A stretch of DNA of 64,000 bases from Oscillatoriaceae cyanobacterium M7585_C2015_266 (GTDB lineage Bacteria; Cyanobacteriota; Cyanobacteriia; Cyanobacteriales; Oscillatoriaceae). Both the position numbers and the translations under genes were made by a program. The stretch covers positions 1 to 64,000 of the forward strand of contig DVEG01000027.1 in NCBI GenBank assembly GCA_015295835.1, read 5' to 3'. This document shows, one piece after another, positions 1-64,000 of the stretch (within the stretch, counting starts at the first letter, position 1; the number at the start of each line of letters is the position of its first letter). Below the pieces are notes generated by a model. It was not told where the DNA came from. It did no database searches and saw nothing but the letters and a program-made list of their open reading frames with translations.

Positions 1-199
1 AATAATTAAGCTAATAAAGCATCTTTTGTGGCATTATGTCAATAAGTCGATAAAACTAGTTTTGGAGAGGGCTGGCGGCTGGAGTGGCAACGAACTTCTT
101 GAAGCTGGTGGGAAGGATAATCATTTCATAGGTGCGAGCGCGGCACGAAGCGATCGCTCTTCAGTGAAGGAGGTAAATCAATAACCAGTTGACCTCCGG

Positions 200-516
200 A
201 CTCAGGTTGTGTTTGCCAGCACTCGCCTACTTTATGGCAAGCCTAATTATCTTCCAGTAGATGAAAAGCAGCCGATTCATCCGGTAGACGTGAATGGGAT
301 TAATAAACTAGCTAGAGAATGGTATCATATCCTCTATAATCCTCTATAGTAATATTTACGGAATCTGCTTGCGCTACCTATGGCCCAGGAATGCGAATTA
401 AAGATACTAGGCAAACTTTTCTGGGTCTTTGGATTCGTCAAATTTTAGAGGGCCAGCCCATCAAAGTATTTGGCGATGGTCAGCAATTAACAGATAAAAT
501 TCAATTTTAACCCAAT
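200..516 (+). pseudogene. NAD-dependent epimerase/dehydratase remnant (SDR), middle part
   Basis: Conceptual translation gives the central part of an extended short-chain dehydrogenase acting on nucleotide sugars: a stretch reading FASTRLLYGKPNYLPVDE, then NGINKLAREWYH (the N-K..E-W region after the catalytic Tyr), then after a break TYGPGMRIKDTR and GLWIRQILEGQPIKVFGDGQ. There is no start codon and no Rossmann N-terminus. An imperfect tandem duplication of about ten bases (cctctataat/cctctatagt, near 331-350) breaks the frame and creates a stop. The C-terminal part is replaced by an unrelated run ending at about 516. It is a dead fragment of a surface-glycan gene. Confidence 0.7.
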
Positions 517-522
517 TTAACT

Positions 523-1200
523 ATGGCAACTTTTCCACAACTAAAACAAATTAAGCATATTAGTCCTGAGCCTCATTACCCTAATAAGATGGTGATACAT
601 ACCACTGACACCCATGGATTGTATTATTTATTCATAGTAATTGACGGAGCGATTTGGTTGCTTAGCAAAGATCGTAGTCTTTCAGAAGTAGATATTATTC
701 TTCACCCAGTGTCTTTAAAAGCGGAAGTAAGGAGGCTACTGAAAAATGCTCGTAAATTTTTTGCGGCGAAATTTTCAAGGGTAAAAACTGAAACTACTTC
801 CCAAAATAGAGATGAAGTATCATTAGAACGGCGCATTTATGAGTTTCGAGAAAGAGTGACTCTGGAAACATCCTTGGGCAGGATTTCAGTTTATATATCT
901 CCTAAACCTTTTGTAGGCAATATTTTATGTTGGTTTCGCAGCTTTTGGCAAGCAATTCAATCTTGGAAACAGTGCCATATTAATGGATATCTAGTATTCC
1001 AAAATCTCCTTTCTCTTAGATATAGAGAGGTACTTATTGGTGATTTGATTGCTTCAACAGTGCTGCGTAGCAATCCCAAATGTGGTGGATCTTTATCAGC
1101 TTGCTCAAAAATATATTTATTTTCTGTTCTCCTGAATGGAATTTTTATTAGTGATTATATTTGGCATGAGATAAGCGAAGATCTGGCAAATCATTGTTAA
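523..1200 (+). CDS. Glycan-biosynthesis-type protein, N-terminal half of a frameshifted gene
   Basis: This 225-residue ORF has no domain I can name on its own. Its last residues (ISEDLANHC) run straight into the next ORF, which starts by TTG at 1194 in another frame with LLIVSEHTYLHSIYKRV. Proteins of the capsule/polysaccharide-synthesis type often have a D-L-(V/I)-I-x-S-(D/E)-H-x-Y segment here, so the two ORFs most likely represent one gene of about 555 codons split by a single frameshift. Base composition is low in GC compared with the housekeeping genes further right. No ribosome binding site is evident before the ATG. Alternative: two translationally coupled proteins overlapping by seven bases. 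Confidence 0.5.
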   Translation: MATFPQLKQIKHISPEPHYPNKMVIHTTDTHGLYYLFIVIDGAIWLLSKDRSLSEVDIILHPVSLKAEVRRLLKNARKFFAAKFSRVKTETTSQNRDEVSLERRIYEFRERVTLETSLGRISVYISPKPFVGNILCWFRSFWQAIQSWKQCHINGYLVFQNLLSLRYREVLIGDLIASTVLRSNPKCGGSLSACSKIYLFSVLLNGIFISDYIWHEISEDLANHC

Positions 1201-2201
1201 TAGTTTCTGAACACACTTATTTACATTCTATTTATAAACGGGTGTTGCATCATCGAGGGGCAAAGGTACTAGATTATCATTATTATGCCACTGACTTTAA
1301 ATTAATTGAACCAAATGAACCTTTACAAAACCCTCAAATAGCTCAAAAGAAAGATATTCAATTATCAGCATTTGATAGAGCTAGAGCAATCACCTATCTT
1401 CATGAACGCATATATGCGCCCCATAAACATTTATGGTATATGACTCAAGGTTACAATCGTACTGATAATCAACTATTAAATACGGAAGATAAGAGAATTG
1501 AGATTCTACCCGATAAACTTTATGCTGTAGTCTTTTTGCATAGCTTTGATGAGGCTCAGTATTTTTATGGGGTGGATGATTTTGATGATATTTATCATTG
1601 GACTATATTTACAATTGACAATTTATTAGCAAATCCCAATATTGAAAAAGTTTTTGTCAAGCTACATCCTAATGTAGATTATGAATCGTATCCTGGAGAT
1701 AAGATAGCCTATGAAAGACTAGTACATCGTTATGCTAATCAACTAAAATTGGATTGGTTGCGAAAAGATTGTAGTCCTCTTAGTTTGTCAACTTCTGGTT
1801 GTTTTGTAGGAATTACTCATCATGGTAGCATTGCTGAAGAATTGACATTTCTTGGCATTCCTGTGATTGCTTCCACTTTTGCCCCTTGGGGAAAAGCTTA
1901 TGCATTTGTCCACACATGGGAAAATCTTGATAATTATAAATCCTTACTTCAAAGCCTTGCGTTAGAGACCTGGACAAAGCCTTCAGAAGCAATGCTTGAG
2001 GAACTTTATAAGTACGTTGTTGAATATCGCCTTAATGCATTTCCTGTCAATAAAAAATTTGCTTGGATGAAATTTGCAGAATTCTTAAATTGTGAAATTA
2101 ACAGCTTAGAATTTTTGAGGCTCGAATATGAGTTGGCTTGTGATGATCCTAGGCTAATAAACTTCCTGAATTATCTCGTCTTGGAGAAGCAAAGAAAGTA
2201 G
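1194..2201 (+). CDS. Capsule/polysaccharide-synthesis-like protein, C-terminal half
   Basis: This 335-residue ORF uses a TTG start inside the end of the previous ORF. It contains VFVKLHPNVDYESYPGD near residues 150-170 and CFVGITHHGSIAEELTFLGIPVIAS near residues 203-228. A phosphate-binding-like G-I-T-H-H-G-S-x-A-E-E followed by a G-I-P-V-I-A strand is the sugar-nucleotide-binding layout of GT-B enzymes and capsular polysaccharide synthesis proteins. The gene is AT-rich and is flanked on both sides by dead sugar-epimerase pieces, consistent with a decaying exopolysaccharide cluster. With the upstream ORF it probably forms one frameshifted gene and may not make functional protein. Confidence 0.55.
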   Translation: MLIVSEHTYLHSIYKRVLHHRGAKVLDYHYYATDFKLIEPNEPLQNPQIAQKKDIQLSAFDRARAITYLHERIYAPHKHLWYMTQGYNRTDNQLLNTEDKRIEILPDKLYAVVFLHSFDEAQYFYGVDDFDDIYHWTIFTIDNLLANPNIEKVFVKLHPNVDYESYPGDKIAYERLVHRYANQLKLDWLRKDCSPLSLSTSGCFVGITHHGSIAEELTFLGIPVIASTFAPWGKAYAFVHTWENLDNYKSLLQSLALETWTKPSEAMLEELYKYVVEYRLNAFPVNKKFAWMKFAEFLNCEINSLEFLRLEYELACDDPRLINFLNYLVLEKQRK

Positions 2202-2280
2202 AGACAGTCCGACCTGGGATTATGCAAAAGAATTTATTTCAGGGTATTTTTCGGGTCTATTACTATACCAATTAGCCTAA

Positions 2281-2810
2281 GAAACATCATTAGAAATAGT
2301 CATTCTTAGATTTCCTTTAATCTACGGTTCTGGTGTCAAGGCAAATTTCTTGAAATTAATTGAATTAGTAAGAAAGGGCATTCCTTTACCCTTTGGACTG
2401 GTGAATAACCGCCGCAGTTTAGTCTATGTGGGAAACCTGGTAGATGCGATTATCACCTGTCTTTCCCATGCCAACGCCAAAAATCAAACTTTTCTCATCA
2501 GCGACGGAGAAGACCTTTCTACCCCTGACCTCATCCGCAAGATAGCTTACTATTTAAACTGTCCCTGCAATCTGCTGCCCGTCCATCCCACCTAGCTTAC
2601 TGAAAGTCGCAGGTAATCTCGGAGATATGGCAGAAAAGCTCCTGGGGCGATCGCGAAGCGGTGCGGATGCACTATCGCTCCCCCTCAACACCCCCACCAT
2701 CGCAAGCCTCCAAGGTTCTCTCGTGGTGCAGCAAAATCCGTAACACCCTAAACTGGCAGCCACCGTTTATCATAAATGAGGAGCTCCAGCAAACGCTTGC
2801 ACCATAACTC
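2281..2810 (+). pseudogene. Second NAD-dependent epimerase remnant, C-terminal half
   Basis: Reading from 2281 gives VILRFPLIYGSGVKANFLK, then RKGIPLPFGLVNNRRSLVYV and NLVDAIITCL, the substrate-binding half of a UDP-glucose 4-epimerase-like SDR. A stop (TAA) lies directly before it, so there is no N-terminus. The frame breaks near 2590 and continues as LLKVAGNLGDMAEKLLG, then after a GC-rich insert with a HIP1 site (about 2649-2680) as LPLNTPTIASLQGSLVV, and near 2740-2800 as IRNTLNWQPPFIINEELQQT, the usual SDR end. Several frameshifts make it dead. It is a different SDR family member from the remnant at 200-516. Confidence 0.7.
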
Positions 2811-3255
2811 CCCTAAAAGTGCGATCGCCTGTACGCCGCGAACCTTCGCCTACAAGAAGACAAAGCCTATCCCCATGATGCAGCCCAAAGGAATTTAGAC
2901 TTTTTCCCCGCAGCTTAGAAGAAAGCTAAAGCTTCTTTCTCAAGACTTTTCACAATCTTGCTCTAGCTAAGGTTATAATTATTTAATTAAATTTTAAATT
3001 GTTCATATGCTATTATCATATGGGTTTTGATTTCCGAGAATTTCGTCAAGAACTAAGCCGCAAGCTGAACATAGAAAAAATCATTTCATAGGAGCGCCTG
3101 ATGCGCGCTAATGTCAATACCCTGTTTTGTGGGCGCTTGGGTTTGTGCAGTGCCAAGTGAAACCTAGACAGTTTCCACCCTCCCTAGAAGGCACCCAAGA
3201 AATGAACCAAGTGTTACAAGTGTTAATAGTGTGCGATCGCTTTCGAGATGCCGTT
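2811..3255. other. Intergenic, decayed sequence
   Basis: No intact gene. HIP1 sites occur near 2820 and 3235. A short open stretch near 3019 (MGFDFREFRQELSRKLNIEK) stops after about 20 codons and looks like a leftover fragment. The right end probably contains the unrecognisable C-terminus of the DsrE pseudogene on the minus strand. Confidence 0.4.
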
Positions 3256-3659
3256 TTAGACAGCCAAAACCATTACCTTACCTCCAACTGCGACAAAATC
3301 ATCATACATTTGAACCAAGGTCATCAGACTATTACCCCAGCGCCAATCTAAGGGTTGATTTCTAGAAGCAATTCTCACCCCTTCCAAAGTTAAAACCAGC
3401 ATCACCTGAGCGCCCCGTTTTTGCAGGTTTGTGCCTAATTTCACAAAGCCATGAAAGCCGCGTGCAAATCATCAGTGCTATGAGTCAGGTGAATAATGAT
3501 ATTTTGCCCCTCACCCTGTGCAACTGAAGTCTGATCTTGAGCCAAGACGGTGCGAGAAAAGTTGACGAATGGTTCTACCACCACTGCTAAAATAAGTGTA
3601 GCGCTCGCTCCAGATGCATCTTTCTCATAAAACCTCCCTGAAAATGCCATTAGAGACAA
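3256..3659 (-). pseudogene. DsrE-family protein, frameshifted
   Basis: Two minus-strand ORFs join into one protein. The first (3659 to 3441) has a hydrophobic segment ending TVLAQDQ, then NIIIHLTHSTDDLHAAFMAL. A two-base insertion near 3443 (TTGTGAAA where TTGAAA is expected) shifts the frame, and the second ORF (3444 to 3256) continues KLGTNLQKRGAQVMLVLTLE, QPLDWRWG and YDDFVAVGGKVMV. I-V-I-H-L-T-H-S-T-D-D-x-H and the F-V-A-x-G-G-K-V element match DsrE/F-like proteins as found in cyanobacteria, here with an N-terminal export signal. The expected C-P-x-C-A tail after GGKVMV is gone. Confidence 0.65.
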
Positions 3660-3909
3660 AAATAACCAAAAAATCTTGATTATTTAAGTAACGGTTCACC
3701 AATTTGCTCCGATACAACCATCTTCTCAACCGGAGCTGGGCCACGGCCCGAAACATCCCAAATCGGCAGTAAACCAAGGGTGATGATAAAAAGGTTGAAC
3801 CAATGATAAGGCATCTGGAAACCATAGGAGACATGCGATCGCTTTGCTAAGCACGGTTCAGCCGCCTTGAGATGTCGCTAAAATCTACAGCCTTACAAGC
3901 AGAGCTAGA

Positions 3910-4265
3910 TCATATTTTCTTCTTTTCCGCTGTCAGGCAATCAAACAGCAGTTCAACTTGTGTATCATTAACCTGTTGAGCCTTGAATTGATAAATTAGT
4001 CCTAGAATTTCAAGAGAATGAGCTAAATCTTTTTTAAGGCGTTTATCTTTATTTTTTTGCTAATGATTGACCACACTGGCAACGGAATTTTCAAAAGTTA
4101 TAGCTTGAAAGTTTGCTTTAGTAAAAGTAAAAGCTGCATGATGCTAGATTTGCCCGAACTATTGGCACCGGCAAGGATGGTGAGCGGAGGTATTTCAATA
4201 TTATACTCTTTGTATAGAGAATTGTAGCCATGCTTTTTTATTTTAGAAGAAGTAGGTTTGGGCAT
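3910..4265 (-). pseudogene. AAA-type ATPase fragment (Walker A only)
   Basis: The minus strand from an ATG at 4265 reads MPKPTSSKIKKHGYNSLYKE, then IPPLTILAGANSSGKSSIMQ, which is a good Walker A box (G-A-N-S-S-G-K-S-S) of the SMC/AAA_21-like ATPases. An in-frame stop follows after about 68 codons, and coding-like sequence resumes as KRLKKDLAHSLEILGLIYQF to a stop at 3910. Walker B and the rest of the ATPase are absent, so this is a deletion remnant. Confidence 0.6.
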
Positions 4266-4341
4266 GAGATTCGGGTTAGATTTGTGCTAAAGAATGGAGA
4301 TAATATCATAAAATTATTATTTGTTGTATTAAGAAAGATAA

Positions 4342-5940
4342 ATGGCGATTGCAATTGATTTTGGGACGAGCAACACCGTCATAGCTCGTTGGAACCCAGC
4401 AACTCAACAAGCAGAAACCTTAAAACTACCTAATTTAAGCGTACAACAGGGGCAGAATCCGCCCTTAATTCCCAGTTTAGTTTATGTTAAAGACGCCGCC
4501 AAGGGCCAAGTAGTAATAGGCCAGCTTGTACGCGACAAAGGGCTTGACTTAAAAAACGATCCACGATTTTTCCACAGTTTCAAGCGGGGGATTGGCACAA
4601 ACATTCAAGGATTTCTCCCTGAAATCGACGGTAGAATAGTCAGTTTCGAGCTAGTGGGGCAGTGGTTTCTAACTCAAATAATTGAAACAATTAAAAAAAT
4701 ACCCTTACCATTAGATTCTTTAACGCTAACCGTGCCGGTAGATAGTTTTGAAGTATACCGCCACTGGCTAGGGCAAGTATGTCAATCGCTACAAGTTGAA
4801 AAGGTAAGAATACTCGACGAACCGACTGCTGCAGCTTTGGGTTACGGGCTGGCTGAGCGAGAAATTTTGCTAGTGATTGACTTTGGAGGCGGCACCCTAG
4901 ATTTATCCTTAGTAAGATTAGATACAAGTACAGGTTCGAATAAAAAGCCGCTGGGATTTATTCTCAAATGGGGGGAGAAAAATCTAGGAGAAAGTTCATC
5001 TCAGAAAGCAAAAGTAGCCCGTGTACTGGCAAAAGTTGGTCAAAATATAGGGGGTACAGATATAGACAACTGGCTAGTAGATTATTTTGCGGCAACTCAA
5101 GGGGTGGCGAAAACTCCCCTAACAGCGCGATTGGCAGAGCGGCTAAAAATTCAACTGTCTTTGCAGCAGCAGGCGAGCGAGGTTTACTTTAATGATGAAA
5201 CATTGGAGAGTTATGAATTGCAAATGGAGCGCGCTCGCTTTGAAGAAATCCTAAAAGAACACAAGTTTTTTGACAATCTCGACGAAGCGATGAGGCAAGT
5301 ATTACAGCAAGCACGACGCAATGGTATAGAAGTTTCTGACATTGATGCAGTTTTATTAGTAGGGGGCACGGTACAAATACCAGCAGTTCAAGGGTGGGTG
5401 AAACAGTATTTTGAGGCTAATAAAATTCGCTGTGAGAAACCGTTTGAAGCGATCGCGCAAGGTGCTCTACAGCTCAGTCAAGGTATCGAAATCAAAGATT
5501 TCCTCTATCATAGTTACGGTATTCGCTACTGGAATCGCCGCGAAAATTGCCACAGTTGGCATCCGATAATCAAAGCTGGGCAGCCCTACCCGATGAGGGA
5601 ACCGGTGGAATTAGTATTAGGAGCATCGATAGAAAATCAGCCGAGTATTGAATTGATTATCGGTGAATTGGGGGCAGATTCTGGCGGCACCGAAGTTTAT
5701 TTCGATGGCGAGCGTTTGGTAACGCGTAATTTGGCAGGAGGGCAAACTACAGTACAACCCCTCAATGATAAAGATGGCGCTCGCAGTATTGCGAAATTAA
5801 CGCCACCTGGGTATCCGGGGAGCGATCGCATAAAAGTTTTATTTCAAGTAGATGAGCAGCGTTTCCTACGGATTACCGTTGAAGACTTGCTGAGCAATAA
5901 AACCCTAATAGAAAATCAACCAGTGGTTCAGCTCAGTTAG
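4342..5940 (+). CDS. Hsp70 (DnaK-like) family protein
   Basis: This 532-residue cytosolic actin-fold ATPase begins with the phosphate-1 motif MAIAIDFGTSNTVIA. It has the connect and phosphate-2 regions RILDEPTAAALGYG and VIDFGGGTLDLS near residues 155-185, and the adenosine motif VLLVGGTVQIPAVQ near 340. A short beta-type substrate-binding segment follows, including EPVELVLGASIENQPSIELI. It is about 100 residues shorter than DnaK and lacks the helical lid, as in the short Hsp70-like proteins common in cyanobacteria. It is monocistronic, with a hairpin terminator after the stop. The client protein is unknown. Confidence 0.85.
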   Translation: MAIAIDFGTSNTVIARWNPATQQAETLKLPNLSVQQGQNPPLIPSLVYVKDAAKGQVVIGQLVRDKGLDLKNDPRFFHSFKRGIGTNIQGFLPEIDGRIVSFELVGQWFLTQIIETIKKIPLPLDSLTLTVPVDSFEVYRHWLGQVCQSLQVEKVRILDEPTAAALGYGLAEREILLVIDFGGGTLDLSLVRLDTSTGSNKKPLGFILKWGEKNLGESSSQKAKVARVLAKVGQNIGGTDIDNWLVDYFAATQGVAKTPLTARLAERLKIQLSLQQQASEVYFNDETLESYELQMERARFEEILKEHKFFDNLDEAMRQVLQQARRNGIEVSDIDAVLLVGGTVQIPAVQGWVKQYFEANKIRCEKPFEAIAQGALQLSQGIEIKDFLYHSYGIRYWNRRENCHSWHPIIKAGQPYPMREPVELVLGASIENQPSIELIIGELGADSGGTEVYFDGERLVTRNLAGGQTTVQPLNDKDGARSIAKLTPPGYPGSDRIKVLFQVDEQRFLRITVEDLLSNKTLIENQPVVQLS

Positions 5941-5962
5941 ATTAAAAAATTCGCCACAATAA

Positions 5963-5991
5963 AAACCCGGTTTATTGAACAAACCGGGTTT
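5963..5991 (+). terminator. Rho-independent terminator, AAACCCGGTTT hairpin
   Basis: An 11-bp perfect inverted repeat AAACCCGGTTT / AAACCGGGTTT with a 7-base loop stands 22 bases after the Hsp70 stop and is followed by CTT. The A-rich 5' side also makes it a terminator for the opposite strand, where the L,D-transpeptidase gene ends. A closely matching hairpin lies at 63911-63939. Confidence 0.75.
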
Positions 5992-6038
5992 CTTAGCTAT
6001 CACTCCCTGATAACAGAAAAATACTTGCGGAAAACTCG

Positions 6039-6617
6039 CTAATTATTGTGTACCACTACTGGTGTTCCTACATCTGCCCAATTAAACAGCCATTCGGCAT
6101 GATTAACAGCAACATTGGTGCAACCGTTACTGACTGGAGTGCCAAATTTGTTGTGCCAGTAAGCGCCGTGAATGGCATAGCCCCGATGGTAGTACATAGT
6201 AAAAGGCACGTCGGGAACATCGTAGCCAGGACCTTGCATCCGAGCAAAGCGGTGTTTAGATTGAATAGCATAGATACCAGTTGGGGTAGGAGTGGCTTTT
6301 TTGCCGCTAGAGATAACAACGGCATAAACAGCTTTATCTCCTTCCCAGGCAACAAGACGCTGATTTGCTAGATCAATTTCAATCCACCGCTGGTTAGATT
6401 CTTGCAACTGGAGCAGCTTTTTTGCAATTTGATCACGTTCGACTTCTGTGGGTGTTGTGGCTGCGAAAACGGGGAAATAGCAAGTACAGAAGATCAAAAG
6501 GGTTAACGATGCACCAGCCCAGAATGTGCCGGAGCGACGCAACCAAGAAGAATTTTTGTTACTTCTCACTGTTAACGCCTCCTGACTCTTGAAAGGTATA
6601 TATTCTAGCAGTTTCAT
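6039..6617 (-). CDS. L,D-transpeptidase (YkuD family)
   Basis: This 192-residue protein has a basic N-terminus and one hydrophobic export/anchor segment at about residues 29-52 (SGTFWAGASLTLLIFCTCYF), then a short helix and a YkuD domain from about residue 77 (WIEIDLANQRLVAWEGDKAV). The catalytic block is HGAYWHNKFGTPVSNGCTNV, containing the conserved His and the nucleophilic Cys of S-(N/H)-G-C. Enzymes of this family cross-link peptidoglycan through 3-3 bonds or attach proteins to it in the periplasm. The ATG lies 14 bases from the preceding minus-strand aldolase stop, so the two genes may share a transcript. Confidence 0.88.
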   Translation of the reverse strand: MKLLEYIPFKSQEALTVRSNKNSSWLRRSGTFWAGASLTLLIFCTCYFPVFAATTPTEVERDQIAKKLLQLQESNQRWIEIDLANQRLVAWEGDKAVYAVVISSGKKATPTPTGIYAIQSKHRFARMQGPGYDVPDVPFTMYYHRGYAIHGAYWHNKFGTPVSNGCTNVAVNHAEWLFNWADVGTPVVVHNN

Positions 6618-6631
6618 GTTAGGGAAATTAG

Positions 6632-7270
6632 CTAGAGTGTAGTTAGGCTGTGCATAAGGGTTTTAGCCCGTTGGGTGATTGCTTGCCAATTTTCATCAGC
6701 CACTAGCGCTTTGGGAAAGAGTTCTCCAGCCAAACCGACAGCGAGCGCGCCTGCAGATATAAATTCTTTTGCATTTTCTAGTGTCACTCCGCCTGTTGGA
6801 ATTAAGGGAATATCTCCCAGAGGACCTTGCAAATTTTTTATATAACTGACACCACCTACTGCCGAGATAGGAAAAACTTTGACGGCGCTGGCTCCTGCGT
6901 GCCAGGCGGTGACGATTTCCGTGGGAGAGAGCGCCCCCGGTATGATAGGTACGTTTGCCGCCACTGCGGCGCGAATCATTGCCACATCGGTATGGGGAGT
7001 AAACAGGAATTGAGCTCCTGCGGTAATGGCTTGCTGCAAGTCGTCGGTGGTTAACAGGGTACCGGTGCCGACAATACAGGCGGGCAGGGTTGTTTGCAAT
7101 TGGGCAATTAATTCTGGGGCGCCCTCGCTATTCCAAGTAATCTCGATTAACTGCATACCCCCTGCTGCTACTGAGCAAGCCATTTTGTAGCCTATTTCTA
7201 TTTGTGAGGCGCGGATTACTGCGATTGCGCGATATTTTTGCAGTAGCGTTAACCAATTACTTTTTTTCAC
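6632..7270 (-). CDS. eda: 2-dehydro-3-deoxy-6-phosphogluconate (KDPG) / 4-hydroxy-2-oxoglutarate aldolase
   Basis: This 212-residue TIM-barrel aldolase cleaves KDPG to pyruvate and glyceraldehyde 3-phosphate, the last step of the Entner-Doudoroff route. Visible motifs, in order: IAVIRA at the N-terminus, LIEITWNS (catalytic Glu), VGTGTLL, FLFTPHTD, AVKVFPIS with the Schiff-base Lys near residue 133, and PTGGV for phosphate binding. The length is usual for the family. It precedes the L,D-transpeptidase by 14 bases on the same strand, and no edd gene is in the window. Confidence 0.9.
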   Translation of the reverse strand: MKKSNWLTLLQKYRAIAVIRASQIEIGYKMACSVAAGGMQLIEITWNSEGAPELIAQLQTTLPACIVGTGTLLTTDDLQQAITAGAQFLFTPHTDVAMIRAAVAANVPIIPGALSPTEIVTAWHAGASAVKVFPISAVGGVSYIKNLQGPLGDIPLIPTGGVTLENAKEFISAGALAVGLAGELFPKALVADENWQAITQRAKTLMHSLTTL

Positions 7271-7350
7271 AGTTAACTGCTCGGAAATCTTTCTCTACAA
7301 AAAGGCACTCTGCTCTATTGCCAGTTGCATCGCCCGTCAATTAAGAAGGC

Positions 7351-7707
7351 TCAATATAAAGGGTAACGGCACTGTAGCGTTACTTGCTGGGAAACCGAGC
7401 CATTTTCATTGATGCATAGCCCTACCTGCTGGATGCTTCTGCCCCAGATGCTATTAACATTATTACAAATCCTGTCTCGTTTTTTAGAAAGGCGCTTTAA
7501 AACTGCTTGATTTGGGCAAAGAATTTGTAAAGTAGCAATGCCTTTTGTATAGTCTTCTTCGACGCGAAACAGGCAATCTCGCAAAATGGCGCGGATGCTG
7601 CTGTCAAATAGTTCGTGGAAACGTCGTAGTCTTCCGCTTAAGGTATCATCTTCTTCTGGAGGTGAGCCAAATGAGTAATCGTCGTCAAAATAGAAAGGAT
7701 TAATCAT
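7351..7707 (-). CDS. Conserved hypothetical protein
   Basis: I do not recognise a named domain. From the ATG at 7707 (MINPFYFDDDYSFG) the product is 118 residues with an acidic N-terminus, then an amphipathic region (RLRRFHELFDSSIRAILRDC) and a C-terminal part with alternating beta-like segments. The longer open frame from 7758 has a His-rich lead that looks non-coding, so I take the internal ATG. The protein is soluble, with no membrane segment. Neighbours on the same strand are the KDPG aldolase downstream and an XRE regulator upstream. Confidence 0.55.
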   Translation of the reverse strand: MINPFYFDDDYSFGSPPEEDDTLSGRLRRFHELFDSSIRAILRDCLFRVEEDYTKGIATLQILCPNQAVLKRLSKKRDRICNNVNSIWGRSIQQVGLCINENGSVSQQVTLQCRYPLY

Positions 7708-7800
7708 AGTTTGAAGCTGTGTATGGTGACTGTAGGAATTCAAGATGCATTTTAGCAAAAGATTTGCTGCTATTTTACTATAAAATGTGGTATTTTTTTT

Positions 7801-8046
7801 CTAGCGCCCGCTCTGCTCTGCGGCGCTTCCAATTGAACTATCTCCCTGCATTTCTAATAATTCATCCCAAGAGCAGTTGAAAGTTTTCTTCAGCCGACAA
7901 ACGGAATCTACATCTATTTTAGTCATCGACTGTTTAGCATAGCGTCGAATCGTGTTATAAGTAACACCGGATCGTCGGCTCAGTTCGTTCAGACTCCACC
8001 TGCGCGTTTCGCAAAGTTCTTTTACTTTTACTTTCAGTTGATACAT
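7801..8046 (-). CDS. XRE-family helix-turn-helix regulator
   Basis: The 81-residue product from the ATG at 8046 (MYQLKVKVKELCETRRWSLN) is essentially one Cro/C1-type HTH. Helix 2-3 reads SLNELSRRSGVTYNTIRRYA, and DVDSVCRLKKTFNCSWDELL is the typical C-terminal helix pair of XRE domains. It has a basic N-terminus and a short tail without an extra sensor domain. Small single-domain XRE proteins may act as autoregulators or toxin-antitoxin antitoxins, but I see no partner toxin gene next to it. The product is probably a cytosolic DNA-binding protein. Confidence 0.8.
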   Translation of the reverse strand: MYQLKVKVKELCETRRWSLNELSRRSGVTYNTIRRYAKQSMTKIDVDSVCRLKKTFNCSWDELLEMQGDSSIGSAAEQSGR

Positions 8047-8129
8047 GGCTTTTCGGTGCCCCCGCCAAGCGCGAAATTTTCTCAAATTATCTCTTGCTTA
8101 TTATATGCTAGGGTGATAATCTTGAATTG

Positions 8130-8512
8130 CTACTTTCAAAAGCGATGAGGGATGAAAAGATAGTTTAAAAATTGCCCAGCCGGTAGGATTGAGAGGCAAA
8201 ATAGATGCGCTCGCCTCAGGTTTTATACCTAATTCTTTTTGCAAAATTTTCGGCACTGCTGTTAAAGGTGTTTCTCCTGCTACCGCCCGCCTGGGAAATC
8301 CAAGACACGCCAGGGCGAAAACTGGGCAATGGCAATATCAACTTATCGCCCTAAGCCCGTACTCGTTTTGCAGGTGTTCTCCAATAAGCGGAGACCATTT
8401 TGTTTGCATTTCGAGAAATTTATCTAGCTTTTTCCAATTGCGATCGCTTATCTTCATATCAATTTACTATCCCAAATTCATCGATGGTATACTTCATATT
8501 TGGAAACGCTAG
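8130..8512 (-). pseudogene. Possible NUDIX hydrolase remnant
   Basis: Minus-strand translation gives KISDRNWKKLDKFLEMQTKW and SPLIGEHLQNEYGLRAIS, a stop, then CLGFPRRAVAGETPLTAVP followed by KILQKELGIKPEA and LNPTGWAIFKLSF. F-P-(G/R)-(G/R)-x-V-x-x-G-E-T-P followed by K-x-x-x-K-E-L-G-I resembles a NUDIX box, with the second Gly replaced by Arg and the usual R-E-x-x-E-E pattern degraded. At least one stop interrupts it and no clean start is seen. The assignment is by eye from a short motif. Confidence 0.4.
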
Positions 8513-8574
8513 CACGGTAAATAGCCGTTTGAGTATTTGAACCATGACAACTACCTTTACAGTGCAAAAATATA

Positions 8575-8597
8575 CCCGGTTGTTTGATGAAACCGGG
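8575..8597 (+). terminator. Hairpin terminator, CCCGGTT/AACCGGG
   Basis: A 7-bp stem (CCCGGTT / AACCGGG) with a 9-base loop is followed by CTTTTTTATTTTA. It lies between the NUDIX remnant and the end of the minus-strand radical-SAM gene and can act on both strands, since A/T runs flank it on both sides. It is related to the hairpins at 5963 and 63911. Confidence 0.7.
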
Positions 8598-8618
8598 CTT
8601 TTTTATTTTAACTTTTTC

Positions 8619-9242
8619 TTAATCTAAATTCATGTGTCCTCGGAAGCCGGTGATAATGCGACTGCCATCTTTGAGGATATGAATTTCTATTTGATCGCTT
8701 GCCCAGGTGATTTTATCTTGAAATTCGGGATTGAAAATGTGAAGTTTTTGATTTTTAGAGGAAACTGGGGAATCGGGGGAATTAATTGCTAAGGATTCGA
8801 CATAGGGACCATCGATTAAAATATCGAGCTGAGATAGTAATTCCTGTGCTCCTGGAGGTGCTTTTTCTGATTGGAGTTCGGCGAGGGTAAATCCGCTAAA
8901 AGACATTACGTTTAATCCGGCAGTTTTTAGTTTGGCTGCTAGTTGTGCGAGTGCTGGAGCTTGCCAAAAGGGTTCGCCGCCGGAAAAGGTGACGCCGGTG
9001 TTATTGGGATTGCTTAAAATTTTCGCAGCTAGTTCGTCAATGCTGATGAGTTGGTTGATTTCAAATGACCAGGATGCTTTGTTGAAGCATCCGGAACAAG
9101 CGCGATCGCATCCTTGTACCCAGACGACAGCGCGACGACCAGGGCCATTTACTTCTGACTCATCGACATACCCCATAATATTTAAATATCCTGGGGGAAT
9201 TTCTACAGGGGGTTTTAAGGTATAGTTTGTTTGAGTTGTCAT
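8619..9242 (-). CDS. NrdG-like radical-SAM activating protein (4Fe-4S single cluster)
   Basis: This 207-residue protein has the radical-SAM cluster motif C-x3-C-x2-C in VWVQGCDRACSGCFN (about residues 42-56), followed by SGGEP near residue 90, the S-adenosylmethionine-contacting GGE motif. Size and motif spacing match the anaerobic ribonucleotide-reductase activase (NrdG) branch, which puts a glycyl radical on a partner enzyme. No nrdD or other glycyl-radical gene is visible in the window, so the substrate is open. A second radical-SAM gene lies 63 bases upstream on the same strand. Confidence 0.82.
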   Translation of the reverse strand: MTTQTNYTLKPPVEIPPGYLNIMGYVDESEVNGPGRRAVVWVQGCDRACSGCFNKASWSFEINQLISIDELAAKILSNPNNTGVTFSGGEPFWQAPALAQLAAKLKTAGLNVMSFSGFTLAELQSEKAPPGAQELLSQLDILIDGPYVESLAINSPDSPVSSKNQKLHIFNPEFQDKITWASDQIEIHILKDGSRIITGFRGHMNLD

Positions 9243-9305
9243 TTTTTTCGATTTAATTATTATTGTGTTTTTTGTGACAGGGAAAATAAGAAAGGAGGTA
9301 AGAGC

Positions 9306-10103
9306 TTAGTTAGACGGTGCAGGGGCGCAGCTTACGGGGATGCCAGTGGCGTTTTCAATCTCGGTTTTGAATGCTTGCAAGACTTCTGCACTGACGCATT
9401 TGAGTATTTGGACGGCGTAGGAGCTTTCACCATGAGAGTGGTTTTCCCGCCCGTCTAATTGGCGTTTGAGAGGTTTTGGGCGTGTGGGGATATTGAGTTG
9501 AATTTCATCGGGTGCGAGGAATTTCATCCGTGCAATGTAGTCTGCTCGCGCCTTGTCATCCCACTTGCTAAGAATCATGGTTTGAATACTCAAGTGCCCT
9601 TCGTATTCAGCTCGAAATAGTTCTAAACCTTGCCAGATATCTGTTAATTCAATTCCTTGAAGGGGTCTGTTGACGCGCCGCAGCAAGTCGGGTGTGGTGG
9701 CATCTAGTTTAACGGATACTCGATCTGCGCTTGTTAGCGCTGCCCGCACTGTCGGTTCTGAGAGTAAGGTTCCATTTGTGAGTACCAGTGTGGGTTTGTG
9801 AGTGAGTTCTTTGACTCTGGTGAGAATTTCTGCCAAATTCAGTGCTAAAGTGGGTTCGCCACTGCCGCTGAGGGTGATGATGTCTACATCCCAAGGAGCG
9901 AAGCGCCACAAATCTTGTATTATGTGCCCGGTGGGGATAAAGACTTTGCGCTCGCTTGTTTGGTGTTCGATTTCTCCCAACTGACAGTAAACGCAGTTAA
10001 ATGAACATGTTGACACTTGCCCGATTGGATCGATACCGAGCGAGCGCCCGTAACGCCAAGATTTTACCGGTCCGTAAACTGAAGAAAATGTTAATGTTGT
10101 CAT
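9306..10103 (-). CDS. Radical SAM protein
   Basis: The 265-residue product carries C-x3-C-x2-C in STCSFNCVYCQLGEIEHQT (about residues 31-49), TLSGSGEPTLAL near residue 77-88 (the GGEP-type SAM motif), and LVLTNGTLL and VSVKLDATTPDLL, strands that match the Elp3/MoaA-like half-barrel. The layout (GR-S-LGIDP-I-G..., C..C..C, SGSGEPTL) resembles the wyosine-type/Elp3-like radical-SAM proteins of unknown substrate. The start ATG is clear and a 36-codon ORF lies 31 bases upstream on the same strand. Substrate unknown. Confidence 0.82.
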   Translation of the reverse strand: MTTLTFSSVYGPVKSWRYGRSLGIDPIGQVSTCSFNCVYCQLGEIEHQTSERKVFIPTGHIIQDLWRFAPWDVDIITLSGSGEPTLALNLAEILTRVKELTHKPTLVLTNGTLLSEPTVRAALTSADRVSVKLDATTPDLLRRVNRPLQGIELTDIWQGLELFRAEYEGHLSIQTMILSKWDDKARADYIARMKFLAPDEIQLNIPTRPKPLKRQLDGRENHSHGESSYAVQILKCVSAEVLQAFKTEIENATGIPVSCAPAPSN

Positions 10104-10134
10104 AATCCCCTCAGCCTAGCGCTTATTTTATTTG

Positions 10135-10245
10135 TTACTGTATTGCCACCCCGATCGCCGGTTGCTGAAACCCGAAACTCAGGTACAGAACTAAACCGCC
10201 AACTAAAAGCAGCCATAAGCATATTTTCTTAATTTCCTCCCACAT
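10135..10245 (-). CDS. Small membrane protein, 36 residues
   Basis: The minus strand has a strong ribosome binding site (GGAGGAAAAACAAA then ATG at 10245) and a 36-codon ORF. Its product begins MWEEIKKICLWLL, has one predicted transmembrane helix (about residues 8-26, with WLLLVGGLVLYLSFGF) and ends QQPAIGVAIQ. The shape, a charged amphipathic N-terminus followed by a single helix, is that of the low-mass photosynthetic or other bitopic small proteins. It is transcribed divergently from psbA and lies just upstream of the radical-SAM gene. I do not recognise a family. Confidence 0.55.
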   Translation of the reverse strand: MWEEIKKICLWLLLVGGLVLYLSFGFQQPAIGVAIQ

Positions 10246-10712
10246 TTTGTTTTTCCTCCTGCTGCCACCTTATCTGCTTCGCGTTGTCTTTTATTCCAAG
10301 CTAGCTCAGCTATTCTACCTTGTCATTTCCCTCTTTTATCTTTGTTAATATTTTTTATCAAATTTATTTAGATTGACATCTTTTTTTTAAGTTTTGTTTC
10401 TAGTAAATTCCAAAAACTATAGTTGTTTTAACCCATTATATCAAGATTGGAAAAAACTGTAATTAAAATTTCAAGTAGATTAAAAAAACTTGAAGTCTTC
10501 TGCTAGTTGCAAAAGCTTTTTATACAATCAAAAATAGACTGGCATAGATGACAAGTTGGCAGTTATTTTTTCCTAGAAATCCGGCGCCAGTCTGCAACCG
10601 GAATACAAGCATCTTGGTAACCGCTTGTTTTTCTAAACCTCTAAACTTACTTATCAATTCCTGCGGAAGTTGCTTGCGTTCTTGGGTTCTTGCGCAATAG
10701 GAGGAATTTCCT
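10246..10712. promoter_or_regulatory. Divergent upstream region of psbA and the small membrane-protein gene
   Basis: This 467-base, AT-rich spacer must hold both promoters. A strong Shine-Dalgarno element, AGGAGGAAT, ends about seven bases before the psbA ATG. I do not see the adenine/thymine upstream box and -35/-10 arrangement clearly enough to place a promoter. Poly-T and poly-A runs lie around 10380-10490. No longer ORF is convincing here. Confidence 0.5.
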
Positions 10713-11816
10713 ATGAGTACCATTGTTCGTCGCAGGCAGGAAGTCGATATTTTCACCCAGTGGGATCGATTTGGCGACTGGATTACCAGCACCGACAATC
10801 GAATTTATATCGGCTGGTTTGGCGTTTTGGGGATTCCCTGCGCCTTAGCTGCTGCTATCTGTTTTGTGCTTGCTTTCATTGCTGCCCCGTCTGTCGATAT
10901 GGAGGGGATCCGAGAACCGATAATTGGTTCAATAATGGGCGGCAATAATCTTATAACCGCTGCAGTCGTGCCTACCTCAGCTGCTATTGGTCTGCACTTT
11001 TATCCTCTATGGGCAGCCGCCTCGGTAGACGAATGGCTTTACAACGGCGGGCCATACCAACTGATTATCCTACATTTCCTAATAGCAGTGTGGGCGTATG
11101 TAGGCAGATTGTGGGAACTGAGCTTCCGATTTGGGATGCGCCCTTGGATTGGCGTTGCCTTTTCCGCACCTGCTGCGGCTGTAACGGCTGTATTGCTCGT
11201 CTATCCGATTGGGCAAGGTTCTTTTTCTGAAGGGTTGCCCTTGGGAATTAGTGGCACTTTCCACTTTATGCTTGGCGTGCAAGCGGATCACAATATCCTC
11301 ATGCATCCATTCCACATGCTAGGGGTGGCGGGGGTATTTGGCGGAGCTTTCCTTGCAGCCTTGCACGGTTCGTTGGCTACCTCGAGTTTTATTCGCGAGA
11401 CGACTGAAAACGAATCAGTGAACGCTGGATACAAGTTTGGTCAAAAAGAAGAAACCTACAACTTGCTTGCCAGCCACTACGGCTACCTGGGGCGGCTAAT
11501 GATTCCACCACTGGGAATACGCAATCTCCGCTCTATCAGCTTCCTGGTTGTTGCCGTACCTACCCTCGGTATCTGGTTTGCTACTGCTGCCCTTATCAGC
11601 GTGTCTTTTAATCTGAATGGGTTTAACTTTAACCACTCTATCTTGGATAGTGCGGGTCGTCCGATCCGAACTGATGCAGATATTCTTAACCGGGCAATGC
11701 TAGGTATCCAGGTGATGCATGAGCCAAATGCTCACGTTTTCCCGCTGGTGCTTGCTTCTGGAGAACCGGTGCCGGTAAACATGGAAGTTTTGAATAGTCC
11801 TACGATTGGCGGTTGA
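10713..11816 (+). CDS. psbA: Atypical photosystem II D1 protein (rogue/sentinel-like psbA paralog)
   Basis: A 367-residue D1 with the five-helix fold, offset +3 from the usual numbering up to about residue 252 and +4 beyond, because of one extra Tyr after H252. By eye-alignment to standard D1, tyrosine Z (Y161), H190, H198, H215, N298, H332, E333, H337 and A344 are kept. Changed positions are D61E, Q130L, D170E, N181H, F186V, E189D, S264G (QB/herbicide site), H272S (a non-heme iron ligand), R334P and D342V. The cleavage site LA/SGE remains. Several oxygen-evolving-cluster positions are therefore altered and normal QB/iron chemistry is unlikely. It fits the known class of non-oxygenic rogue or sentinel D1 variants; retained H332, E333 and H337 argue against chlorophyll f synthase. 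It is monocistronic with a terminator. Confidence 0.93.
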
Positions 11817-11835
11817 TTATTTATATAGTAGATAG

Positions 11836-11861
11836 GAGCGCTTCCCCAAGGGGAGGCGCTC
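11836..11861 (+). terminator. psbA terminator
   Basis: A 12-base arm pair GAGCGCTTCCCC / GGGGAGGCGCTC (one G-T or mismatch position) with a two-base loop is followed by TTTAG, 20 bases after the psbA stop. Confidence 0.75.
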
Positions 11862-12111
11862 TTTAGTGGCAAGAAGGTTTAGAAGGCGATCGCATGTCGG
11901 ACGGTTTCTATTTTATACTTGCTTGTTTACATTATTTTTTATTTAATTTTTTTGTTGACCAAGAAGTAATAAATTTAATGCATTTTAAAAATAAAAATGA
12001 GAAACGAGGGGGGTGCCCCATTTACTAGCAAATAGGTTAATATAAGTTAACATAAGAACGAGATCGCAGAGTCCCGGTCAAAAAATAAAAAAGTTAGGAG
12101 GATAAAGCCCG

Positions 12112-13953
12112 GTGAATAAACGGTGGAGAAATGCGGGACTGTACGCATTGCTGGCAATTGTAGTCATTGCCCTATTCACGGCGTTTTTTGACAAACAACC
12201 CCCCAGCAGGGAGAGCTGGCGCTACAGTCAGTTTATTCAGGAAGTACAAAACAAAAGAGTAGAGAAAGTCAGTATAAGCGCCGATCGCACCAAAGCGATC
12301 GTCCAAGCCCAGAACGGCAACAAAATTCTGGTCAATCTACCCCCCAACGATCCAGAGCTAATCGATATCCTCACCGATAACGGTGTCAATATCGAAGTAC
12401 TGCCGCAGGGTGACGAAAGCTTCTGGCTGAAAGCGCTCAGCAGCCTCTTCTTCCCCGTACTGCTCCTAGTCGGCTTGTTCTTCCTGCTGCGACGCGCCCA
12501 AAATGGCCCTGGTTCTCAGGCTCTCAACTTTGGCAAATCCAAAGCCAGAGTACAAATGGAGCCGCAAACCCAGGTGACTTTTGCCGATGTTGCCGGTATT
12601 GACCAAGCTAAGTTGGAACTGAGTGAAGTAGTGGACTTCCTAAAAAATGCCGATCGCTTCACCGCTGTCGGTGCCAAAATTCCCAAAGGGGTGCTGCTAG
12701 TTGGCCCTCCGGGAACCGGCAAAACTCTGCTGGCGAAAGCAGTTGCGGGAGAAGCCGGTGTGCCTTTCTTCTCAATCTCCGGTTCTGAATTCGTAGAAAT
12801 GTTCGTCGGTGTGGGTGCCTCACGAGTACGTGACTTGTTTGAACAAGCAAAAGCAAATGCACCCTGTATCGTGTTTATCGACGAAATTGATGCGGTCGGT
12901 CGCCAGCGGGGAGCCGGTTTGGGTGGCGGCAATGACGAGCGCGAACAAACCCTCAACCAATTGCTAACGGAAATGGACGGCTTTGAGGGCAATACCGGCA
13001 TCATTATTATTGCGGCAACTAACCGTCCCGATGTGCTGGATGCAGCTCTGATGCGTCCAGGGCGCTTTGACCGCCAGGTAGTTGTCGATCGCCCAGATTA
13101 CGCCGGACGCCTGGAAATCCTAAAAGTACACGCTCGCGGCAAAACTTTGGCGAAAGACGTGGATTTGGAAAAGATCGCCCGCCGAACTCCCGGTTTCACC
13201 GGTGCGGATTTGTCTAACCTGCTGAATGAAGCGGCGATTTTGGCTGCCCGCCGCAACCTGACGGAAATCTCGATGGATGAGATTAATGATGCGATCGACC
13301 GCGTACTCGCAGGTCCGGAGAAAAAGGATCGGGTGATGAGCGAAAAACGCAAGCGCATTGTCGCTTATCACGAAGCTGGTCACGCTTTGGTGGGCGCGCT
13401 GATGCCGGATTACGATCCGGTGCAGAAAATCAGTATTATCCCGCGCGGGCGCGCTGGCGGTTTAACCTGGTTCACCCCCAGTGAAGATCGCATGGAGTCA
13501 GGTTTGTACAGCCGCTCTTACCTGCAAAATCAAATGGCGGTGGCTTTGGGTGGGAGAATCGCGGAAGAAATTGTCTTCGGCGAAGAAGAAGTAACTACCG
13601 GCGCGTCTAATGATTTGCAGCAAGTGGCTCGTGTGGCGCGTCAGATGGTGATGCGCTTCGGAATGAGCGATCGCCTCGGACCTGTGGCCCTCGGACGTCA
13701 GCAAGGTAATATGTTCCTGGGGCGAGATATTATGGCTGAGCGCGATTTCTCGGAAGAAACGGCGGCGATAATTGATGATGAGGTGCGCGCTTTAGTTGAG
13801 CAAGCTTATCAGCGGGCTAAAAAAGTTCTCACTGAAAACCGTCATGTTCTCGATAAGTTAGCAGAAATGCTGATGGAGAAGGAAACGGTTGATGCTGATG
13901 AGTTGCAAGAATTGCTGGCTACAAATGATGTGAAAATGGCTGCGCTCGCTTAG
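12112..13953 (+). CDS. ftsH: ATP-dependent zinc metalloprotease FtsH
   Basis: A 613-residue membrane AAA protease, starting at GTG behind AGGAGGATAAAGCCCG. There are two transmembrane segments (about residues 9-25 and 103-125) around a periplasmic/lumenal loop, then the AAA module: Walker A GPPGTGKT at about 198, Walker [12 protein letters not shown], the second region of homology [20 protein letters not shown], and the zinc site HEAGH at about 420. Length is normal. In cyanobacteria FtsH hexamers remove damaged D1 during photosystem II repair, which fits a gene next to psbA, although the two are separated by a terminator and 295 bases and need not be co-regulated. Confidence 0.95.
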
Positions 13954-13987
13954 TTTAATTCTAGCTAGCTTTCGGCTTTAAAATTCC

Positions 13988-14017
13988 GGGAAGTTTTGGA
14001 AGTTTCCAGAGCTTCCC
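13988..14017 (+). terminator. ftsH terminator
   Basis: Inverted repeat GGGAAG...CTTCCC with an inner TGGAAG/TTTCCA pairing is followed by CTATTTTTTTACG, 34 bases beyond the ftsH stop. Confidence 0.65.
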
Positions 14018-14180
14018 CTATTTTTTTACGTCTGAAAACTGAATTTTCCCTGGGCTTCTACTAAAATTTCTCCCAAAAACCTCTGCGAGGTAGCGTTCGC
14101 TATTTCTATATTCTATAATAAAAAAGCGAAGCCCCCCTTATTCACATCCTAGAATATTCATTAGTGGAGGAATATTCAAT

Positions 14181-14447
14181 ATGTTTGGTGAAAGCTTCAC
14201 CAAGATATTCTCTTGGTTAAGCAATCTACTAAAAGCCGAAAAAAAAGCTAATAATCCAAAAGAAGCAGGGCAGTCACAAAAGACAAGCAGTAGTAGCAGC
14301 TCTGAGGTTGAAGTTGATTTATTTGCTGGTGATAGCTTCGACTCTGCTGGAGCAAGTGATAGTGATGATAGCGGTAGCAGCGATTTCGGAGATAGTGGCA
14401 GCGATTGTGGAGACAGTGGCGGCTCTGACGGTGGCTCTGGCGACTAA
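14181..14447 (+). CDS. Small acidic Ser/Asp/Gly-rich protein
   Basis: An 88-residue product behind a good ribosome binding site (GGAGGAATATTCAAT then ATG). The N-terminal third is a short amphipathic helix (FTKIFSWLSNLLKAEKKA) and the second half is a low-complexity tail of Ser, Asp and Gly (SDSDDSGSSDFGDSGSDC). The tail is highly acidic and has a single Cys, so it could bind divalent cations or act as a disordered spacer. I recognise no family. A strong hairpin terminator sits 59 bases downstream, so it is probably a real single-gene transcript. Confidence 0.6.
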   Translation: MFGESFTKIFSWLSNLLKAEKKANNPKEAGQSQKTSSSSSSEVEVDLFAGDSFDSAGASDSDDSGSSDFGDSGSDCGDSGGSDGGSGD

Positions 14448-14506
14448 GATAGTTTAGTTAGTGGGAATTCTGTTTATGGTAAAATAAAAATATCTCCAGA
14501 TATTCT

Positions 14507-14537
14507 GCAATCAAAAAAATTAAAAATTTTTGATTGC
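14507..14537 (+). terminator. Terminator of the acidic small-protein gene
   Basis: GCAATCAAAAA / TTTTTGATTGC is a perfect 11-bp stem and is followed by TTTTTTATTTTTA, a textbook intrinsic terminator. Confidence 0.85.
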
Positions 14538-14712
14538 TTTTTTATTTTTAAATTTATGGTATAAATACAGGATTATGTAAAAAAGTGCTAAGAAAACATA
14601 ATTAAAAAAAAATTATAAGCAGACTTAATAAAAAAATGTTACCACTTTTTCAAAGATGCCACCCCCTGCTCTAAAAAGACAAAATATAAGAATCTAACAG
14701 GGAGAGGGAGGA

Positions 14713-15609
14713 ATGAAACTTTGCGCACGCCCAGCAAAATGGCAAGTAATTCTGATTCTAGTGACAGGGATTTTGGCAATTTCTACAGGGGCAATTTTTA
14801 TTCGCGGGGCATATACCTCTACAGGCAATAGCGGCGTGGGATTCAGTTTGGTTTTGGCAGCGTCTCGCCTATTGATTGCATCCCTAATGCTGCTGCCGAC
14901 TTGGCGGTACATTCAATGGCAACGCTTGAATAAAGAAGCCGTACTTTATGCCGTTGCGGCTGGAGCATTTCTGGCGCTGCATTTTGCTTGCTGGGTGACT
15001 TCGCTTTCCTATACCTCGATCGCAGCTTCCACAACTTTAGTCACCACTAATCCCATCTGGGTAACCCTACTTTCTTGGCTATGGTTTCAAGAAAAACCAT
15101 CCCGATTGCAAGTAGCAGGAATTGCGATCGCTCTTATTGGCGCAATACTTGTCGGATTTGGCAACTCAGCAGAAAGTGGTAGCAACCCCCTCCTCGGTAA
15201 TCTGTTAGCACTATTTGGCTCTTGGGCGATTAGCTTATATTTACTGGCTGGGCGAGTTTCGCAACGCCTAGGCATGAGTATTAGCGGATACGCCGCAATC
15301 GCCTATAGCACTGCAGGGATTACCCTTTTACCACTGCCTTTAGCTTTCGGATTCGGCTACATAGGTTATCCAAAGGAATTTTATTTCTACATTCTCTTAA
15401 TGGCCATTTTCCCACAACTGGTGGGTCATACCAGTTTTAATTGGGCACTGCGGTGGATTTCCCCTACCTTTGTCACCCTTGCGATTCTATGCGAGCCAGT
15501 AGGAGCCAGTTTGCTTGGTTATCTGATTTTTACAGAAGTGCCAGGATTTCAGGTACTTCTAGGAGCAGTAGTACTACTCAGTGGCGTTGCGCTCGCTGCC
15601 ATCGGTTAA
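14713..15609 (+). CDS. DMT-superfamily transporter (EamA)
   Basis: This 298-residue inner-membrane protein is almost entirely hydrophobic, with about ten predicted helices arranged as two EamA repeats. The first repeat has SRLLIASLMLLPTWRYI and the second VGHTSFNWALRWISPTFVTL, both typical of the drug/metabolite exporter family. GAILVGFGN marks the end of the first half. The gene has an ATG behind GGGAGAGGGAGGA. The substrate cannot be read from the sequence; family members export amino acids, nucleosides or drugs. Confidence 0.9.
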   Translation: MKLCARPAKWQVILILVTGILAISTGAIFIRGAYTSTGNSGVGFSLVLAASRLLIASLMLLPTWRYIQWQRLNKEAVLYAVAAGAFLALHFACWVTSLSYTSIAASTTLVTTNPIWVTLLSWLWFQEKPSRLQVAGIAIALIGAILVGFGNSAESGSNPLLGNLLALFGSWAISLYLLAGRVSQRLGMSISGYAAIAYSTAGITLLPLPLAFGFGYIGYPKEFYFYILLMAIFPQLVGHTSFNWALRWISPTFVTLAILCEPVGASLLGYLIFTEVPGFQVLLGAVVLLSGVALAAIG

Positions 15610-15708
15610 AAAAACACTGCCACTAATCCTCACAAGACGGTAAAATAACCCCGTTACAGATGCTGCTTGCAAACGCGGATTTCCAATATCCTGCGACAAC
15701 CTTAGACG

Positions 15709-16035
15709 ATGCCCAAAACTTACACCGTAGAAATTCACCACCAAGGCACTATCTACACTATCCAAGTGCCCGAAGATCAAACAATCCTCAAAGCTGCTAC
15801 AGCAGCCGGGCTAAATTTGCCTAGTTCCTGTAATGCAGGGGTGTGTACCACCTGCGCTGCCAAGATTATCGGCTCTGGAAGCGTGGATCAAAGCGATGGC
15901 ATGGGAGTCAGCCCCGAACTCCAAGCCGAAGGTTATGTGCTGCTGTGCGTTGCTTATCCTCGCTCTGACTTGAAAATTGAGACAGAGAAGGAAAACGAAG
16001 TGTATGATCGCCAATTTGGTATGACTAAAAAATAG
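15709..16035 (+). CDS. Plant-type [2Fe-2S] ferredoxin
   Basis: A 108-residue ferredoxin with cluster ligands C41, C46, C49 and C80 (SSCNAGVCTTCAA and YVLLCVAYP), the C-x4-C-x2-C...C signature of photosynthetic-type ferredoxins. The usual acidic residues near the cluster are present but the C-terminus carries a longer charged tail (KIETEKENEVYDRQ), as in the divergent low-expression ferredoxins of cyanobacteria rather than PetF1. It would carry electrons to a specific partner in the cytosol. Neighbours give no hint of which one. Confidence 0.9.
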   Translation: MPKTYTVEIHHQGTIYTIQVPEDQTILKAATAAGLNLPSSCNAGVCTTCAAKIIGSGSVDQSDGMGVSPELQAEGYVLLCVAYPRSDLKIETEKENEVYDRQFGMTKK

Positions 16036-16392
16036 CCGCACTAATTAATCTAGTGCAAATAAATCGGCTCTAATTCAGGTATAGTAAGACAAAAGATTTA
16101 GTGGTGATTTTCGTTTTTTTAGGGTAAAGCGCTCGCTTTCTCTTGCTTCTATGCCTGTTCCCTATCTAGCCGATTTATGTCACTCTTCAACTGCCAAACT
16201 TGAGCAGGGCTATCTAAATTCCTAATTTGCCCTGCCTAAATAACAAACTTTTTTGTTTTCTCTCTATTTAAATTAACAGCATTTTTCTGCCGCCGCGGGG
16301 AAAAGAATTTCACCAAAAAAGTCTAGAAATACGGAATTTTGATAAAATAAAAAAATGTTGGCCATATTTTTTACTAAAAAGTAGTAACAACA
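16036..16392. other. Intergenic spacer
   Basis: No ORF or strong hairpin was seen. It is AT-rich with a GCGCTCGC octamer at 16129, and would carry the promoter of the following small gene. Confidence 0.5.
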
Positions 16393-16587
16393 ATGACAAC
16401 CCACTTCATTACGGCAGAGATTGACTGGCAAGAATCGCCCCTAAAGTTACATCAAGCGATAGAGGCTGAGCTAAAAAAAAGGGGGGAACCCCTGCGCTGG
16501 GCGATAACGAGTGTAGACGAAGAAGCACAAACTGTGCAAGTGGAAGCAGTAGTGACTAGAGAATCTGAAACTACAGTATCTACATGA
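16393..16587 (+). CDS. Small conserved hypothetical protein (64 residues)
   Basis: The product starts MTTHFITAEIDWQESPLKLH and continues IEAELKKRGEPLRWAITSVD with an acidic tail rich in Val and Thr. The alternation of a beta strand, an amphipathic helix, then two beta strands suggests a compact alpha/beta fold. There is no membrane segment or Cys. I know of no characterised member. A terminator hairpin follows at 16613. Confidence 0.6.
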   Translation: MTTHFITAEIDWQESPLKLHQAIEAELKKRGEPLRWAITSVDEEAQTVQVEAVVTRESETTVST

Positions 16588-16612
16588 AGGGCTAAAAAAT
16601 AAAACTTCCCAA

Positions 16613-16637
16613 CCTTTTCCCCTTCTAGGGGAAGAGG
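16613..16637 (+). terminator. Intrinsic terminator
   Basis: CCTTTTCCCC / GGGGAAGAGG forms a 10-bp stem (one G-T) with a five-base loop, followed by AGAATTTTTTCATTTT, 25 bases after the 64-residue ORF. Confidence 0.75.
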
Positions 16638-16710
16638 AGAATTTTTTCATTTTGATAAATAAGGAAAATAGTTTTCTTTCTACTAGCTCTAAAAGATAAA
16701 CTAAAAAAAT

Positions 16711-17799
16711 ATGAAGCTACGTCCTTTCACGGTTGTATTGATAGTGCCAACGGGGATTGGGGCGACAATCGGGGGCTATGCAGGAGACGCACTACCAGTT
16801 GCCAGAGCGATAGCTGAGTGTTGCGAACGCCTGATTACCCACCCAAATGTCCTCAACGGCGCGCAGATGTATTGGTTATTACCCAACACATTGTATGTAG
16901 AAGGGTATGCTCTTGATAAATTTGCCGCTGGCAGTTGGGGATTGCGGGCTGTACATCAGAATCGGATAGGTTTAATTTTAGACTGTGCGCTTGAAGAAGA
17001 ATTAAGACTGCGACACCTGCAAGCAGCGGAGGCAGCAAGAGCGACTTTAGGATTAAATCTGACAGATTATGTTCTCACAGACGCGCCTTTAGGAGTGGAA
17101 CTGCGGCGAGCGCCTACGGGGGCTTCTTGGGGAACGCTCGCCAATCCCGACAGTTTACTGCGCGCCGCCGAAGTGTTAATAAATCGAGCCAAAGCAGAAG
17201 CGCTCGCTGTTGTTGCCCGTTTCCCAGACAATCTAGACAGTGAGGAGTTACAGCAGTACCGTCGCGGGCAGGGAGTTGATCCCCTCGCCGGTGCAGAAGC
17301 CGTCATCAGCCACCTAATTGTCCGAGAATTTCATATTCCCTGCGCCCACGCTCCCGCCCTTAAGCCTCTTCCTCTTGATCCACACTTATCGCCGCGAGCT
17401 GCTGCCGAAGAACTGGGCTACACTTTTCTTCCCTGTGTTCTCGTCGGTCTGAGTCAAGCACCTCAGTACATTACCACAAAATCAGAGTTTTGTCAACCAT
17501 CAGACGTGTGGGCGGCACAAGTAGATGCTGTAGTCATTCCGGCAACCGCCTGCGGCGGTAGCGCTGTTTTGAGCTTGAGTCAGCTTAAAAATGTACAAAT
17601 TATCGCCGTCAGTGAAAACGAAACCACTATGCAAGTTCCGCCAGAAAAACTGGGAATCAAAGCTGTGCGGGTAAACTCGTATTTAGAGGCGCTGGGCGTT
17701 TTAGTTGCTCGTCGCGCCGGCGTCAGTACTGTTGCGCTCAGCCCCTCTATCTCCTGCTTGCATCGTTTGCAAGTTAACCAATTCGCATCCACACCATAA
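16711..17799 (+). CDS. DUF3326 domain-containing protein
   Basis: This 362-residue cytosolic protein begins PFTVVLIVPTGIGATIGGYA and includes HPNVLNGAQMYWLLPNTLYV, DYVLTDAPLGVE and AVVIPATACGGSAVLS, which I recognise as the cyanobacterial and plant DUF3326 family. Conserved Asn, Asp and Gly clusters suggest an enzyme, but the reaction is unknown to me. The stop is seven bases from the ATG of a CPBP-family membrane protein, so the pair is probably one operon. Confidence 0.8.
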   Translation: MKLRPFTVVLIVPTGIGATIGGYAGDALPVARAIAECCERLITHPNVLNGAQMYWLLPNTLYVEGYALDKFAAGSWGLRAVHQNRIGLILDCALEEELRLRHLQAAEAARATLGLNLTDYVLTDAPLGVELRRAPTGASWGTLANPDSLLRAAEVLINRAKAEALAVVARFPDNLDSEELQQYRRGQGVDPLAGAEAVISHLIVREFHIPCAHAPALKPLPLDPHLSPRAAAEELGYTFLPCVLVGLSQAPQYITTKSEFCQPSDVWAAQVDAVVIPATACGGSAVLSLSQLKNVQIIAVSENETTMQVPPEKLGIKAVRVNSYLEALGVLVARRAGVSTVALSPSISCLHRLQVNQFASTP

Positions 17800-17805
17800 A
17801 ATCCC

Positions 17806-18369
17806 ATGGAACCCCTGACGCGTGTTGAAATTTTAGGGTATATGGGGGTGACAGCAGTTATTTTGCTGGCGATCGCCAAGCTATGGCTGCACCTCAGAAC
17901 TGTATCTATGCTCCCCGTCAGTTGGGCAGGGCTGGCATTGCCTTTAGCCCTGGGCATCGGGTTAGCTATTACCCTAGGCAGTGCCATTATTTACCGTGTT
18001 TGGCCTGCTTACCGTCATAGCGCAGATTTCTACTTAAATTTGGTACTCAAACCCTTAGAGTGGCCTGATTTGCTCTGGCTGGGATTGCTACCCGGATTGA
18101 GCGAAGAATTACTGTTTCGCGGCGTGATGCTGTCTGATTTCGGACTGAATGTCCCCGCTTTAGTCATCTCTAGCATTTTGTTTGGTATCCTGCACTTCAG
18201 CGGGCCGCAACAGTGGCCCTATGTCATTTGGGCAACTGTTGTGGGGCTGTTGTTGGGAACTAGTGCCCTAGCAACGGGTAATTTATTAGTGCCAATCGGC
18301 GCTCACATTATTACTAATTTAATTTCCAGTTGCATTTGGAAACTGGCGCAGGCAAAGGCAAATAGTTAA
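17806..18369 (+). CDS. CPBP-family intramembrane glutamic protease
   Basis: A 187-residue membrane protein with about five hydrophobic helices. The family signature is PGLSEELLFRGVML (E-E-x3-R) near residues 98-111, then FGILHFSG (the F-x3-H motif) and GAHIITNLIS (H-x3-N) at the C-terminus. These Glu and His residues form the active site of the Rce1/CAAX-protease-like family. It follows the DUF3326 gene by six bases. The ATG gives a first helix without a signal peptide, as expected for a polytopic protein. Confidence 0.9.
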   Translation: MEPLTRVEILGYMGVTAVILLAIAKLWLHLRTVSMLPVSWAGLALPLALGIGLAITLGSAIIYRVWPAYRHSADFYLNLVLKPLEWPDLLWLGLLPGLSEELLFRGVMLSDFGLNVPALVISSILFGILHFSGPQQWPYVIWATVVGLLLGTSALATGNLLVPIGAHIITNLISSCIWKLAQAKANS

Positions 18370-18389
18370 GATTAGACTAACCAGTTGTT

Positions 18390-19082
18390 TTACTGCTGTT
18401 CAGCTAAGGGACTCCAACCAGCACTCAAAGCCGCCGCTAAGGCGATCGCTTGGGGTAAAATTTGGTGTTCCTGTACCTGAATACGCTCATGCAGGGTTTC
18501 AGGGGTGTCGTCGGGCAACACAGGCACCGCTGCCTGCATTAAAATCGGGCCACTGTCAACTTCTAAACGAGCAATATGAACGGTACAACCGGTGATTTTC
18601 ACGCCTGCTTTGAGAGCATCTTCTACCCCGTGAGCGCCGGGAAAGCTTGGTAATAAGCTGGGATGGATGTTGATAATCTTTTCAGGAAAGGCGTCAAAAA
18701 CAACCTGGGTAAGAATCCGCATCCATCCCGCCATCACTACCCATTCCACATCATATTGCCGCAGAGTTTTGACAATTTCGGTATCTAAATCTTCACGGCG
18801 CTTGTAGTCGCGATGGTTGTGGAGAATTGCGGGAATGCCCCACTTTTCAGCACGTGCAGCTACTTTCGCTCCGGGATTGTTGTAGATTAGTACTTGAATT
18901 TTAGCGTTAAGCTTATTGGCGGCGATCGCTTCCTGTACTGCCTCAAAATTTGTACCATTCCCAGACGCCAGAATACCCAATTTCAGCGGAGAGCCTTTCA
19001 GATGTCTTGCCGCAAAGTCGGCTGGAAGGGCAGGAGAAATAAAACTGGGGGTTGAACGAGCTGAGGCGGAATGGGAACTCAT
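18390..19082 (-). CDS. purN: Phosphoribosylglycinamide formyltransferase
   Basis: This catalyses the N10-formyl-THF-dependent formylation of GAR in purine synthesis. Starting at the ATG at 19082 the product is about 230 residues. It has an N-terminal leader of about 30 residues, longer than E. coli PurN, then LGILASGNGTNFEAV (phosphate loop), MAGWMRIL, and the catalytic INIHPSLLPSFPG with the Asn and His, followed by GCTVHIARLEVDSGPIL with the catalytic Asp. The reading frame stays open to 19091 but begins there with a TTG, so the ATG is preferred. Confidence 0.93.
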   Translation of the reverse strand: MSSHSASARSTPSFISPALPADFAARHLKGSPLKLGILASGNGTNFEAVQEAIAANKLNAKIQVLIYNNPGAKVAARAEKWGIPAILHNHRDYKRREDLDTEIVKTLRQYDVEWVVMAGWMRILTQVVFDAFPEKIINIHPSLLPSFPGAHGVEDALKAGVKITGCTVHIARLEVDSGPILMQAAVPVLPDDTPETLHERIQVQEHQILPQAIALAAALSAGWSPLAEQQ

Positions 19083-19257
19083 GGCAAACAAGCACGTGGA
19101 ATTTTATCTACTTATTGTGATATTATGATGGAAATGCGATCGCTTTTCTTTCTGCCGAGGTAAAATCTAAAGGCCAATTTAGCAGCCTCATCCCCCCGCC
19201 AGAAAAACGAAAAACAGCCTATACGTTAAATAATAAATATTAGCCAATGATAACAAA

Positions 19258-19953
19258 ATGATAACTAATTTTAATGATTTTAAAATTTTTTTGCGAATAA
19301 ATATAGGGGATAATCCGTGGTTATATCAAATATACAGTATTAAAAATAACTTACGTCCCCTGTTAGTAAACCGTCGAACTCAAATAGTGATAGAGGGATT
19401 TCCACGCTCAGCTAACACCTTTTCATTTTTATTATTTAAGACAGCTAACCAGAATGTGAGAGTAGCTCACCACATTCACTTATCGGCACAGATTATTAAA
19501 GCAGTTAATTTGAAAATCCCAACAGTAGTTTTAGTGAGAGAACCCAAAGATGCGATCGCTTCATATTTAATCTTTGAACCCAGAAATTCAGAAGAATTAT
19601 GTTTAAAATATTACATTAAATTTTACAAATCGATTCTCCCGTATAAAGCAGGTTACGTAGTCGCTACATATAAACAGGTAATTCAGAATTTTAACATTGT
19701 TATAAAAAAAGTAAATAGACGTTTTGGTACAAATTATAATATTATATATAATGTGCAAGAAGCGGGAAATAATGTATTAAAGGAAATAGAAAAATTATCA
19801 ACTAATCCTTTTAAAGCAAATTGTCCAAAACCGGAAAGAAGTTCTCTAAAAGATTATTTTCTACAAAAAATATGCCATCCCAAAAATAAACATCTTTTAC
19901 AAGAAGCGGAAACAATTTATAATCAATTTGTACAGATAGAACAGGAGCAGTAA
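19258..19953 (+). CDS. Sulfotransferase-like P-loop protein
   Basis: A 231-residue protein. EGFPRSANTFSFLLFKTA near residues 46-63 resembles the PAPS 5'-phosphosulfate loop of sulfotransferases (G-x-P-R-S-(G/A)-(N/S)-T), and VVLVREPKDAIASYLIF near 91-107 matches the 3'-phosphate R-x-P-x-D-x-x-x-S-x element. The gene is noticeably AT-rich with Lys-, Asn- and Ile-rich codons, unlike purN beside it, which points to recent transfer. Cyanobacterial members of this class modify extracellular polysaccharides or small molecules. It could also be a nucleotide-binding homologue without sulfotransferase activity. Confidence 0.65.
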   Translation: MITNFNDFKIFLRINIGDNPWLYQIYSIKNNLRPLLVNRRTQIVIEGFPRSANTFSFLLFKTANQNVRVAHHIHLSAQIIKAVNLKIPTVVLVREPKDAIASYLIFEPRNSEELCLKYYIKFYKSILPYKAGYVVATYKQVIQNFNIVIKKVNRRFGTNYNIIYNVQEAGNNVLKEIEKLSTNPFKANCPKPERSSLKDYFLQKICHPKNKHLLQEAETIYNQFVQIEQEQ

Positions 19954-19958
19954 GATTG

Positions 19959-21029
19959 CTACTTTTGTTCAGGGTGTTCAGACTCTTGCGCGCCTGCACC
20001 GAGTTGATTGATAGTGGAAATCATTTGATACAAGCGCCCGAAGTCTCGCTGATTGAAGTGTAAAACCAAGCGGGGTAAGTTAAAGGTTTCGTCGCCTATT
20101 TCTTGAGGGAGTGCCCGACTTTTTTCAATTTTTCCTTTGACGAGGATGTCGCTGAAATTTTCGTTTAAGTATTTGATCGCTGCGTCTGAAAGTTCTGTTT
20201 TCAGACGGATGACATAGAGATCTTTAACATAGCGGCTGGAGTGATAGACGCGGTAGAAGCTAGTGATAGCGGCACAGGCTACGTCTACATTATCAGCGAT
20301 TGTATAGAGGCTAGTGTCATCTGGACTAATCAGCCCGCGTCGGATCAGCTGTTTGTGAATAAAATTATTCAAGTCGTGCCAGTAGTTGCCGCCTGGCACA
20401 TCCATTAGCACTACTGGCAGAGGGCCAAACCTTCCCGTCTGGCTCAAAGTAATACATTCAAAAGATTCATCGAGGGTGCCAAAACCGCCGGGGAAAAGAG
20501 CGATCGCGTCACTTTCGCGCAAGAAAAACAACTTGCGGGTAAAGAAATATTTAAAGACAATCAGCTTATGATCCCCGGCGATAAACGGATTTGCTCCTTG
20601 CTCAAAAGGCAGAGAGATATTCAACCCGAAAGACTTTGAAGCTCCCGCTCCTTGGTTACCTGCTTGCATGATCCCCCCGCCCGCGCCAGTTATTACCATA
20701 AAACCCAGCTCAGCAACACGACGAGCAAATTCGACTGCTAGGTTGTATTCCGGGGTATTAGGGCAGATGCGAGCCGAGCCGAAAACAGTAATTTTGCGAA
20801 TGTGTCGGTAGGGATAAAAGATACGGAATGCTCGTTCCATATCTTCGAGACAAGCCGAGAGAATCTTCCAGTCGAGCCGCTCGATCTCTTCTTTGGCAAT
20901 GCGCGCCAGCGCCCTGAGGGAGCGTTCGAGAAATTTCCCATATTTATAATTGGGTAGTTTCTCGATTAATTCACTAAGCTCAGCATAGAGGGACTCAGTG
21001 GATTGGAAATCGGGGAATGAAGAAGACAT
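19959..21029 (-). CDS. LOG family (TIGR00730-type Rossmann) protein
   Basis: This 356-residue protein has the cytokinin-activating LOG signature LFPGGFGTLDE (P-G-G-x-G-T-x-x-E), preceded by GAGGGIMQAGNQGAG. LOG enzymes release the free base from cytokinin ribotides or cleave other nucleoside monophosphates. An N-terminal extension of about 90 residues (YAELSELIEKLPNYKYGKFL) and a long C-terminal region go beyond the roughly 190-residue plant-type LOG, as in the longer cyanobacterial form. The C-terminus ends in a stretch of Glu, His and Pro. It runs tail to tail with the sulfotransferase-like gene. Confidence 0.85.
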   Translation of the reverse strand: MSSSFPDFQSTESLYAELSELIEKLPNYKYGKFLERSLRALARIAKEEIERLDWKILSACLEDMERAFRIFYPYRHIRKITVFGSARICPNTPEYNLAVEFARRVAELGFMVITGAGGGIMQAGNQGAGASKSFGLNISLPFEQGANPFIAGDHKLIVFKYFFTRKLFFLRESDAIALFPGGFGTLDESFECITLSQTGRFGPLPVVLMDVPGGNYWHDLNNFIHKQLIRRGLISPDDTSLYTIADNVDVACAAITSFYRVYHSSRYVKDLYVIRLKTELSDAAIKYLNENFSDILVKGKIEKSRALPQEIGDETFNLPRLVLHFNQRDFGRLYQMISTINQLGAGAQESEHPEQK

Positions 21030-21287
21030 CGAGGGAATTCATCGGGCTGCTCCTCTATTGTACCCAGCTTGTGCGAGAAAAAGTCTTTGCTCAAACATTT
21101 TGCCCTATCAATTATCCTAGCCGGGCAATAAAATGACCCCTCTCTAACAGAGACTAGAGCGGGGCAAATTAGCAATACCCTGATTGATTTTATATAACCC
21201 TGACTTTTGAGAACAATTAGCAGCCAGGGATTAAGACAGTTTTTTGAGCAAGCCAAAACACCTTTGTTTAGTTCTGGCTGATTAGGG

Positions 21288-21611
21288 TTAGATGTATTTT
21301 TCCAGTGTCGCTGCCAGAGTAGTTTTGGGAACTGCGCCAACCACCATATCAACCCGCTGTCCCTCCTTAAAAATCATCAGCGTGGGAATGCTGCGGATCC
21401 CATATTGGCTGGCCACGCCTGGATTCTCATCTGTATTCACCTTAACGACCTTTAATTGTCCTGCGTATTGCGCAGCGATTTCATCAACCACTGGAGCGAC
21501 CATCCGGCACGGGCCACACCAAGGGGCCCAGAAATCAACTAAAACAGGAAGTTCGCTCTCAAGCACCTCTTGCTTAAATGTGGCGTCTGTAACTTGTGTG
21601 GCTACTGACAT
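21288..21611 (-). CDS. trxA: Thioredoxin
   Basis: A 107-residue m-type thioredoxin with active site [10 protein letters not shown] (C32 and C35), cis-Pro segment GIRSIPTLM, and an Asp in LPVLVDF. The length is exact for the family. It reduces target disulfides in light-dependent redox regulation. It lies on the same strand as guaB3, downstream of it and of the Yfr1 RNA, an order known for cyanobacteria. Confidence 0.96.
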
Positions 21612-21837
21612 GCCTGATAATCCCTTTTTCTATATTGTCTTTGAATTGCTTATTGTACCATCTTTGCCAGCCTAGATGGCGACGCCGAGGGATACACATC
21701 CCAACAGTATTGTTTCCACAGGCAGATTTGTAATTCTTCCTGATGCCACCTTCTAGGAGTTGTCAAAGTTTTGTACTATCCTCCTCAGCAGGATTAGGCT
21801 AGCACGTGACTTATTGCCTCTTAAACTCTCGATTAGT

Positions 21838-21910
21838 TAAGGAACCGCCCGAACGATGGTCCGGGCGGAGTGTGGTGTGAGGAGTGAACGGAAACATGCG
21901 TCTCCGCTTC
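21838..21910 (-). ncRNA. yfr1: Yfr1 small regulatory RNA
   Basis: On the minus strand the sequence reads a 5' hairpin (CGGAGACGCATGTTTCCG), then a single-stranded region with the invariant Yfr1 core CACTCCTCACACCACACT, then a 3' terminator hairpin CCGCCCG...CGGGCGG (21845-21868) and TTCCTTAA. This order of two hairpins around an ACTCCTCACAC core is the known Yfr1 structure, and Yfr1 lies between trxA and guaB in several cyanobacteria. It base-pairs with target mRNAs such as porins in other species. End positions are estimates. Confidence 0.88.
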
Positions 21911-22050
21911 AATATTATTGTATGCCACTGATTCGGTTGATGTCTGGATTGTGGTGAAAAATTTTCCACATTTCCGCCAGCAGTGGTACTCAGCCTGCTC
22001 TTGCCCAGCATCATTCGCAATGTGGCAGTTTAATCGGGGATGGCAGTTTG

Positions 22051-23214
22051 CTATTTGCCCATGCCGAGTTGCTGGGCTTTTTGGTAGACCTTGCCTTCTG
22101 TTAATAGGGAAGGAGCGATCGCCACCTCAACCTGCTGCATCTCCTTAATATTCTTCGCTCCCAAAGTGCCCATACTGGTTTTCAGCGCCCCCAACAAATT
22201 GTGAGTGCCGTCATCCAGTTGAGCCGGTCCGCGCAGGATTTGTTCCAGGGTGCCAGTAGTACCTACACGAATCCGCGTGCCCCTAGGCAGCACCGGGCTT
22301 GGAGTCGCCATGCCCCAGTGATAGCCGCGACCTGGGGCTTCTTTCGCTCTGGCAAACGGAGAACCGATCATCACCCCATCTGCTCCGCAAGCGATGCACT
22401 TACAGACATCGCCACCAGTAATCAAGCCGCCATCAGCAATCACTACCACATATTTACCTGTCTGCTGATAAAAATCATCGCGAGCCGCCGCACAGTCAGC
22501 CACCGCCGTTGCTTGCGGCACACCGATTCCCAAAACTCCGCGAGAGGTACAAGCCGCACCAGGACCAATTCCCACTAGAATTCCAGCCGCCCCCGCCTTC
22601 ATCAAATTGAGGGCGACTTCGTATGTGACGCAATTTCCCAATATCACCGGCATTGGCATTTCTTTACAGAAAGATGCCAGATCCAGGGGCGTCACCGATT
22701 CCGGTGACAGGTGGGCTGTCGAAACTACTGTCGCCTGTACAAAAAATAGGTCGGCCCCTGCTTTCGCTACAACGGAAGCGTATTTGACGGCTCCAGCCGG
22801 TGTGGCACTGACTGCCGCTATACCACCTTGCTCTTTTATTTCCCGTATTCGCTGTTCGATTAATTCTAGTTTTATCGGCTCTGCGTAGAGCTCCTGCATC
22901 AAGGTGACAAACTCATCCTTGCCTACTGATACAATGCGATCCAATATCGGTTCTGGATCGGCATAGCGGGTTTGGATCCCCTCTAAGTTGAGTACGCCCA
23001 GCGCTCCCAGTTTTGACAGTAAAACTGCCATGCGTACATCTACTACCCCGTCCATCGCGCTTGCAATAATAGGTATTTCGCGCTCTATGCCCCCTATCTG
23101 CCAGCGGGTGTCTGTCAAGCTCGGATCGAGTGTTCGCTGACCTGGTACTAGGGCTATTTCATCAATCCCATAAGCTCTGCGAGCTTTCTTGCCGCGCCCA
23201 ATTTGAATATCCAC
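22051..23214 (-). CDS. guaB3: GuaB3-family IMP dehydrogenase-related protein
   Basis: A 387-residue protein, start codon GTG, that covers the IMPDH TIM barrel without the CBS regulatory pair. Visible features are GIDEIALVPGQRTLDP at the start, IASAMDGVVDVRMAVL, and the active-site loop GIGPGAACTSRGVLGIG with the Cys, then ADGGLITGGDVCKCIACGAD and GSPFARAKEAPGRGYHW. GuaB3 proteins are a separate branch found in cyanobacteria and actinobacteria that can work as GMP reductase-like enzymes rather than true IMPDH. Yfr1 lies 140 bases downstream. Confidence 0.9.
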   Translation of the reverse strand: MDIQIGRGKKARRAYGIDEIALVPGQRTLDPSLTDTRWQIGGIEREIPIIASAMDGVVDVRMAVLLSKLGALGVLNLEGIQTRYADPEPILDRIVSVGKDEFVTLMQELYAEPIKLELIEQRIREIKEQGGIAAVSATPAGAVKYASVVAKAGADLFFVQATVVSTAHLSPESVTPLDLASFCKEMPMPVILGNCVTYEVALNLMKAGAAGILVGIGPGAACTSRGVLGIGVPQATAVADCAAARDDFYQQTGKYVVVIADGGLITGGDVCKCIACGADGVMIGSPFARAKEAPGRGYHWGMATPSPVLPRGTRIRVGTTGTLEQILRGPAQLDDGTHNLLGALKTSMGTLGAKNIKEMQQVEVAIAPSLLTEGKVYQKAQQLGMGK

Positions 23215-23551
23215 GCTTACTCGTTCCCAAGACTATTATTATTTTTAGTAAGCGTATCAAATTGTGCAGAAAAATTGTTTTCGGTCAAGTTGAAGATTTT
23301 TGGAATTCCCACTTGCTCCCTACTCTGGCCTTTTCTTAAGTATTTATACTTATTTACTTTCATTATTCATAATATCTCACTCTAGAGGAAACTGCTGAGT
23401 ACAAAAGTGAATACACGACAAAAAAATAGTCCCCATGACAAGCGCAACTACAAACCACAATAAAATTGCGAGTATTTATACGAATTTTAATGATGATGAT
23501 TCAGGGAAAAACCGTATCTGTAGAAAAGGATACAAAAACTGTGACAATATT
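23215..23551. other. Intergenic spacer
   Basis: AT-rich spacer between the guaB3 start and the COP23 gene end. No ORF, strong hairpin or tRNA seen. It should hold the guaB3 promoter. Confidence 0.5.
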
Positions 23552-24214
23552 TTACCTATTTTCAAGGCCCGGTAACGCACACTTATAATGATTAATTTTA
23601 TTGGCAAATTTAGCACCAAAAAATTGATTTTCCCACACTTCCAAGTTAAGATATGGTTGCCTGTTGATGTCAAAGCTGGGATTTCCTGCCAATTGAAAAA
23701 AGTTGCTTTCACAGCCCTGGGGATTAACACCAGTCAATTTTATTAAAAATTCTTCTGGTTTTCTGGCATACCGTTCGGCATCTTTTTTATTCAAACTAAA
23801 AATTATATTTTCCTGGTTACAACCTTTTCGTGAATTATTGACTATACACATTACTGTTTCACCGCTGACTCTTCCCATTGTCAAAAACAAGCTTTTAAAA
23901 TTCCCGCCATTTTCTGCTACTTTTTCGTTTAGGCGTTGGGATAAATTGTTGCAAGCTTTTTCTTGGGAAATTTTAATATCAAAATTTTCTCTCTCCCATA
24001 AAAATAATGCTGCTTCTTTTTTACCTTTTTGAACGACGGTTATAAAATAATCATTACCGTAAGGAATACATTTAAAAAAAATTATTTCTTTCGATGGAGT
24101 TGGCTGAGTAATTAGAGTTGGAGGAAAAATGGTTTGAGATAAGGCTGTATGTGCCCCATAATCTGAAAAAGTCAGAGAGGCTATTAAAATTCTCTCTAGC
24201 ACCTTAAGTAACAT
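23552..24214 (-). CDS. COP23 domain-containing exported protein
   Basis: A 220-residue protein starting with a hydrophobic signal (LLKVLERILIASLTFSD) and a Ser/Ala-rich cleavage region. The mature part has the layout of the circadian oscillating protein COP23 family: a Cys in FFKCIPYG, LFLWERENFDIKISQ, ACNNLSQRLNEKVAENGG, LFLTMG and TVMCIVNNSRKGCNQ, and a later Cys pair. The several Cys suggest disulfides outside the cytosol. COP23 was named for a rhythmically expressed membrane-associated protein; function here is unknown. The C-terminal half after about residue 170 (ANKINHYKCALPGL) is not typical. Confidence 0.8.
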   Translation of the reverse strand: MLLKVLERILIASLTFSDYGAHTALSQTIFPPTLITQPTPSKEIIFFKCIPYGNDYFITVVQKGKKEAALFLWERENFDIKISQEKACNNLSQRLNEKVAENGGNFKSLFLTMGRVSGETVMCIVNNSRKGCNQENIIFSLNKKDAERYARKPEEFLIKLTGVNPQGCESNFFQLAGNPSFDINRQPYLNLEVWENQFFGAKFANKINHYKCALPGLENR

Positions 24215-24860
24215 AAACTAACCTTAGCTCTCCTTCACCGCTCTAATTGGCGTTGCCTCTCACAAAAAGTAATTAAATTACCTAATTTTTCCTCCTATAA
24301 AATATAGTGATGCTCTGTATAGATGCTATGTATATCTAAATTGTTCCCGTTATCCGCAATTCTATTGATCTGAAAAGATGTATTTTTTACACTAGCCGCC
24401 AGCATGGGGAAAGTAAAACGCCCTCTGGAGGGTGGCTGGGATCGTAAAAGTGGCGATTCCGTGTAAACTGTAACAGTGGAAAATCCGCACCTTTCCAGCA
24501 CTTAATTAAGATTTTCAATTATTTTGACGCCAATATTACTTAAAAGTTTCGGAGGTTTCTTGTTAGTTTTAGGGATTCTGTTTTTCCAGAGACTGGGTTG
24601 CAAAATATTTAAATTTGAAAAATATATATTTTCAAAAACTTACAGTTTTTGTAAAAATGAAAATATATTTAAGGGGCTAATGGAGAAAAGAATTTCTCTG
24701 TAAAGGGGCTAAAAATGAGGATGAGGGCCTTAAGAGGGCCATCGGCTGGAGCGCTGCCAAAAATATCAAAAAATTTCTCTCGAAACAAAGAGATTTCTCT
24801 TGCTGTTGGCAGTGCTGAGAGTGTCTGCTAAAGTCTTTTCATGACTACACGCGAGCCATT
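24215..24860. other. Long intergenic region upstream of moaD-mutS2
   Basis: About 650 bases with no ORF I believe in; a 68-codon frame at 24295-24501 on the minus strand lacks a plausible start signal. Features seen: a small hairpin CCCTCTGGAGGG near 24420, two copies of AGGGGCTA around 24671-24708, and a long-range inverted repeat at 24750-24816. It could contain an untranslated leader or an unannotated RNA. Confidence 0.5.
24750..24816. repeat. Inverted repeat enclosing a second short stem
   Basis: AGCGCTGCCAA and TTGGCAGTGCT pair over 11 positions with one G-T. They enclose TTTCTCT...AGAGAT, which can form a smaller inner stem. It lies 45 bases upstream of the moaD start and may be a regulatory leader structure or a protein-binding site. 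Confidence 0.5.
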
Positions 24861-25154
24861 ATGAAAGAGACTGCTGTTTATCCAACCCTTCCTATGTCTG
24901 AACCTTCTATAACTGTGACTGTCAAACTATTTGCCGCCTATCAAGAAGCGTATGGCGTGCCAGAATTGCGCCTAGAATTTCCCGCCAATACATCTGTAAG
25001 CGCTGTGTTGGCTTACCTGATTGCTGAAAAGCCGCAACTGGAATGCTGGCGGGATGTTACTGGTTTTGGCGTTAATCTGGAATTTGTTTCTTCTGACACT
25101 GTTTTACATGATGGTGATGAGGTTGTGTTGATTCCTCCTGTCAGCGGCGGTTAG
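24861..25154 (+). CDS. moaD: MoaD/ThiS-family ubiquitin-like sulfur carrier
   Basis: A 97-residue protein (or 86 from the internal Met at 24894) with the beta-grasp pattern ITVTVKLFAAYQEAYG, then LRLEFPANTSVSAVLAYLIA and the C-terminal DGDEVVLIPPVSGG. The Gly-Gly end is the site of adenylation and thiocarboxylation. MoaD donates sulfur in molybdopterin synthase, and this one is probably its small subunit, although moaE is not in the window. It lies 28-61 bases from the mutS2 start and may be co-transcribed. Confidence 0.85.
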   Translation: MKETAVYPTLPMSEPSITVTVKLFAAYQEAYGVPELRLEFPANTSVSAVLAYLIAEKPQLECWRDVTGFGVNLEFVSSDTVLHDGDEVVLIPPVSGG

Positions 25155-25215
25155 ATTTAGTTTTTGGTCTTAAAATATCTTAATGATACGTTATTTTAGA
25201 GGTGGCCTGCAAGCT

Positions 25216-27603
25216 TTGATTCAATCAGAAACTCTAGAACTACTAGAATGGCCGCGTCTGTGCCAACATCTGGCCACATTTGCGGCTACAAAACAGGGGG
25301 CACTCGCTGCCAGTAAGCTATCTATTCCTGAAACCAGAGAAGAAACGCTACAGTTACTCGCCCAAACTAGAGAAGTCTATGAGCTGGAAAATCGCCCCAG
25401 CGGGGGATTAACTTTCGAGGGAATCCACGATATAAGGGATGCTCTCGAACGGGCAGAGTTGCAAGGTATTCTATCTGGAGAAGAACTTCTTAATATTGCT
25501 ACTACTTTAGCAGGGGCTAGACGGCTGCGGCGGATAATCGACAATAATCCAGATTTGTCGGTGCTTACTGCTTTAGTTAAGGATTTGCGCACTTATCCCG
25601 AAATCGAACAAGAAATCCATCGCTGCATAGATGAAAGAGGGGAAGTTGCTGATAGGGCGTCACCAAAACTTAATGAGCTGCGCGGGCGAATTCGACAGCA
25701 GCGAGAACAAATTTATCAAGTGTTGCAAGGGATAATACAGCGCCAATCTAATGCGATACAAGAGCAGGTAATTACTCAGAGGGGAGGGCGCTACGTAATT
25801 CCAGTGAAGGCTCCCCAAAAAGATGCTATCAAGGGTATAGTCCACGATACTTCAATGAGTGGGGCAACTCTTTATATAGAACCCTACGCTATTGTGGATC
25901 TTAATAATAAAATGCAACAGTTGCGGCGCGCTGAGGAAGCGGAAGAGGAAGCAATCCGTCGCGCTCTTTCTCAACAAGTCGGAGCGGTGAAAGCTGATTT
26001 AGAGCAATTGGTTACAATTGTTACTACTATCGATCTGGCTGCTGCCCGCGCCCGTTACAGCTACTGGCTGCAAGCTAATCCGCCTCAATTTATAGAAAGG
26101 GGAGAGTCTGCTCAAATTACTCTGCGGCAATTAAGACATCCTTTACTTGTCTGGCAGCAGCATTATGAGCAAGGTTCTCCTGTTGTGCCTATAGATTTGA
26201 TTATTCCACCACATGTGCGGGTTGTGGCCATTACTGGGCCTAATACAGGCGGTAAAACTGTGACTCTAAAAACTTTGGGATTGGCTGCTTTGATGGCTAA
26301 GGTGGGGTTATTTGTTCCTGCCCGCGAACCTGTTGAGTTGCCTTGGTTTGAGCGTGTGCTTGCGGATATTGGTGATGAGCAGTCTATACAGCAAAGTCTT
26401 TCTACTTTTTCGGGGCATATCTGTCGGATTACGCGAATTCTGGAAGAAATGACGGAGAATTCTCTGGTGCTGCTGGATGAAGTAGGTGCGGGTACGGATC
26501 CGTCTGAAGGTAGTGCTTTGGCGAGCGCTCTGTTAGAATATCTCGCCGATAATACTAATTTAACTGTGGCAACGACGCATTTCGGCGAACTTAAAGCTCT
26601 AAAATATAAAGATTCGCGCTTTGAAAATGCTTCTGTAGAATTCGATGACGTTAGTCTATCGCCGACTTATCGTCTATTATGGGGGATTCCGGGACGTTCA
26701 AATGCTCTAATGATCGCACGGCGGTTAGGATTAAAACCGGAAATTGTCGCTAAAGCACAAAACCTCGTGGCTCCCGGCGCTAGTGAGGAAATGAATAAAA
26801 TAATTGCTGGATTGGAATCGCAACGCCGTCGCCAAGAAAATAAAGCAAAAGAAGCGTCTAGGCTGCTAGCGGAAACTGAGGAGTTGCATCGTGAACTTTC
26901 GGCTAGGGCAAAGGCTCTGCGGGAACGAGAGCGGGAGCTACAGCGGGCACAGGAACGAGCTATACTAGAAGCGATCGCTCAAGCTAAGGCTGAAATTGCC
27001 GCCGTGATTCGACAGTTGCAGCAAGGCTCAGCAACTGCGCGGGATGCTAAACAAGCTACTGAGGCAATTAATGAAATTGCTCAACGACTTTTGCCGTCGC
27101 AGCGGGAAGCGCCTAAACCTCAACCTGGTTTTTATCCGCAAGTGGGCGAGCGTATACGTATTCCCCGTTTAGGGCAAACTGCTGAAGTACTCAGCCCTCC
27201 TGATGAAGACGGTAAGCTTAGTGTTCGTTTCGGGCTAATGAAAATGATGGTTTCTTTAGAAGATATCGAATCTCTCGACGGGCAAAAAGTTTTACCTTTA
27301 GTAAAAACTAAACCAGTAGCAACTACGACGCCAACACCGTCTGCCCTGCCGACTATTCGTACTTCTAAAAATACTATCGATATTCGTGGGGCGCGGGTTG
27401 CCGATGCGGAAAGAGAATTGGAGGCAGCAATTGCTAAAGCTATTCCCACTAGCGGCGCATTGTGGATTGTACACGGTAAGGGAACTGGTAAATTGCGCCA
27501 AGGTGTGCACCAATTTTTGGAAAAGCATCCGCAAGTAAGCCGTTATGAATTAGCCCCCCCTGAAGATGGAGGCTCCGGTGTGACTATTGCATACTTTGTA
27601 TAG
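25216..27603 (+). CDS. mutS2: Endonuclease MutS2
   Basis: A MutS-type ATPase that lacks the mismatch-recognition domain and ends in a Smr nuclease domain. In order: core helices (ETLELLEWPRLCQHLATFAA at the start), Walker A ITGPNTGGKTVTLKTLG, signature STFSGH, Walker B LVLLDEVGAGTDPSEG, the long coiled coil around ERERELQRAQERA, and C-terminal Smr with IDIRGARVADAE and WIVHGKGTGKLR. I place the start at TTG 25216 because it follows GAGGTGG and because MutS2 proteins start with (M)IQSETLE; the ATG at 25183 lacks a ribosome binding site. From this start it is 795 residues. Confidence 0.93.
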   Translation: MIQSETLELLEWPRLCQHLATFAATKQGALAASKLSIPETREETLQLLAQTREVYELENRPSGGLTFEGIHDIRDALERAELQGILSGEELLNIATTLAGARRLRRIIDNNPDLSVLTALVKDLRTYPEIEQEIHRCIDERGEVADRASPKLNELRGRIRQQREQIYQVLQGIIQRQSNAIQEQVITQRGGRYVIPVKAPQKDAIKGIVHDTSMSGATLYIEPYAIVDLNNKMQQLRRAEEAEEEAIRRALSQQVGAVKADLEQLVTIVTTIDLAAARARYSYWLQANPPQFIERGESAQITLRQLRHPLLVWQQHYEQGSPVVPIDLIIPPHVRVVAITGPNTGGKTVTLKTLGLAALMAKVGLFVPAREPVELPWFERVLADIGDEQSIQQSLSTFSGHICRITRILEEMTENSLVLLDEVGAGTDPSEGSALASALLEYLADNTNLTVATTHFGELKALKYKDSRFENASVEFDDVSLSPTYRLLWGIPGRSNALMIARRLGLKPEIVAKAQNLVAPGASEEMNKIIAGLESQRRRQENKAKEASRLLAETEELHRELSARAKALRERERELQRAQERAILEAIAQAKAEIAAVIRQLQQGSATARDAKQATEAINEIAQRLLPSQREAPKPQPGFYPQVGERIRIPRLGQTAEVLSPPDEDGKLSVRFGLMKMMVSLEDIESLDGQKVLPLVKTKPVATTTPTPSALPTIRTSKNTIDIRGARVADAERELEAAIAKAIPTSGALWIVHGKGTGKLRQGVHQFLEKHPQVSRYELAPPEDGGSGVTIAYFV

Positions 27604-27609
27604 GAGAAG

Positions 27610-27665
27610 GGCGTGTTGCTTTTTTATCTAATAAGTTTTGGTTGCTAAAACTGTAACAACACGCC
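27610..27665 (+). terminator. Branched hairpin after mutS2
   Basis: GGCGTGTTG (27610-27618) pairs with CAACACGCC (27657-27665). The interior contains a second stem AGTTTT/AAAACT around GGTTGCT, giving a branched structure. TATTTCTC follows. It probably ends the moaD-mutS2 transcript or gives read-through control into the DUF3038 gene. Confidence 0.6.
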
Positions 27666-27686
27666 TATTTCTCTGTCTAAGTGTTT

Positions 27687-28280
27687 ATGAATAAAACTAT
27701 GTACCCTCCAGCAAATATGTCTGCGCCAAAGCTCAAATGGGAGGATTTGACTGCACTACCGTATCCGGCACAGTTGGAAAATATGAAAGCCCAGATTGAT
27801 TTAGTGTTGCTGGCGCTGGAATCTCTTGCGGGAATCGGCTCCGATGCTATCATCCGGGCTGCGTTTGAATTGAGGTTAGAGCCGGCGATTGCTAATCGCG
27901 TTTTTCTGTGGCGTCTGCGTCAGTCGAATCCTCTGCGCAAAAGTGAAGGCGGGCGAAAAAAACTGGATATAGAAGAAGCGCGCTCGCTAGTCGCAATTAC
28001 CTGCTATTTAGCAAAAGAAAATCAAGAATTAATCCGTCGCGCTGTCGCTCTTTGGCAACAAATGGTTCAGCAAAATCGTCAGCCCCACGAAGCTGCTTTA
28101 CTAGGAGATTATCTCGATAAGTTCTGTAATTTGTATCAAGAACGTATGCAAAATGGAAAAAATATTTCTCCAAATACTATTAATCAAATTGCCTTAAAAC
28201 TATTAATCGATTTGTTATTTTATAGTGGAGCCGGCGGTTCGCGTCGTTTTTGGCTCGCTCTTTTTGAATGCTCGCATTAG
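27687..28280 (+). CDS. DUF3038 domain-containing protein
   Basis: A 197-residue, mainly helical soluble protein of the cyanobacterial DUF3038 family. Recognisable parts are LENMKAQIDLVLLALESLAG and FELRLEPAIANRVFLWRLR, then RSLVAITCYLAKENQELIRR. I take the ATG at 27687 instead of the GTG two codons earlier. It is followed, 12 bases on, by a DUF4335 gene; these two families occur side by side in many cyanobacteria, so the pair may form a functional unit whose job is unknown. Confidence 0.83.
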   Translation: MNKTMYPPANMSAPKLKWEDLTALPYPAQLENMKAQIDLVLLALESLAGIGSDAIIRAAFELRLEPAIANRVFLWRLRQSNPLRKSEGGRKKLDIEEARSLVAITCYLAKENQELIRRAVALWQQMVQQNRQPHEAALLGDYLDKFCNLYQERMQNGKNISPNTINQIALKLLIDLLFYSGAGGSRRFWLALFECSH

Positions 28281-28292
28281 TTATTTTTGGCT

Positions 28293-30026
28293 ATGATTAT
28301 AAGAAGATACACGCCTCCTACTTGTACACTAGAAATTACGGCGAAGAGTTCTTTATTTTCTTGGGGTAAAAAATTTAATGATTTAGAAATAATACAATTC
28401 GAGTTACATTTTGATGCGCCTCAGCTTCCAGAAGAGCGGCAGGTGAAGGTAAAAGGCGATCGCAATCAACTACAAGCCCTCAGCGACGCCGTTAATAGTT
28501 ATGTTCATAAATTTATCAGCCAATCAGGAATTGCCCTCAATGCCCTAGGCTTAACAAAACAACTAAAAGCAGAAAAAGAAATAGAAACCGAAGAAAATAA
28601 CAATCCAAACCAAATAGAATCACAACCAACACCAGAAACAAACACACTAATTTCTGAAGGAATCTATTTACAACCAAAAGGATTATTAGAACACGACTTA
28701 TTTTTAGGAACCCTCGCTACACCAGAATCAGGGGCTGTAATTCACTTAGATGTAATACAACTATTTGATTTAGCTACTGCCCTATTTCAATATGAAGCTG
28801 AGGCAGAAGCGCCACCAGAAAATTTTAAATGGTTTAAACAAATACCCTCTTGGGCAAAAATAGCAGCTCTTCTAGTATTGACAGTCGGCGCCACAGCCTT
28901 AACGATAGAATGGCTCAACCGCAGCACCAACTTACAAATAGCTTCTCAAAAAGCCGCACCACCAACCAACCCAGAAACAAAGCCGCCAATCGCCATTGCC
29001 CCTGCCCCCGTATTGCCACCTACACCTACTCCACCAACAGCAACCCCTCCCACACAACAAATCACACCCACCCCCCTTCCCAGCCCAACATCACGTCTGC
29101 CGAAATTACCAAAAATCCTAGAAAAGGATAATATTGCGGCAGAGCCTAATCCTAGTCAATTTTCCACACAGCCAAATCTACAAGCTGCCAATGTCGTAAG
29201 AATTCCATCCCTGAATACACCTGCCCCGCAGAAAACCCCGTCGGCAGCACTAAACAACGTTGCGGGAGATACATCTTCTTCAACTTCTTCAACAACAGTC
29301 ATAAAAATTCCACCACCACCGCCGACAATAATTCCACAGATTCCGCCACCACCAAATACTCAACCTCCCCTGCTCTCAATTCCGCCAGAATCCACAGCAG
29401 ATGTAAGAGAAAGTTATAGCCCAACTCCAAATATAGAAAAGAATCTCCCCCCCGTCGAATCTGAAAGCTCCCAGGAAGCACCTCCTGATGTGTTTTTAAA
29501 AACACCACAACCAAACCCAGCACAAACCGCTTCAACAGAAACAGCCTCCACGCAAGCGCCTAGAATACCTCGTAATCCAGAGCCGGCTCCGCCCTTGCCT
29601 CGAATAGAAGGGTTGCCTGATGCTGCCTCAGATAAACAAGCTGCAGAGGTAGAAAATACAGCTTCGGAAACAATAAGCACACCTGCAATGGCAAATAAAC
29701 CGGCTGCAAACGAGGAAATAAGGGGTTCGCTATTAAATGAAGCAAAGCAAGTTGTAGAAGCAAGGAATTATTTTCAACAGCGCTGGCAAACTCAGCCGGA
29801 TTTAAGGCAACCTTTGGAATATACTTTATTGTTGAATCCAGACGGCTCGATTAAGCAATTTACTCCCAGAGGAGAACTTTCTGGAAAATTTATTGAGCGC
29901 ACGGGAATGCCATTGATGAATGAAAAATTTGTTTCTCCTTTGCAGGATGGAAAAACTATGAGAATTCGCGTCTTGCTAAAACCGGATGGAAAAGTACAGG
30001 TTTTTGAAGAATCGTTAATAGAGTGA
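28293..30026 (+). CDS. DUF4335 domain-containing membrane protein
   Basis: A 577-residue protein whose N-terminal about 120 residues are the DUF4335 domain (RRYTPPTCTLEITAKSSLFS and QLQALSDAVNSYVHKF). A single transmembrane helix lies near residues 188-206 (AKIAALLVLTVGATALTIE). After it comes a long Pro/Thr/Ser-rich low-complexity linker (PAPVLPPTPTPPTATPP) and a C-terminal folded piece (RGSLLNEAKQVVEARNYFQQ, LKPDGKVQVFEESL) that likely sits outside the cytosol. It follows DUF3038 directly. Function unknown; the linker may span the periplasm or cell wall. Confidence 0.83.
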   Translation: MIIRRYTPPTCTLEITAKSSLFSWGKKFNDLEIIQFELHFDAPQLPEERQVKVKGDRNQLQALSDAVNSYVHKFISQSGIALNALGLTKQLKAEKEIETEENNNPNQIESQPTPETNTLISEGIYLQPKGLLEHDLFLGTLATPESGAVIHLDVIQLFDLATALFQYEAEAEAPPENFKWFKQIPSWAKIAALLVLTVGATALTIEWLNRSTNLQIASQKAAPPTNPETKPPIAIAPAPVLPPTPTPPTATPPTQQITPTPLPSPTSRLPKLPKILEKDNIAAEPNPSQFSTQPNLQAANVVRIPSLNTPAPQKTPSAALNNVAGDTSSSTSSTTVIKIPPPPPTIIPQIPPPPNTQPPLLSIPPESTADVRESYSPTPNIEKNLPPVESESSQEAPPDVFLKTPQPNPAQTASTETASTQAPRIPRNPEPAPPLPRIEGLPDAASDKQAAEVENTASETISTPAMANKPAANEEIRGSLLNEAKQVVEARNYFQQRWQTQPDLRQPLEYTLLLNPDGSIKQFTPRGELSGKFIERTGMPLMNEKFVSPLQDGKTMRIRVLLKPDGKVQVFEESLIE

Positions 30027-30232
30027 TTAGAAAAAATATTTTTTCGGTAAAATTTTGAAAGGCGCGATTTTTATATGTCAAAATAAATTATCTACAAATT
30101 TGAGGAGAATTTCATAAAATAAAATTCAAAAATACGCTCATTCAGCAGCGGTTCAACCCACACCCTCTAAAATCTCTACAATCTGCTAATGTCAAAAATG
30201 ACAAAGCTGGTGTCTTTGAAGTGCTAAGGCAT

Positions 30233-31432
30233 ATGGTAGATTACGATGTTATAGTCTGTGGTGCGGGACCTGCTGGAGCTACCGCTGCTGCTGCTGCCGC
30301 CGGTTATGGATTGAAAGTCGCGCTGCTGGAGAAATACCCCTTGCCACGTCACAAAACCTGTGGTGGCGGCATGCCAATGGTGATTGAAAATGTGTTGCGT
30401 GATTTGGCACCAGAAGCATTTGTGGAATCAAAGGTGCGTTATTTGCGTCACACTTGGAAATTTGGTGATCCTTATTTGGCACCTATCAATTTGCCTGATT
30501 CGCAGCAGGATATTTGTTTGTGGATGGCACAGCGATCGGTGTTTGATAATGCACTGGCACAACGAGCAGTTAAGGCGGGCGCTCAACTATATGATGGGGT
30601 GACGGTTCGCAGTGTTGAAATAGAGTCTGATAAGGTTGTTGTGCGCGGCTCTGCGAAAGGGAATGAGAGCGCATTTGTGGGAACGGCTCGTCATGTTATT
30701 GGCGCAGATGGTGCTAATAGTATTGTAGCGCAAGCGGCTAATTTGCGTAAAAATCCGGTGATGGCGATCGCAATGGAAATCGAATTTCCCTATGATTGGA
30801 ATAATAGTCATCCCGATTTGCGCCCGGAAGTGGCTCATTTAGAATATGGTGCTGTTAAGCGCGGCTATGCTTGGATTTTTCCTAAGGGCGATCATTTGAA
30901 TATTGGTGCGGGTTTGTTTAGCCCAGGAAAAAAGAGAAAACGCAGCAATGTGGAAGTACGTAAGGAAATTGAAAATGCTATTATAGGCTATTTGGAGTTG
31001 TTTCAGATTCCTTATGAGCGCGAGCGCCTACGTTTCTATGCCCATCCTCTGCCTATCTGGCAAGGCAAGGAGCAGCGCCACACTCCAGATGGGAAAATTC
31101 TTTTAGTGGGAGATGCCGCTGGTTTGATTAACCCTTCTTTTGGTGACGGCATTCTCCACGCGATAAAAAGCGGTTTAATTGCTGCCGAGTGTATTGCTAA
31201 AAATGAACCGCAAAATTACACCAATTATATTCATGCCGAATTTGCTGCTAATTTTGATGCTGCCCTTACTTTAGCAAATATATTCTACCAGTTTCCAGGA
31301 ATTTGCTACCGCCACATTGTCAAACGTGAAACTGCTACGCGCACGGCGGTTCGCTTGCTTTTTGGTGAAGTGAATTTTACTGATGTTATCAGTCGTTTCG
31401 TACAAACTGTTCGTCAGGTTGCTTTCGGCTAG
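30233..31432 (+). CDS. Geranylgeranyl reductase family FAD-dependent oxidoreductase
   Basis: A 399-residue flavoprotein from the ATG at 30233. It opens with the dinucleotide motif DVIVCGAGPAGATAAAAAAG and KYPLPRHKTCGGGMP, then VIGADGANSIVAQA, and the flavin motif LLVGDAAGLINPSFGDGI near residues 290-307. This combination is the geranylgeranyl-reductase family, which saturates isoprenoid chains of chlorophyll, tocopherol or lipids. ChlP is the classic member, but sequence alone does not fix the substrate, and paralogs are common in cyanobacteria. Overall length is normal. Confidence 0.85.
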   Translation: MVDYDVIVCGAGPAGATAAAAAAGYGLKVALLEKYPLPRHKTCGGGMPMVIENVLRDLAPEAFVESKVRYLRHTWKFGDPYLAPINLPDSQQDICLWMAQRSVFDNALAQRAVKAGAQLYDGVTVRSVEIESDKVVVRGSAKGNESAFVGTARHVIGADGANSIVAQAANLRKNPVMAIAMEIEFPYDWNNSHPDLRPEVAHLEYGAVKRGYAWIFPKGDHLNIGAGLFSPGKKRKRSNVEVRKEIENAIIGYLELFQIPYERERLRFYAHPLPIWQGKEQRHTPDGKILLVGDAAGLINPSFGDGILHAIKSGLIAAECIAKNEPQNYTNYIHAEFAANFDAALTLANIFYQFPGICYRHIVKRETATRTAVRLLFGEVNFTDVISRFVQTVRQVAFG

Positions 31433-31489
31433 TTCGTATCCTCCACTATAAAATAAAGTTGAGAGTAATAGACAAGTTTTTTAGTGGTT

Positions 31490-31864
31490 ATGCAGTTAAA
31501 ACGATTAGGCCATGTGGCCATCCGTGTTAGTGATCTGGAACGAGCTGTCAAGTTTTACCAAAATTTGGGAATGGAGCTGGTTTGGAAAGATGCAGATTGG
31601 GCTTATCTGAAGGCGGGAGAAGATGGGCTTGCCCTATTGAGTCCTGCTTATAAGCATGCTGGGCCACATTTTGGGTTTGTCTTTCGCGAGCGCACGGAGA
31701 TGGAAGCAGCTCACATTCAGTTAAAGGCGCAAGGGCTTAATGTTGGTGAAATTTACAATCACCGCGACGGCACCGCTTCTTTCTATGGCTGCGATCCTGA
31801 TGGCAATTGGTTTGAATATCTCTATGAACCTGTACCGGCGCTTGCTCAATCATCTGCTTCTTGA
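31490..31864 (+). CDS. VOC-superfamily protein (glyoxalase-like)
   Basis: A 124-residue protein from the ATG at 31490 with two beta-alpha-beta-beta-beta modules. Metal ligands of the VOC fold are visible as H in GHVAIRVSDLERAV, E/D in GMELVWKD, H in GPHFGFVF and E in DPDGNWFEYLYEP. Members bind divalent metals and act as lyases, isomerases or dioxygenases. Substrate unknown. It is preceded by a weak ribosome binding site and follows the geranylgeranyl reductase-like gene by 57 bases, possibly in one transcript. Confidence 0.85.
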   Translation: MQLKRLGHVAIRVSDLERAVKFYQNLGMELVWKDADWAYLKAGEDGLALLSPAYKHAGPHFGFVFRERTEMEAAHIQLKAQGLNVGEIYNHRDGTASFYGCDPDGNWFEYLYEPVPALAQSSAS

Positions 31865-31880
31865 GTTAAAAAAATACATC

Positions 31881-31959
31881 AGCGGATGAGCTTTGATTTA
31901 ATAAATTTAACGGATAAGTATTTGCTTATGGAAACACTTACTTATCCGTTACATCCGCT
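31881..31959. repeat. Nested double hairpin after the VOC gene
   Basis: Outer arms AGCGGATG (31881-31888) and CATCCGCT (31952-31959) enclose a perfect 12-bp inner stem AACGGATAAGTA (31909-31920) / TACTTATCCGTT (31939-31950). The arrangement is symmetric on both strands. A weak T-rich tail follows. It may be a terminator or a small structured element. Confidence 0.65.
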
Positions 31960-32139
31960 ATAATAAGTCTATTTTTAGCTTTATCATAGCTTTACAAAAA
32001 TACTGAAAGAAGGGCATGAATTCTGTGAGAGTTTATTGAAATTATTATAGAAACTTTGAGTGGATTAATGGAAGCGCAATCATTGCGGCAAGCTTTACTC
32101 TGAAACTAGCCAATATCAATTAATGGGTGTGTTTCAGGT

Positions 32140-32356
32140 ATGTTGACTGTAAATAACCAACGCTTTTCGCGGGAAATGCCATTTACCTATCACGACAAAC
32201 AAGTTTTAGATGAAATGTTTAAAAATTTTGATATGCAACGCCGAGATGGAGGCGCTCCTACCTCCTTTACCGAGCGCGCCCCTCGATCCTTTGGAAGAAA
32301 CAGCTTGGATTGAAGGCAGCTACGATGCGGAATTTCTACCGCCGGAATTTCTGTGA
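32140..32356 (+). pseudogene. Possible small gene broken by a frameshift
   Basis: From ATG 32140 the product reads QRFSREMPFTYHDKQVLDEM and FKNFDMQ, then one base shift near 32236 recovers EMEALLPPLPSAPLDPLEET followed by AWIEGSYDAEFLPPEFL to a stop. Together they give about 72 residues of acidic, Pro-rich sequence. I do not recognise a family. Without the shift the first frame stops early. It could be chance; the confidence is low. Confidence 0.3.
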
Positions 32357-32576
32357 TTCTGGTTTGAAAAATAGCAGCCGTACTCATCTTTAAATTTTTC
32401 TAAAAATTTTAGATAAGTCTTTTCCGGTGCCCCGATTAGAGCTACCTCCCCCTAAAATTAAACCCGACAAAAAAAGTCGGATATAGTTGACGCAGTTTGT
32501 AGGCTGTGCTAGGCTTTACCCGATAAAGAAAAAAGTTTCCCCAAACCCGTAAACTCAGACACCGAGAGAGGTTGGA

Positions 32577-33893
32577 ATGATGACCCTGGCGACTGAAAAG
32601 CAAAAACACCAAACCCAAGCAACAACTGCTACCTTTTCCACGCTGAAATGCAAGGAATGTGGCGCAGAGTACGAACCAGTAGCGACACATGTTTGCGAGA
32701 TTTGTTTTGGCCCTCTTGAGGTAGTCTATGACTACGAAGCGTTGCGCAGCCAAGTAACGCGGGAAAGTATTGAGAAGGGGCCAAATTCTATATGGCGCTA
32801 CCGTTCATTCTTGCCAGTCGCTACAGATAACCTAATTGATGTGGGAACGGGGATGACGCCGTTGGTAAAATCTAATCGATTGGCGCGGCGTCTAGGGTTG
32901 AAAAAACTATATATAAAGAATGATGCGGTCAACATGCCAACTCTCAGCTTCAAGGATCGGGTGGTATCAGTCGCCCTCACCCGCGCAAGGGAGCTGGGGT
33001 TCACTACGGTGTCTTGCGCAAGTACGGGGAATCTGGCGAATTCGACAGCAGCGATCGCAGCTCACGCCGGGCTTGACTGCTGTGTGTTTATCCCTGCCGA
33101 CTTAGAAGCAGGAAAAGTTCTTGGCACTCTCATCTACAGCCCAACTGTTATGGCAGTTCAGGGCAACTATGATCAAGTCAACCGTCTCTGCTGCGAAGTC
33201 GCTAATACACACGGGTGGGGATTTGTCAATATAAATCTCCGCCCCTACTACTCAGAAGGTTCAAAAACCCTTGGATACGAAGTAGCCGAACAACTGGGCT
33301 GGCAATTGCCCGATCACATAGTTGCCCCTCTAGCCTCTGGTTCATTGTTCACAAAAATTTACAAAGGCTTCCAAGAATTTATCAAAGTTGGGCTAGTAGA
33401 AGATAAAAAAGTGCGGTTCAGCGGCGCTCAAGCAGAAGGATGCTCACCGATCGCAACAGCCTTCCGAGAAGGGCGGGACTTCGTAACCCCTGTAAAACCG
33501 AACACACTTGCTAAATCGATTGCGATCGGAAACCCAGCCGACGGCATCTACGCCCTAGAAGTCGCCCGCAAAACAGGCGGCAACATAGAATCCGTCACAG
33601 ACGCCGAAATTATAGAAGGAATAAAACTACTGGCAGAAACCGAAGGCATCTTCACCGAAACAGCCGGCGGCACCACTATTGCCGTTCTTAAAAAATTAGT
33701 AGAAGCAGGCAAAATTGACCCGGATGAAACTACAGTAGTTTACATAACCGGCAACGGTCTGAAAACACAAGAAGCAGTCCAAGGCTATATCGGCGAACCG
33801 CTTACCATAGAGCCAAAACTCGACAGCTTCGAGCGGGCTTTAGAACGTTCCCGCATTCTCGATCGCCTTGAATGGCAACAGACAGTTGTTTAG
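32577..33893 (+). CDS. thrC: Threonine synthase
   Basis: A 438-residue PLP enzyme that turns O-phosphohomoserine into threonine. An N-terminal zinc-ribbon-like part has Cys pairs in LKCKECGAEYEPVATHVCEI and CFGPLEV. The catalytic region shows the PLP lysine in PTLSFKDRVVSVAL (about residue 125), then CASTGNLANSTAAIAAHAG and PLASGSLFTKI, and YITGNGLKTQEA near the C-terminus. It begins ATGATG behind GAGAGGTTGGA. A CysO-like carrier gene follows 58 bases downstream. Confidence 0.93.
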   Translation: MMTLATEKQKHQTQATTATFSTLKCKECGAEYEPVATHVCEICFGPLEVVYDYEALRSQVTRESIEKGPNSIWRYRSFLPVATDNLIDVGTGMTPLVKSNRLARRLGLKKLYIKNDAVNMPTLSFKDRVVSVALTRARELGFTTVSCASTGNLANSTAAIAAHAGLDCCVFIPADLEAGKVLGTLIYSPTVMAVQGNYDQVNRLCCEVANTHGWGFVNINLRPYYSEGSKTLGYEVAEQLGWQLPDHIVAPLASGSLFTKIYKGFQEFIKVGLVEDKKVRFSGAQAEGCSPIATAFREGRDFVTPVKPNTLAKSIAIGNPADGIYALEVARKTGGNIESVTDAEIIEGIKLLAETEGIFTETAGGTTIAVLKKLVEAGKIDPDETTVVYITGNGLKTQEAVQGYIGEPLTIEPKLDSFERALERSRILDRLEWQQTVV

Positions 33894-33951
33894 TATAATT
33901 CCCCTTTGTCCTAAGTAATAGCATTTCTTGCCGAGAAAATCGACAAAAACT

Positions 33952-34227
33952 ATGGCCGTTAAAGTTTTAATTCCCACAGCTCTACAAAAATTCACCAACA
34001 ATCAAGCCACCCTGGAATGCAACAGCAAAAATGTGGCTGAATTGCTAGAAGCCATAGAGCAACAATGTCCCGAAACCAAAGGACGCCTGCGAGACGAGCA
34101 TGGCCAACCGCGCCGATTTCTGAACTTCTATGTCAACAGCGAAGATATCCGCTTCTTGGAGGGGACAAATACCCCCCTGAAAGATGGTGATGAAGTAAGC
34201 ATCGTGCCAGCGGTTGCAGGAGGCTAG
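33952..34227 (+). CDS. CysO/MoaD-like ubiquitin-like sulfur carrier
   Basis: A 91-residue protein from ATG 33952. Its sequence [32 protein letters not shown] and [14 protein letters not shown] follows the CysO pattern (V-x-I-P-T-x-L, N-x-Y-V-N-x-E-D-(V/I)-R-F, I-x-P-A-V-A-G-G) much more closely than MoaD or ThiS. CysO carries a C-terminal thiocarboxylate as sulfur donor for a PLP-dependent cysteine synthase (CysM). Here the PLP partner next door is threonine synthase. Whether it serves cysteine, thiamine or another pathway is inference. Confidence 0.85.
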
Positions 34228-34318
34228 AATTAAATTCAAGTCAATAGATAGACGGGCAGCCCGCGCCCGTATTTGCGAAAAAAACAAGCAGTAGTCCCAA
34301 GAAGCACTAAGCCGAGCA

Positions 34319-34906
34319 ATGTCAGAAGAGACGACACCGAATCAGAACGCCCCAGAAGAATTGCCAAGCGTTTCTCAGGAAAATGACAGCAGCAGTTCTT
34401 CTGCCCAGGTAAAAAGCGCTGAAAATAACCCAGAGCCTAAGGCAGCCAGTGAGGAACCGAGTGCAGCTGCACCGAAAGCCGCCGCTGCTAAAACGGCTGC
34501 CGAAAAACCTCCGAAAAAGGAGAAGGCTCCGGCAGTTGAAGATAAGCCTTTTTTAGAGTTCATGCAACAAGATTATCTGCCTGCGCTCAAGAGTGCTTTT
34601 AGTAAGCAAGGAATTGAAGACATAGAGTTGAGCTTGGAGAAACAAAAGATTCCTGTCGCAGGTTTTGGTGCGGCGGAAGAATGCTGGCAGGCAATCGGTC
34701 GTTGGCAAGGAGGTAAGCGCCAATTTAATCTTTATTTCCCGAAAGCAGATATTAATGGCCCTAAGGCGTTTTCCTGCTCTGACAGCGGCGCTAAGCCGAG
34801 TACCTTGGAGCCGTTTTTGATCGACGAGCGCAAGATTACCCTGGATTTACTGGTGTTTGGGGTAATGCAGCGTTTAAATGCGCAAAAGTGGCTGGCGAGG
34901 AATTAG
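34319..34906 (+). CDS. DUF2996 domain-containing protein
   Basis: A 195-residue protein. The first 75 residues are an Ala/Ser/Glu/Lys-rich disordered leader (AAAPKAAAAKTAAEKPPKKE). The rest is the cyanobacterial and plastid DUF2996 domain, beginning LEFMQQDYLPALKSAFSKQG and containing GRWQGGKRQFNLYFPKADI and SGAKPSTLEPFLIDERK. It follows the sulfur-carrier gene by 91 bases in the same direction, possibly as a third gene of a thrC transcript. Function unknown to me. Confidence 0.83.
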   Translation: MSEETTPNQNAPEELPSVSQENDSSSSSAQVKSAENNPEPKAASEEPSAAAPKAAAAKTAAEKPPKKEKAPAVEDKPFLEFMQQDYLPALKSAFSKQGIEDIELSLEKQKIPVAGFGAAEECWQAIGRWQGGKRQFNLYFPKADINGPKAFSCSDSGAKPSTLEPFLIDERKITLDLLVFGVMQRLNAQKWLARN

Positions 34907-34924
34907 GCAGTTGTAAGGGAAATC

Positions 34925-36415
34925 TTACTTAAGTTCGTTGAATTGATAAATGACTATGCCGGTGACGGGATCGTTGCTAATGCTGACGTATCCCTCTGCA
35001 ACCATTTCCTGCAAGACGGATTTGACTTCGCTGAAGCCGACACCGGTATCCATAACAGCTTGGGTGAGAGAAAGTTTGCCGCCTCTGGCAAGAGCGGATT
35101 GTAGTAGTTTGAGAATTAGGCGATCGCGAGTGGGTAAGGGAACAGTTTCAGTTATCCCAGTCGGTTCCGTTAGCGGTACGCCAGCCGAGGATAACCCCAT
35201 TTTGGCTTTTATTTTTCTCTCGTATTCCTCTGCCATCGTCGGAATCAAAAACAAGTCCAAAATTTGCCCTACCCCAAATAGGTTGTAAGTAAAAAACCAT
35301 AGCAAGCCACTGAAAATTTTGCCATTGTAAAATCGGTGCAAGCCGCCGATACCGAAAAAACCAAAAGCCCATAGCCCGTAACTAATGCCGATACGTCGCT
35401 GGCGAGGATTATCTCGAAAAGCTTGCAATATTTCAGCACTTTTGACTTCAAGTGGCTGCACATTAGGAAGAGTAGGTTCGGGAGATAGCGACGGAGCTCT
35501 AGTATCTGGCTGGCTATTTAAGTCGGCGAGGACTTCTGCGGCTGATTGATAGCGGTGAGCGAGCGCATAAGAGAGCATCTTATCAAGTATCCGCCCTAAC
35601 TGCGGGCTGACGGGATTGTTTACCAAGTAATCCCGCCAAACCCACTTACCCTCGCGGCTATCGTACAAGTCAAAAGGAGGAACTTGCGTCAGTAGGTGAA
35701 TGCAAGTGACGCCTAAGCTGTACAAATCGCTGGCGAATACAGCTTTACCAAAAGCTTGCTCAGGCGCGGCATAACCTGCCGAACCGATAACCGTGCCGGT
35801 GCGAGGGAGGGCACTATAAGTAACAGATTTAGAAGCCCCAAAGTCAACTAATACCAGCTCTCCTGCTTTTGCCTTGCCAAAGTTGGTTGGGGAAACGCGG
35901 CGGCGAATAATATTTTCTGGTTTGATATCTCGGTGAATTACTAGGCGCTCGTGAACGAACTGCAGCACTGGTAGCAATTCTTGGAGCAATTGTCGAATCT
36001 GAGTTTCGTTGAAAGCCCCTTGTTCGTCCAGCTCTTGGGCTAGGTTTGGCCCATCGATATACTCTTGTATTAAATATTGGCGGTTGTCTTGTTCAAAATG
36101 AGCTAGCAGTTCTGGAATTTGGGGGTGTTTGCCCAATTCTTCCAACTTGACGGCTTCTAAGTGAAATAATTCTGCCGCTTTCTCGCTATTGCGCATCTCG
36201 GCGTCTTGAGGGCAAAATTGTTTGATTACGCAGCGGGGTTTAGATGGCTTGTACTCGTCTACTGCTAAAAAGGTGCGACCAAAACCACCAGCGCCAATCG
36301 GTTTGATAGCCCGATAGCGATCGCCCAGCAAGATTTTTGACCCGCAATGCTGGCAAAACTGCGCTGTATTAGGATTTTGAGGCTGTTGGCAATTGGGATT
36401 TAGGCAATAGCTCAT
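34925..36415 (-). CDS. Serine/threonine protein kinase with zinc ribbon, TM2 domain and C-terminal wHTH-like domain
   Basis: A 496-residue protein from ATG 36415. Order: zinc ribbon CLNPNCQQPQNPNTAQFCQH and CG; kinase with Gly-rich loop GAGGFGRTFLAVDE, catalytic Lys in CVIKQF, catalytic loop HRDIKPENI and DFGASKS; a TM2 domain around GIGGLHRFYNGKIFSGLLWF; and a C-terminal piece LSLTQAVMDTGVGFSEVKSV that looks like a winged-helix fold. The TM2 pair of helices ties it to the membrane. The zinc-ribbon-kinase start is the same as in the three kinases at 57-62.5 kb, but this is the only one with TM2 and no WD40 repeats. Confidence 0.9.
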   Translation of the reverse strand: MSYCLNPNCQQPQNPNTAQFCQHCGSKILLGDRYRAIKPIGAGGFGRTFLAVDEYKPSKPRCVIKQFCPQDAEMRNSEKAAELFHLEAVKLEELGKHPQIPELLAHFEQDNRQYLIQEYIDGPNLAQELDEQGAFNETQIRQLLQELLPVLQFVHERLVIHRDIKPENIIRRRVSPTNFGKAKAGELVLVDFGASKSVTYSALPRTGTVIGSAGYAAPEQAFGKAVFASDLYSLGVTCIHLLTQVPPFDLYDSREGKWVWRDYLVNNPVSPQLGRILDKMLSYALAHRYQSAAEVLADLNSQPDTRAPSLSPEPTLPNVQPLEVKSAEILQAFRDNPRQRRIGISYGLWAFGFFGIGGLHRFYNGKIFSGLLWFFTYNLFGVGQILDLFLIPTMAEEYERKIKAKMGLSSAGVPLTEPTGITETVPLPTRDRLILKLLQSALARGGKLSLTQAVMDTGVGFSEVKSVLQEMVAEGYVSISNDPVTGIVIYQFNELK

Positions 36416-36717
36416 ACAACGGATAGCATCAGCCAAGTCACTTTATTTCATACTGGCACAATCGCGTCAACTACCGCACCTCTTACACCTTTATTCTCCT
36501 TTCCTCTGCACCTAAATTTCTCACTTAACAAAAACTAAAAATTTTTTTACAAAAAAATTTTTAATAACTCTTAACAAAATCTCCTGCCTGAGCCGGTTGC
36601 ACGACTGATAGACTTGATTTCGTAGCAATACAGTCACCTTCATAAAATCCAGCCAAATACAATCCGAAAAACTGTCCGACAGGCACCGCAGCGATTAACA
36701 ACAGCCCACAAAGACCT

Positions 36718-37794
36718 ATGGTAGATTCTCTTAAAAAACCTGCATTTGAAGAAATTCGACCGGGAGTAAAAGCTCCTGCTAAGGAAACCATCCTCACCCC
36801 CCGGTTCTACACCACCGATTTTGATGAGATGGCCAAAATGGACATCTCGGCTAACGAAGAAGAACTCAAAGCCATCCTAGAAGAATTCCGCGCCGATTAC
36901 AATCGCAATCACTTCGTGCGGGATGCAGAGTTTGAACAATCCTGGGATCACATCGACGGCGAAACCCGTCGCTTATTTATCGAATTTCTAGAAAGGTCTT
37001 GCACGGCTGAGTTTTCTGGCTTCCTGCTCTACAAAGAACTAGGCCGCCGTCTTAAGGACAAAAACCCCGTGTTAGCCGAGTGCTTTACCCTCATGTCCCG
37101 CGACGAGGCACGTCACGCTGGCTTCCTAAACAAGGCAATGTCAGACTTTAATCTCTGCCTGGATTTAGGATTCCTGACGAAAAATCGTAGCTACACCTTC
37201 TTCAAACCAAAATTCATCTTCTACGCTACTTACCTTTCAGAAAAAATCGGCTACTGGCGCTACATCACTATCTACCGCCATCTAGAAGCTCACCCAGAAA
37301 ACCGTATCTATCCAATTTTCCGATTCTTCGAAAACTGGTGCCAAGACGAAAACCGCCACGGCGACTTCTTCGACGCTCTCATGCGCTCTCAGCCCCAGAT
37401 GTTAAACGACTGGAAGGCAAAACTGTGGTGCCGATTCTTCCTGCTGTCGGTGTTTGCGACTATGTACCTCAATGATCTCCAGCGCGCCGGGTTCTATGCT
37501 GCTATCGGTCTAAATGCTCGCGACTATGATATGTATGTGATTAAAAAGACTAATGAAACGGCAGCACGGGTGTTCCCGGTGATTTTGGATGTAGATCATC
37601 CTGAATTTTATCGACGGCTAGATATTTGTGTGGAAAATAATGCTAAACTAGCAGAAATTGATAAATCGGACGCACCTAAACTTGTGAAGTTCTGCCGCAA
37701 ATTGCCCTACTATCTCTCTAATGTCTGGCAGTTTGTACGGCTCTACTTCATTAAGCCGATTGAAACTGCTTCCAGGCAGGGAGTAGTTCTTTAG
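36718..37794 (+). CDS. acsF: Mg-protoporphyrin IX monomethyl ester (oxidative) cyclase
   Basis: A 358-residue di-iron enzyme that closes ring E of chlorophyll using O2. The metal ligands are recognisable in [32 protein letters not shown] and [11 protein letters not shown] (E-x-x-H and D-E-N-R-H motifs). Start ATG agrees with the cyanobacterial family ([19 protein letters not shown]). Length and domain are normal. In some cyanobacteria there are paralogs (chlAI and chlAII) for aerobic and micro-oxic growth; one is seen here. The upstream leader (about 36580-36717) is AT-rich. Confidence 0.95.
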
Positions 37795-37884
37795 GATTCC
37801 GGTTTCGCTCCTCTGTTAGTTCGTCTTTCGGTTCTGCTTTATGTGGAACCGTTTTTTTTGGGCAAAAAACAAATATCCGGTAGC

Positions 37885-38622
37885 ATGAGTATTAAAATAT
37901 CGGTGGCGACGGTTGTGGCTGGTTTGGCACGGGGAAGTTTAATACTGGCTGCATCGGGAATGGTGAGCGTATGTTTGCAAGGGCGTGCCACAGCTCTAAC
38001 GCCAATGCCTCCCCCCCAAGCAAGTACTCGCATTGATATTAGCCCTGAAATTATCGAAAATTCGCCAGTACTCCAGCGCTGGATGCGCTCGCTGCCTAAT
38101 GTCTGGCACGAAATTAACAACGAGCCAAGCTTCAAAACGCGAGTGCGCCTGGGTTATTCGCATTTTCCCTCCAGCGACGGTAAGGAGGGATGGAATGCAG
38201 GGGTGGAGGATATTTTTATTAGGCGAGCGCATTTTACAGTCAGCGGCGATTATCAAGCAACCTTTAATGGCAAACTCTCAGCTTATGGTGCCGACTTACG
38301 TTACTATCTCTTTCCCTTGGGAAATTATATTAACTTTGCTCCCGTATTAGGCTACCGATATTTAAAAACCAATTCCTACAACAGAGAAGGTGTTAATGTC
38401 GGCGTAAGAGTAATGCTGGCATTATCCCGCAGCGGCGCTGCAGATATCTCATTAACCCAAACCTGGGTTAAGCCGGGAAGTGGTGAGGATGTTGGCATAA
38501 CAACCCTTTCAGCAGCATATGCCCTCACCCGCCATTGGCGAATTTCTACTGAAATTCACAAGCAAAACGCTAGGGAAAGTAAAGACAGCCGTGTGGGTAT
38601 TATCTTGGAATGGATACCGTAG
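37885..38622 (+). CDS. Exported protein, possible outer-membrane beta-barrel
   Basis: A 245-residue protein from ATG 37885 with a signal peptide (VATVVAGLARGSLILAASG). The mature part alternates short strands (VRLGYSHFPSSDGKEG, YGADLRYYLFPLGN, FAPVLGYRYLK, VNVGVRVMLALSRSG) and ends with WRISTEIHK and IILEWIP, as in 8-10-strand barrels; the last residue is Pro, not the usual Phe or Trp. I recognise no characterised family. It lies alone, behind acsF. Confidence 0.65.
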   Translation: MSIKISVATVVAGLARGSLILAASGMVSVCLQGRATALTPMPPPQASTRIDISPEIIENSPVLQRWMRSLPNVWHEINNEPSFKTRVRLGYSHFPSSDGKEGWNAGVEDIFIRRAHFTVSGDYQATFNGKLSAYGADLRYYLFPLGNYINFAPVLGYRYLKTNSYNREGVNVGVRVMLALSRSGAADISLTQTWVKPGSGEDVGITTLSAAYALTRHWRISTEIHKQNARESKDSRVGIILEWIP

Positions 38623-38664
38623 CAAATCTTCTTTATTGTAACATTTCTTTGACATTAACACATC

Positions 38665-38901
38665 TTACTCTTCTATTTTCTCCATAACTATACCGCAAAT
38701 TATTTCATATTTCCAACTAGGATTGCGGTTGGCTAATTGTTTGGCAGCGTCATATTCGCCTAAGCGGCATAATTCAGCTAACTGCTGATATCCCTTTTCT
38801 TTCTGTTGCTGAAACTTCTGCCGACGTAGTTTTTCTCTTTCCGCACCTGAAAGTATCTTTCTTCCTAGCCCAAGCGCATCAATATCCCTAATCGGTTTCA
38901 C
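38665..38901 (-). CDS. Small hypothetical protein with a W-Y-I-I-G C-terminal motif
   Basis: A 78-residue, strongly basic and helical protein (LRRQKFQQQKEKGYQQLAEL) ending NPSWKYEIICGIVMEKIEE. The last 20 residues repeat the pattern P-x-W-x-Y-x-I-I-x-G-x-x-x-E-x-I found at the end of the 396-residue protein encoded next to it (HPEWGYQIIDGQIVEII). It lies 13 bases downstream of that gene on the same strand, so the two are probably one operon. I do not know a family. Confidence 0.6.
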   Translation of the reverse strand: MKPIRDIDALGLGRKILSGAEREKLRRQKFQQQKEKGYQQLAELCRLGEYDAAKQLANRNPSWKYEIICGIVMEKIEE

Positions 38902-38914
38902 AATTATTTCCTCC

Positions 38915-40105
38915 CTAGAAAGGTATGATCTCGACTATTTGCCCGTCAATAATTTGGTATCCCCATTCAGGATGTTCGGCAATTTGCCTTTCTACAAATG
39001 TCTTACCCATAGGGGTTTTGTAGGCTGCCTGTAAAGCAGTAATACTGGGAATTTCGCTGCTAGCTGATTTGTTTTTTTCTTCTTCTATTTCCTGTGGTTT
39101 TAATCTAGTTAAATTAGGAGGTGCTTGAGGGCTTTGGAAATTAATTGCCTCTAATTTCTTTATAACACTTTCTTTGGTTATCGCTGGTTTATCGGTAAAT
39201 GAGGGCGGCAAATAGGGGGCAGTTATTCCTAAATTTTTCGCTTTTAAAGCTTCGTCAGCAATGCGATCGCACTTTCTCAAAAACCCCTCCCACAAATCTT
39301 TCCCCAACACTGGATTCCTTAAATCCGCTCGCGCTTTCGCAACTGCTGCCTCTATCGGCTCTCCTTTTTGAATATAATATTGAATGCGTTCTTCTTCAAA
39401 TGCTGGATATGGCACTCCCGGTTCTATCTCCCACTCCCGCTTGATTTTCTGACTTTCCCCCAGTGGAATTCCGGCTACAAAATCATCCCAAAAACTGGAT
39501 GGCAATCCTTTACTTATACTGTCAATTACTTTAAATGCCCACCCCGACGGATTGCCAAACCCCAGCCCGTTATTTCTGGCATATTCTTCTAAAGCCCTTT
39601 GAAATTCTTTTAACTCTTCTTCGCTCTTCCAAGGGCCACTAAATCGATAATCTGGAGTGACAGCTATTGCAATAGGCTGCCGTCTCTGACCGAAATATTT
39701 GTCGGTTTTTATCTCTCTCCTTCTAGAATTGTTTTCAAATCTTTCTGGGGAGGATTTTTTGCTATTAGTTGTTTCATAGATATTATCCAATATTTTTTCA
39801 AAGTTGTCAAGGTCTAGCAAAAATTCTCTAGTTTCACTAGAATTGTTGACAAAGCGTTCTTGGAGAAGCGATCGCTCTACCAAAATCTGCCTAGCCATTT
39901 CTTGCTCAGTTATACTCAATCCTGTTTGTTTTTCTATTTTATCACTACTTACCTTAATCCAATACTGGCTATTTTTAAATTCCGAATGCCACTGCAAAAG
40001 TTGGCAATAAAAAATACAAGCAGTCACACCGCCCATTGCTGTAGCCAGTTTGGGGTAGTAGGAATAAGAAGGGCCCAAGTTTTGCAAAAATATGCCGAGG
40101 TTCAT
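38915..40105 (-). CDS. Replication-initiator-like protein with a winged-helix N-terminus
   Basis: A 396-residue protein. The first about 110 residues (YCQLLQWHSEFKNSQYWIKV and SSDKIEKQTGLSITEQEMAR) resemble the winged-helix DNA-binding domain of phage replisome organizers and plasmid initiators. The middle is charged and helical, and the C-terminus ends with PMGKTFVERQIAEHPEWGYQ and IIDGQIVEIIPF, the motif shared with the 78-residue neighbour. I cannot assign a function: possible roles are DnaA-independent replication or a relic of a mobile element. It is divergent from the dead rca gene 182 bases away. Confidence 0.5.
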   Translation of the reverse strand: MNLGIFLQNLGPSYSYYPKLATAMGGVTACIFYCQLLQWHSEFKNSQYWIKVSSDKIEKQTGLSITEQEMARQILVERSLLQERFVNNSSETREFLLDLDNFEKILDNIYETTNSKKSSPERFENNSRRREIKTDKYFGQRRQPIAIAVTPDYRFSGPWKSEEELKEFQRALEEYARNNGLGFGNPSGWAFKVIDSISKGLPSSFWDDFVAGIPLGESQKIKREWEIEPGVPYPAFEEERIQYYIQKGEPIEAAVAKARADLRNPVLGKDLWEGFLRKCDRIADEALKAKNLGITAPYLPPSFTDKPAITKESVIKKLEAINFQSPQAPPNLTRLKPQEIEEEKNKSASSEIPSITALQAAYKTPMGKTFVERQIAEHPEWGYQIIDGQIVEIIPF

Positions 40106-40287
40106 TCAGATATACTCGCCTCACTACTAACTCTTCCATAATATTGTACAATTTTTATAAATTCTGAAATAAGAGGAGATGGTTTTGCCGTACCTAAAAC
40201 CTGTTTTCAGTAAATTGATGCAGGCGGAGATGTTTTGTAATAAAATAGTAAAATAAAAGAAAAAGACGCGATCGCTACTACAAACTG

Positions 40288-41513
40288 ATGAGTTATTATA
40301 TTGCTCCCCGCTTTCTAGATAAAGTAGCCATTCACATTACCAAAAACTTTTTAGACTTACCAGGAATCCGAGTTCCCTTGATTCTCGGCATTCACGGGCG
40401 CAAAGGTGAGGGCAAATCTTTTCAGTGTGAACTAATTTTCAAGAAAATGGACATTGAAGTAGTTCAAATGTCTGCTGGAGAGTAAGAAAGCCCAGATGCA
40501 GGGGAGCCGGCGCGGTTAATTCGTCTGCGCTATCGGGAAGCCGCCGAATTAATCAAAGTGCGAGGCAGAATGGCAGTATCAATGATTAACGATTTAGATG
40601 CTGGGGCAGGGCGTTTCGATACAACCACCCAATACACAGTCAATACCCAGTTAGTGAATGGTACATTAATGAATATTGCCGACAACCCAACCAACGTGCA
40701 ACTTCCTGGCAGTTACGACGCCAATCCTATTACCGTGTGCCGATTATAGTAACTGGGAACGATTTTTCTACTTTATACGAGCCATTAATCCGTGATGGGC
40801 GGATGGAAAAATTTTACTGGGAACCCAACCGAGAAGAGAAAATTGGAATTGTTGCGGGGATTTTCGAGCCGGATGGGCTTTCTCGTAGCGAAATAGAGCA
40901 GTTGGTAGATACATTTGTTAATCAACCGATTGATTTCTTCAAAGCGTTGCGTGCGCGGATTTATGACGAACAAATTCGCGAGTTTATCTACCAAGTGGGG
41001 CTTGAAAACGTTTCGTCTCGTGTGGTGAATAGTGTAGAGGGACCTCCTATTTTTCCCAAGCAAAATTTCAGTTTATCACGTTTGATTGAGTTTGGCAAAT
41101 TGCTTGGCGCAAAACAGCAGCGGGTACAGGAAATGCGGCTGGCGAGAGAATATAATCAAGTGCTGCGAGGGCAGCATACAGAACCGGCTAAAAGTAATAA
41201 CAACGGTAATTCTGCAGCCAACGTATCGGCAAGCAATGGCAAAAATTTGCTAAGTGCAGAGATACAAAAACAAGTGCAACAACTACTTGATAGTGGGTAT
41301 AAAATAGGTGTAGAATATGTAGACGAACGTCGATTTTGCACAAATTCATGGAACAGTTGTGCAATAATAACAGCAAATAGCTTTTCTGAAGCGAGCGCAG
41401 CTTTAGAAAATTGCTGAGCGGAACATAGCGGCGATTACGTTCGCATAGTTGGTATTGAACCCAAAGCAAAGCGACGTGTAGTCGAGATAATTATTCAGCG
41501 CCCGAATGGCTAG
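40288..41513 (+). pseudogene. rca: RuBisCO activase with RbcS-like C-terminal domain, inactivated
   Basis: The conceptual protein is a cyanobacterial Rca AAA+ ATPase (Walker [39 protein letters not shown] and [20 protein letters not shown]) with a C-terminal RbcS-like domain, [35 protein letters not shown], then [17 protein letters not shown] and IIIQRP. Three lesions kill it: a TAA at about 40483 where a Leu codon is expected, a frameshift near 40735 and a TGA at about 41415, again at a Leu position. Sequence between lesions is well preserved, so loss seems recent. Confidence 0.88.
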
Positions 41514-41534
41514 AGAAAAAACCTAATTCCCAGC

Positions 41535-41594
41535 CCTCTTTCCTGGCAGGAAAGGGGGTAAACAAGCTTCGGGAAGCTTGCCATTGAGAAGCTT
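41535..41594. repeat. Hairpin-rich spacer after rca
   Basis: CCTTTCCTGGCAGGAAAGG-type pairing occurs near 41540 and a perfect 8-bp palindromic hairpin CAAGCTTC/GAAGCTTG at 41562-41579, followed by another GAAGCTT. It would act as a terminator for convergent rca and thpR transcripts. Confidence 0.5.
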
Positions 41595-41600
41595 ATGAAA

Positions 41601-42155
41601 TTACTTTGGAAAATCAAACTCGGAATGAATATTCCAGCGCTGCCCGTTGTGAAGCAGCAGCGTCAGGTGAGAAGCAGTAAATTCAAACTGTAGCGAGCGC
41701 TCTTTAAATTCAAGCCACGCTGCTTTAAAGTTCGGCTTAGTTAAATCTTTATAAGCAACGGTGACGTGGGGAGAGTAGGGGCGCTGCTGCGAAGAGGGAT
41801 CAACAATATTGAGGAAAGTTTGTAGACGCGCGGATAAATCTGCTTGTAAGCTAAGTAATGCGGGGGTTTTAACGACATTAACATAAATGACGCGGGGGGG
41901 AAAGGCTGCAAAACCAGAAAGAGTGATAGGAAAAGGCGAACGCTCAGCGGCAAACTGGCTTAGGCACTGTTGTAACGTCGGCAAGTTTTCGTCAAGCCAT
42001 TTAAACGGAGGCTGCAGGGTAATGTGGGGAGGAGATTTCAAGGCGGCGCGACTTTGATAGTTGTCGGCAAAATATTGCTTGATTTCGGTGACGCGATCCT
42101 GTATGTCTTGCGGCGGCAAGAGGGCAATAAAATAGAGGCGGCTAGTTTTGGACAT
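41601..42155 (-). CDS. thpR: RNA 2',3'-cyclic phosphodiesterase (2H / ThpR family)
   Basis: A 184-residue protein with the two H-x-T motifs of the 2H phosphoesterases: KSPPHITLQPPF around residue 44 and SPHVTVAYKDL around residue 127. The fold starts LYFIALLPPQDIQDRV. ThpR hydrolyses or ligates 2',5' or 2',3'-cyclic phosphate ends of RNA in the cytosol. Length is normal. Transcribed towards the rca pseudogene. Confidence 0.9.
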   Translation of the reverse strand: MSKTSRLYFIALLPPQDIQDRVTEIKQYFADNYQSRAALKSPPHITLQPPFKWLDENLPTLQQCLSQFAAERSPFPITLSGFAAFPPRVIYVNVVKTPALLSLQADLSARLQTFLNIVDPSSQQRPYSPHVTVAYKDLTKPNFKAAWLEFKERSLQFEFTASHLTLLLHNGQRWNIHSEFDFPK

Positions 42156-42216
42156 AGACTGATATTCTAAAGGGAAAGAAAATACCCGATTTTAAATCTA
42201 AAACCAAAAATCGAAT

Positions 42217-42483
42217 ATGCCGTGGTTTGTCAAAATTGAAGCGGGCATTGTCGATAAGCCCACTTTCGACAAATATGTTCCCGCTCACAAAGAATATGTC
42301 CGAGAACTGATTGCAAAAGGATATAAAGCGCGGAGCGGCTACTGGGCAGAGCGGGGTGGCGGAATGCTGCTGTTTGAAGCGGCATCAAGAGCAGAAGCGG
42401 AGGCGATAGTGGCTCAAGATCCGTTGGTAAAAAATAATTGTGTCAAATATGAACTTTTTGAGTGGTGTGTTGTTGTGGAATAA
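42217..42483 (+). CDS. YciI-family protein
   Basis: An 88-residue small ferredoxin-like fold protein. It begins MPWFVKIEAGIVDKPTFDKY, has VPAHKEYVRELIAKG and the final AEAIVAQDPLVKNNCVKYEL, all typical of YciI (ligand-binding dimer, HD/H in the first helix). The His in PAHKEYV and the later Asp in QDPLV are probable active-site residues; function in cyanobacteria is unknown. Next to the SRP RNA. Confidence 0.85.
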   Translation: MPWFVKIEAGIVDKPTFDKYVPAHKEYVRELIAKGYKARSGYWAERGGGMLLFEAASRAEAEAIVAQDPLVKNNCVKYELFEWCVVVE

Positions 42484-42504
42484 AAAAATTGTGTTATATT
42501 TGGA

Positions 42505-42604
42505 ATGGCTCGGATCTATGCGATCGCAACGCCCAAACCTTGTCAGGACCGGAAGGTAGCAGCAATACGGGATGCTTGCGATAGGCGTAGTCTCCGGGTC
42601 ACTT
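42505..42604 (+). ncRNA. ffs: Signal recognition particle RNA (small bacterial 4.5S type)
   Basis: A stem-loop of about 98 bases with the SRP core GTCAGGACCGGAAGGTAGCA then GC. The arms, GGCTCGGATC...GGCGTAGTCTCCGGGTC, pair around it and TTTTTT ends the transcript. The HIP1 octamer at 42519-42526 sits in the stem. It binds Ffh for co-translational targeting. Confidence 0.95.
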
Positions 42605-42683
42605 TTTTAACCCACCTTTTAACCCATCCAGCCCTTGCTATGCTGTAATCAGATACTCGTATCCTCAAGGAGCCTCGGTTTCA

Positions 42684-43049
42684 ATGGCTGGTTTAGGAGA
42701 TATTGTTCAAAAAGCATTTTACCTGGGGATTGGGCTTGCTTCGTATGCTGGAGAGAAGGCGGGCTCCACGCTAGCGCAACTACGAACTCAAGCCCAAAAA
42801 CTGGCTGAGGAAATGGTGGCGCGGGGCGAGATGACTACAGAAGAAGCCCGCAAGTTCGTTGAAGAAGTACTTGCCCGTGCCCAACAGCCGCAGGCTCAGT
42901 CATCGAAACAAGAACCTGTCGCAGAACCTCGCCGGATTGAGATCCTCGACGATGAAGAGCCATCCCCTTCAGAGAGTGCAAATGTAGACAGCCTACGCGC
43001 TCAAGTGCGCGCTCTCGAAGAAGAATTGAAGCGGCTACAGCAGCAATAA
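42684..43049 (+). CDS. Phasin-like helical protein
   Basis: A 121-residue protein beginning LGDIVQKAFYLGIGLASYAG, with an amphipathic helix AQLRTQAQKLAEEMVARGEM and a C-terminal coiled coil VDSLRAQVRALEEELKRLQQ. The first part matches the phasin-like/granule-associated family (PhaF/PhaI type), which coats polyhydroxyalkanoate granules, but cyanobacterial members may do otherwise. A hydrophobic patch may bind membranes. Start ATG follows AAGGAGCC. A terminator hairpin lies 18 bases downstream. Confidence 0.65.
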   Translation: MAGLGDIVQKAFYLGIGLASYAGEKAGSTLAQLRTQAQKLAEEMVARGEMTTEEARKFVEEVLARAQQPQAQSSKQEPVAEPRRIEILDDEEPSPSESANVDSLRAQVRALEEELKRLQQQ

Positions 43050-43067
43050 TTAATCTCCTCCACTGAG

Positions 43068-43104
43068 GTGCTGGGTTTCCCCTCAAGCGAGGAGGTGCCA
43101 GCAC
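43068..43104 (+). terminator. Terminator after the phasin-like gene
   Basis: GTGCTGG/CCAGCAC stem with inner CCTC/GAGG pairing is followed by TTTTAT. Confidence 0.75.
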
Positions 43105-43140
43105 TTTTATGGTATTTTACTAAAGTGAGCTTGCACGCTA

Positions 43141-43548
43141 ATGGAAGAGTGGCAAAAAGATTTTTTTGAGATGCTGGAAACAGCTTCTCGCGAAGTTGAG
43201 AAGTTTTTCGAGGAAGTGGGCGAAGAAGTCGCCGAAGTGGTAGAGAGTTTCGTCGAGCTTTCTGAAGAGCTGGCAGAAGAAGTACAAAACAATATTTTCA
43301 ACGGGCTGGAGCAGTTTTTTAATCAGCTAGTTGAGCCAGTTATCGATATTTACATAGAATTAGAACAAGAAGAAGTCAGCCAGCAGGAGATGTTTTGGCA
43401 CTATTCAGAACCGACGGCAGAAAAAAATCCCGCCTGCCGGGGCTGTCAGCATTATCACGGGCAATACTATGGAGGAAATTTGCTAGTCTGCGGAATGCAC
43501 CCCTACGGTTGGGATGGAGAAAATTGTCCCGATTGGGAAGGGTATTAG
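43141..43548 (+). CDS. Conserved hypothetical protein with coiled coil and Cys/His cluster
   Basis: A 135-residue protein. The first about 60 residues form an acidic helix rich in Glu and Val (EEVGEEVAEVVESFVELSEE). The C-terminus carries NPACRGCQHYHGQYYGGNLL, then VCGMHPYGWDGENCPDWE, with four Cys and two or three His suited to zinc or Fe-S binding. The C-terminal pattern C-x2-C-x-H-Y-H-G-Q recurs in several cyanobacterial small proteins, but I do not know a function. It starts 37 bases after the preceding terminator. Confidence 0.6.
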   Translation: MEEWQKDFFEMLETASREVEKFFEEVGEEVAEVVESFVELSEELAEEVQNNIFNGLEQFFNQLVEPVIDIYIELEQEEVSQQEMFWHYSEPTAEKNPACRGCQHYHGQYYGGNLLVCGMHPYGWDGENCPDWEGY

Positions 43549-43634
43549 TGGTTGAGAAAATGTGAAAATAGAAGGCGGAGTTATTTTGAGGCTTCGCCTT
43601 TTTTTGTTTCTGGGAAAAAGGAGCAATTTTAAAG

Positions 43635-46600
43635 ATGACTGATACTTCTACTGCTAATAACCGCTGGCAATTCTGGATTGATAGGGGGGGTACTTTTACT
43701 GATATTGTCGCTAAACGCCCCGACGGCAAACTGGTAATTCACAAATTACTTTCAGAAAATCCAGAACGCTATTCAGATGCGCCAGTGCAGGGAATTCGAG
43801 ATATTTTAGGAATTCCAGCAGGAGAAGCAATACCAACAGAGTTAATTGCAGCAGTGAAAATGGGAACAACGGTAGCAACAAATGCACTGCTGGAAAGAAA
43901 AGGAGAGCGCGTAGTATTAGCTATTACTAAAGGATTTCGAGACGCGTTGCGCATCGGATATCAAAATCGCCCAAATATCTTCGCCCGTGAGATTATACTG
44001 CCAGAAATGCTCTATGAGCGCGTAATAGAAATAGAAGAACGTTATAGCGCTCACGGAGAAGAATTAATACCCCTAGAAGAGAGTAGCGCGCTCGCTTTGT
44101 TACAAGCAGCATACAATGACGGCATCCGCAGTTGCGCGATCGCATTAATGCACGGCTACCGCTATCCCAACCACGAAAAACGCTTAAAAGCGATCGCACA
44201 AAAAATAGGCTTTACCCAAATATCAGTTTCTCACGAAGTCAGCCCCTTAATGAAACTCGTCAGCCGAGGAGATACCACCGTCGTTGACGCTTATTTATCT
44301 CCTATTCTTAGAAAATATATCGAGCGCGTGGCAAATCAGTTAGGAGCAGTAAACTCCACAACCTCCCCAATCAAATTAATGTTCATGCAATCGAACGGCG
44401 GGTTAGTAGACGCTGAGAAATTCCAAGGTAAAGATAGTATTTTATCGGGACCTGCTGGCGGAATTGTCGGAGCGGTACAAACTTCACGCATGGCTGGATT
44501 GAAAAAAATTATCAGCTTTGATATGGGCGGAACCTCTACCGATGTCGCTCATTACAACGGCGAATACGAACGACAATTCGAGACAGAAATAGCCGGGGTG
44601 CGATTGCGCTCGCCAATGATGGCAATTCATACAGTAGCAGCTGGTGGCGGTTCAATTCTATTTTTTGACGGTTGGCGCTTTCGCGTAGGTCCTGAATCAG
44701 CAGCAGCCAATCCAGGACCTGCTTGTTATCGCAAAGGTGGTCCTCTTACGGTTACAGATTGTAACGTAATGTTAGGGAAAATACAGCCGGAATTTTTCCC
44801 AAAAGTATTTGGTAAAAATGGAGATTTGCCGCTAGATGTTGAAGTAGTGCGGCAGAAATTTGCTCAACTGGCTAAGGAAATAGGCGACGGGCGAGCGCCT
44901 GAACAGGTGGCGGCGGGATTTCTAGCGATCGCAGTTGAAAAAATGGCTAATGCTATTAAAAAAATCTCCCTCCAACGCGGTTACAACATTTCAGAATATA
45001 CACTTTGTTGTTTTGGCGGAGCAGGCGGGCAACACGCTTGTTTAATCGCCGATTCTTTAGGAATAAAACAAGTATTTTTACACCCGTATGCCGGAGTTTT
45101 ATCCGCTTACGGCATGGGTTTAGCAGACGCACGCTCAATTCGTGAACGCTCAGTTGAGCTCCAGTTGGATCAGAAATTAATAACGGAGTTGCAGCAGGTT
45201 TTTGCCGAATTGGAAATTGAGGCTAAAAGAGAATTAAACCACCTAGACGCAGGAGAAGCAAAGAAATTTGAGGTTTGGCGGAAAGTACATCTCAAATATC
45301 AGGGAAGCGATTCAGCGTTAATTGTAGATTTTGGCAGTATAGCAGAAATGAAACTGCGCTTTGAAGAAGCCCACCGACAGCGATATGGGTTCATAATGGA
45401 AGAAAAAGAACTAATTGTCGAGACAGTGTCAGTTGAGGTTGTAGATAAAATGGAGGTGCCGGAAGAGGAAGTAATTTTGAGACGCTCGCCTCAACCAGCC
45501 GCACCTGTTAAAATAGTAAAAATGTATGCTGCAGATGCGTGGCGCGACACGCCAATATTTCAAAGAGATGACTTGCAGCCAGGAGATTGTATTACAGGTC
45601 CTGCTATTATTGTAGAGGCAACAGGTACGAATGTGATCGAATTGGGCTGGCAGGCAGAATTAACTGAGCGTAATCATTTAATTTTGAAAAAACAAGCCGG
45701 GGCCACAGGGGCATCGGTAAGTAGGCAGTATGCGTCTTTACAAAAACCAGAGCCGGTGAGGCTGGAGATTTTTAATAATTTGTTCCGAGCGAGCGCAGAA
45801 CAAATGGGTATCATTTTACAAAATACCGCTTCTTCTGTTAATATAAAAGAACGTCTCGATTTTTCCTGCGCAATTTTTGATCGCCATGGGCAATTAGTTG
45901 CCAATGCCCCCCACATTCCTGTGCATTTAGGCTCAATGAGCGAAAGCGTAAAAGCTTTAATTGATGCCAAAGGTAACAGTATTAAACCTGGAGATGTTTA
46001 TGTTTCCAATAATCCCTACAACGGCGGCACTCACCTGCCCGACATAACCGTGATTACCCCCGTATTTTTTAACGAGCCATCTGCGCCGCTTTTTTACGTT
46101 GCTTCACGCGGGCACCACGCCGATATTGGTGGTATTACGCCGGGTTCGATGCCGCCCAATAGCACAACGATAGAAGAAGAAGGGATATTGCTTGATAATT
46201 TTCTCCTAGTGAGGGAAGGAAAATTTCGGGAGAAAGAATTACTAGAATTGCTGACATCTGGAAAATATCCGGCGCGCAATACTAATCAAAATATAGCAGA
46301 TTTGCAAGCGCAGATAGCAGCTAATGAGCGCGGTGTACAAGAGCTCGTAAAAATGGTAGAGCATTACGGTTTGGAGACGGTGCAAGCTTATATGGGATTT
46401 GTGCAAGATAATGCTGAAGAGGCAGTGCGTCGAGCGATCGATAATTTAAAAGATGGGGAATTTAGTTATCCGATGGATAATGGGGGGAAGATAAAAGTAA
46501 AAATTACAATCAACCGAGAAAATCGCAGTGCTAAAATAGATTTTACAGGCACTTCTTTTCAACTAGCAAACAATTTTAACGCGCCTGCAGCTGTGTGTAA

Positions 46601-47276
46601 AGCCGCCGTGCTTTATGTTTTCCGCACCCTAGTAGATGACGACATTCCTTTGAATGCCGGCTGTTTGAAACCACTGGAAATTATTATTCCGGAAGGGAGT
46701 ATGTTGAATCCGCATTACCCGGCTGCAGTAGTGGCGGGAAATGTGGAGACTTCGCAGAATATTGCCGATGCATTGTATGGAGCACTGAATGCGATCGCAG
46801 CTTCTCAGGGCACTATGAATAATTTCACCTTTGGAAATGAGCGATATCAATATTATGAAACCATCTGTGGCGGCTCTGGTGCAGGAGCAAATTTCGATGG
46901 AACCGATGCCGTACAAACCCACATGACTAATTCCCGTCTCACCGATCCTGAAGTTTTAGAATGGCGCTTCCCCGTGCTATTAGAAAGTTTTTCCATTCGA
47001 GCAAATAGTGGCGGTTTGGGATATCATCGCGGCGGTAATGGTGTCATTCGTCGCATCCGTTTTCTCGAACCGATGACGGCTGCTATTTTATCAGGGCGTC
47101 GCATCATTCCGCCCTACGGATTGAATGGCGGCGGTAATGGTGCTGTAGGGAAAAATTGGGTGGAAAGGAGTGATGGCACTGTAGAAGAGTTAGGCAGCAC
47201 TGCTACTATACAGATGCAAGCGGGGGATGTGTTTGTGATTGCAACCCCCGGAGGCGGAGGGTATGGTACACTTTAA
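43635..47276 (+). CDS. 5-oxoprolinase / hydantoinase fusion (HyuA-HyuB)
   Basis: A 1213-residue protein joining two domains. Residues 1-700 are the HyuA ATPase part, beginning [20 protein letters not shown] and including [29 protein letters not shown] and [12 protein letters not shown]. From about residue 695 the HyuB part follows ([60 protein letters not shown]). This is the layout of ATP-dependent 5-oxoprolinase, which opens 5-oxoproline to glutamate and so recycles glutathione; hydantoinases share the architecture. Long and single-gene. Confidence 0.88.
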
Positions 47277-47384
47277 AAAGCTATAGCGTCTCTATTTGAG
47301 TTGCCACTATAGTTTGGAAAAGACTGAGCGGAGAGAAAGTGTAACGCTCAGCCACTTACATAACAAACGAGACGAACCTGCACT

Positions 47385-47756
47385 TTAAAGTTTAAAACTG
47401 AGCGGTTCGCAAAACGCATCCAAGCCTTGTTTCATTACATACATGATGACGGGAGCAATCAACAACTGTGGGCAAACGCGGCTTTGAATCAATGATTCAA
47501 CAACTGCCACTAATTTGCCATTTAATAAGTTTTCTTTCACATCTTTTTGACAAATAGCGGGGCGACATCTTTTTGCAAATCCATCTAACCAATCTGAGCG
47601 ATCTGGGAGTTGTCCTATTTCAATAGCTAATCCGAGAGCTGCGTCTTCTAAATCTCCCTCGCAATCTTCGATCGCATCAAGACTTTTCAATATTTTTGGA
47701 TAAGCGGCTAATTCAGTTCTAAACTGAGCAATTTCTTCTGTTGTTACTGTTGTCAT
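47385..47756 (-). CDS. Conserved hypothetical protein
   Basis: A 123-residue soluble protein from the ATG at 47756: TTVTTEEIAQFRTELAAYPK, DCEGDLEDAALGLAIEIGQL and ICQKDVKENLLNGKLVAVVE. It is helical, with four Cys in the middle and end, but no metal-binding pattern is clear. It resembles cyanobacterial proteins without a characterised role. It sits between the oxoprolinase and the GH13 genes and is divergent from the latter. Confidence 0.6.
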   Translation of the reverse strand: MTTVTTEEIAQFRTELAAYPKILKSLDAIEDCEGDLEDAALGLAIEIGQLPDRSDWLDGFAKRCRPAICQKDVKENLLNGKLVAVVESLIQSRVCPQLLIAPVIMYVMKQGLDAFCEPLSFKL

Positions 47757-47972
47757 AAACAATACTGAGCTACTTATATTATTTTATACTCTAGTAAGAA
47801 TTTTGTAAAAATTTTTAAAAAAGTATACAAAAGCGAGCCAACACCAAGCAAACTATTCCTTGGGGTCGCATTTAGCTTGTGATGTTAGTACTTCTCTATC
47901 AGAATTTTTTCAAAACTTAATAATTATCGCCTTGGCAATAAACTAATATTTAGTGGGGATAGGAAGTAATAT

Positions 47973-49436
47973 ATGCAGATTAAAACACCAGATTGGGTTA
48001 AACACGCCGTATTTTACCAAATTTTCCCAGATCGCTTTGCCAGGAGCCAACAACCTCGCAAGCGGCTGTTAAAAAACCCCCGCTGGGAAGATTGGTACAA
48101 GTTGCCCACCCTACAAGGCTACAAAGGAGGTGATTTATGGGGCGTCATAGAAAACCTCGATTACTTGCAGGAGTTGGGAATTAACGCAATTTATTTTACT
48201 CCCATTTTCCAATCAGCAAGCAATCACCGCTATCACACCCACGACTACTATCGAGTCGATCCGATATTAGGCGGAGATGAAGCCTTTCGCGAACTTTTAG
48301 ACGCAGCGCACGAGCGAGATATTAAAATTGTACTCGATGGTGTTTTCAACCATGCCAGTCGTGGCTTTTTCTTTTTCAACGATATCTTAGAAAATGGCCC
48401 ATATTCTCCCTGGTTAGATTGGTTTAAAATAGAAGGTTGGCCACTATCTCCATACAATGGCGAGTATCCTGCTAATTATGTAGGTTGGGCGGGAAATCGA
48501 GCGCTGCCAGAATTCAATCACGAAAATCCCGAAGTGCGAGAATATATTATGGAAATAGCCGAATACTGGGTAAAATTCGGCATAGATGGATGGCGGTTAG
48601 ACGTGCCATTTGAAATAAAAGTACCAGGATTTTGGCAGGAATTTCGCGAGCGCGTTAAAGCCATCAATCCGGAAGCATATATAGTCGGCGAAGTGTGGGG
48701 AGACGCCCGCCAGTGGTTAGATGGCACACAATTTGACGGAGTAATGAATTATCTGTTTGCCGCCTATACCATTGCATTTACAGCAGGCGAGCGCGTAATA
48801 TTAGAATATGTACAAAATCGCTCCTACCATCCCTACCCGCCTTTATCAGCTAAAGAATACGGCGAAAAAATCCAAAAATTGCTACAATTATATCCTTGGG
48901 AAATTCAGCTTACGCAATTAAACTTACTAGACAGCCACGATACCGCTCGACTAATCAGTATTGCTGGAGGCGACAAACCTAGTGTAGAACTAGCAACCCT
49001 ATTATTACTAACATTTCCAGGCGCTCCCAGTATTTACTACGGCGATGAAGTAGGGTTGCCGGGGGGGCAAGATCCTGATTCGCGGCGCGGCTTTCCGCTG
49101 AAAACAGACTGGGAGCTCGACGTTTTCGATTATCACAAAAAATTGATTGCCCTGCGTCACAAATATCCCGCCCTGCGTATAGGCTCCTATAAAATTCTAT
49201 TTGCTGAAGGAAGCGTTTACATATTTGCTAGGATTTTAGAGGCACAAGAGATTATTGTAGCTGTAAACGTTGGAACTACTCCTGTGCATGTAAAGTTTGA
49301 AGTAAAGGTGTTAAAATCTCAGCCAGATAAATTATTATTTGGATGTGGGGAAATTTTGTGGATAAGTGAGGGGGAATCCCGACAACTGGAAATCAGCCTT
49401 CCTGCAAGAAGTGGCTGTATCTTGGGGGAAAAATAA
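47973..49436 (+). CDS. Glycoside hydrolase family 13 (neopullulanase/maltogenic-amylase-like)
   Basis: A 487-residue retaining alpha-glucan enzyme. GH13 motifs in order: DGVFNHAS (region I), GWRLDVPFEI with the nucleophile Asp (II), IVGEVWGDA with the acid/base Glu (III) and LLDSHDTARL with the third Asp (IV). YQIFPDRFARS and LQELGINAIYFTPIF are usual in the neopullulanase-like subfamily. There is no signal peptide, so it is probably cytosolic and takes part in glycogen breakdown. A C-terminal beta domain is present (residues about 415-487). Confidence 0.9.
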   Translation: MQIKTPDWVKHAVFYQIFPDRFARSQQPRKRLLKNPRWEDWYKLPTLQGYKGGDLWGVIENLDYLQELGINAIYFTPIFQSASNHRYHTHDYYRVDPILGGDEAFRELLDAAHERDIKIVLDGVFNHASRGFFFFNDILENGPYSPWLDWFKIEGWPLSPYNGEYPANYVGWAGNRALPEFNHENPEVREYIMEIAEYWVKFGIDGWRLDVPFEIKVPGFWQEFRERVKAINPEAYIVGEVWGDARQWLDGTQFDGVMNYLFAAYTIAFTAGERVILEYVQNRSYHPYPPLSAKEYGEKIQKLLQLYPWEIQLTQLNLLDSHDTARLISIAGGDKPSVELATLLLLTFPGAPSIYYGDEVGLPGGQDPDSRRGFPLKTDWELDVFDYHKKLIALRHKYPALRIGSYKILFAEGSVYIFARILEAQEIIVAVNVGTTPVHVKFEVKVLKSQPDKLLFGCGEILWISEGESRQLEISLPARSGCILGEK

Positions 49437-49450
49437 GAGGAGAAATGACA

Positions 49451-50452
49451 TTAACTGCTGGTTTGAATTCCTCGCGCTCGCAACTGCTCCATAAAGAATT
49501 CTTCTAAAGTAATACGCTGAGGTATGAGAGCCATTAATTGTCCACCCATGAGGCGAAGACTGTTGAGGAAATCTTGGGGGTTGCCCTCTAGGTAACCATG
49601 CCAATATCCCTCATCAAAGTTAAAATCGCGTAAGCGCTGTTTGAGAAGTTCATAGTTGCCGCCGAGACCTTTAATATAATAGGTTTCACTGGTGCCGAGG
49701 AGTTGGGAGAGAGAACCGGTGCAAATTAATTCGCCTTTGGCAAGGATGGCAATGCGATCGCAGATTTGTTCAACATCTGAGAGGATATGACTATTGAAAA
49801 AAATCGTCTTGCCTTTAGCTTTAAGAGAGAGAATAATCTCGCGCATCTGGTAGCGCCCGAGCGGATCGAGTCCAGACATCGGCTCGTCGAGAAAAACTAA
49901 ATCCGGATCGTTGATAAGTGCCTGAGCCATGCCAATTCGCTGCACCATACCTTTAGAATATTGGCGCAGTTGCTTTTTGCGAGCGGTTGCTTCATCTAGC
50001 CCTACTAATTGCAGCAGTTGGGGAATGCGTTGCTTCTGCACCGAGGGGGGAATTTGGAACAACCCTGCGGCAAACTGCAATAATTCCCAGCCTGTGAGGG
50101 TGTCGTAGTAATAAGCATTTTCCGGCAAGTAACCGATGCGCTGCCTAACAGAGCGATCGCCAATTGGCTGCCCCAATACCCAGCCGCGCCCACCGCTCTT
50201 GCGCACGATACCTAGCAGAGTTTTCAGTAGCGTAGTTTTACCCGCCCCATTAGGACCAAGCAAGCCAAAAGTTTCTCCCTGAAACACGCTCAGGGTGCAG
50301 CTTTTGAGGGATTCGATTTTTTGGTTGAGCCAGAAACCGCTACGATAAAATTTTCTCAGTTCGTAAGTCTGGACGACTGGCAGGCGCTCTGTGGAGGCGG
50401 TATCTCCCTCCCTGTAAAGTGATTCGGCTGAGGAGTTGACGGCAGAATCCAT
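49451..50452 (-). CDS. ABC transporter ATP-binding protein
   Basis: A 333-residue nucleotide-binding protein with Walker A GLLGPNGAGKTTLLKTLLG, signature RQYSKGMVQRIGMAQAL, Walker B LVFLDEPMSGLDP, and H-loop FFNSHILSDVEQ. The Gln loop reads GYLPENAYY. It is the DRA/ABC-2-type exporter ATPase and carries a C-terminal extension of about 90 residues typical of Drr-like or Nos-like systems. No permease gene is adjacent, so its partner lies elsewhere. The initiator ATG is clear. Confidence 0.92.
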   Translation of the reverse strand: MDSAVNSSAESLYREGDTASTERLPVVQTYELRKFYRSGFWLNQKIESLKSCTLSVFQGETFGLLGPNGAGKTTLLKTLLGIVRKSGGRGWVLGQPIGDRSVRQRIGYLPENAYYYDTLTGWELLQFAAGLFQIPPSVQKQRIPQLLQLVGLDEATARKKQLRQYSKGMVQRIGMAQALINDPDLVFLDEPMSGLDPLGRYQMREIILSLKAKGKTIFFNSHILSDVEQICDRIAILAKGELICTGSLSQLLGTSETYYIKGLGGNYELLKQRLRDFNFDEGYWHGYLEGNPQDFLNSLRLMGGQLMALIPQRITLEEFFMEQLRARGIQTSS

Positions 50453-50585
50453 AGCACCTCTGGGATACGCGGCATCTATTTATCCTATTTTGCAAATTTT
50501 TTTATCCCTTGCTAAAGGAGTTAGATTTTTTATTTAAACTTTTGTTATGATTTTTAATAAATTTTTAAGATGGCGAGGTAGGAAA

Positions 50586-50816
50586 ATGGAGCGCTCAAAG
50601 ATTGTAGCAATTGTAACGGGGGCAATATCGATAATTTTAGCGATCGCCTACTTGCTGATTGTCCAGTTGCTTGACTTCCGGGGCGAGATGCTGCCCGCTC
50701 CCCAAAGTCTAGTTGTGCCAGAGATGCAGCCAGTCTGCTGCTGGGATAAAACTGGGTTGCCGGAGGGCGAGCGCACATGCCGTACCGGCACCGCTACAGT
50801 AACCGAAATTATATAA
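50586..50816 (+). CDS. Small membrane-anchored protein
   Basis: A 76-residue protein with one N-terminal helix (SKIVAIVTGAISIILAIAYL), then a short outer part with CC and a second pair of Cys (VCCWDKTGLPEGERTC). Start ATG follows GGCGAGGTAGGAA. The Cys-rich mature end could form a disulfide. I recognise no function. Confidence 0.6.
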   Translation: MERSKIVAIVTGAISIILAIAYLLIVQLLDFRGEMLPAPQSLVVPEMQPVCCWDKTGLPEGERTCRTGTATVTEII

Positions 50817-50936
50817 GAAATTGCATCGTAGAAGGGCGCTACGACTTAGCTTTAGCCTTACTCGAGTTAATAAAAATTATTAAAATTCAAGTTCTAAAAC
50901 TCAAATAAAATAAAAAATCTTATTATATAGCTGGCG

Positions 50937-51107
50937 ATGAATGGAAAGCTAGAAATAGCTTTTGAAGATGCAGTTTTTGCGGCGAGCAGAGAAATTGCCA
51001 GTGGAATTTATAAGCCCCGTCAACTATTGAATATGGTAGCTAAGGCAGGATTGACTTATATGCATTCAGGGAAAATATTGCTAGAGGCAATCGCTGAAGA
51101 ATTTTAG
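50937..51107 (+). CDS. Possible small protein (56 residues)
   Basis: ATG at 50937 opens a 56-codon frame beginning NGKLEIAFEDAVFAASREIA with GIYKPRQLLNMVAKAGLTYM and ending LLEAIAEEF. It is helical and soluble in composition. No good ribosome binding site is seen, and it may be a gene fragment rather than a gene. Length and composition make it better than chance. Confidence 0.35.
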   Translation: MNGKLEIAFEDAVFAASREIASGIYKPRQLLNMVAKAGLTYMHSGKILLEAIAEEF

Positions 51108-51321
51108 CAATTACCAGGAGGCAAGGATTAGAGCAGTTAAATGTCAATATACATAAGTGAGGGGGCCGCCTCTTACTCACATTTTATATTATTTTTTATT
51201 TATTTTAATAAAATATTAAATTTTGTTACAAAAACGATATGGGATTCGGCGTGCAGCAGATACAATTTGCCAGCTATATTTGCTAAGGGGCTAAGAGTAG
51301 AGAGTCAAAAAAGGTACAAGC

Positions 51322-52803
51322 ATGGCATCCATCCGCGAGTTACACAAACAATTAATCCGCAAAGAACGCTCAGCAGTTGAAATCGCCAAAGAAGCATTAG
51401 AGCGCATCGAACAACTCGAACCAAAACTCCGCAGCTTCTTGTGCGTAACCGCCGAACGCGCTTTGGAAAAAGCTCGCCAAGTGGATGCCAAAATCGCCGC
51501 TGGCGAGGAAATAGGGCTGCTGGCAGGGATTCCCATCGCCATCAAAGACAATATGTGTACTAAAGGCATCCCCACCACCTGCGGTTCCCGAATTTTAGAA
51601 AACTTCATCCCACCTTACGAATCCACCGTCACCCAAAAACTCGCAGAAGCAGGCGCAGTAATGGTAGGCAAAACCAATATGGATGAGTTCGCAATGGGCA
51701 GCTCCACCGAAACCTCAGCCTATCAGCTCACCGCCAACCCCTGGGATTTAGAACGAGTACCGGGTGGCTCTTCCGGTGGCTCGGCAGCAGCAGTGGCAGC
51801 AGAAGAAGCCGTCGTCGCTACCGGTTCAGATCCTGGCGGTTCGATCCGCCAGCCCGCCTCCTTCTGCGGTGTAGTGGGAATGAAACCCACTTATGGCTTG
51901 GTTTCTCGCTACGGGCTGGTGGCTTATGCCTCTTCCCTGGATCAGATCGGGCCATTTGCGCGCACAGTAGAAGATGCAGCGATTTTATTAAACGCAATGG
52001 CAGGTTATGATCCGAAAGACTCCACTAGCCTGAACGTCAAAATCCCCAACTATGCTAAAGCTCTACAACCAAATTTGAAACCGAGAGGGCAGCGCCGCAT
52101 TGGCATTATCAAAGAAACATTCGGGCAAGGAATAGATCCTATCGTAGAAAAAACCATCACTAAGGCGATCGAACTTTTGCAAGAATTGGGAGCGGAAATC
52201 CAAGTTGTTTCCTGCCCAAGCTTCCGCTACGGGCTACCCTGCTACTACATCATCGCCCCTTCGGAAGCATCCGCTAACCTCGCCCGCTACGATGGGGTGA
52301 AATATGGCTTCCGGGTGCCAGACGCCGACAACCTACTGTCAATGTACAAAAAAACTCGCGCCCAGGGCTTCGGCGCAGAAGTCAAGCGCCGTATTGCCAT
52401 CGGTACCTACGCCCTCTCCGCCGGTTATTACGATGCCTACTATCTCAAAGCACAAAAAGTTCGCACTCTCATCAAACAAGATTTCGATCGCGCCTTTGCT
52501 CAAGTTGATGTTTTAGTATCCCCCACCGCCCCTACCACGGCATTTAAGGCGGGCGAAAAAACTGACGATCCTCTCAGCATGTATCTGTCAGACTTGATGA
52601 CAATTCCGGTGAATCTCGCCGGCTTACCCGCTATCAGCATCCCCTGCGGCTTTGACGATAAAGGGCTGCCAATTGGTATGCAATTAATCGGCAATGTTTT
52701 ACAAGAGCAATTGTTATTTGAGGTGGCTTACGCTTACGAACAAAATACAGAATGGCATCAGCGCAAACCCCCTATAGTCGCAGAACTAAAAACCACTAAG
52801 TAA
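51322..52803 (+). CDS. gatA: Asp-tRNA(Asn)/Glu-tRNA(Gln) amidotransferase subunit A
   Basis: A 493-residue amidase-family subunit that liberates ammonia from glutamine. The amidase signature with catalytic residues is [20 protein letters not shown], with the Ser-cis-Ser-Lys triad completed by IAIKDNM and by [10 protein letters not shown]. The length matches GatA. GatB and GatC are not in the window, so the operon is split as in other cyanobacteria. A terminator hairpin lies 54 bases after the stop. Confidence 0.95.
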
Positions 52804-52856
52804 AAGCGTATTTTTTGTAAAGAAAATTGATAGAATATAGGTTCCTGAACCAGTGA

Positions 52857-52891
52857 CTCCCGCACGGCGTTACCAAATGCTGATGCGGGAG
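52857..52891 (+). terminator. gatA terminator
   Basis: CTCCCGCA (52857-52864) and TGCGGGAG (52884-52891) form an 8-bp stem followed by ATTATTTTTATTTTATT. Confidence 0.8.
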
Positions 52892-53023
52892 ATTATTTTT
52901 ATTTTATTAATAGAATTCAATTAACTATACAGTCGCCACCAGCAAGTTTTTACCAAAATGCCGTGTTGTAAAAAGACAAAAAATATTTTAAAATTTTAAA
53001 TAAAATACACAAGAACAGGAATT

Positions 53024-56000
53024 ATGTCTTTCGTTAGTTTGCATACACACAGCGACTACAGTTTGTTGGATGGTGCAAGTCAGGTACCGCAGCTAGTAGA
53101 GCGTGCCATCGAATTAGGAATGCCAGCGATCGCACTGACAGATCACGGCGTCATGTATGGCGCAGTCGAACTATTAAAAGTCTGTCGTGGCAAAGGCATC
53201 AAACCTATCATCGGCAACGAAATGTATGTCGAAAATACCAGCGTAAAAAACCAAAGAGGACGTTACAGCCCCCACCACCAAATAGTCTTAGCAAAAAATC
53301 TGCAAGGCTATAAAAATTTGGTGAAACTAACGACAAAATCCCACCTCGAAGGCATGACTGGCAAAGGAATATTTGCCCGCCCCTGTATCAAAAAAGAACA
53401 GCTCGCCACATACCGGGAAGGGCTGATTGTCACCAGCGGCTGCCTTGCCGGAGAAATTCCTCGCCTGATTCTTAACGACAGGCAAGAAGAAGCCAAAGAA
53501 GTAGCCAAGTGGTATAAAGAGATATTTGGTGAGGATTATTATTTAGAAATACAAGATCATGGCAACTGGGAAGAACGAGTTGTCAACGTAGGAATAGTGA
53601 AAATTGCAAAAGAACTGGAAATTAAAATCGTCGCTACAAACGATTCCCACTTTACCTATTGCACCGACGTAGAAGCACACGACGCACTATTGTGCATTCA
53701 AACCGGTCAATTAGTAACTGATGAAAAGCGAATGCGCTACAGCGGCACGGAATATCTCAAGTCGGCAGAAGAGATGAAGTATCTGTTTCGCGATCACTTG
53801 CCAGATGAGGTAATAGAAGAAGCGATCGCTAACACCCAAGAAGTCGCAGACAAAGTTCAATTATACAATATAATGGGCGAGCCGCGCCTCCCCGACTATC
53901 CAATTCCTCCTGGTTATACAGCCGATACTTATGTAGAAAAAATAGCCTGGGAAGGATTACTCGAACGATTCAAAGTAAAATCCAGAGAAGAAATAAAACC
54001 CGTCTATAGAGAGCGGCTCAATTACGAGCTAAAAATGATTGAAAAAATGGGGTTTTCTACCTACTTTTTAGTCGTCTGGGATTACATAAAATTTGCTAGA
54101 GATAAAGGCATACCAGTAGGACCTGGGCGCGGAAGTGCCGCCGGATCCCTCGTTGCCTACGCTATGAAAATTACCAACATCGATCCCGTACACCACGGAT
54201 TACTGTTCGAGCGATTTCTCAACCCAGAACGGAAATCCATGCCAGATATCGATACAGATTTCTGCATCGAAAGACGGGATGAAGTAATTAAATATGTAAC
54301 AGAAAAATACGGAAGCGATCGCGTTGCCCAGATTATAACCTTCAACCGCATGACATCAAAAGCGGTTTTAAAAGACGTCGCCAGAGTTTTAGGCATTCCC
54401 TACAGCGAAGCAGACAAAATGGCAAAATTGATTCCCGTAGTGCGGGGCAAACCAGAAAAACTCAAAGTAATGATTTCCGAGCAAACCCCAGCACCGGAAT
54501 TCAAACAAGTTTATGATGAAAATACCGAATATACTAACCCAGAAACTGGCATCAAGGTCACCGCTCGCCAGTGGATCGACATGGCAATTAAGATTGAAGG
54601 AACAAACAAAACTTTTGGAGTTCATGCCGCAGGCGTGGTGATTTCAGCGCAACCCCTCGACGAAATCGTGCCGCTACAGAAAAACAACGAAGGCGCGGTG
54701 ATTACCCAATATTTTATGGAAGACTTAGAATCCCTCGGCTTGCTGAAAATGGACTTTCTGGGGCTAAAAAACCTGACCATGATCCAGAAAACCGTTGAGT
54801 TAATTAAGAAAAATCATAATCTTACTATCGATCCAGAAAGCTTGCCGCTAGAAGCTCGCCGTGCTCAAGAAATTTACGCCCGCGTCAAAGAATTGCCAGA
54901 AGATATAAAAAAAGTTTATAGCCTTTTGGAAAAAGGAGAATTAGAAGGAATTTTTCAGTTAGAATCATCAGGTATGTGTCAGGTTGTACAAAAACTGAAA
55001 CCTTCTAATATCGAGGATATTTCTTCTATATTGGCGCTTTATCGACCAGGGCCATTAGATGCAGGACTTATAGATACCTTTATTGAGCGTAAGCACGGAA
55101 GAGAAAAAATTCGCTACGCTCATCAACTATTAGAGCCGATTCTTGCTGAAACCTATGGCGTAATGGTATATCAAGAACAAATTATGAAAATTGCCCAAGA
55201 GCTTGCCGGCTATACATTGGGTCAAGCTGATTTACTGAGACGGGCAATGGGAAAGAAAAAAGCCGAGGAAATGCTACTTCAGCGGGAAAATTTTATAGAT
55301 GGAGCAACCCAGAGAGGAATTAAGCAGAAAATAGCAGAAAATTTATTTGAACAAATGCTAAAATTTGCTGAATATTGTTTCAATAAGTCCCATTCAACAG
55401 CCTATGCTTATGTGACATTTCAAACTGCTTATTTAAAAGCAAATTATCCGGTGGAATACATGACGGTGCTGTTGACAAACAATAGCGACGATCAAGATAA
55501 AGTGAAAAAATATCTGGTGAACTGTCAAAGTATGGGAATTGAAGTAGAACCACCAGATATCAATCGCTCTGGAGTGGAATTCACGCCAGAAGACAAAAAA
55601 ATTTTGTTCGGGCTGTCGGCAGTGAAAAATGTAGGCGAAACAGCGATCGCACACATTTTGGAAGTAAGGGCAAAAGGAGGTCCCTTTAAATCCCTAGAAG
55701 ATTTATGCGAGCGCGTTGATTTGCGCACAGTAAACAGCCGCACCCTAGAATCCCTAATCAAATGCGGAGCACTTGATTGCATCAACCCCAACCGCAGACA
55801 ACTCGTAGAACACCTCGATCTCATAATTAAGTGGGCGCAAAAAAGCAAAGATAACTCGAATTCGGAACAACTCTCACTTTTCGACATGACAGAAGTGAAA
55901 ACACCGCCGCCAAGCGCTCCACAAGTTCCCGATTATAACCAGAAAGAAAAATTACAGTTTGAAAAAGAATTGCTAGGATTCTATGTCTCCAATCACCCGC

Positions 56001-57049
56001 TCAAATTTGCCCAGCAAGCAGCCGAACATCTTGGCATCGAGTGGATTAATCTCAATCAACTTGAGGAGCAACAGGCGAATACTAAAATTAAGGTTATCGT
56101 CATGATTGCGGAAATCAAAAATAAAATCACGAAAACAAACAAACCGATGGCAATTTTGACGCTCGAAGATTTGGAAGGGCAAGCAGAAGCAGTTGTTTTT
56201 CCAAAAAATTATCTAGAAATAAAAAAATCAATAACTCAAGAAAAACCATTGATTATATCGGGAAAAGTAGACAAAAAATCCGAGCGAACACAGATAATTG
56301 TCGATAAAATAGAGTCATTACCAGAAGACACAAAAGAAAAAAATACTGAAGAAAATATTATTGACGAAAATATTGCTTCAGAAAATCACAGATATATTGA
56401 GTCAGAATTACTATATAATAAGGCAGAAACAGAAGAGCACGAACAGATTCTAAAGCAAAAACAGATGCTAGTAGAATCTGTTGCTGATGCTGCCGAGTTG
56501 CGAGCAGCAGAAACAGTGGAAATCGCCACACTAAAAAATGAAAGAAAGCGCCAGCAACTGACAGCAATGTTAGTAGTGCTAACTCAAGTAACCGAAGAAA
56601 AAGCGCTAAAAGGCGAGCGCATTTATTGGTTACATATTAAAGATCTAACAGGAAAAGCCAAAGCGATCGCTTTTTCGGCAACTTACCAGCGCATCTCGCA
56701 CCAAATCAAAGTTAATACCCCAGTCATTCTCTGGGGCAAAGTAGAACGATACAACGAACGAAACCAGTTAATAGTTGAAGACATAGAGCCGATAGAAGTA
56801 TCTCAATATCTTGTGATTGAGATAAAGCCACAGCTAACAACACAAAAGCAGGATCTGAAAGGGATATTACAAGAATTTTCCGGTAATTGCAACCGTGCAA
56901 AAATTCCTGTTGTTGCCCTCATACGAGCTGAAAAACGGCACTGGATTCTCTTAGGGCGCGAATTTTGGGTACAAGACTGCCAAGGCGCTATAGAAAAACT
57001 CAGATATGCAAAATTTCCCGTATACATTCAACCTATCGCCGACATTTGA
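53024..57049 (+). CDS. dnaE: DNA polymerase III subunit alpha, intein-free and extended
   Basis: A 1341-residue replicative polymerase. In order: PHP domain ([20 protein letters not shown]), palm with [10 protein letters not shown] carrying the catalytic Asp pair, the site [16 protein letters not shown], helix-hairpin-helix, and then two OB-like segments. The first OB-like part is [20 protein letters not shown] with EGQAEAVVF; the second is [13 protein letters not shown] with [12 protein letters not shown]. Many cyanobacteria have dnaE split by an intein exactly at [10 protein letters not shown]; here it is one continuous gene. The protein is longer than the E. coli type (1160) because of the duplicated C-terminal domain. 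Confidence 0.95.
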
Positions 57050-57082
57050 AACCAGCGGCACGAAATATTCCTACAATTTCCC

Positions 57083-58951
57083 CTATTCTGCTTGCCAAAT
57101 TTTTACCGTATTATCCCAACTTCCACTAGCCAATCTGGCACCATCGGGGCTAAAAGCAAGAGAAGTAATAGGTCCTGAATGCCACTTTAAAGTATATTGC
57201 AATTGTCCGTTGTTTAGGTTCCACAATTTAATAGTACTATCTCGACTGCCTGTAGCCAGGATTTCCCCATCCGGATTAATGGCAACAGCCTGCACCCAGG
57301 CAGTTTGTTTGGGAAGTGTGTAGATTAATTGCATATTGAGCACATCCCAAATTTTAATCGTTTTGTCTTCACTGCCAGAAGCAAGGCGCATACCATTTGG
57401 GCTAAAAGAAAGCGAACGCACCGCAGCCGAATGCCCCTTTAAATTAGCAATTAAATTACCGCTGCTCAAATCCCAAAGCTTGATACTGTGATCGTCAAAA
57501 CCACCCCCACTGGCTAGCATTTTACCATCCGGGCTAATTGCCAGAGCTTCTACATAGCCAGTATGCCCAGTGAGAGTGTCAAGCAAATTTCCCGTTGGCA
57601 AATGCCACAGTTTTATAGTATTATCAAAACAACCAGAAACGAGAGTTTGTCCATCAGGACTAATGGCAAGGGAAATTACATAAGCCGAATGCCCCATCAG
57701 AGTTTTTTGCAAGTTACCGCTGCCGATATCCCACAGTTTAATAGTATTATCTAAACTACCAGAAGCGAGGATTTTACCATCAGGGCTAATAGCAACACAA
57801 GTCACCCAACCACTGTGAGCAACAAGAGTGCCGAGTAGATTGCCGCTACTAAGGTGCCAGAGTTTAATAGTTTTGTCATAACTGCAACTGGCGAGAATTC
57901 TACCGTCAGGGCTGATAGCAACGCCGATGACATAATTAGTATGACTGTTGAGGGTATGAATGCACTTCCACCCCCTAGCAGTTTTGGCAGTTGCTTTTTG
58001 AAAACTGGTAAGAATACCGCCTTTGACGGCAGTAGGTGGTAGCAAATACAAATCAGCGAGTGCTTCTTGAGCAGATTGATAGCGCTCGCTCACCCAATCT
58101 TGCAGCAGCTTATCGAGAACCTTACTTAAGCGCTCGCTAATTGTTACCCCTTTCTTCATCAAATTGCAGCGCCACAACCAACGCCCCGTCATCGGCTCGT
58201 AAAGCTCATCGGGTGACATTCCTGTCAGCAGATGAATACAAGTCACCCCCAAACTATAAAGATCGCTAGCGGGATAAGCTTTACCGCCTCTAAGTTGTTC
58301 GATGGGTGCGTAACCTTCTGTTCCCAGTTTTGTACCAGTTTTAATCAAAACACTACCGCTTAATTGCTTAGCAACCCCGAAATCTATCAGCACTAAATGC
58401 CCGTCACTTTTACGGCGGAGGATATTTTCCGGTTTAATATCTCTGTGAACTACGCCACGGGAGTGGATATACTGGAGTACCGGTAATAAATCTAGTAAAA
58501 TATCCTCAATCTCCTCTCCCGTGTAAGGAGTTGGTTTCCCACTATTTTGGCGCTCCTCTAACTCCTGTAATAAATTCTGCCCATCAATAAATTCTTGAAC
58601 TAAATAAAGACGCCCGTCTTCTTCAAAATCTGCATATAGCGTAGGAATTTGAGGATGCTCTCCCAGTTGCAGCAATTGCGTCGCCTCCTGGTTAAACATC
58701 AGGGTAGCTTTTTCGAGCAAATTTGGATTTTGCTGAACTTGAGACAGCGGCAAAAACTGCTTGATTACACAGTAAGCATTGAACCTGTGAGCATCTTCAG
58801 CGATAAAAGTTCTGCCGAAACCCCCCTCTCCGAGTAATCTTATAGCAGTATAACGCTCTTTGAGTTGCAGCTTCGAGCCGCAACTGCAACAAAATTTGAC
58901 ACCTGCATGGTTTTCGGGATGCTGGCACTGGGGATTCAGACAATAGCTCAT
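57083..58951 (-). CDS. Zinc-ribbon Ser/Thr kinase with seven WD40 repeats
   Basis: A 622-residue protein from ATG 58951. It starts with the zinc ribbon CLNPQCQHPENH and CCSCGSKL, then the kinase (GEGGFGRTFIAEDA, CVIKQF, HRDIKPENILRRKSDG, IDFGVAKQL) and then seven WD40 repeats from about residue 330 (VIGVAISPDGRILASCSYDK, TIKLWHLSSGNLLGTL, and so on to VKIWQ). The repeats should form a single closed beta propeller for protein binding. Cyanobacterial kinases of this type (PKN/Spk family) lie in the cytosol or at the membrane. It runs tail to tail with dnaE, with 33 bases between the stops. Confidence 0.93.
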   Translation of the reverse strand: MSYCLNPQCQHPENHAGVKFCCSCGSKLQLKERYTAIRLLGEGGFGRTFIAEDAHRFNAYCVIKQFLPLSQVQQNPNLLEKATLMFNQEATQLLQLGEHPQIPTLYADFEEDGRLYLVQEFIDGQNLLQELEERQNSGKPTPYTGEEIEDILLDLLPVLQYIHSRGVVHRDIKPENILRRKSDGHLVLIDFGVAKQLSGSVLIKTGTKLGTEGYAPIEQLRGGKAYPASDLYSLGVTCIHLLTGMSPDELYEPMTGRWLWRCNLMKKGVTISERLSKVLDKLLQDWVSERYQSAQEALADLYLLPPTAVKGGILTSFQKATAKTARGWKCIHTLNSHTNYVIGVAISPDGRILASCSYDKTIKLWHLSSGNLLGTLVAHSGWVTCVAISPDGKILASGSLDNTIKLWDIGSGNLQKTLMGHSAYVISLAISPDGQTLVSGCFDNTIKLWHLPTGNLLDTLTGHTGYVEALAISPDGKMLASGGGFDDHSIKLWDLSSGNLIANLKGHSAAVRSLSFSPNGMRLASGSEDKTIKIWDVLNMQLIYTLPKQTAWVQAVAINPDGEILATGSRDSTIKLWNLNNGQLQYTLKWHSGPITSLAFSPDGARLASGSWDNTVKIWQAE

Positions 58952-59226
58952 AGAGAGAAAAATTCCCCAGGTGGGGCTGGAAATCAAGATTTCTACCGAT
59001 CCTATGGTAATAGGTTTATAGAAAGTGGCTATTGTAGAGATTGGCTCTTTATCACTAAAGTTAGAAAAACCAGAAAGCGTTGGCGTGCGCTCGCGAAGAG
59101 CAATTGCGATGCCGCCTCGATATTACCAGCCGCCCTTTCTTGAGCGAGAGTAGTTTCTATTTATTTGCCTTTCTGCCTACTTGCCCTTATTCTTTGTTCC
59201 CGCTGCACCACACCTGCGAACTGTCA

Positions 59227-59382
59227 TCAATATTCTAGCGGCTTGTCAATGACTAAATTTTCGTTGTAAATACCGGGTTGCACGAAGATGCGCGTGTGGG
59301 CTTCGGCGTTTTGAATTGCTTCACTAATACTTGTATAGTCGCCTCGCCCTAGTTTAGATACTATTAGCTTCTTTTCGTTCAT
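59227..59382 (-). pseudogene. Right-handed beta-helix (pectin-lyase-like) remnant
   Basis: A 51-codon frame from ATG 59382 gives IVSKLGRGDYTSISEAIQNA, THTRIFVQPGIYNENLVID-type sequence and stops. This is the first rung pattern of right-handed parallel beta-helix proteins, which in cyanobacteria are often linked to zinc-ribbon kinases. The rest of the gene is missing, so it is a fragment, maybe the tail of one of the kinase genes next to it. Confidence 0.55.
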
Positions 59383-59608
59383 TTATTTGATTAATTCGTA
59401 TTTTATTTGTTGGCACCATATTCTTTTTTTAAGGATTACAAATCTGCTAAAATTGGAGCAAAAGATGTTGGTTTATTAGTTGTTGGCGGCGGTGTATTTT
59501 TGGATGTTTTTTCTGGTTTTACTTGGCTTAATTCACTTTTTACTGCTTCTAATTCTGCTGTTATAATATCTAAATTTCCGGTTTGATTGAGAGCTGTTTG
59601 TTGCTGTT

Positions 59609-60469
59609 TTACGGGGCATTACTAGAGGTTAGAGTAGCAGCAGGCATAGCTGCATTCAAATCTTGCAATACTTCGGCTGCGGATTGATAGCGATCGCGCA
59701 CTAAATCAGACAACATTTTGTCAATTATTTTTCCTAAGTGCTCACTAATACTTTTCCCCTGTTTAGCTAACTGCGCTCGCCACACCCATTCCCCCTCTAC
59801 TGGATTGTACAATTCATCTGGCATTTTTCTCGTCAGCAGTACAATGCAAGTCACGCCCAAACTATATAAATCGCTTGCCGGATATGCCTGCCCTCCCCGC
59901 AATTGTTCCATTGGTGCATAGCCTTGCGTTCCCGTTCTTGTTCCCGTTTTAGCGAGATTACTGCTGCTGTTTTGTTTAGCCACCCCAAAATCTACTAACA
60001 CCAATTTGCCGTCTTTTTTGCTTCGCAAGATATTCTCTGGCTTGATATCTCGGTGAATCACACCGCGTGAGTGTATAAATTGCAACACTGGCAGCAAATC
60101 TAACAACCCATCTATAAATTCTTGCACGAGGTAGAGACGCCTATCCTGTTCAAAATAAGCATACAAACTTGGAATCTGCGGGTGTTCTCCTAAATTAAAT
60201 AACTGCACAGCCTCGCGGTTAAACAATTCCGTTGCTTTCTGGAGAGCTTCTGTTTCTTGAAATTGCGGCATAAATTGCTTAATAACGCACACCGCATTCA
60301 GTCGCTCCTCATCTACTGCTAAAAAAGTTCTGCCGAATCCTCCCTCACCAATAGGGCGTAGGGCACGGTAACGCTCTTTGAGTAAAAGCTTAGAGCCGCA
60401 AGCAATGTAAAACTTGTTTGTGTCAGGATTTTCGGGGTAGGGGCAATTAGGGTTGAGACAGTAAGTCAT
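59609..60469 (-). CDS. Degenerate zinc-ribbon Ser/Thr kinase, shortened
   Basis: A 286-residue kinase from ATG 60469. Motifs GEGGFGRTFLAVDEERL, CVIKQF, HRDIKPENILRSKKDG and DFGVAKQNS are intact. Compared with the kinase at 57083-58951 it lacks about 24 residues after LYLVQEFIDG, removing the D/E helix region, and the zinc ribbon reads KFYIACGS with one Cys lost. After the stop the sequence continues in another frame as VKQQQTALNQTGNLDIITAE and ends near 59436, so the original C-terminus is cut by a frameshift. It may be dead or a short kinase. Confidence 0.75.
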   Translation of the reverse strand: MTYCLNPNCPYPENPDTNKFYIACGSKLLLKERYRALRPIGEGGFGRTFLAVDEERLNAVCVIKQFMPQFQETEALQKATELFNREAVQLFNLGEHPQIPSLYAYFEQDRRLYLVQEFIDGLLDLLPVLQFIHSRGVIHRDIKPENILRSKKDGKLVLVDFGVAKQNSSSNLAKTGTRTGTQGYAPMEQLRGGQAYPASDLYSLGVTCIVLLTRKMPDELYNPVEGEWVWRAQLAKQGKSISEHLGKIIDKMLSDLVRDRYQSAAEVLQDLNAAMPAATLTSSNAP

Positions 60470-60549
60470 AGGGGAAGGCAAGTGCTAAGTTTGTATTTTT
60501 TTATGTTTATTTTCATTTATATGCTCTCTGGCAAAACTGCTGCCAGCTT

Positions 60550-62541
60550 TCACGAAAACCACCGCCAGACTTTTAGGGTTTTATCCCAACTGCCGCTGAC
60601 AATGGTTTTGCCATCGGGGCTGACAGTAACGGCATTGACTGCGCCCAAATGTCCTGCGATCGTGCCTACCAGTTTACCCGTTTCCAGATGCCACAGTTTG
60701 ACAGTTTTGTCACTACTACCACTGACGAGGATACTTCCTTGCGCAAGGAAAGCTAGGGAATTGATCATATCACTGTGACCGATGAGCTCGCGCTCTAACG
60801 AGGCGAACGGGCGAATCTGCAAGGCGTTGGCAATATTCCACAGTTTAATGATTTTGTCTTTGCTGCCGGAAGCGAGGAGTTTACCGTCAGGGCTGAAGGC
60901 AAGAGCATTGACAGAATTTAAATGCCCGGAGATAGTGTCAATTAATTCGCCATTTACTAAATTCCAAATATAGATATTCTTATCCAAGCCACCACTTGCC
61001 AACAGAGAGCCGTCGGGACTGATTGCCAGGCACTTTACCATTCCCGCTCGCCCTGATAATATACGCTTTGGGTAGATTTCCTGCGAATTGCTAATTGCCT
61101 TCAGCTCCCAAATTTTTACGGTTCTGTCTTCACTGCCGCTAGCTAGGATTTGCCCATCTCGGCTGATAGTAACAGCATTGACATCTCGCAAATGTCCGGG
61201 AATACTGGCGAGTAAAGTGCTGCTAGACACGCTCCACAGTTTGATACTACCGTCATCGCCGCAGGAAACAACTGTTTGGCCATCTGGAGTAATGGCGACA
61301 GAATTGACGGCGTCTGCATGTCCTGCTAGGGAGCGCAGGAGTTCGCCAGTATTTAGATTCCAAATTTTAACCATTTTGTCCAAACTGCCGCTGACTAGGA
61401 GCAAGCCATTATTACTGACAGCAGCAGAGGTGATTATAGAGCTATGTCCTTTGAGGGTGTGTACGCACCGCCAACCGCGAGTTTGAGGTTTGGAGGTTGG
61501 GATTAGTGGGGGGGAGAGGGGTTTTCTTGGCGGCACGGGGGTTATTCCTATGGGGTTGCTCCGCGAACGCGTTGCCGAGGCAGTAAGGGGGGAAGTAAGG
61601 AGCAAAGGCGGGGGAGGGGGGAGTGGCGGTGCGCTCGCTACTGGTGAAGCATTAAGTTCTTTTAACACTTCCTCAGCCGATTGATAGCGCTCAGACACCA
61701 TATCTTTAATCATTTTGTCAAGTATCTGCCCTAAGCGCTCGCTTACCTTTCCTCCTCTTTTGGCCAAATGTTCCCGCCATACCCACCCTTTGAGAGGATC
61801 GTAGAGGCGCTCGGGTCTGACGTTAGTAAGCAGATTGATACAAGTCACCCCTAAACTGTAAATATCGCTTGCGGGATATACTTGCCCACTGCGGAGCTGT
61901 TCTAGGGGCGCATATCCCTGGGTGCCTATTTTTGTTCCTGTTTGATTTAAAGAGGTGCGGGTCAATTCTTTGGCGATGCCAAAATCGATTAACATTAATA
62001 ATCCATCGCGTTGGCGACGCAAGATGTTGACGGGGGTAATGTCCCGATGAATGATGTGATGATCGTGGATAAATTTCAGTACTGGCAATAATTGCTGTAG
62101 TATCTGTCGGATCTGCTCTTCACTGAAGGCTCCCTTTTCTTCCATCTCTTGCCATAAATTTTGCCCTTCAATATATTCCTGTACTAAATAGAGGCGGCTT
62201 TCTTCTTCAAAATATGCAAGAAGTGTAGGAATCTGGGGGTGTTCGCCGAGTTCGCACAGTCTGAGGGCTTCTTGGTTAAACAACTGTACTGCTTTATCTA
62301 GAGATGCTTGCTGGCGATCGCTGTTACCTTCGAGCTTTGGCAGTAACTGCTTGATGACGCAGCGAGTTCCTAACCGATCTTCATCTACCGCCAGATATGT
62401 GATACCAAAACCACCTTGCCCTAGGATTTTGATAGGGCGGTAGCGATTTCTCAGCAACAATTTTGACCCGCAACTTGAGCAGCGCGTTGCACTATCGTGA
62501 TTTTGCGGATTTTTACATTTGGGATTTAGGCAAAATGTCAT
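60550..62541 (-). CDS. Zinc-ribbon Ser/Thr kinase with WD40 repeats and HRDIT catalytic loop
   Basis: A 663-residue protein: zinc ribbon CLNPKCKNPQNH and CSSCGSKLLL; kinase with GQGGFGITYLAVDEDR, CVIKQL, then HRDITPVNILRRQRDG and IDFGIAKEL; a Pro-rich linker (PPLPPPPPLLLTSPL); and seven WD40 repeats from about residue 362 (SSIITSAAVSNNGLLLVSGS to WDKTLKVWRW). The catalytic loop has Thr where nearly all such kinases have Lys (HRDIKPEN), and Val replaces Glu. The Asp of HRD and the DFG Asp are kept. It may be weakly active, use other chemistry, or be a pseudokinase. Confidence 0.9.
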   Translation of the reverse strand: MTFCLNPKCKNPQNHDSATRCSSCGSKLLLRNRYRPIKILGQGGFGITYLAVDEDRLGTRCVIKQLLPKLEGNSDRQQASLDKAVQLFNQEALRLCELGEHPQIPTLLAYFEEESRLYLVQEYIEGQNLWQEMEEKGAFSEEQIRQILQQLLPVLKFIHDHHIIHRDITPVNILRRQRDGLLMLIDFGIAKELTRTSLNQTGTKIGTQGYAPLEQLRSGQVYPASDIYSLGVTCINLLTNVRPERLYDPLKGWVWREHLAKRGGKVSERLGQILDKMIKDMVSERYQSAEEVLKELNASPVASAPPLPPPPPLLLTSPLTASATRSRSNPIGITPVPPRKPLSPPLIPTSKPQTRGWRCVHTLKGHSSIITSAAVSNNGLLLVSGSLDKMVKIWNLNTGELLRSLAGHADAVNSVAITPDGQTVVSCGDDGSIKLWSVSSSTLLASIPGHLRDVNAVTISRDGQILASGSEDRTVKIWELKAISNSQEIYPKRILSGRAGMVKCLAISPDGSLLASGGLDKNIYIWNLVNGELIDTISGHLNSVNALAFSPDGKLLASGSKDKIIKLWNIANALQIRPFASLERELIGHSDMINSLAFLAQGSILVSGSSDKTVKLWHLETGKLVGTIAGHLGAVNAVTVSPDGKTIVSGSWDKTLKVWRWFS

Positions 62542-62832
62542 ATGAGGAAGCTAGTGGGAGCCTTACTATATGGTAATTCTTCCCCAGAGTCTATAATTCT
62601 TTCCTGGCTGCAATTCGATTATTATCCCTGAAATTTTATATTCTTTTTTGTCCCGGTTTGCGGCTTTGAAGCTTTAAGGATTGTGTTTTTGATATTTTTT
62701 TTTCACAACCGAAGAATTCCCCCGGACTTCTCGCTTATGCGGTAAGCCCGCCCCAAGGCGGTAAGCAGGCAATTCACCTGTTTTCCTGCTCCACACACAT
62801 TCCTCAAATCAGTTGAGGAGTGGGGCGGCAAT
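62542..62832. other. Intergenic spacer with hairpins
   Basis: Contains CCGCCCCAAGGCGG (about 62748-62761) and CCTCAA/TTGAGG (about 62804-62820). The second is close to the end of the minus-strand DUF3593 gene and may terminate it. No ORF is seen. Confidence 0.45.
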
Positions 62833-63129
62833 TTATTTTTTTTCGTACTGTTTGCTATTGACTGCTTGGCGAAAACCAAGAACGATAAGAATATTTGACA
62901 GCGTTAAGAAAAATTCTGCACCTCCGTGTAAAAAATCTACATTGGCGAGGGTTTTTCCATATTCGACTTTGGCATAAATTCCTGCCGGGATGGTGACGGC
63001 AACGAAAACTAGGGTCATGTAAAAGCCTATTAGCGCCAAGCGTGGGACTTGTTGGCAGCGGCTGAGAAACCACAAGAACGCTAAATAGGGAAATAGGGAA
63101 ATAGCAAATAGAGTTTCTTGAGAGCTCAT
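62833..63129 (-). CDS. DUF3593 membrane protein
   Basis: A 98-residue protein starting MSSQETLFAISLFPYLAFLW with three hydrophobic helices (LFAISLFPYLAFLWFL, LALIGFYMTLVFVAVTIP, AEFFLTLSNILIVLGF). It matches the small cyanobacterial and plastid DUF3593 family. The longer open frame to 63555 overlaps the next gene and is not used. It is in the same strand and 29 bases after DUF2499, a common pair in cyanobacteria. Confidence 0.85.
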   Translation of the reverse strand: MSSQETLFAISLFPYLAFLWFLSRCQQVPRLALIGFYMTLVFVAVTIPAGIYAKVEYGKTLANVDFLHGGAEFFLTLSNILIVLGFRQAVNSKQYEKK

Positions 63130-63158
63130 TGACTTAGTTTTTTCAGATGTTGGTGGGT

Positions 63159-63455
63159 TCAACGGATGGAAGTTCGCCACAGCCACCAAGCCGCACCACA
63201 AAGGGTACAGTTTCCGACTACAGTCATGGTTGCTTGCAGGGTGACGAGCCACTCTAAAGATTCGGCGTTGTCGAAATAGTGCCAGACGCAGGCGCACATG
63301 GCGCTTACTAAGGCTGGCAGCATTGCTAGGGAAAAGAACTCCCAAGCTCGATTTTGTGTTACTTCGCTGTAGCGCCAAATCAGCCAGATAGCTCCAATCC
63401 ACTCGATGACGCTTGAAATGTGAATGATCCAAGTAGGCAGAGAAAGCGCGTGCAT
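63159..63455 (-). CDS. DUF2499 membrane protein
   Basis: A 98-residue membrane protein starting MHALSLPTWIIHISSVIEWI with three to four helices (WIIHISSVIEWIGAIWLIW, FFSLAMLPALVSAMCACVWHY, VTLQATMTVVGNCTLCGAAW). The N-terminal P-T-W-I-I-H and E-W sequence is the DUF2499 signature. It is followed by DUF3593 on the same strand. The two families occur together and likely work in thylakoid or plastid membranes; function unknown to me. Confidence 0.85.
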   Translation of the reverse strand: MHALSLPTWIIHISSVIEWIGAIWLIWRYSEVTQNRAWEFFSLAMLPALVSAMCACVWHYFDNAESLEWLVTLQATMTVVGNCTLCGAAWWLWRTSIR

Positions 63456-63529
63456 AAAATAAAGGAGTACATAGCAAATGCTTTTTTATGCTAACGAAGA
63501 AATGATTGTTTACTAGCAGGAGACTTGCT

Positions 63530-63838
63530 GTGAGTATTTCTGACCATATTTTCAAACCACACCCCCATGCCTACGATAATCGTATGCGCATTCTCAATCT
63601 TGTCCTTTCTCAGCCAGGACTAAATGCTGAGGAGATCGCGGCCATGATCGGGGTGACTTATAGCACTGTCCATAAGCAGACTCAAGCTCTGATCGGTTTG
63701 GGCTTGATTCACTCTCAGCCTGATCCGGTTAATGCTAGAATGAAACGCTTTTTTTCTGGTCCTGCAACTTTGGAAACGTTTAATCCCAGAAAGAAAAAGT
63801 CGGAGAAAAAGCGATCGCAAAAAAAATTTAGGCTTTAA
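63530..63838 (+). CDS. Winged-helix DNA-binding protein
   Basis: A 102-residue protein starting at GTG 63530, behind AGCAGGAGACTT. The HTH is NRMRILNLVLSQPGLNAEEI with AAMIGVTYSTVHKQTQALIG, typical of MarR/ArsR/LexA-like winged helices, followed by a beta wing (LGLIHSQPDPVNARMKRFF) and a basic tail (RKKKSEKKRSQKKFRL). The tail could bind DNA or RNA non-specifically. It is divergent from DUF2499, with 75 bases between. Confidence 0.75.
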   Translation: MSISDHIFKPHPHAYDNRMRILNLVLSQPGLNAEEIAAMIGVTYSTVHKQTQALIGLGLIHSQPDPVNARMKRFFSGPATLETFNPRKKKSEKKRSQKKFRL

Positions 63839-63910
63839 CCGATGCTAAAAATGCAATTCAATAAATGCAATTTAATAGTAAAATAAAATTGAGGGATTTT
63901 AACTTTGGAA

Positions 63911-63939
63911 AAACCCGGTTTCTTTAAAAAACCGGGTTT
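63911..63939 (+). terminator. Terminator, AAACCCGGTTT hairpin
   Basis: AAACCCGGTTT/AAACCGGGTTT with a 7-base loop, followed by CTTAAAAAAC. It is the same arm sequence as the hairpin at 5963-5991 and ends the winged-helix gene transcript. Confidence 0.75.
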
Positions 63940-64000
63940 CTTAAAAAACTAATATGGGGGTTCTAAAAGCAGTCTGTAGCGGATATTATGGCAAGGGCAA

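Follow-up and report, generated by a model that had tools for sequence, protein, structure and literature searches.

An interrupted Rubisco activase gene, very probably a recent loss, in Oscillatoriaceae cyanobacterium M7585_C2015_266

The window analyzed here, a 64,000-nt stretch of DNA (positions 1 to 64,000 of contig DVEG01000027.1) from Oscillatoriaceae cyanobacterium M7585_C2015_266, contains at 40288–41513 on the forward strand a sequence that can be read as the Rubisco activase gene rca only across several interruptions. This raises the question of whether the organism has lost its activase or whether an intact gene was corrupted during sequencing and assembly, both of which were offered in a preliminary description of the locus. 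Based on translation, Pfam and phmmer searches of the PDB, the gene comprises an AAA+ Rubisco activase module, a linker and a C-terminal RbcS-like (SSUL/SSLD) domain. Pfam identified the AAA domain (PF00004; 1.8e-6), the Rubisco activase AAA helical domain (PF21228; 3.9e-37; 40830–41117) and the RuBisCO_small domain (PF00101; 3.2e-20; 41244–41504), while phmmer matched the Nostoc Rca structure 6z1d with both the first (E = 8.6e-81) and second (E = 1.3e-58) parts of the gene, and the Rca RbcS-like domain 6has with E = 4.1e-26. The Walker A motif (GRKGEGKS; 40396–40419) and the Walker B region (INDLD; 40585–40599) are preserved in conserved columns of our alignment A1. Judged by these matches, the interval is an orthologue of cyanobacterial rca.

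The reading frame is broken by a TAA, a 1-nt deletion and a TGA. The first frame opens with the ATG at 40288 (MSYYIAPRF) and runs for 65 codons, including Walker A, to a premature TAA at 40483–40485 (lesion 1), which separates Walker A from Walker B and occupies a conserved position with Leu, or Met in two cases, among the intact relatives aligned. Past this stop the Rca sequence resumes in the unchanged frame as far as SYDANPI at codon 148, ending at 40731. One base is then missing with respect to intact relatives (lesion 2; 40732–40736), outside any homopolymer, and the resulting frameshift is apparent as a two-frame tblastn pattern. The remainder of Rca lies in a 226-aa frame that begins with GTG at 40737; this shifted frame holds the open helical domain and continues into the RbcS-like domain, which is cut by a premature TGA at 41415–41417 (lesion 3), again at a Leu position. 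A further 31 residues follow before the TAG at 41511–41513, the native terminal stop of the ancestral frame. No remaining fragment contains a whole AAA+ core or a whole RbcS-like domain. Thus the coordinates, domains and three lesions given in the preliminary description were borne out, as was its observation that both premature stops fall at Leu codons, since family relatives have Leu at these positions.

The genomic setting indicates that this is the native rca locus, because the genes downstream are conserved and intact copies occur in the family. Downstream of rca are an intact 2'-5' RNA ligase superfamily (LigT-like) gene (41601–42155, reverse strand), intact YCII-related and DUF6825 genes with one further small gene (42217–43548, forward strand), and a 1213-aa ORF (43635–47276). 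The same set follows rca in Oscillatoria sp. PCC 10802 and O. princeps RMCB-10, and is found whole or in part in Microcoleus vaginatus WJT46-NPBG5 and the MAGs UBA11372 and UBA11371. Upstream, a reverse-strand gene of 396 aa without a Pfam match (38915–40105) likewise precedes rca in UBA11372 and UBA11371. In the genomes G001, G003 and G004, rca lies 7–23 kb from rbcS; in M7585_C2015_266 the two are on different contigs. The N-terminal part of the gene is 84–90% identical to family members, and in a phylogenetic tree, which was weakly resolved, the gene was placed near them. Genomic place and family phylogeny are therefore both those of an rca orthologue. The preliminary description had called for a search for a second copy and a comparison with relatives. 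Across the genome (3,979,146 bases; 98.48% complete) no second rca was found, the helical domain PF21228 being matched once, and the other RbcS-like matches belonged to RbcS itself (contig C29) and to three RbcS-like domains of a single open 560-aa CcmM frame (contig C18). All seven other genomes of the family that were searched have one intact rca each.

The timing of the inactivation was assessed with a custom-written two-ratio codon model, the figures from which are rough as the branch is long and its synonymous changes are near saturation. Omega was 0.079 on the M7585_C2015_266 rca branch and 0.100 elsewhere, values that do not differ (2dL = 1.13), and relaxed selection along the whole branch was rejected as omega was not raised. 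A neutral tail on the branch gave no better fit at any value, and the likelihood dropped by 1.75 units for 0.06 neutral substitutions per codon, by 1.9 for about 0.06–0.07 and by 3.7 for 0.10. When the two nonsense mutations were considered jointly, the best neutral value was about 0.03–0.06 on a branch of about 2.8. Because the model leaves room for hardly any neutral evolution along the branch, inactivation would be very recent, falling roughly within the last few percent (roughly 1–2%) of its length. The substitution pattern by itself shows no relaxation, the loss being too recent to have left such a trace on the branch, and the case for inactivation therefore depends on the three lesions. 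Family-invariant positions are altered at 5 of 135 sites (G55D, D73E, T146N, D184E and P259Q), versus 0–4 of 136 in 18 intact controls, and some of these changes occur in intact copies too.

If the lesions were errors of sequencing or assembly and the gene were intact in the organism, an rca still resembling a protein under purifying selection would be expected, as is seen here. Such errors would also suit the number of lesions, which is slightly high for so small a neutral divergence (two nonsense mutations and one indel were observed, where a neutral divergence of 0.05 substitutions per codon would predict ∼0.45 nonsense mutations). However, two of the three lesions are substitutions to stops, the rarer class of error, the deletion lies outside any homopolymer, and ORFs of 1341, 1213, 806 and 663 aa stand open in the same window. 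When ORFs from the rca, rbc and ccm regions of relatives were compared with the genome, a single frame sufficed for each of the hydantoinase-like, LigT-like, DUF6825, rbcL, rbcX, rbcS and ccm genes; at the three loci compared (window, rbc and ccm), rca alone among the orthologues was divided between frames, cross-hits between paralogues aside. Frame flags on the ccmK genes, and likewise on kinase-like genes, were such cross-hits and were rejected as lesions. The sampled coding density of the genome was 0.85 (ten 20-kb stretches) compared with 0.79–0.82 in four relatives; the assembly is therefore not full of frame errors, nor is the genome decaying broadly, and widespread decay with many pseudogenes was rejected as the main cause, despite some degraded fragments at the window's left end (see below). 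The rate of error seen elsewhere would not yield three errors in 1.2 kb, and we consider an artefact unlikely.

Two other readings would leave the gene with a product. Full-length Rca could in principle be made by recoding, with stop readthrough or a suppressor tRNA combined with programmed frameshifting, and the signal of purifying selection over most of the branch and the location of both stops at Leu positions are in keeping with this. The Leu coincidence, though, needs no special cause, since a single substitution turns the Leu codon TTA into either TAA or TGA. Recoding would moreover require that two different stop codons be read through and a frameshift made in a single message, features that none of the intact relatives examined share, and we find it hardly credible. 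It is also very improbable that some fragment continues to be expressed with a useful role, such as that of a Rubisco-binding adaptor for the 226-aa frame. While that frame is uninterrupted and includes the AAA helical domain, its RbcS-like domain is cut ∼31 codons short of its end, the nucleotide-binding core is on other fragments, and no intact relative examined has a separate gene of this kind. Between the two possibilities raised in the preliminary description, the evidence thus favours recent inactivation over assembly error: there is no second rca, the family copies are intact, rca alone is broken among the orthologues compared, and neutral substitutions are almost absent. Very probably, null mutations recently inactivated a single-copy, vertically inherited rca, leaving a pseudogene at an early stage of decay. 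It looks like a unitary pseudogene of a known gene, and the loss looks genuine, recent and rather ordinary.

Cyanobacterial Rca (also ALC) has two reported roles, namely to remodel inhibited Rubisco through its AAA+ activity, threading the RbcL N-terminus, and to bind Rubisco in carboxysomes by means of the RbcS-like domain (PMC9951593, PMC7059596, PMC8787814). Both should be lost in M7585_C2015_266, because none of the fragments could supply either a complete core or a complete RbcS-like domain. The rbcL, rbcX, rbcS and ccm genes are present in intact frames (rbcX with an apparently spliceable group II intron). Rubisco packaging should continue, because CcmM is intact with its three RbcS-like domains. 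The proposed loss of Rca-assisted recruitment or repair is plausible, although CcmM probably still provides recruitment. We therefore consider that activase repair has probably been lost while packaging persists. In such a scheme, null mutations in rca would leave no functional activase, Rubisco would no longer be freed of inhibitory sugar phosphates at the expense of ATP, and condensation of Rubisco into carboxysomes would go on through CcmM. The loss may have been tolerated because the activase is dispensable in some habitats, given the high CO2 inside the carboxysome and the weak binding of inhibitors to carboxysomal Rubisco. This explanation would fit the finding that rca decayed several times independently within the order, and also the compact genome; at 3.98 Mb, and with the coding density given above, the latter stands out in a family of large genomes (6.4–8.6 Mb in well-sampled members).

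The rbc operon of this genome also contains an insertion of 1958 nt (L116 7499–9456, equivalent to G000:C29:10499–12456), located between ATGGATA and TAAAACAAATC of rbcX and splitting this gene after 7 nt (codon 3). The insertion begins with GTGCG and ends with AC, its 3' end matches the Rfam family Intron_gpII (RF00029), and its ORF encodes a group II maturase (GIIM) domain with a weak and partial RT match. Removal of the insertion gives MDIKQIAKDTAK, as in G002 and G003; no inserted sequence was found at the same place in rbcX of G001–G004. Because of the intron-like ends, the RF00029 match, the maturase ORF and the restoration of the relatives' rbcX upon exon joining, the insertion can most plausibly be taken as a group II intron at codon 3. 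The genome has another, shorter piece of related sequence at G000:C7:68466–69089.

Other features of the window include two small RNAs identified with Rfam, the bacterial small SRP RNA (42507–42603, forward strand) and the Yfr1 sRNA (21843–21907, reverse strand). At the left end, fragments of an NAD-dependent epimerase/dehydratase lie in different frames at about 200–500 and 2350–2595 (weak Pfam matches), with two ORFs lacking Pfam matches (523–1200 and 1194–2201) between them, and the interval 1–2600 looks like an older interrupted pseudogene. A short N-terminal P-loop fragment of AAA_15/AAA_21 type (GANSSGKSS) at 4098–4265 on the reverse strand, with nothing after it, is a remnant of an ATPase gene.

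The distribution of rca was surveyed in 391 genomes of the order using a 17-sequence profile (alignment A1), with subsequent examination of partial matches. By a hand count, about 170 of these genomes were without rca altogether. Decayed copies were recognized in four genomes, each of a different family: G143 (L136/L147; family f33), in which residues ∼129–283 are deleted and the frame is changed; G301 (L133/L156; f2), with a frameshift near residue 254, a truncated end and changes at 7 of 127 invariant sites, whose decay looks older than that of the M7585_C2015_266 copy; G167 (L135; f5), with a frameshift and a TAG; and G238 (L134; f18), a 73% complete MAG with several frameshifts and stops. 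Together with the family of M7585_C2015_266, decayed rca is thus known from five families. Individually the four copies could include assembly errors; the copy in the window was checked more closely. Three further candidates (G120, G205 and G268) were rejected because their matches stop at contig ends, and flags of a single TAA, TAG or TGA were discarded as breakage, the flag in G009, G008 and G011 being the terminal stop of a full open frame. Genomes of family f33 without an intact rca were smaller than those with one (medians of 4.35 and 6.1 Mb; 6 versus 65 genomes; Mann-Whitney p = 0.002, a statistic that ignores kinship and uses sizes transcribed by hand). Loss of rca is recurrent in the order, and M7585_C2015_266 is one young instance.

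A patchy distribution of rca was already known (PMC5437159), with the gene reported in over a third of genomes (PMC7059596), and why only some carboxysome-bearing cyanobacteria have an activase has been noted as an open question (PMC5437159). A literature search, judged mostly by titles and abstracts, found no description in these of cyanobacterial rca pseudogenes. We tentatively suggest that carboxysome-bearing Cyanobacteriales may have dispensed with Rca on many independent occasions, with remnants in five families and with loss tending to accompany smaller genomes, and that such lineages are natural knockouts with activase-independent carboxysomal Rubisco. If so, setting them against sister lineages that keep the gene would reveal what replaces the activase or removes the need for it. 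M7585_C2015_266 would be a lineage caught just after the loss, its Rubisco and carboxysome genes having had little time to adapt, and hence a natural knockout beside intact sister species, to which the survey adds four more decaying cases. The understanding of the Rca mechanism is unchanged by this finding.

The closest known counterpart of the interrupted gene is the Rca of Nostoc sp. PCC 7120 (6z1d for the AAA+ part, 6has for the RbcS-like domain), with which it shares domains, domain order and the Walker A and B motifs; unlike that gene, however, the copy described here bears three null lesions and cannot encode a continuous protein. Chloroplast Rca of plants and algae (PDB 3t15, 4w5w) has a homologous AAA+ module, but plant Rca is without the RbcS-like domain, and the gene in the window is non-functional. 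Intact Rca-type genes of 292–296 aa without an RbcS-like domain (L031, L032 and L033, in G028, G037 and G059) are natural architecture variants, and L034/L035 represent a more distant Rca-like AAA+ protein (44–47% identity). The RbcS-like domains of CcmM (PDB 6hba, 6mr1) are homologous to that of rca, yet CcmM is a scaffold protein without an AAA+ domain and is encoded at a separate locus on another contig. The decayed copies in G143, G301, G167 and G238 are likewise remnants, broken by frameshifts, stops or an internal deletion, but their lesions are independent of those in M7585_C2015_266.
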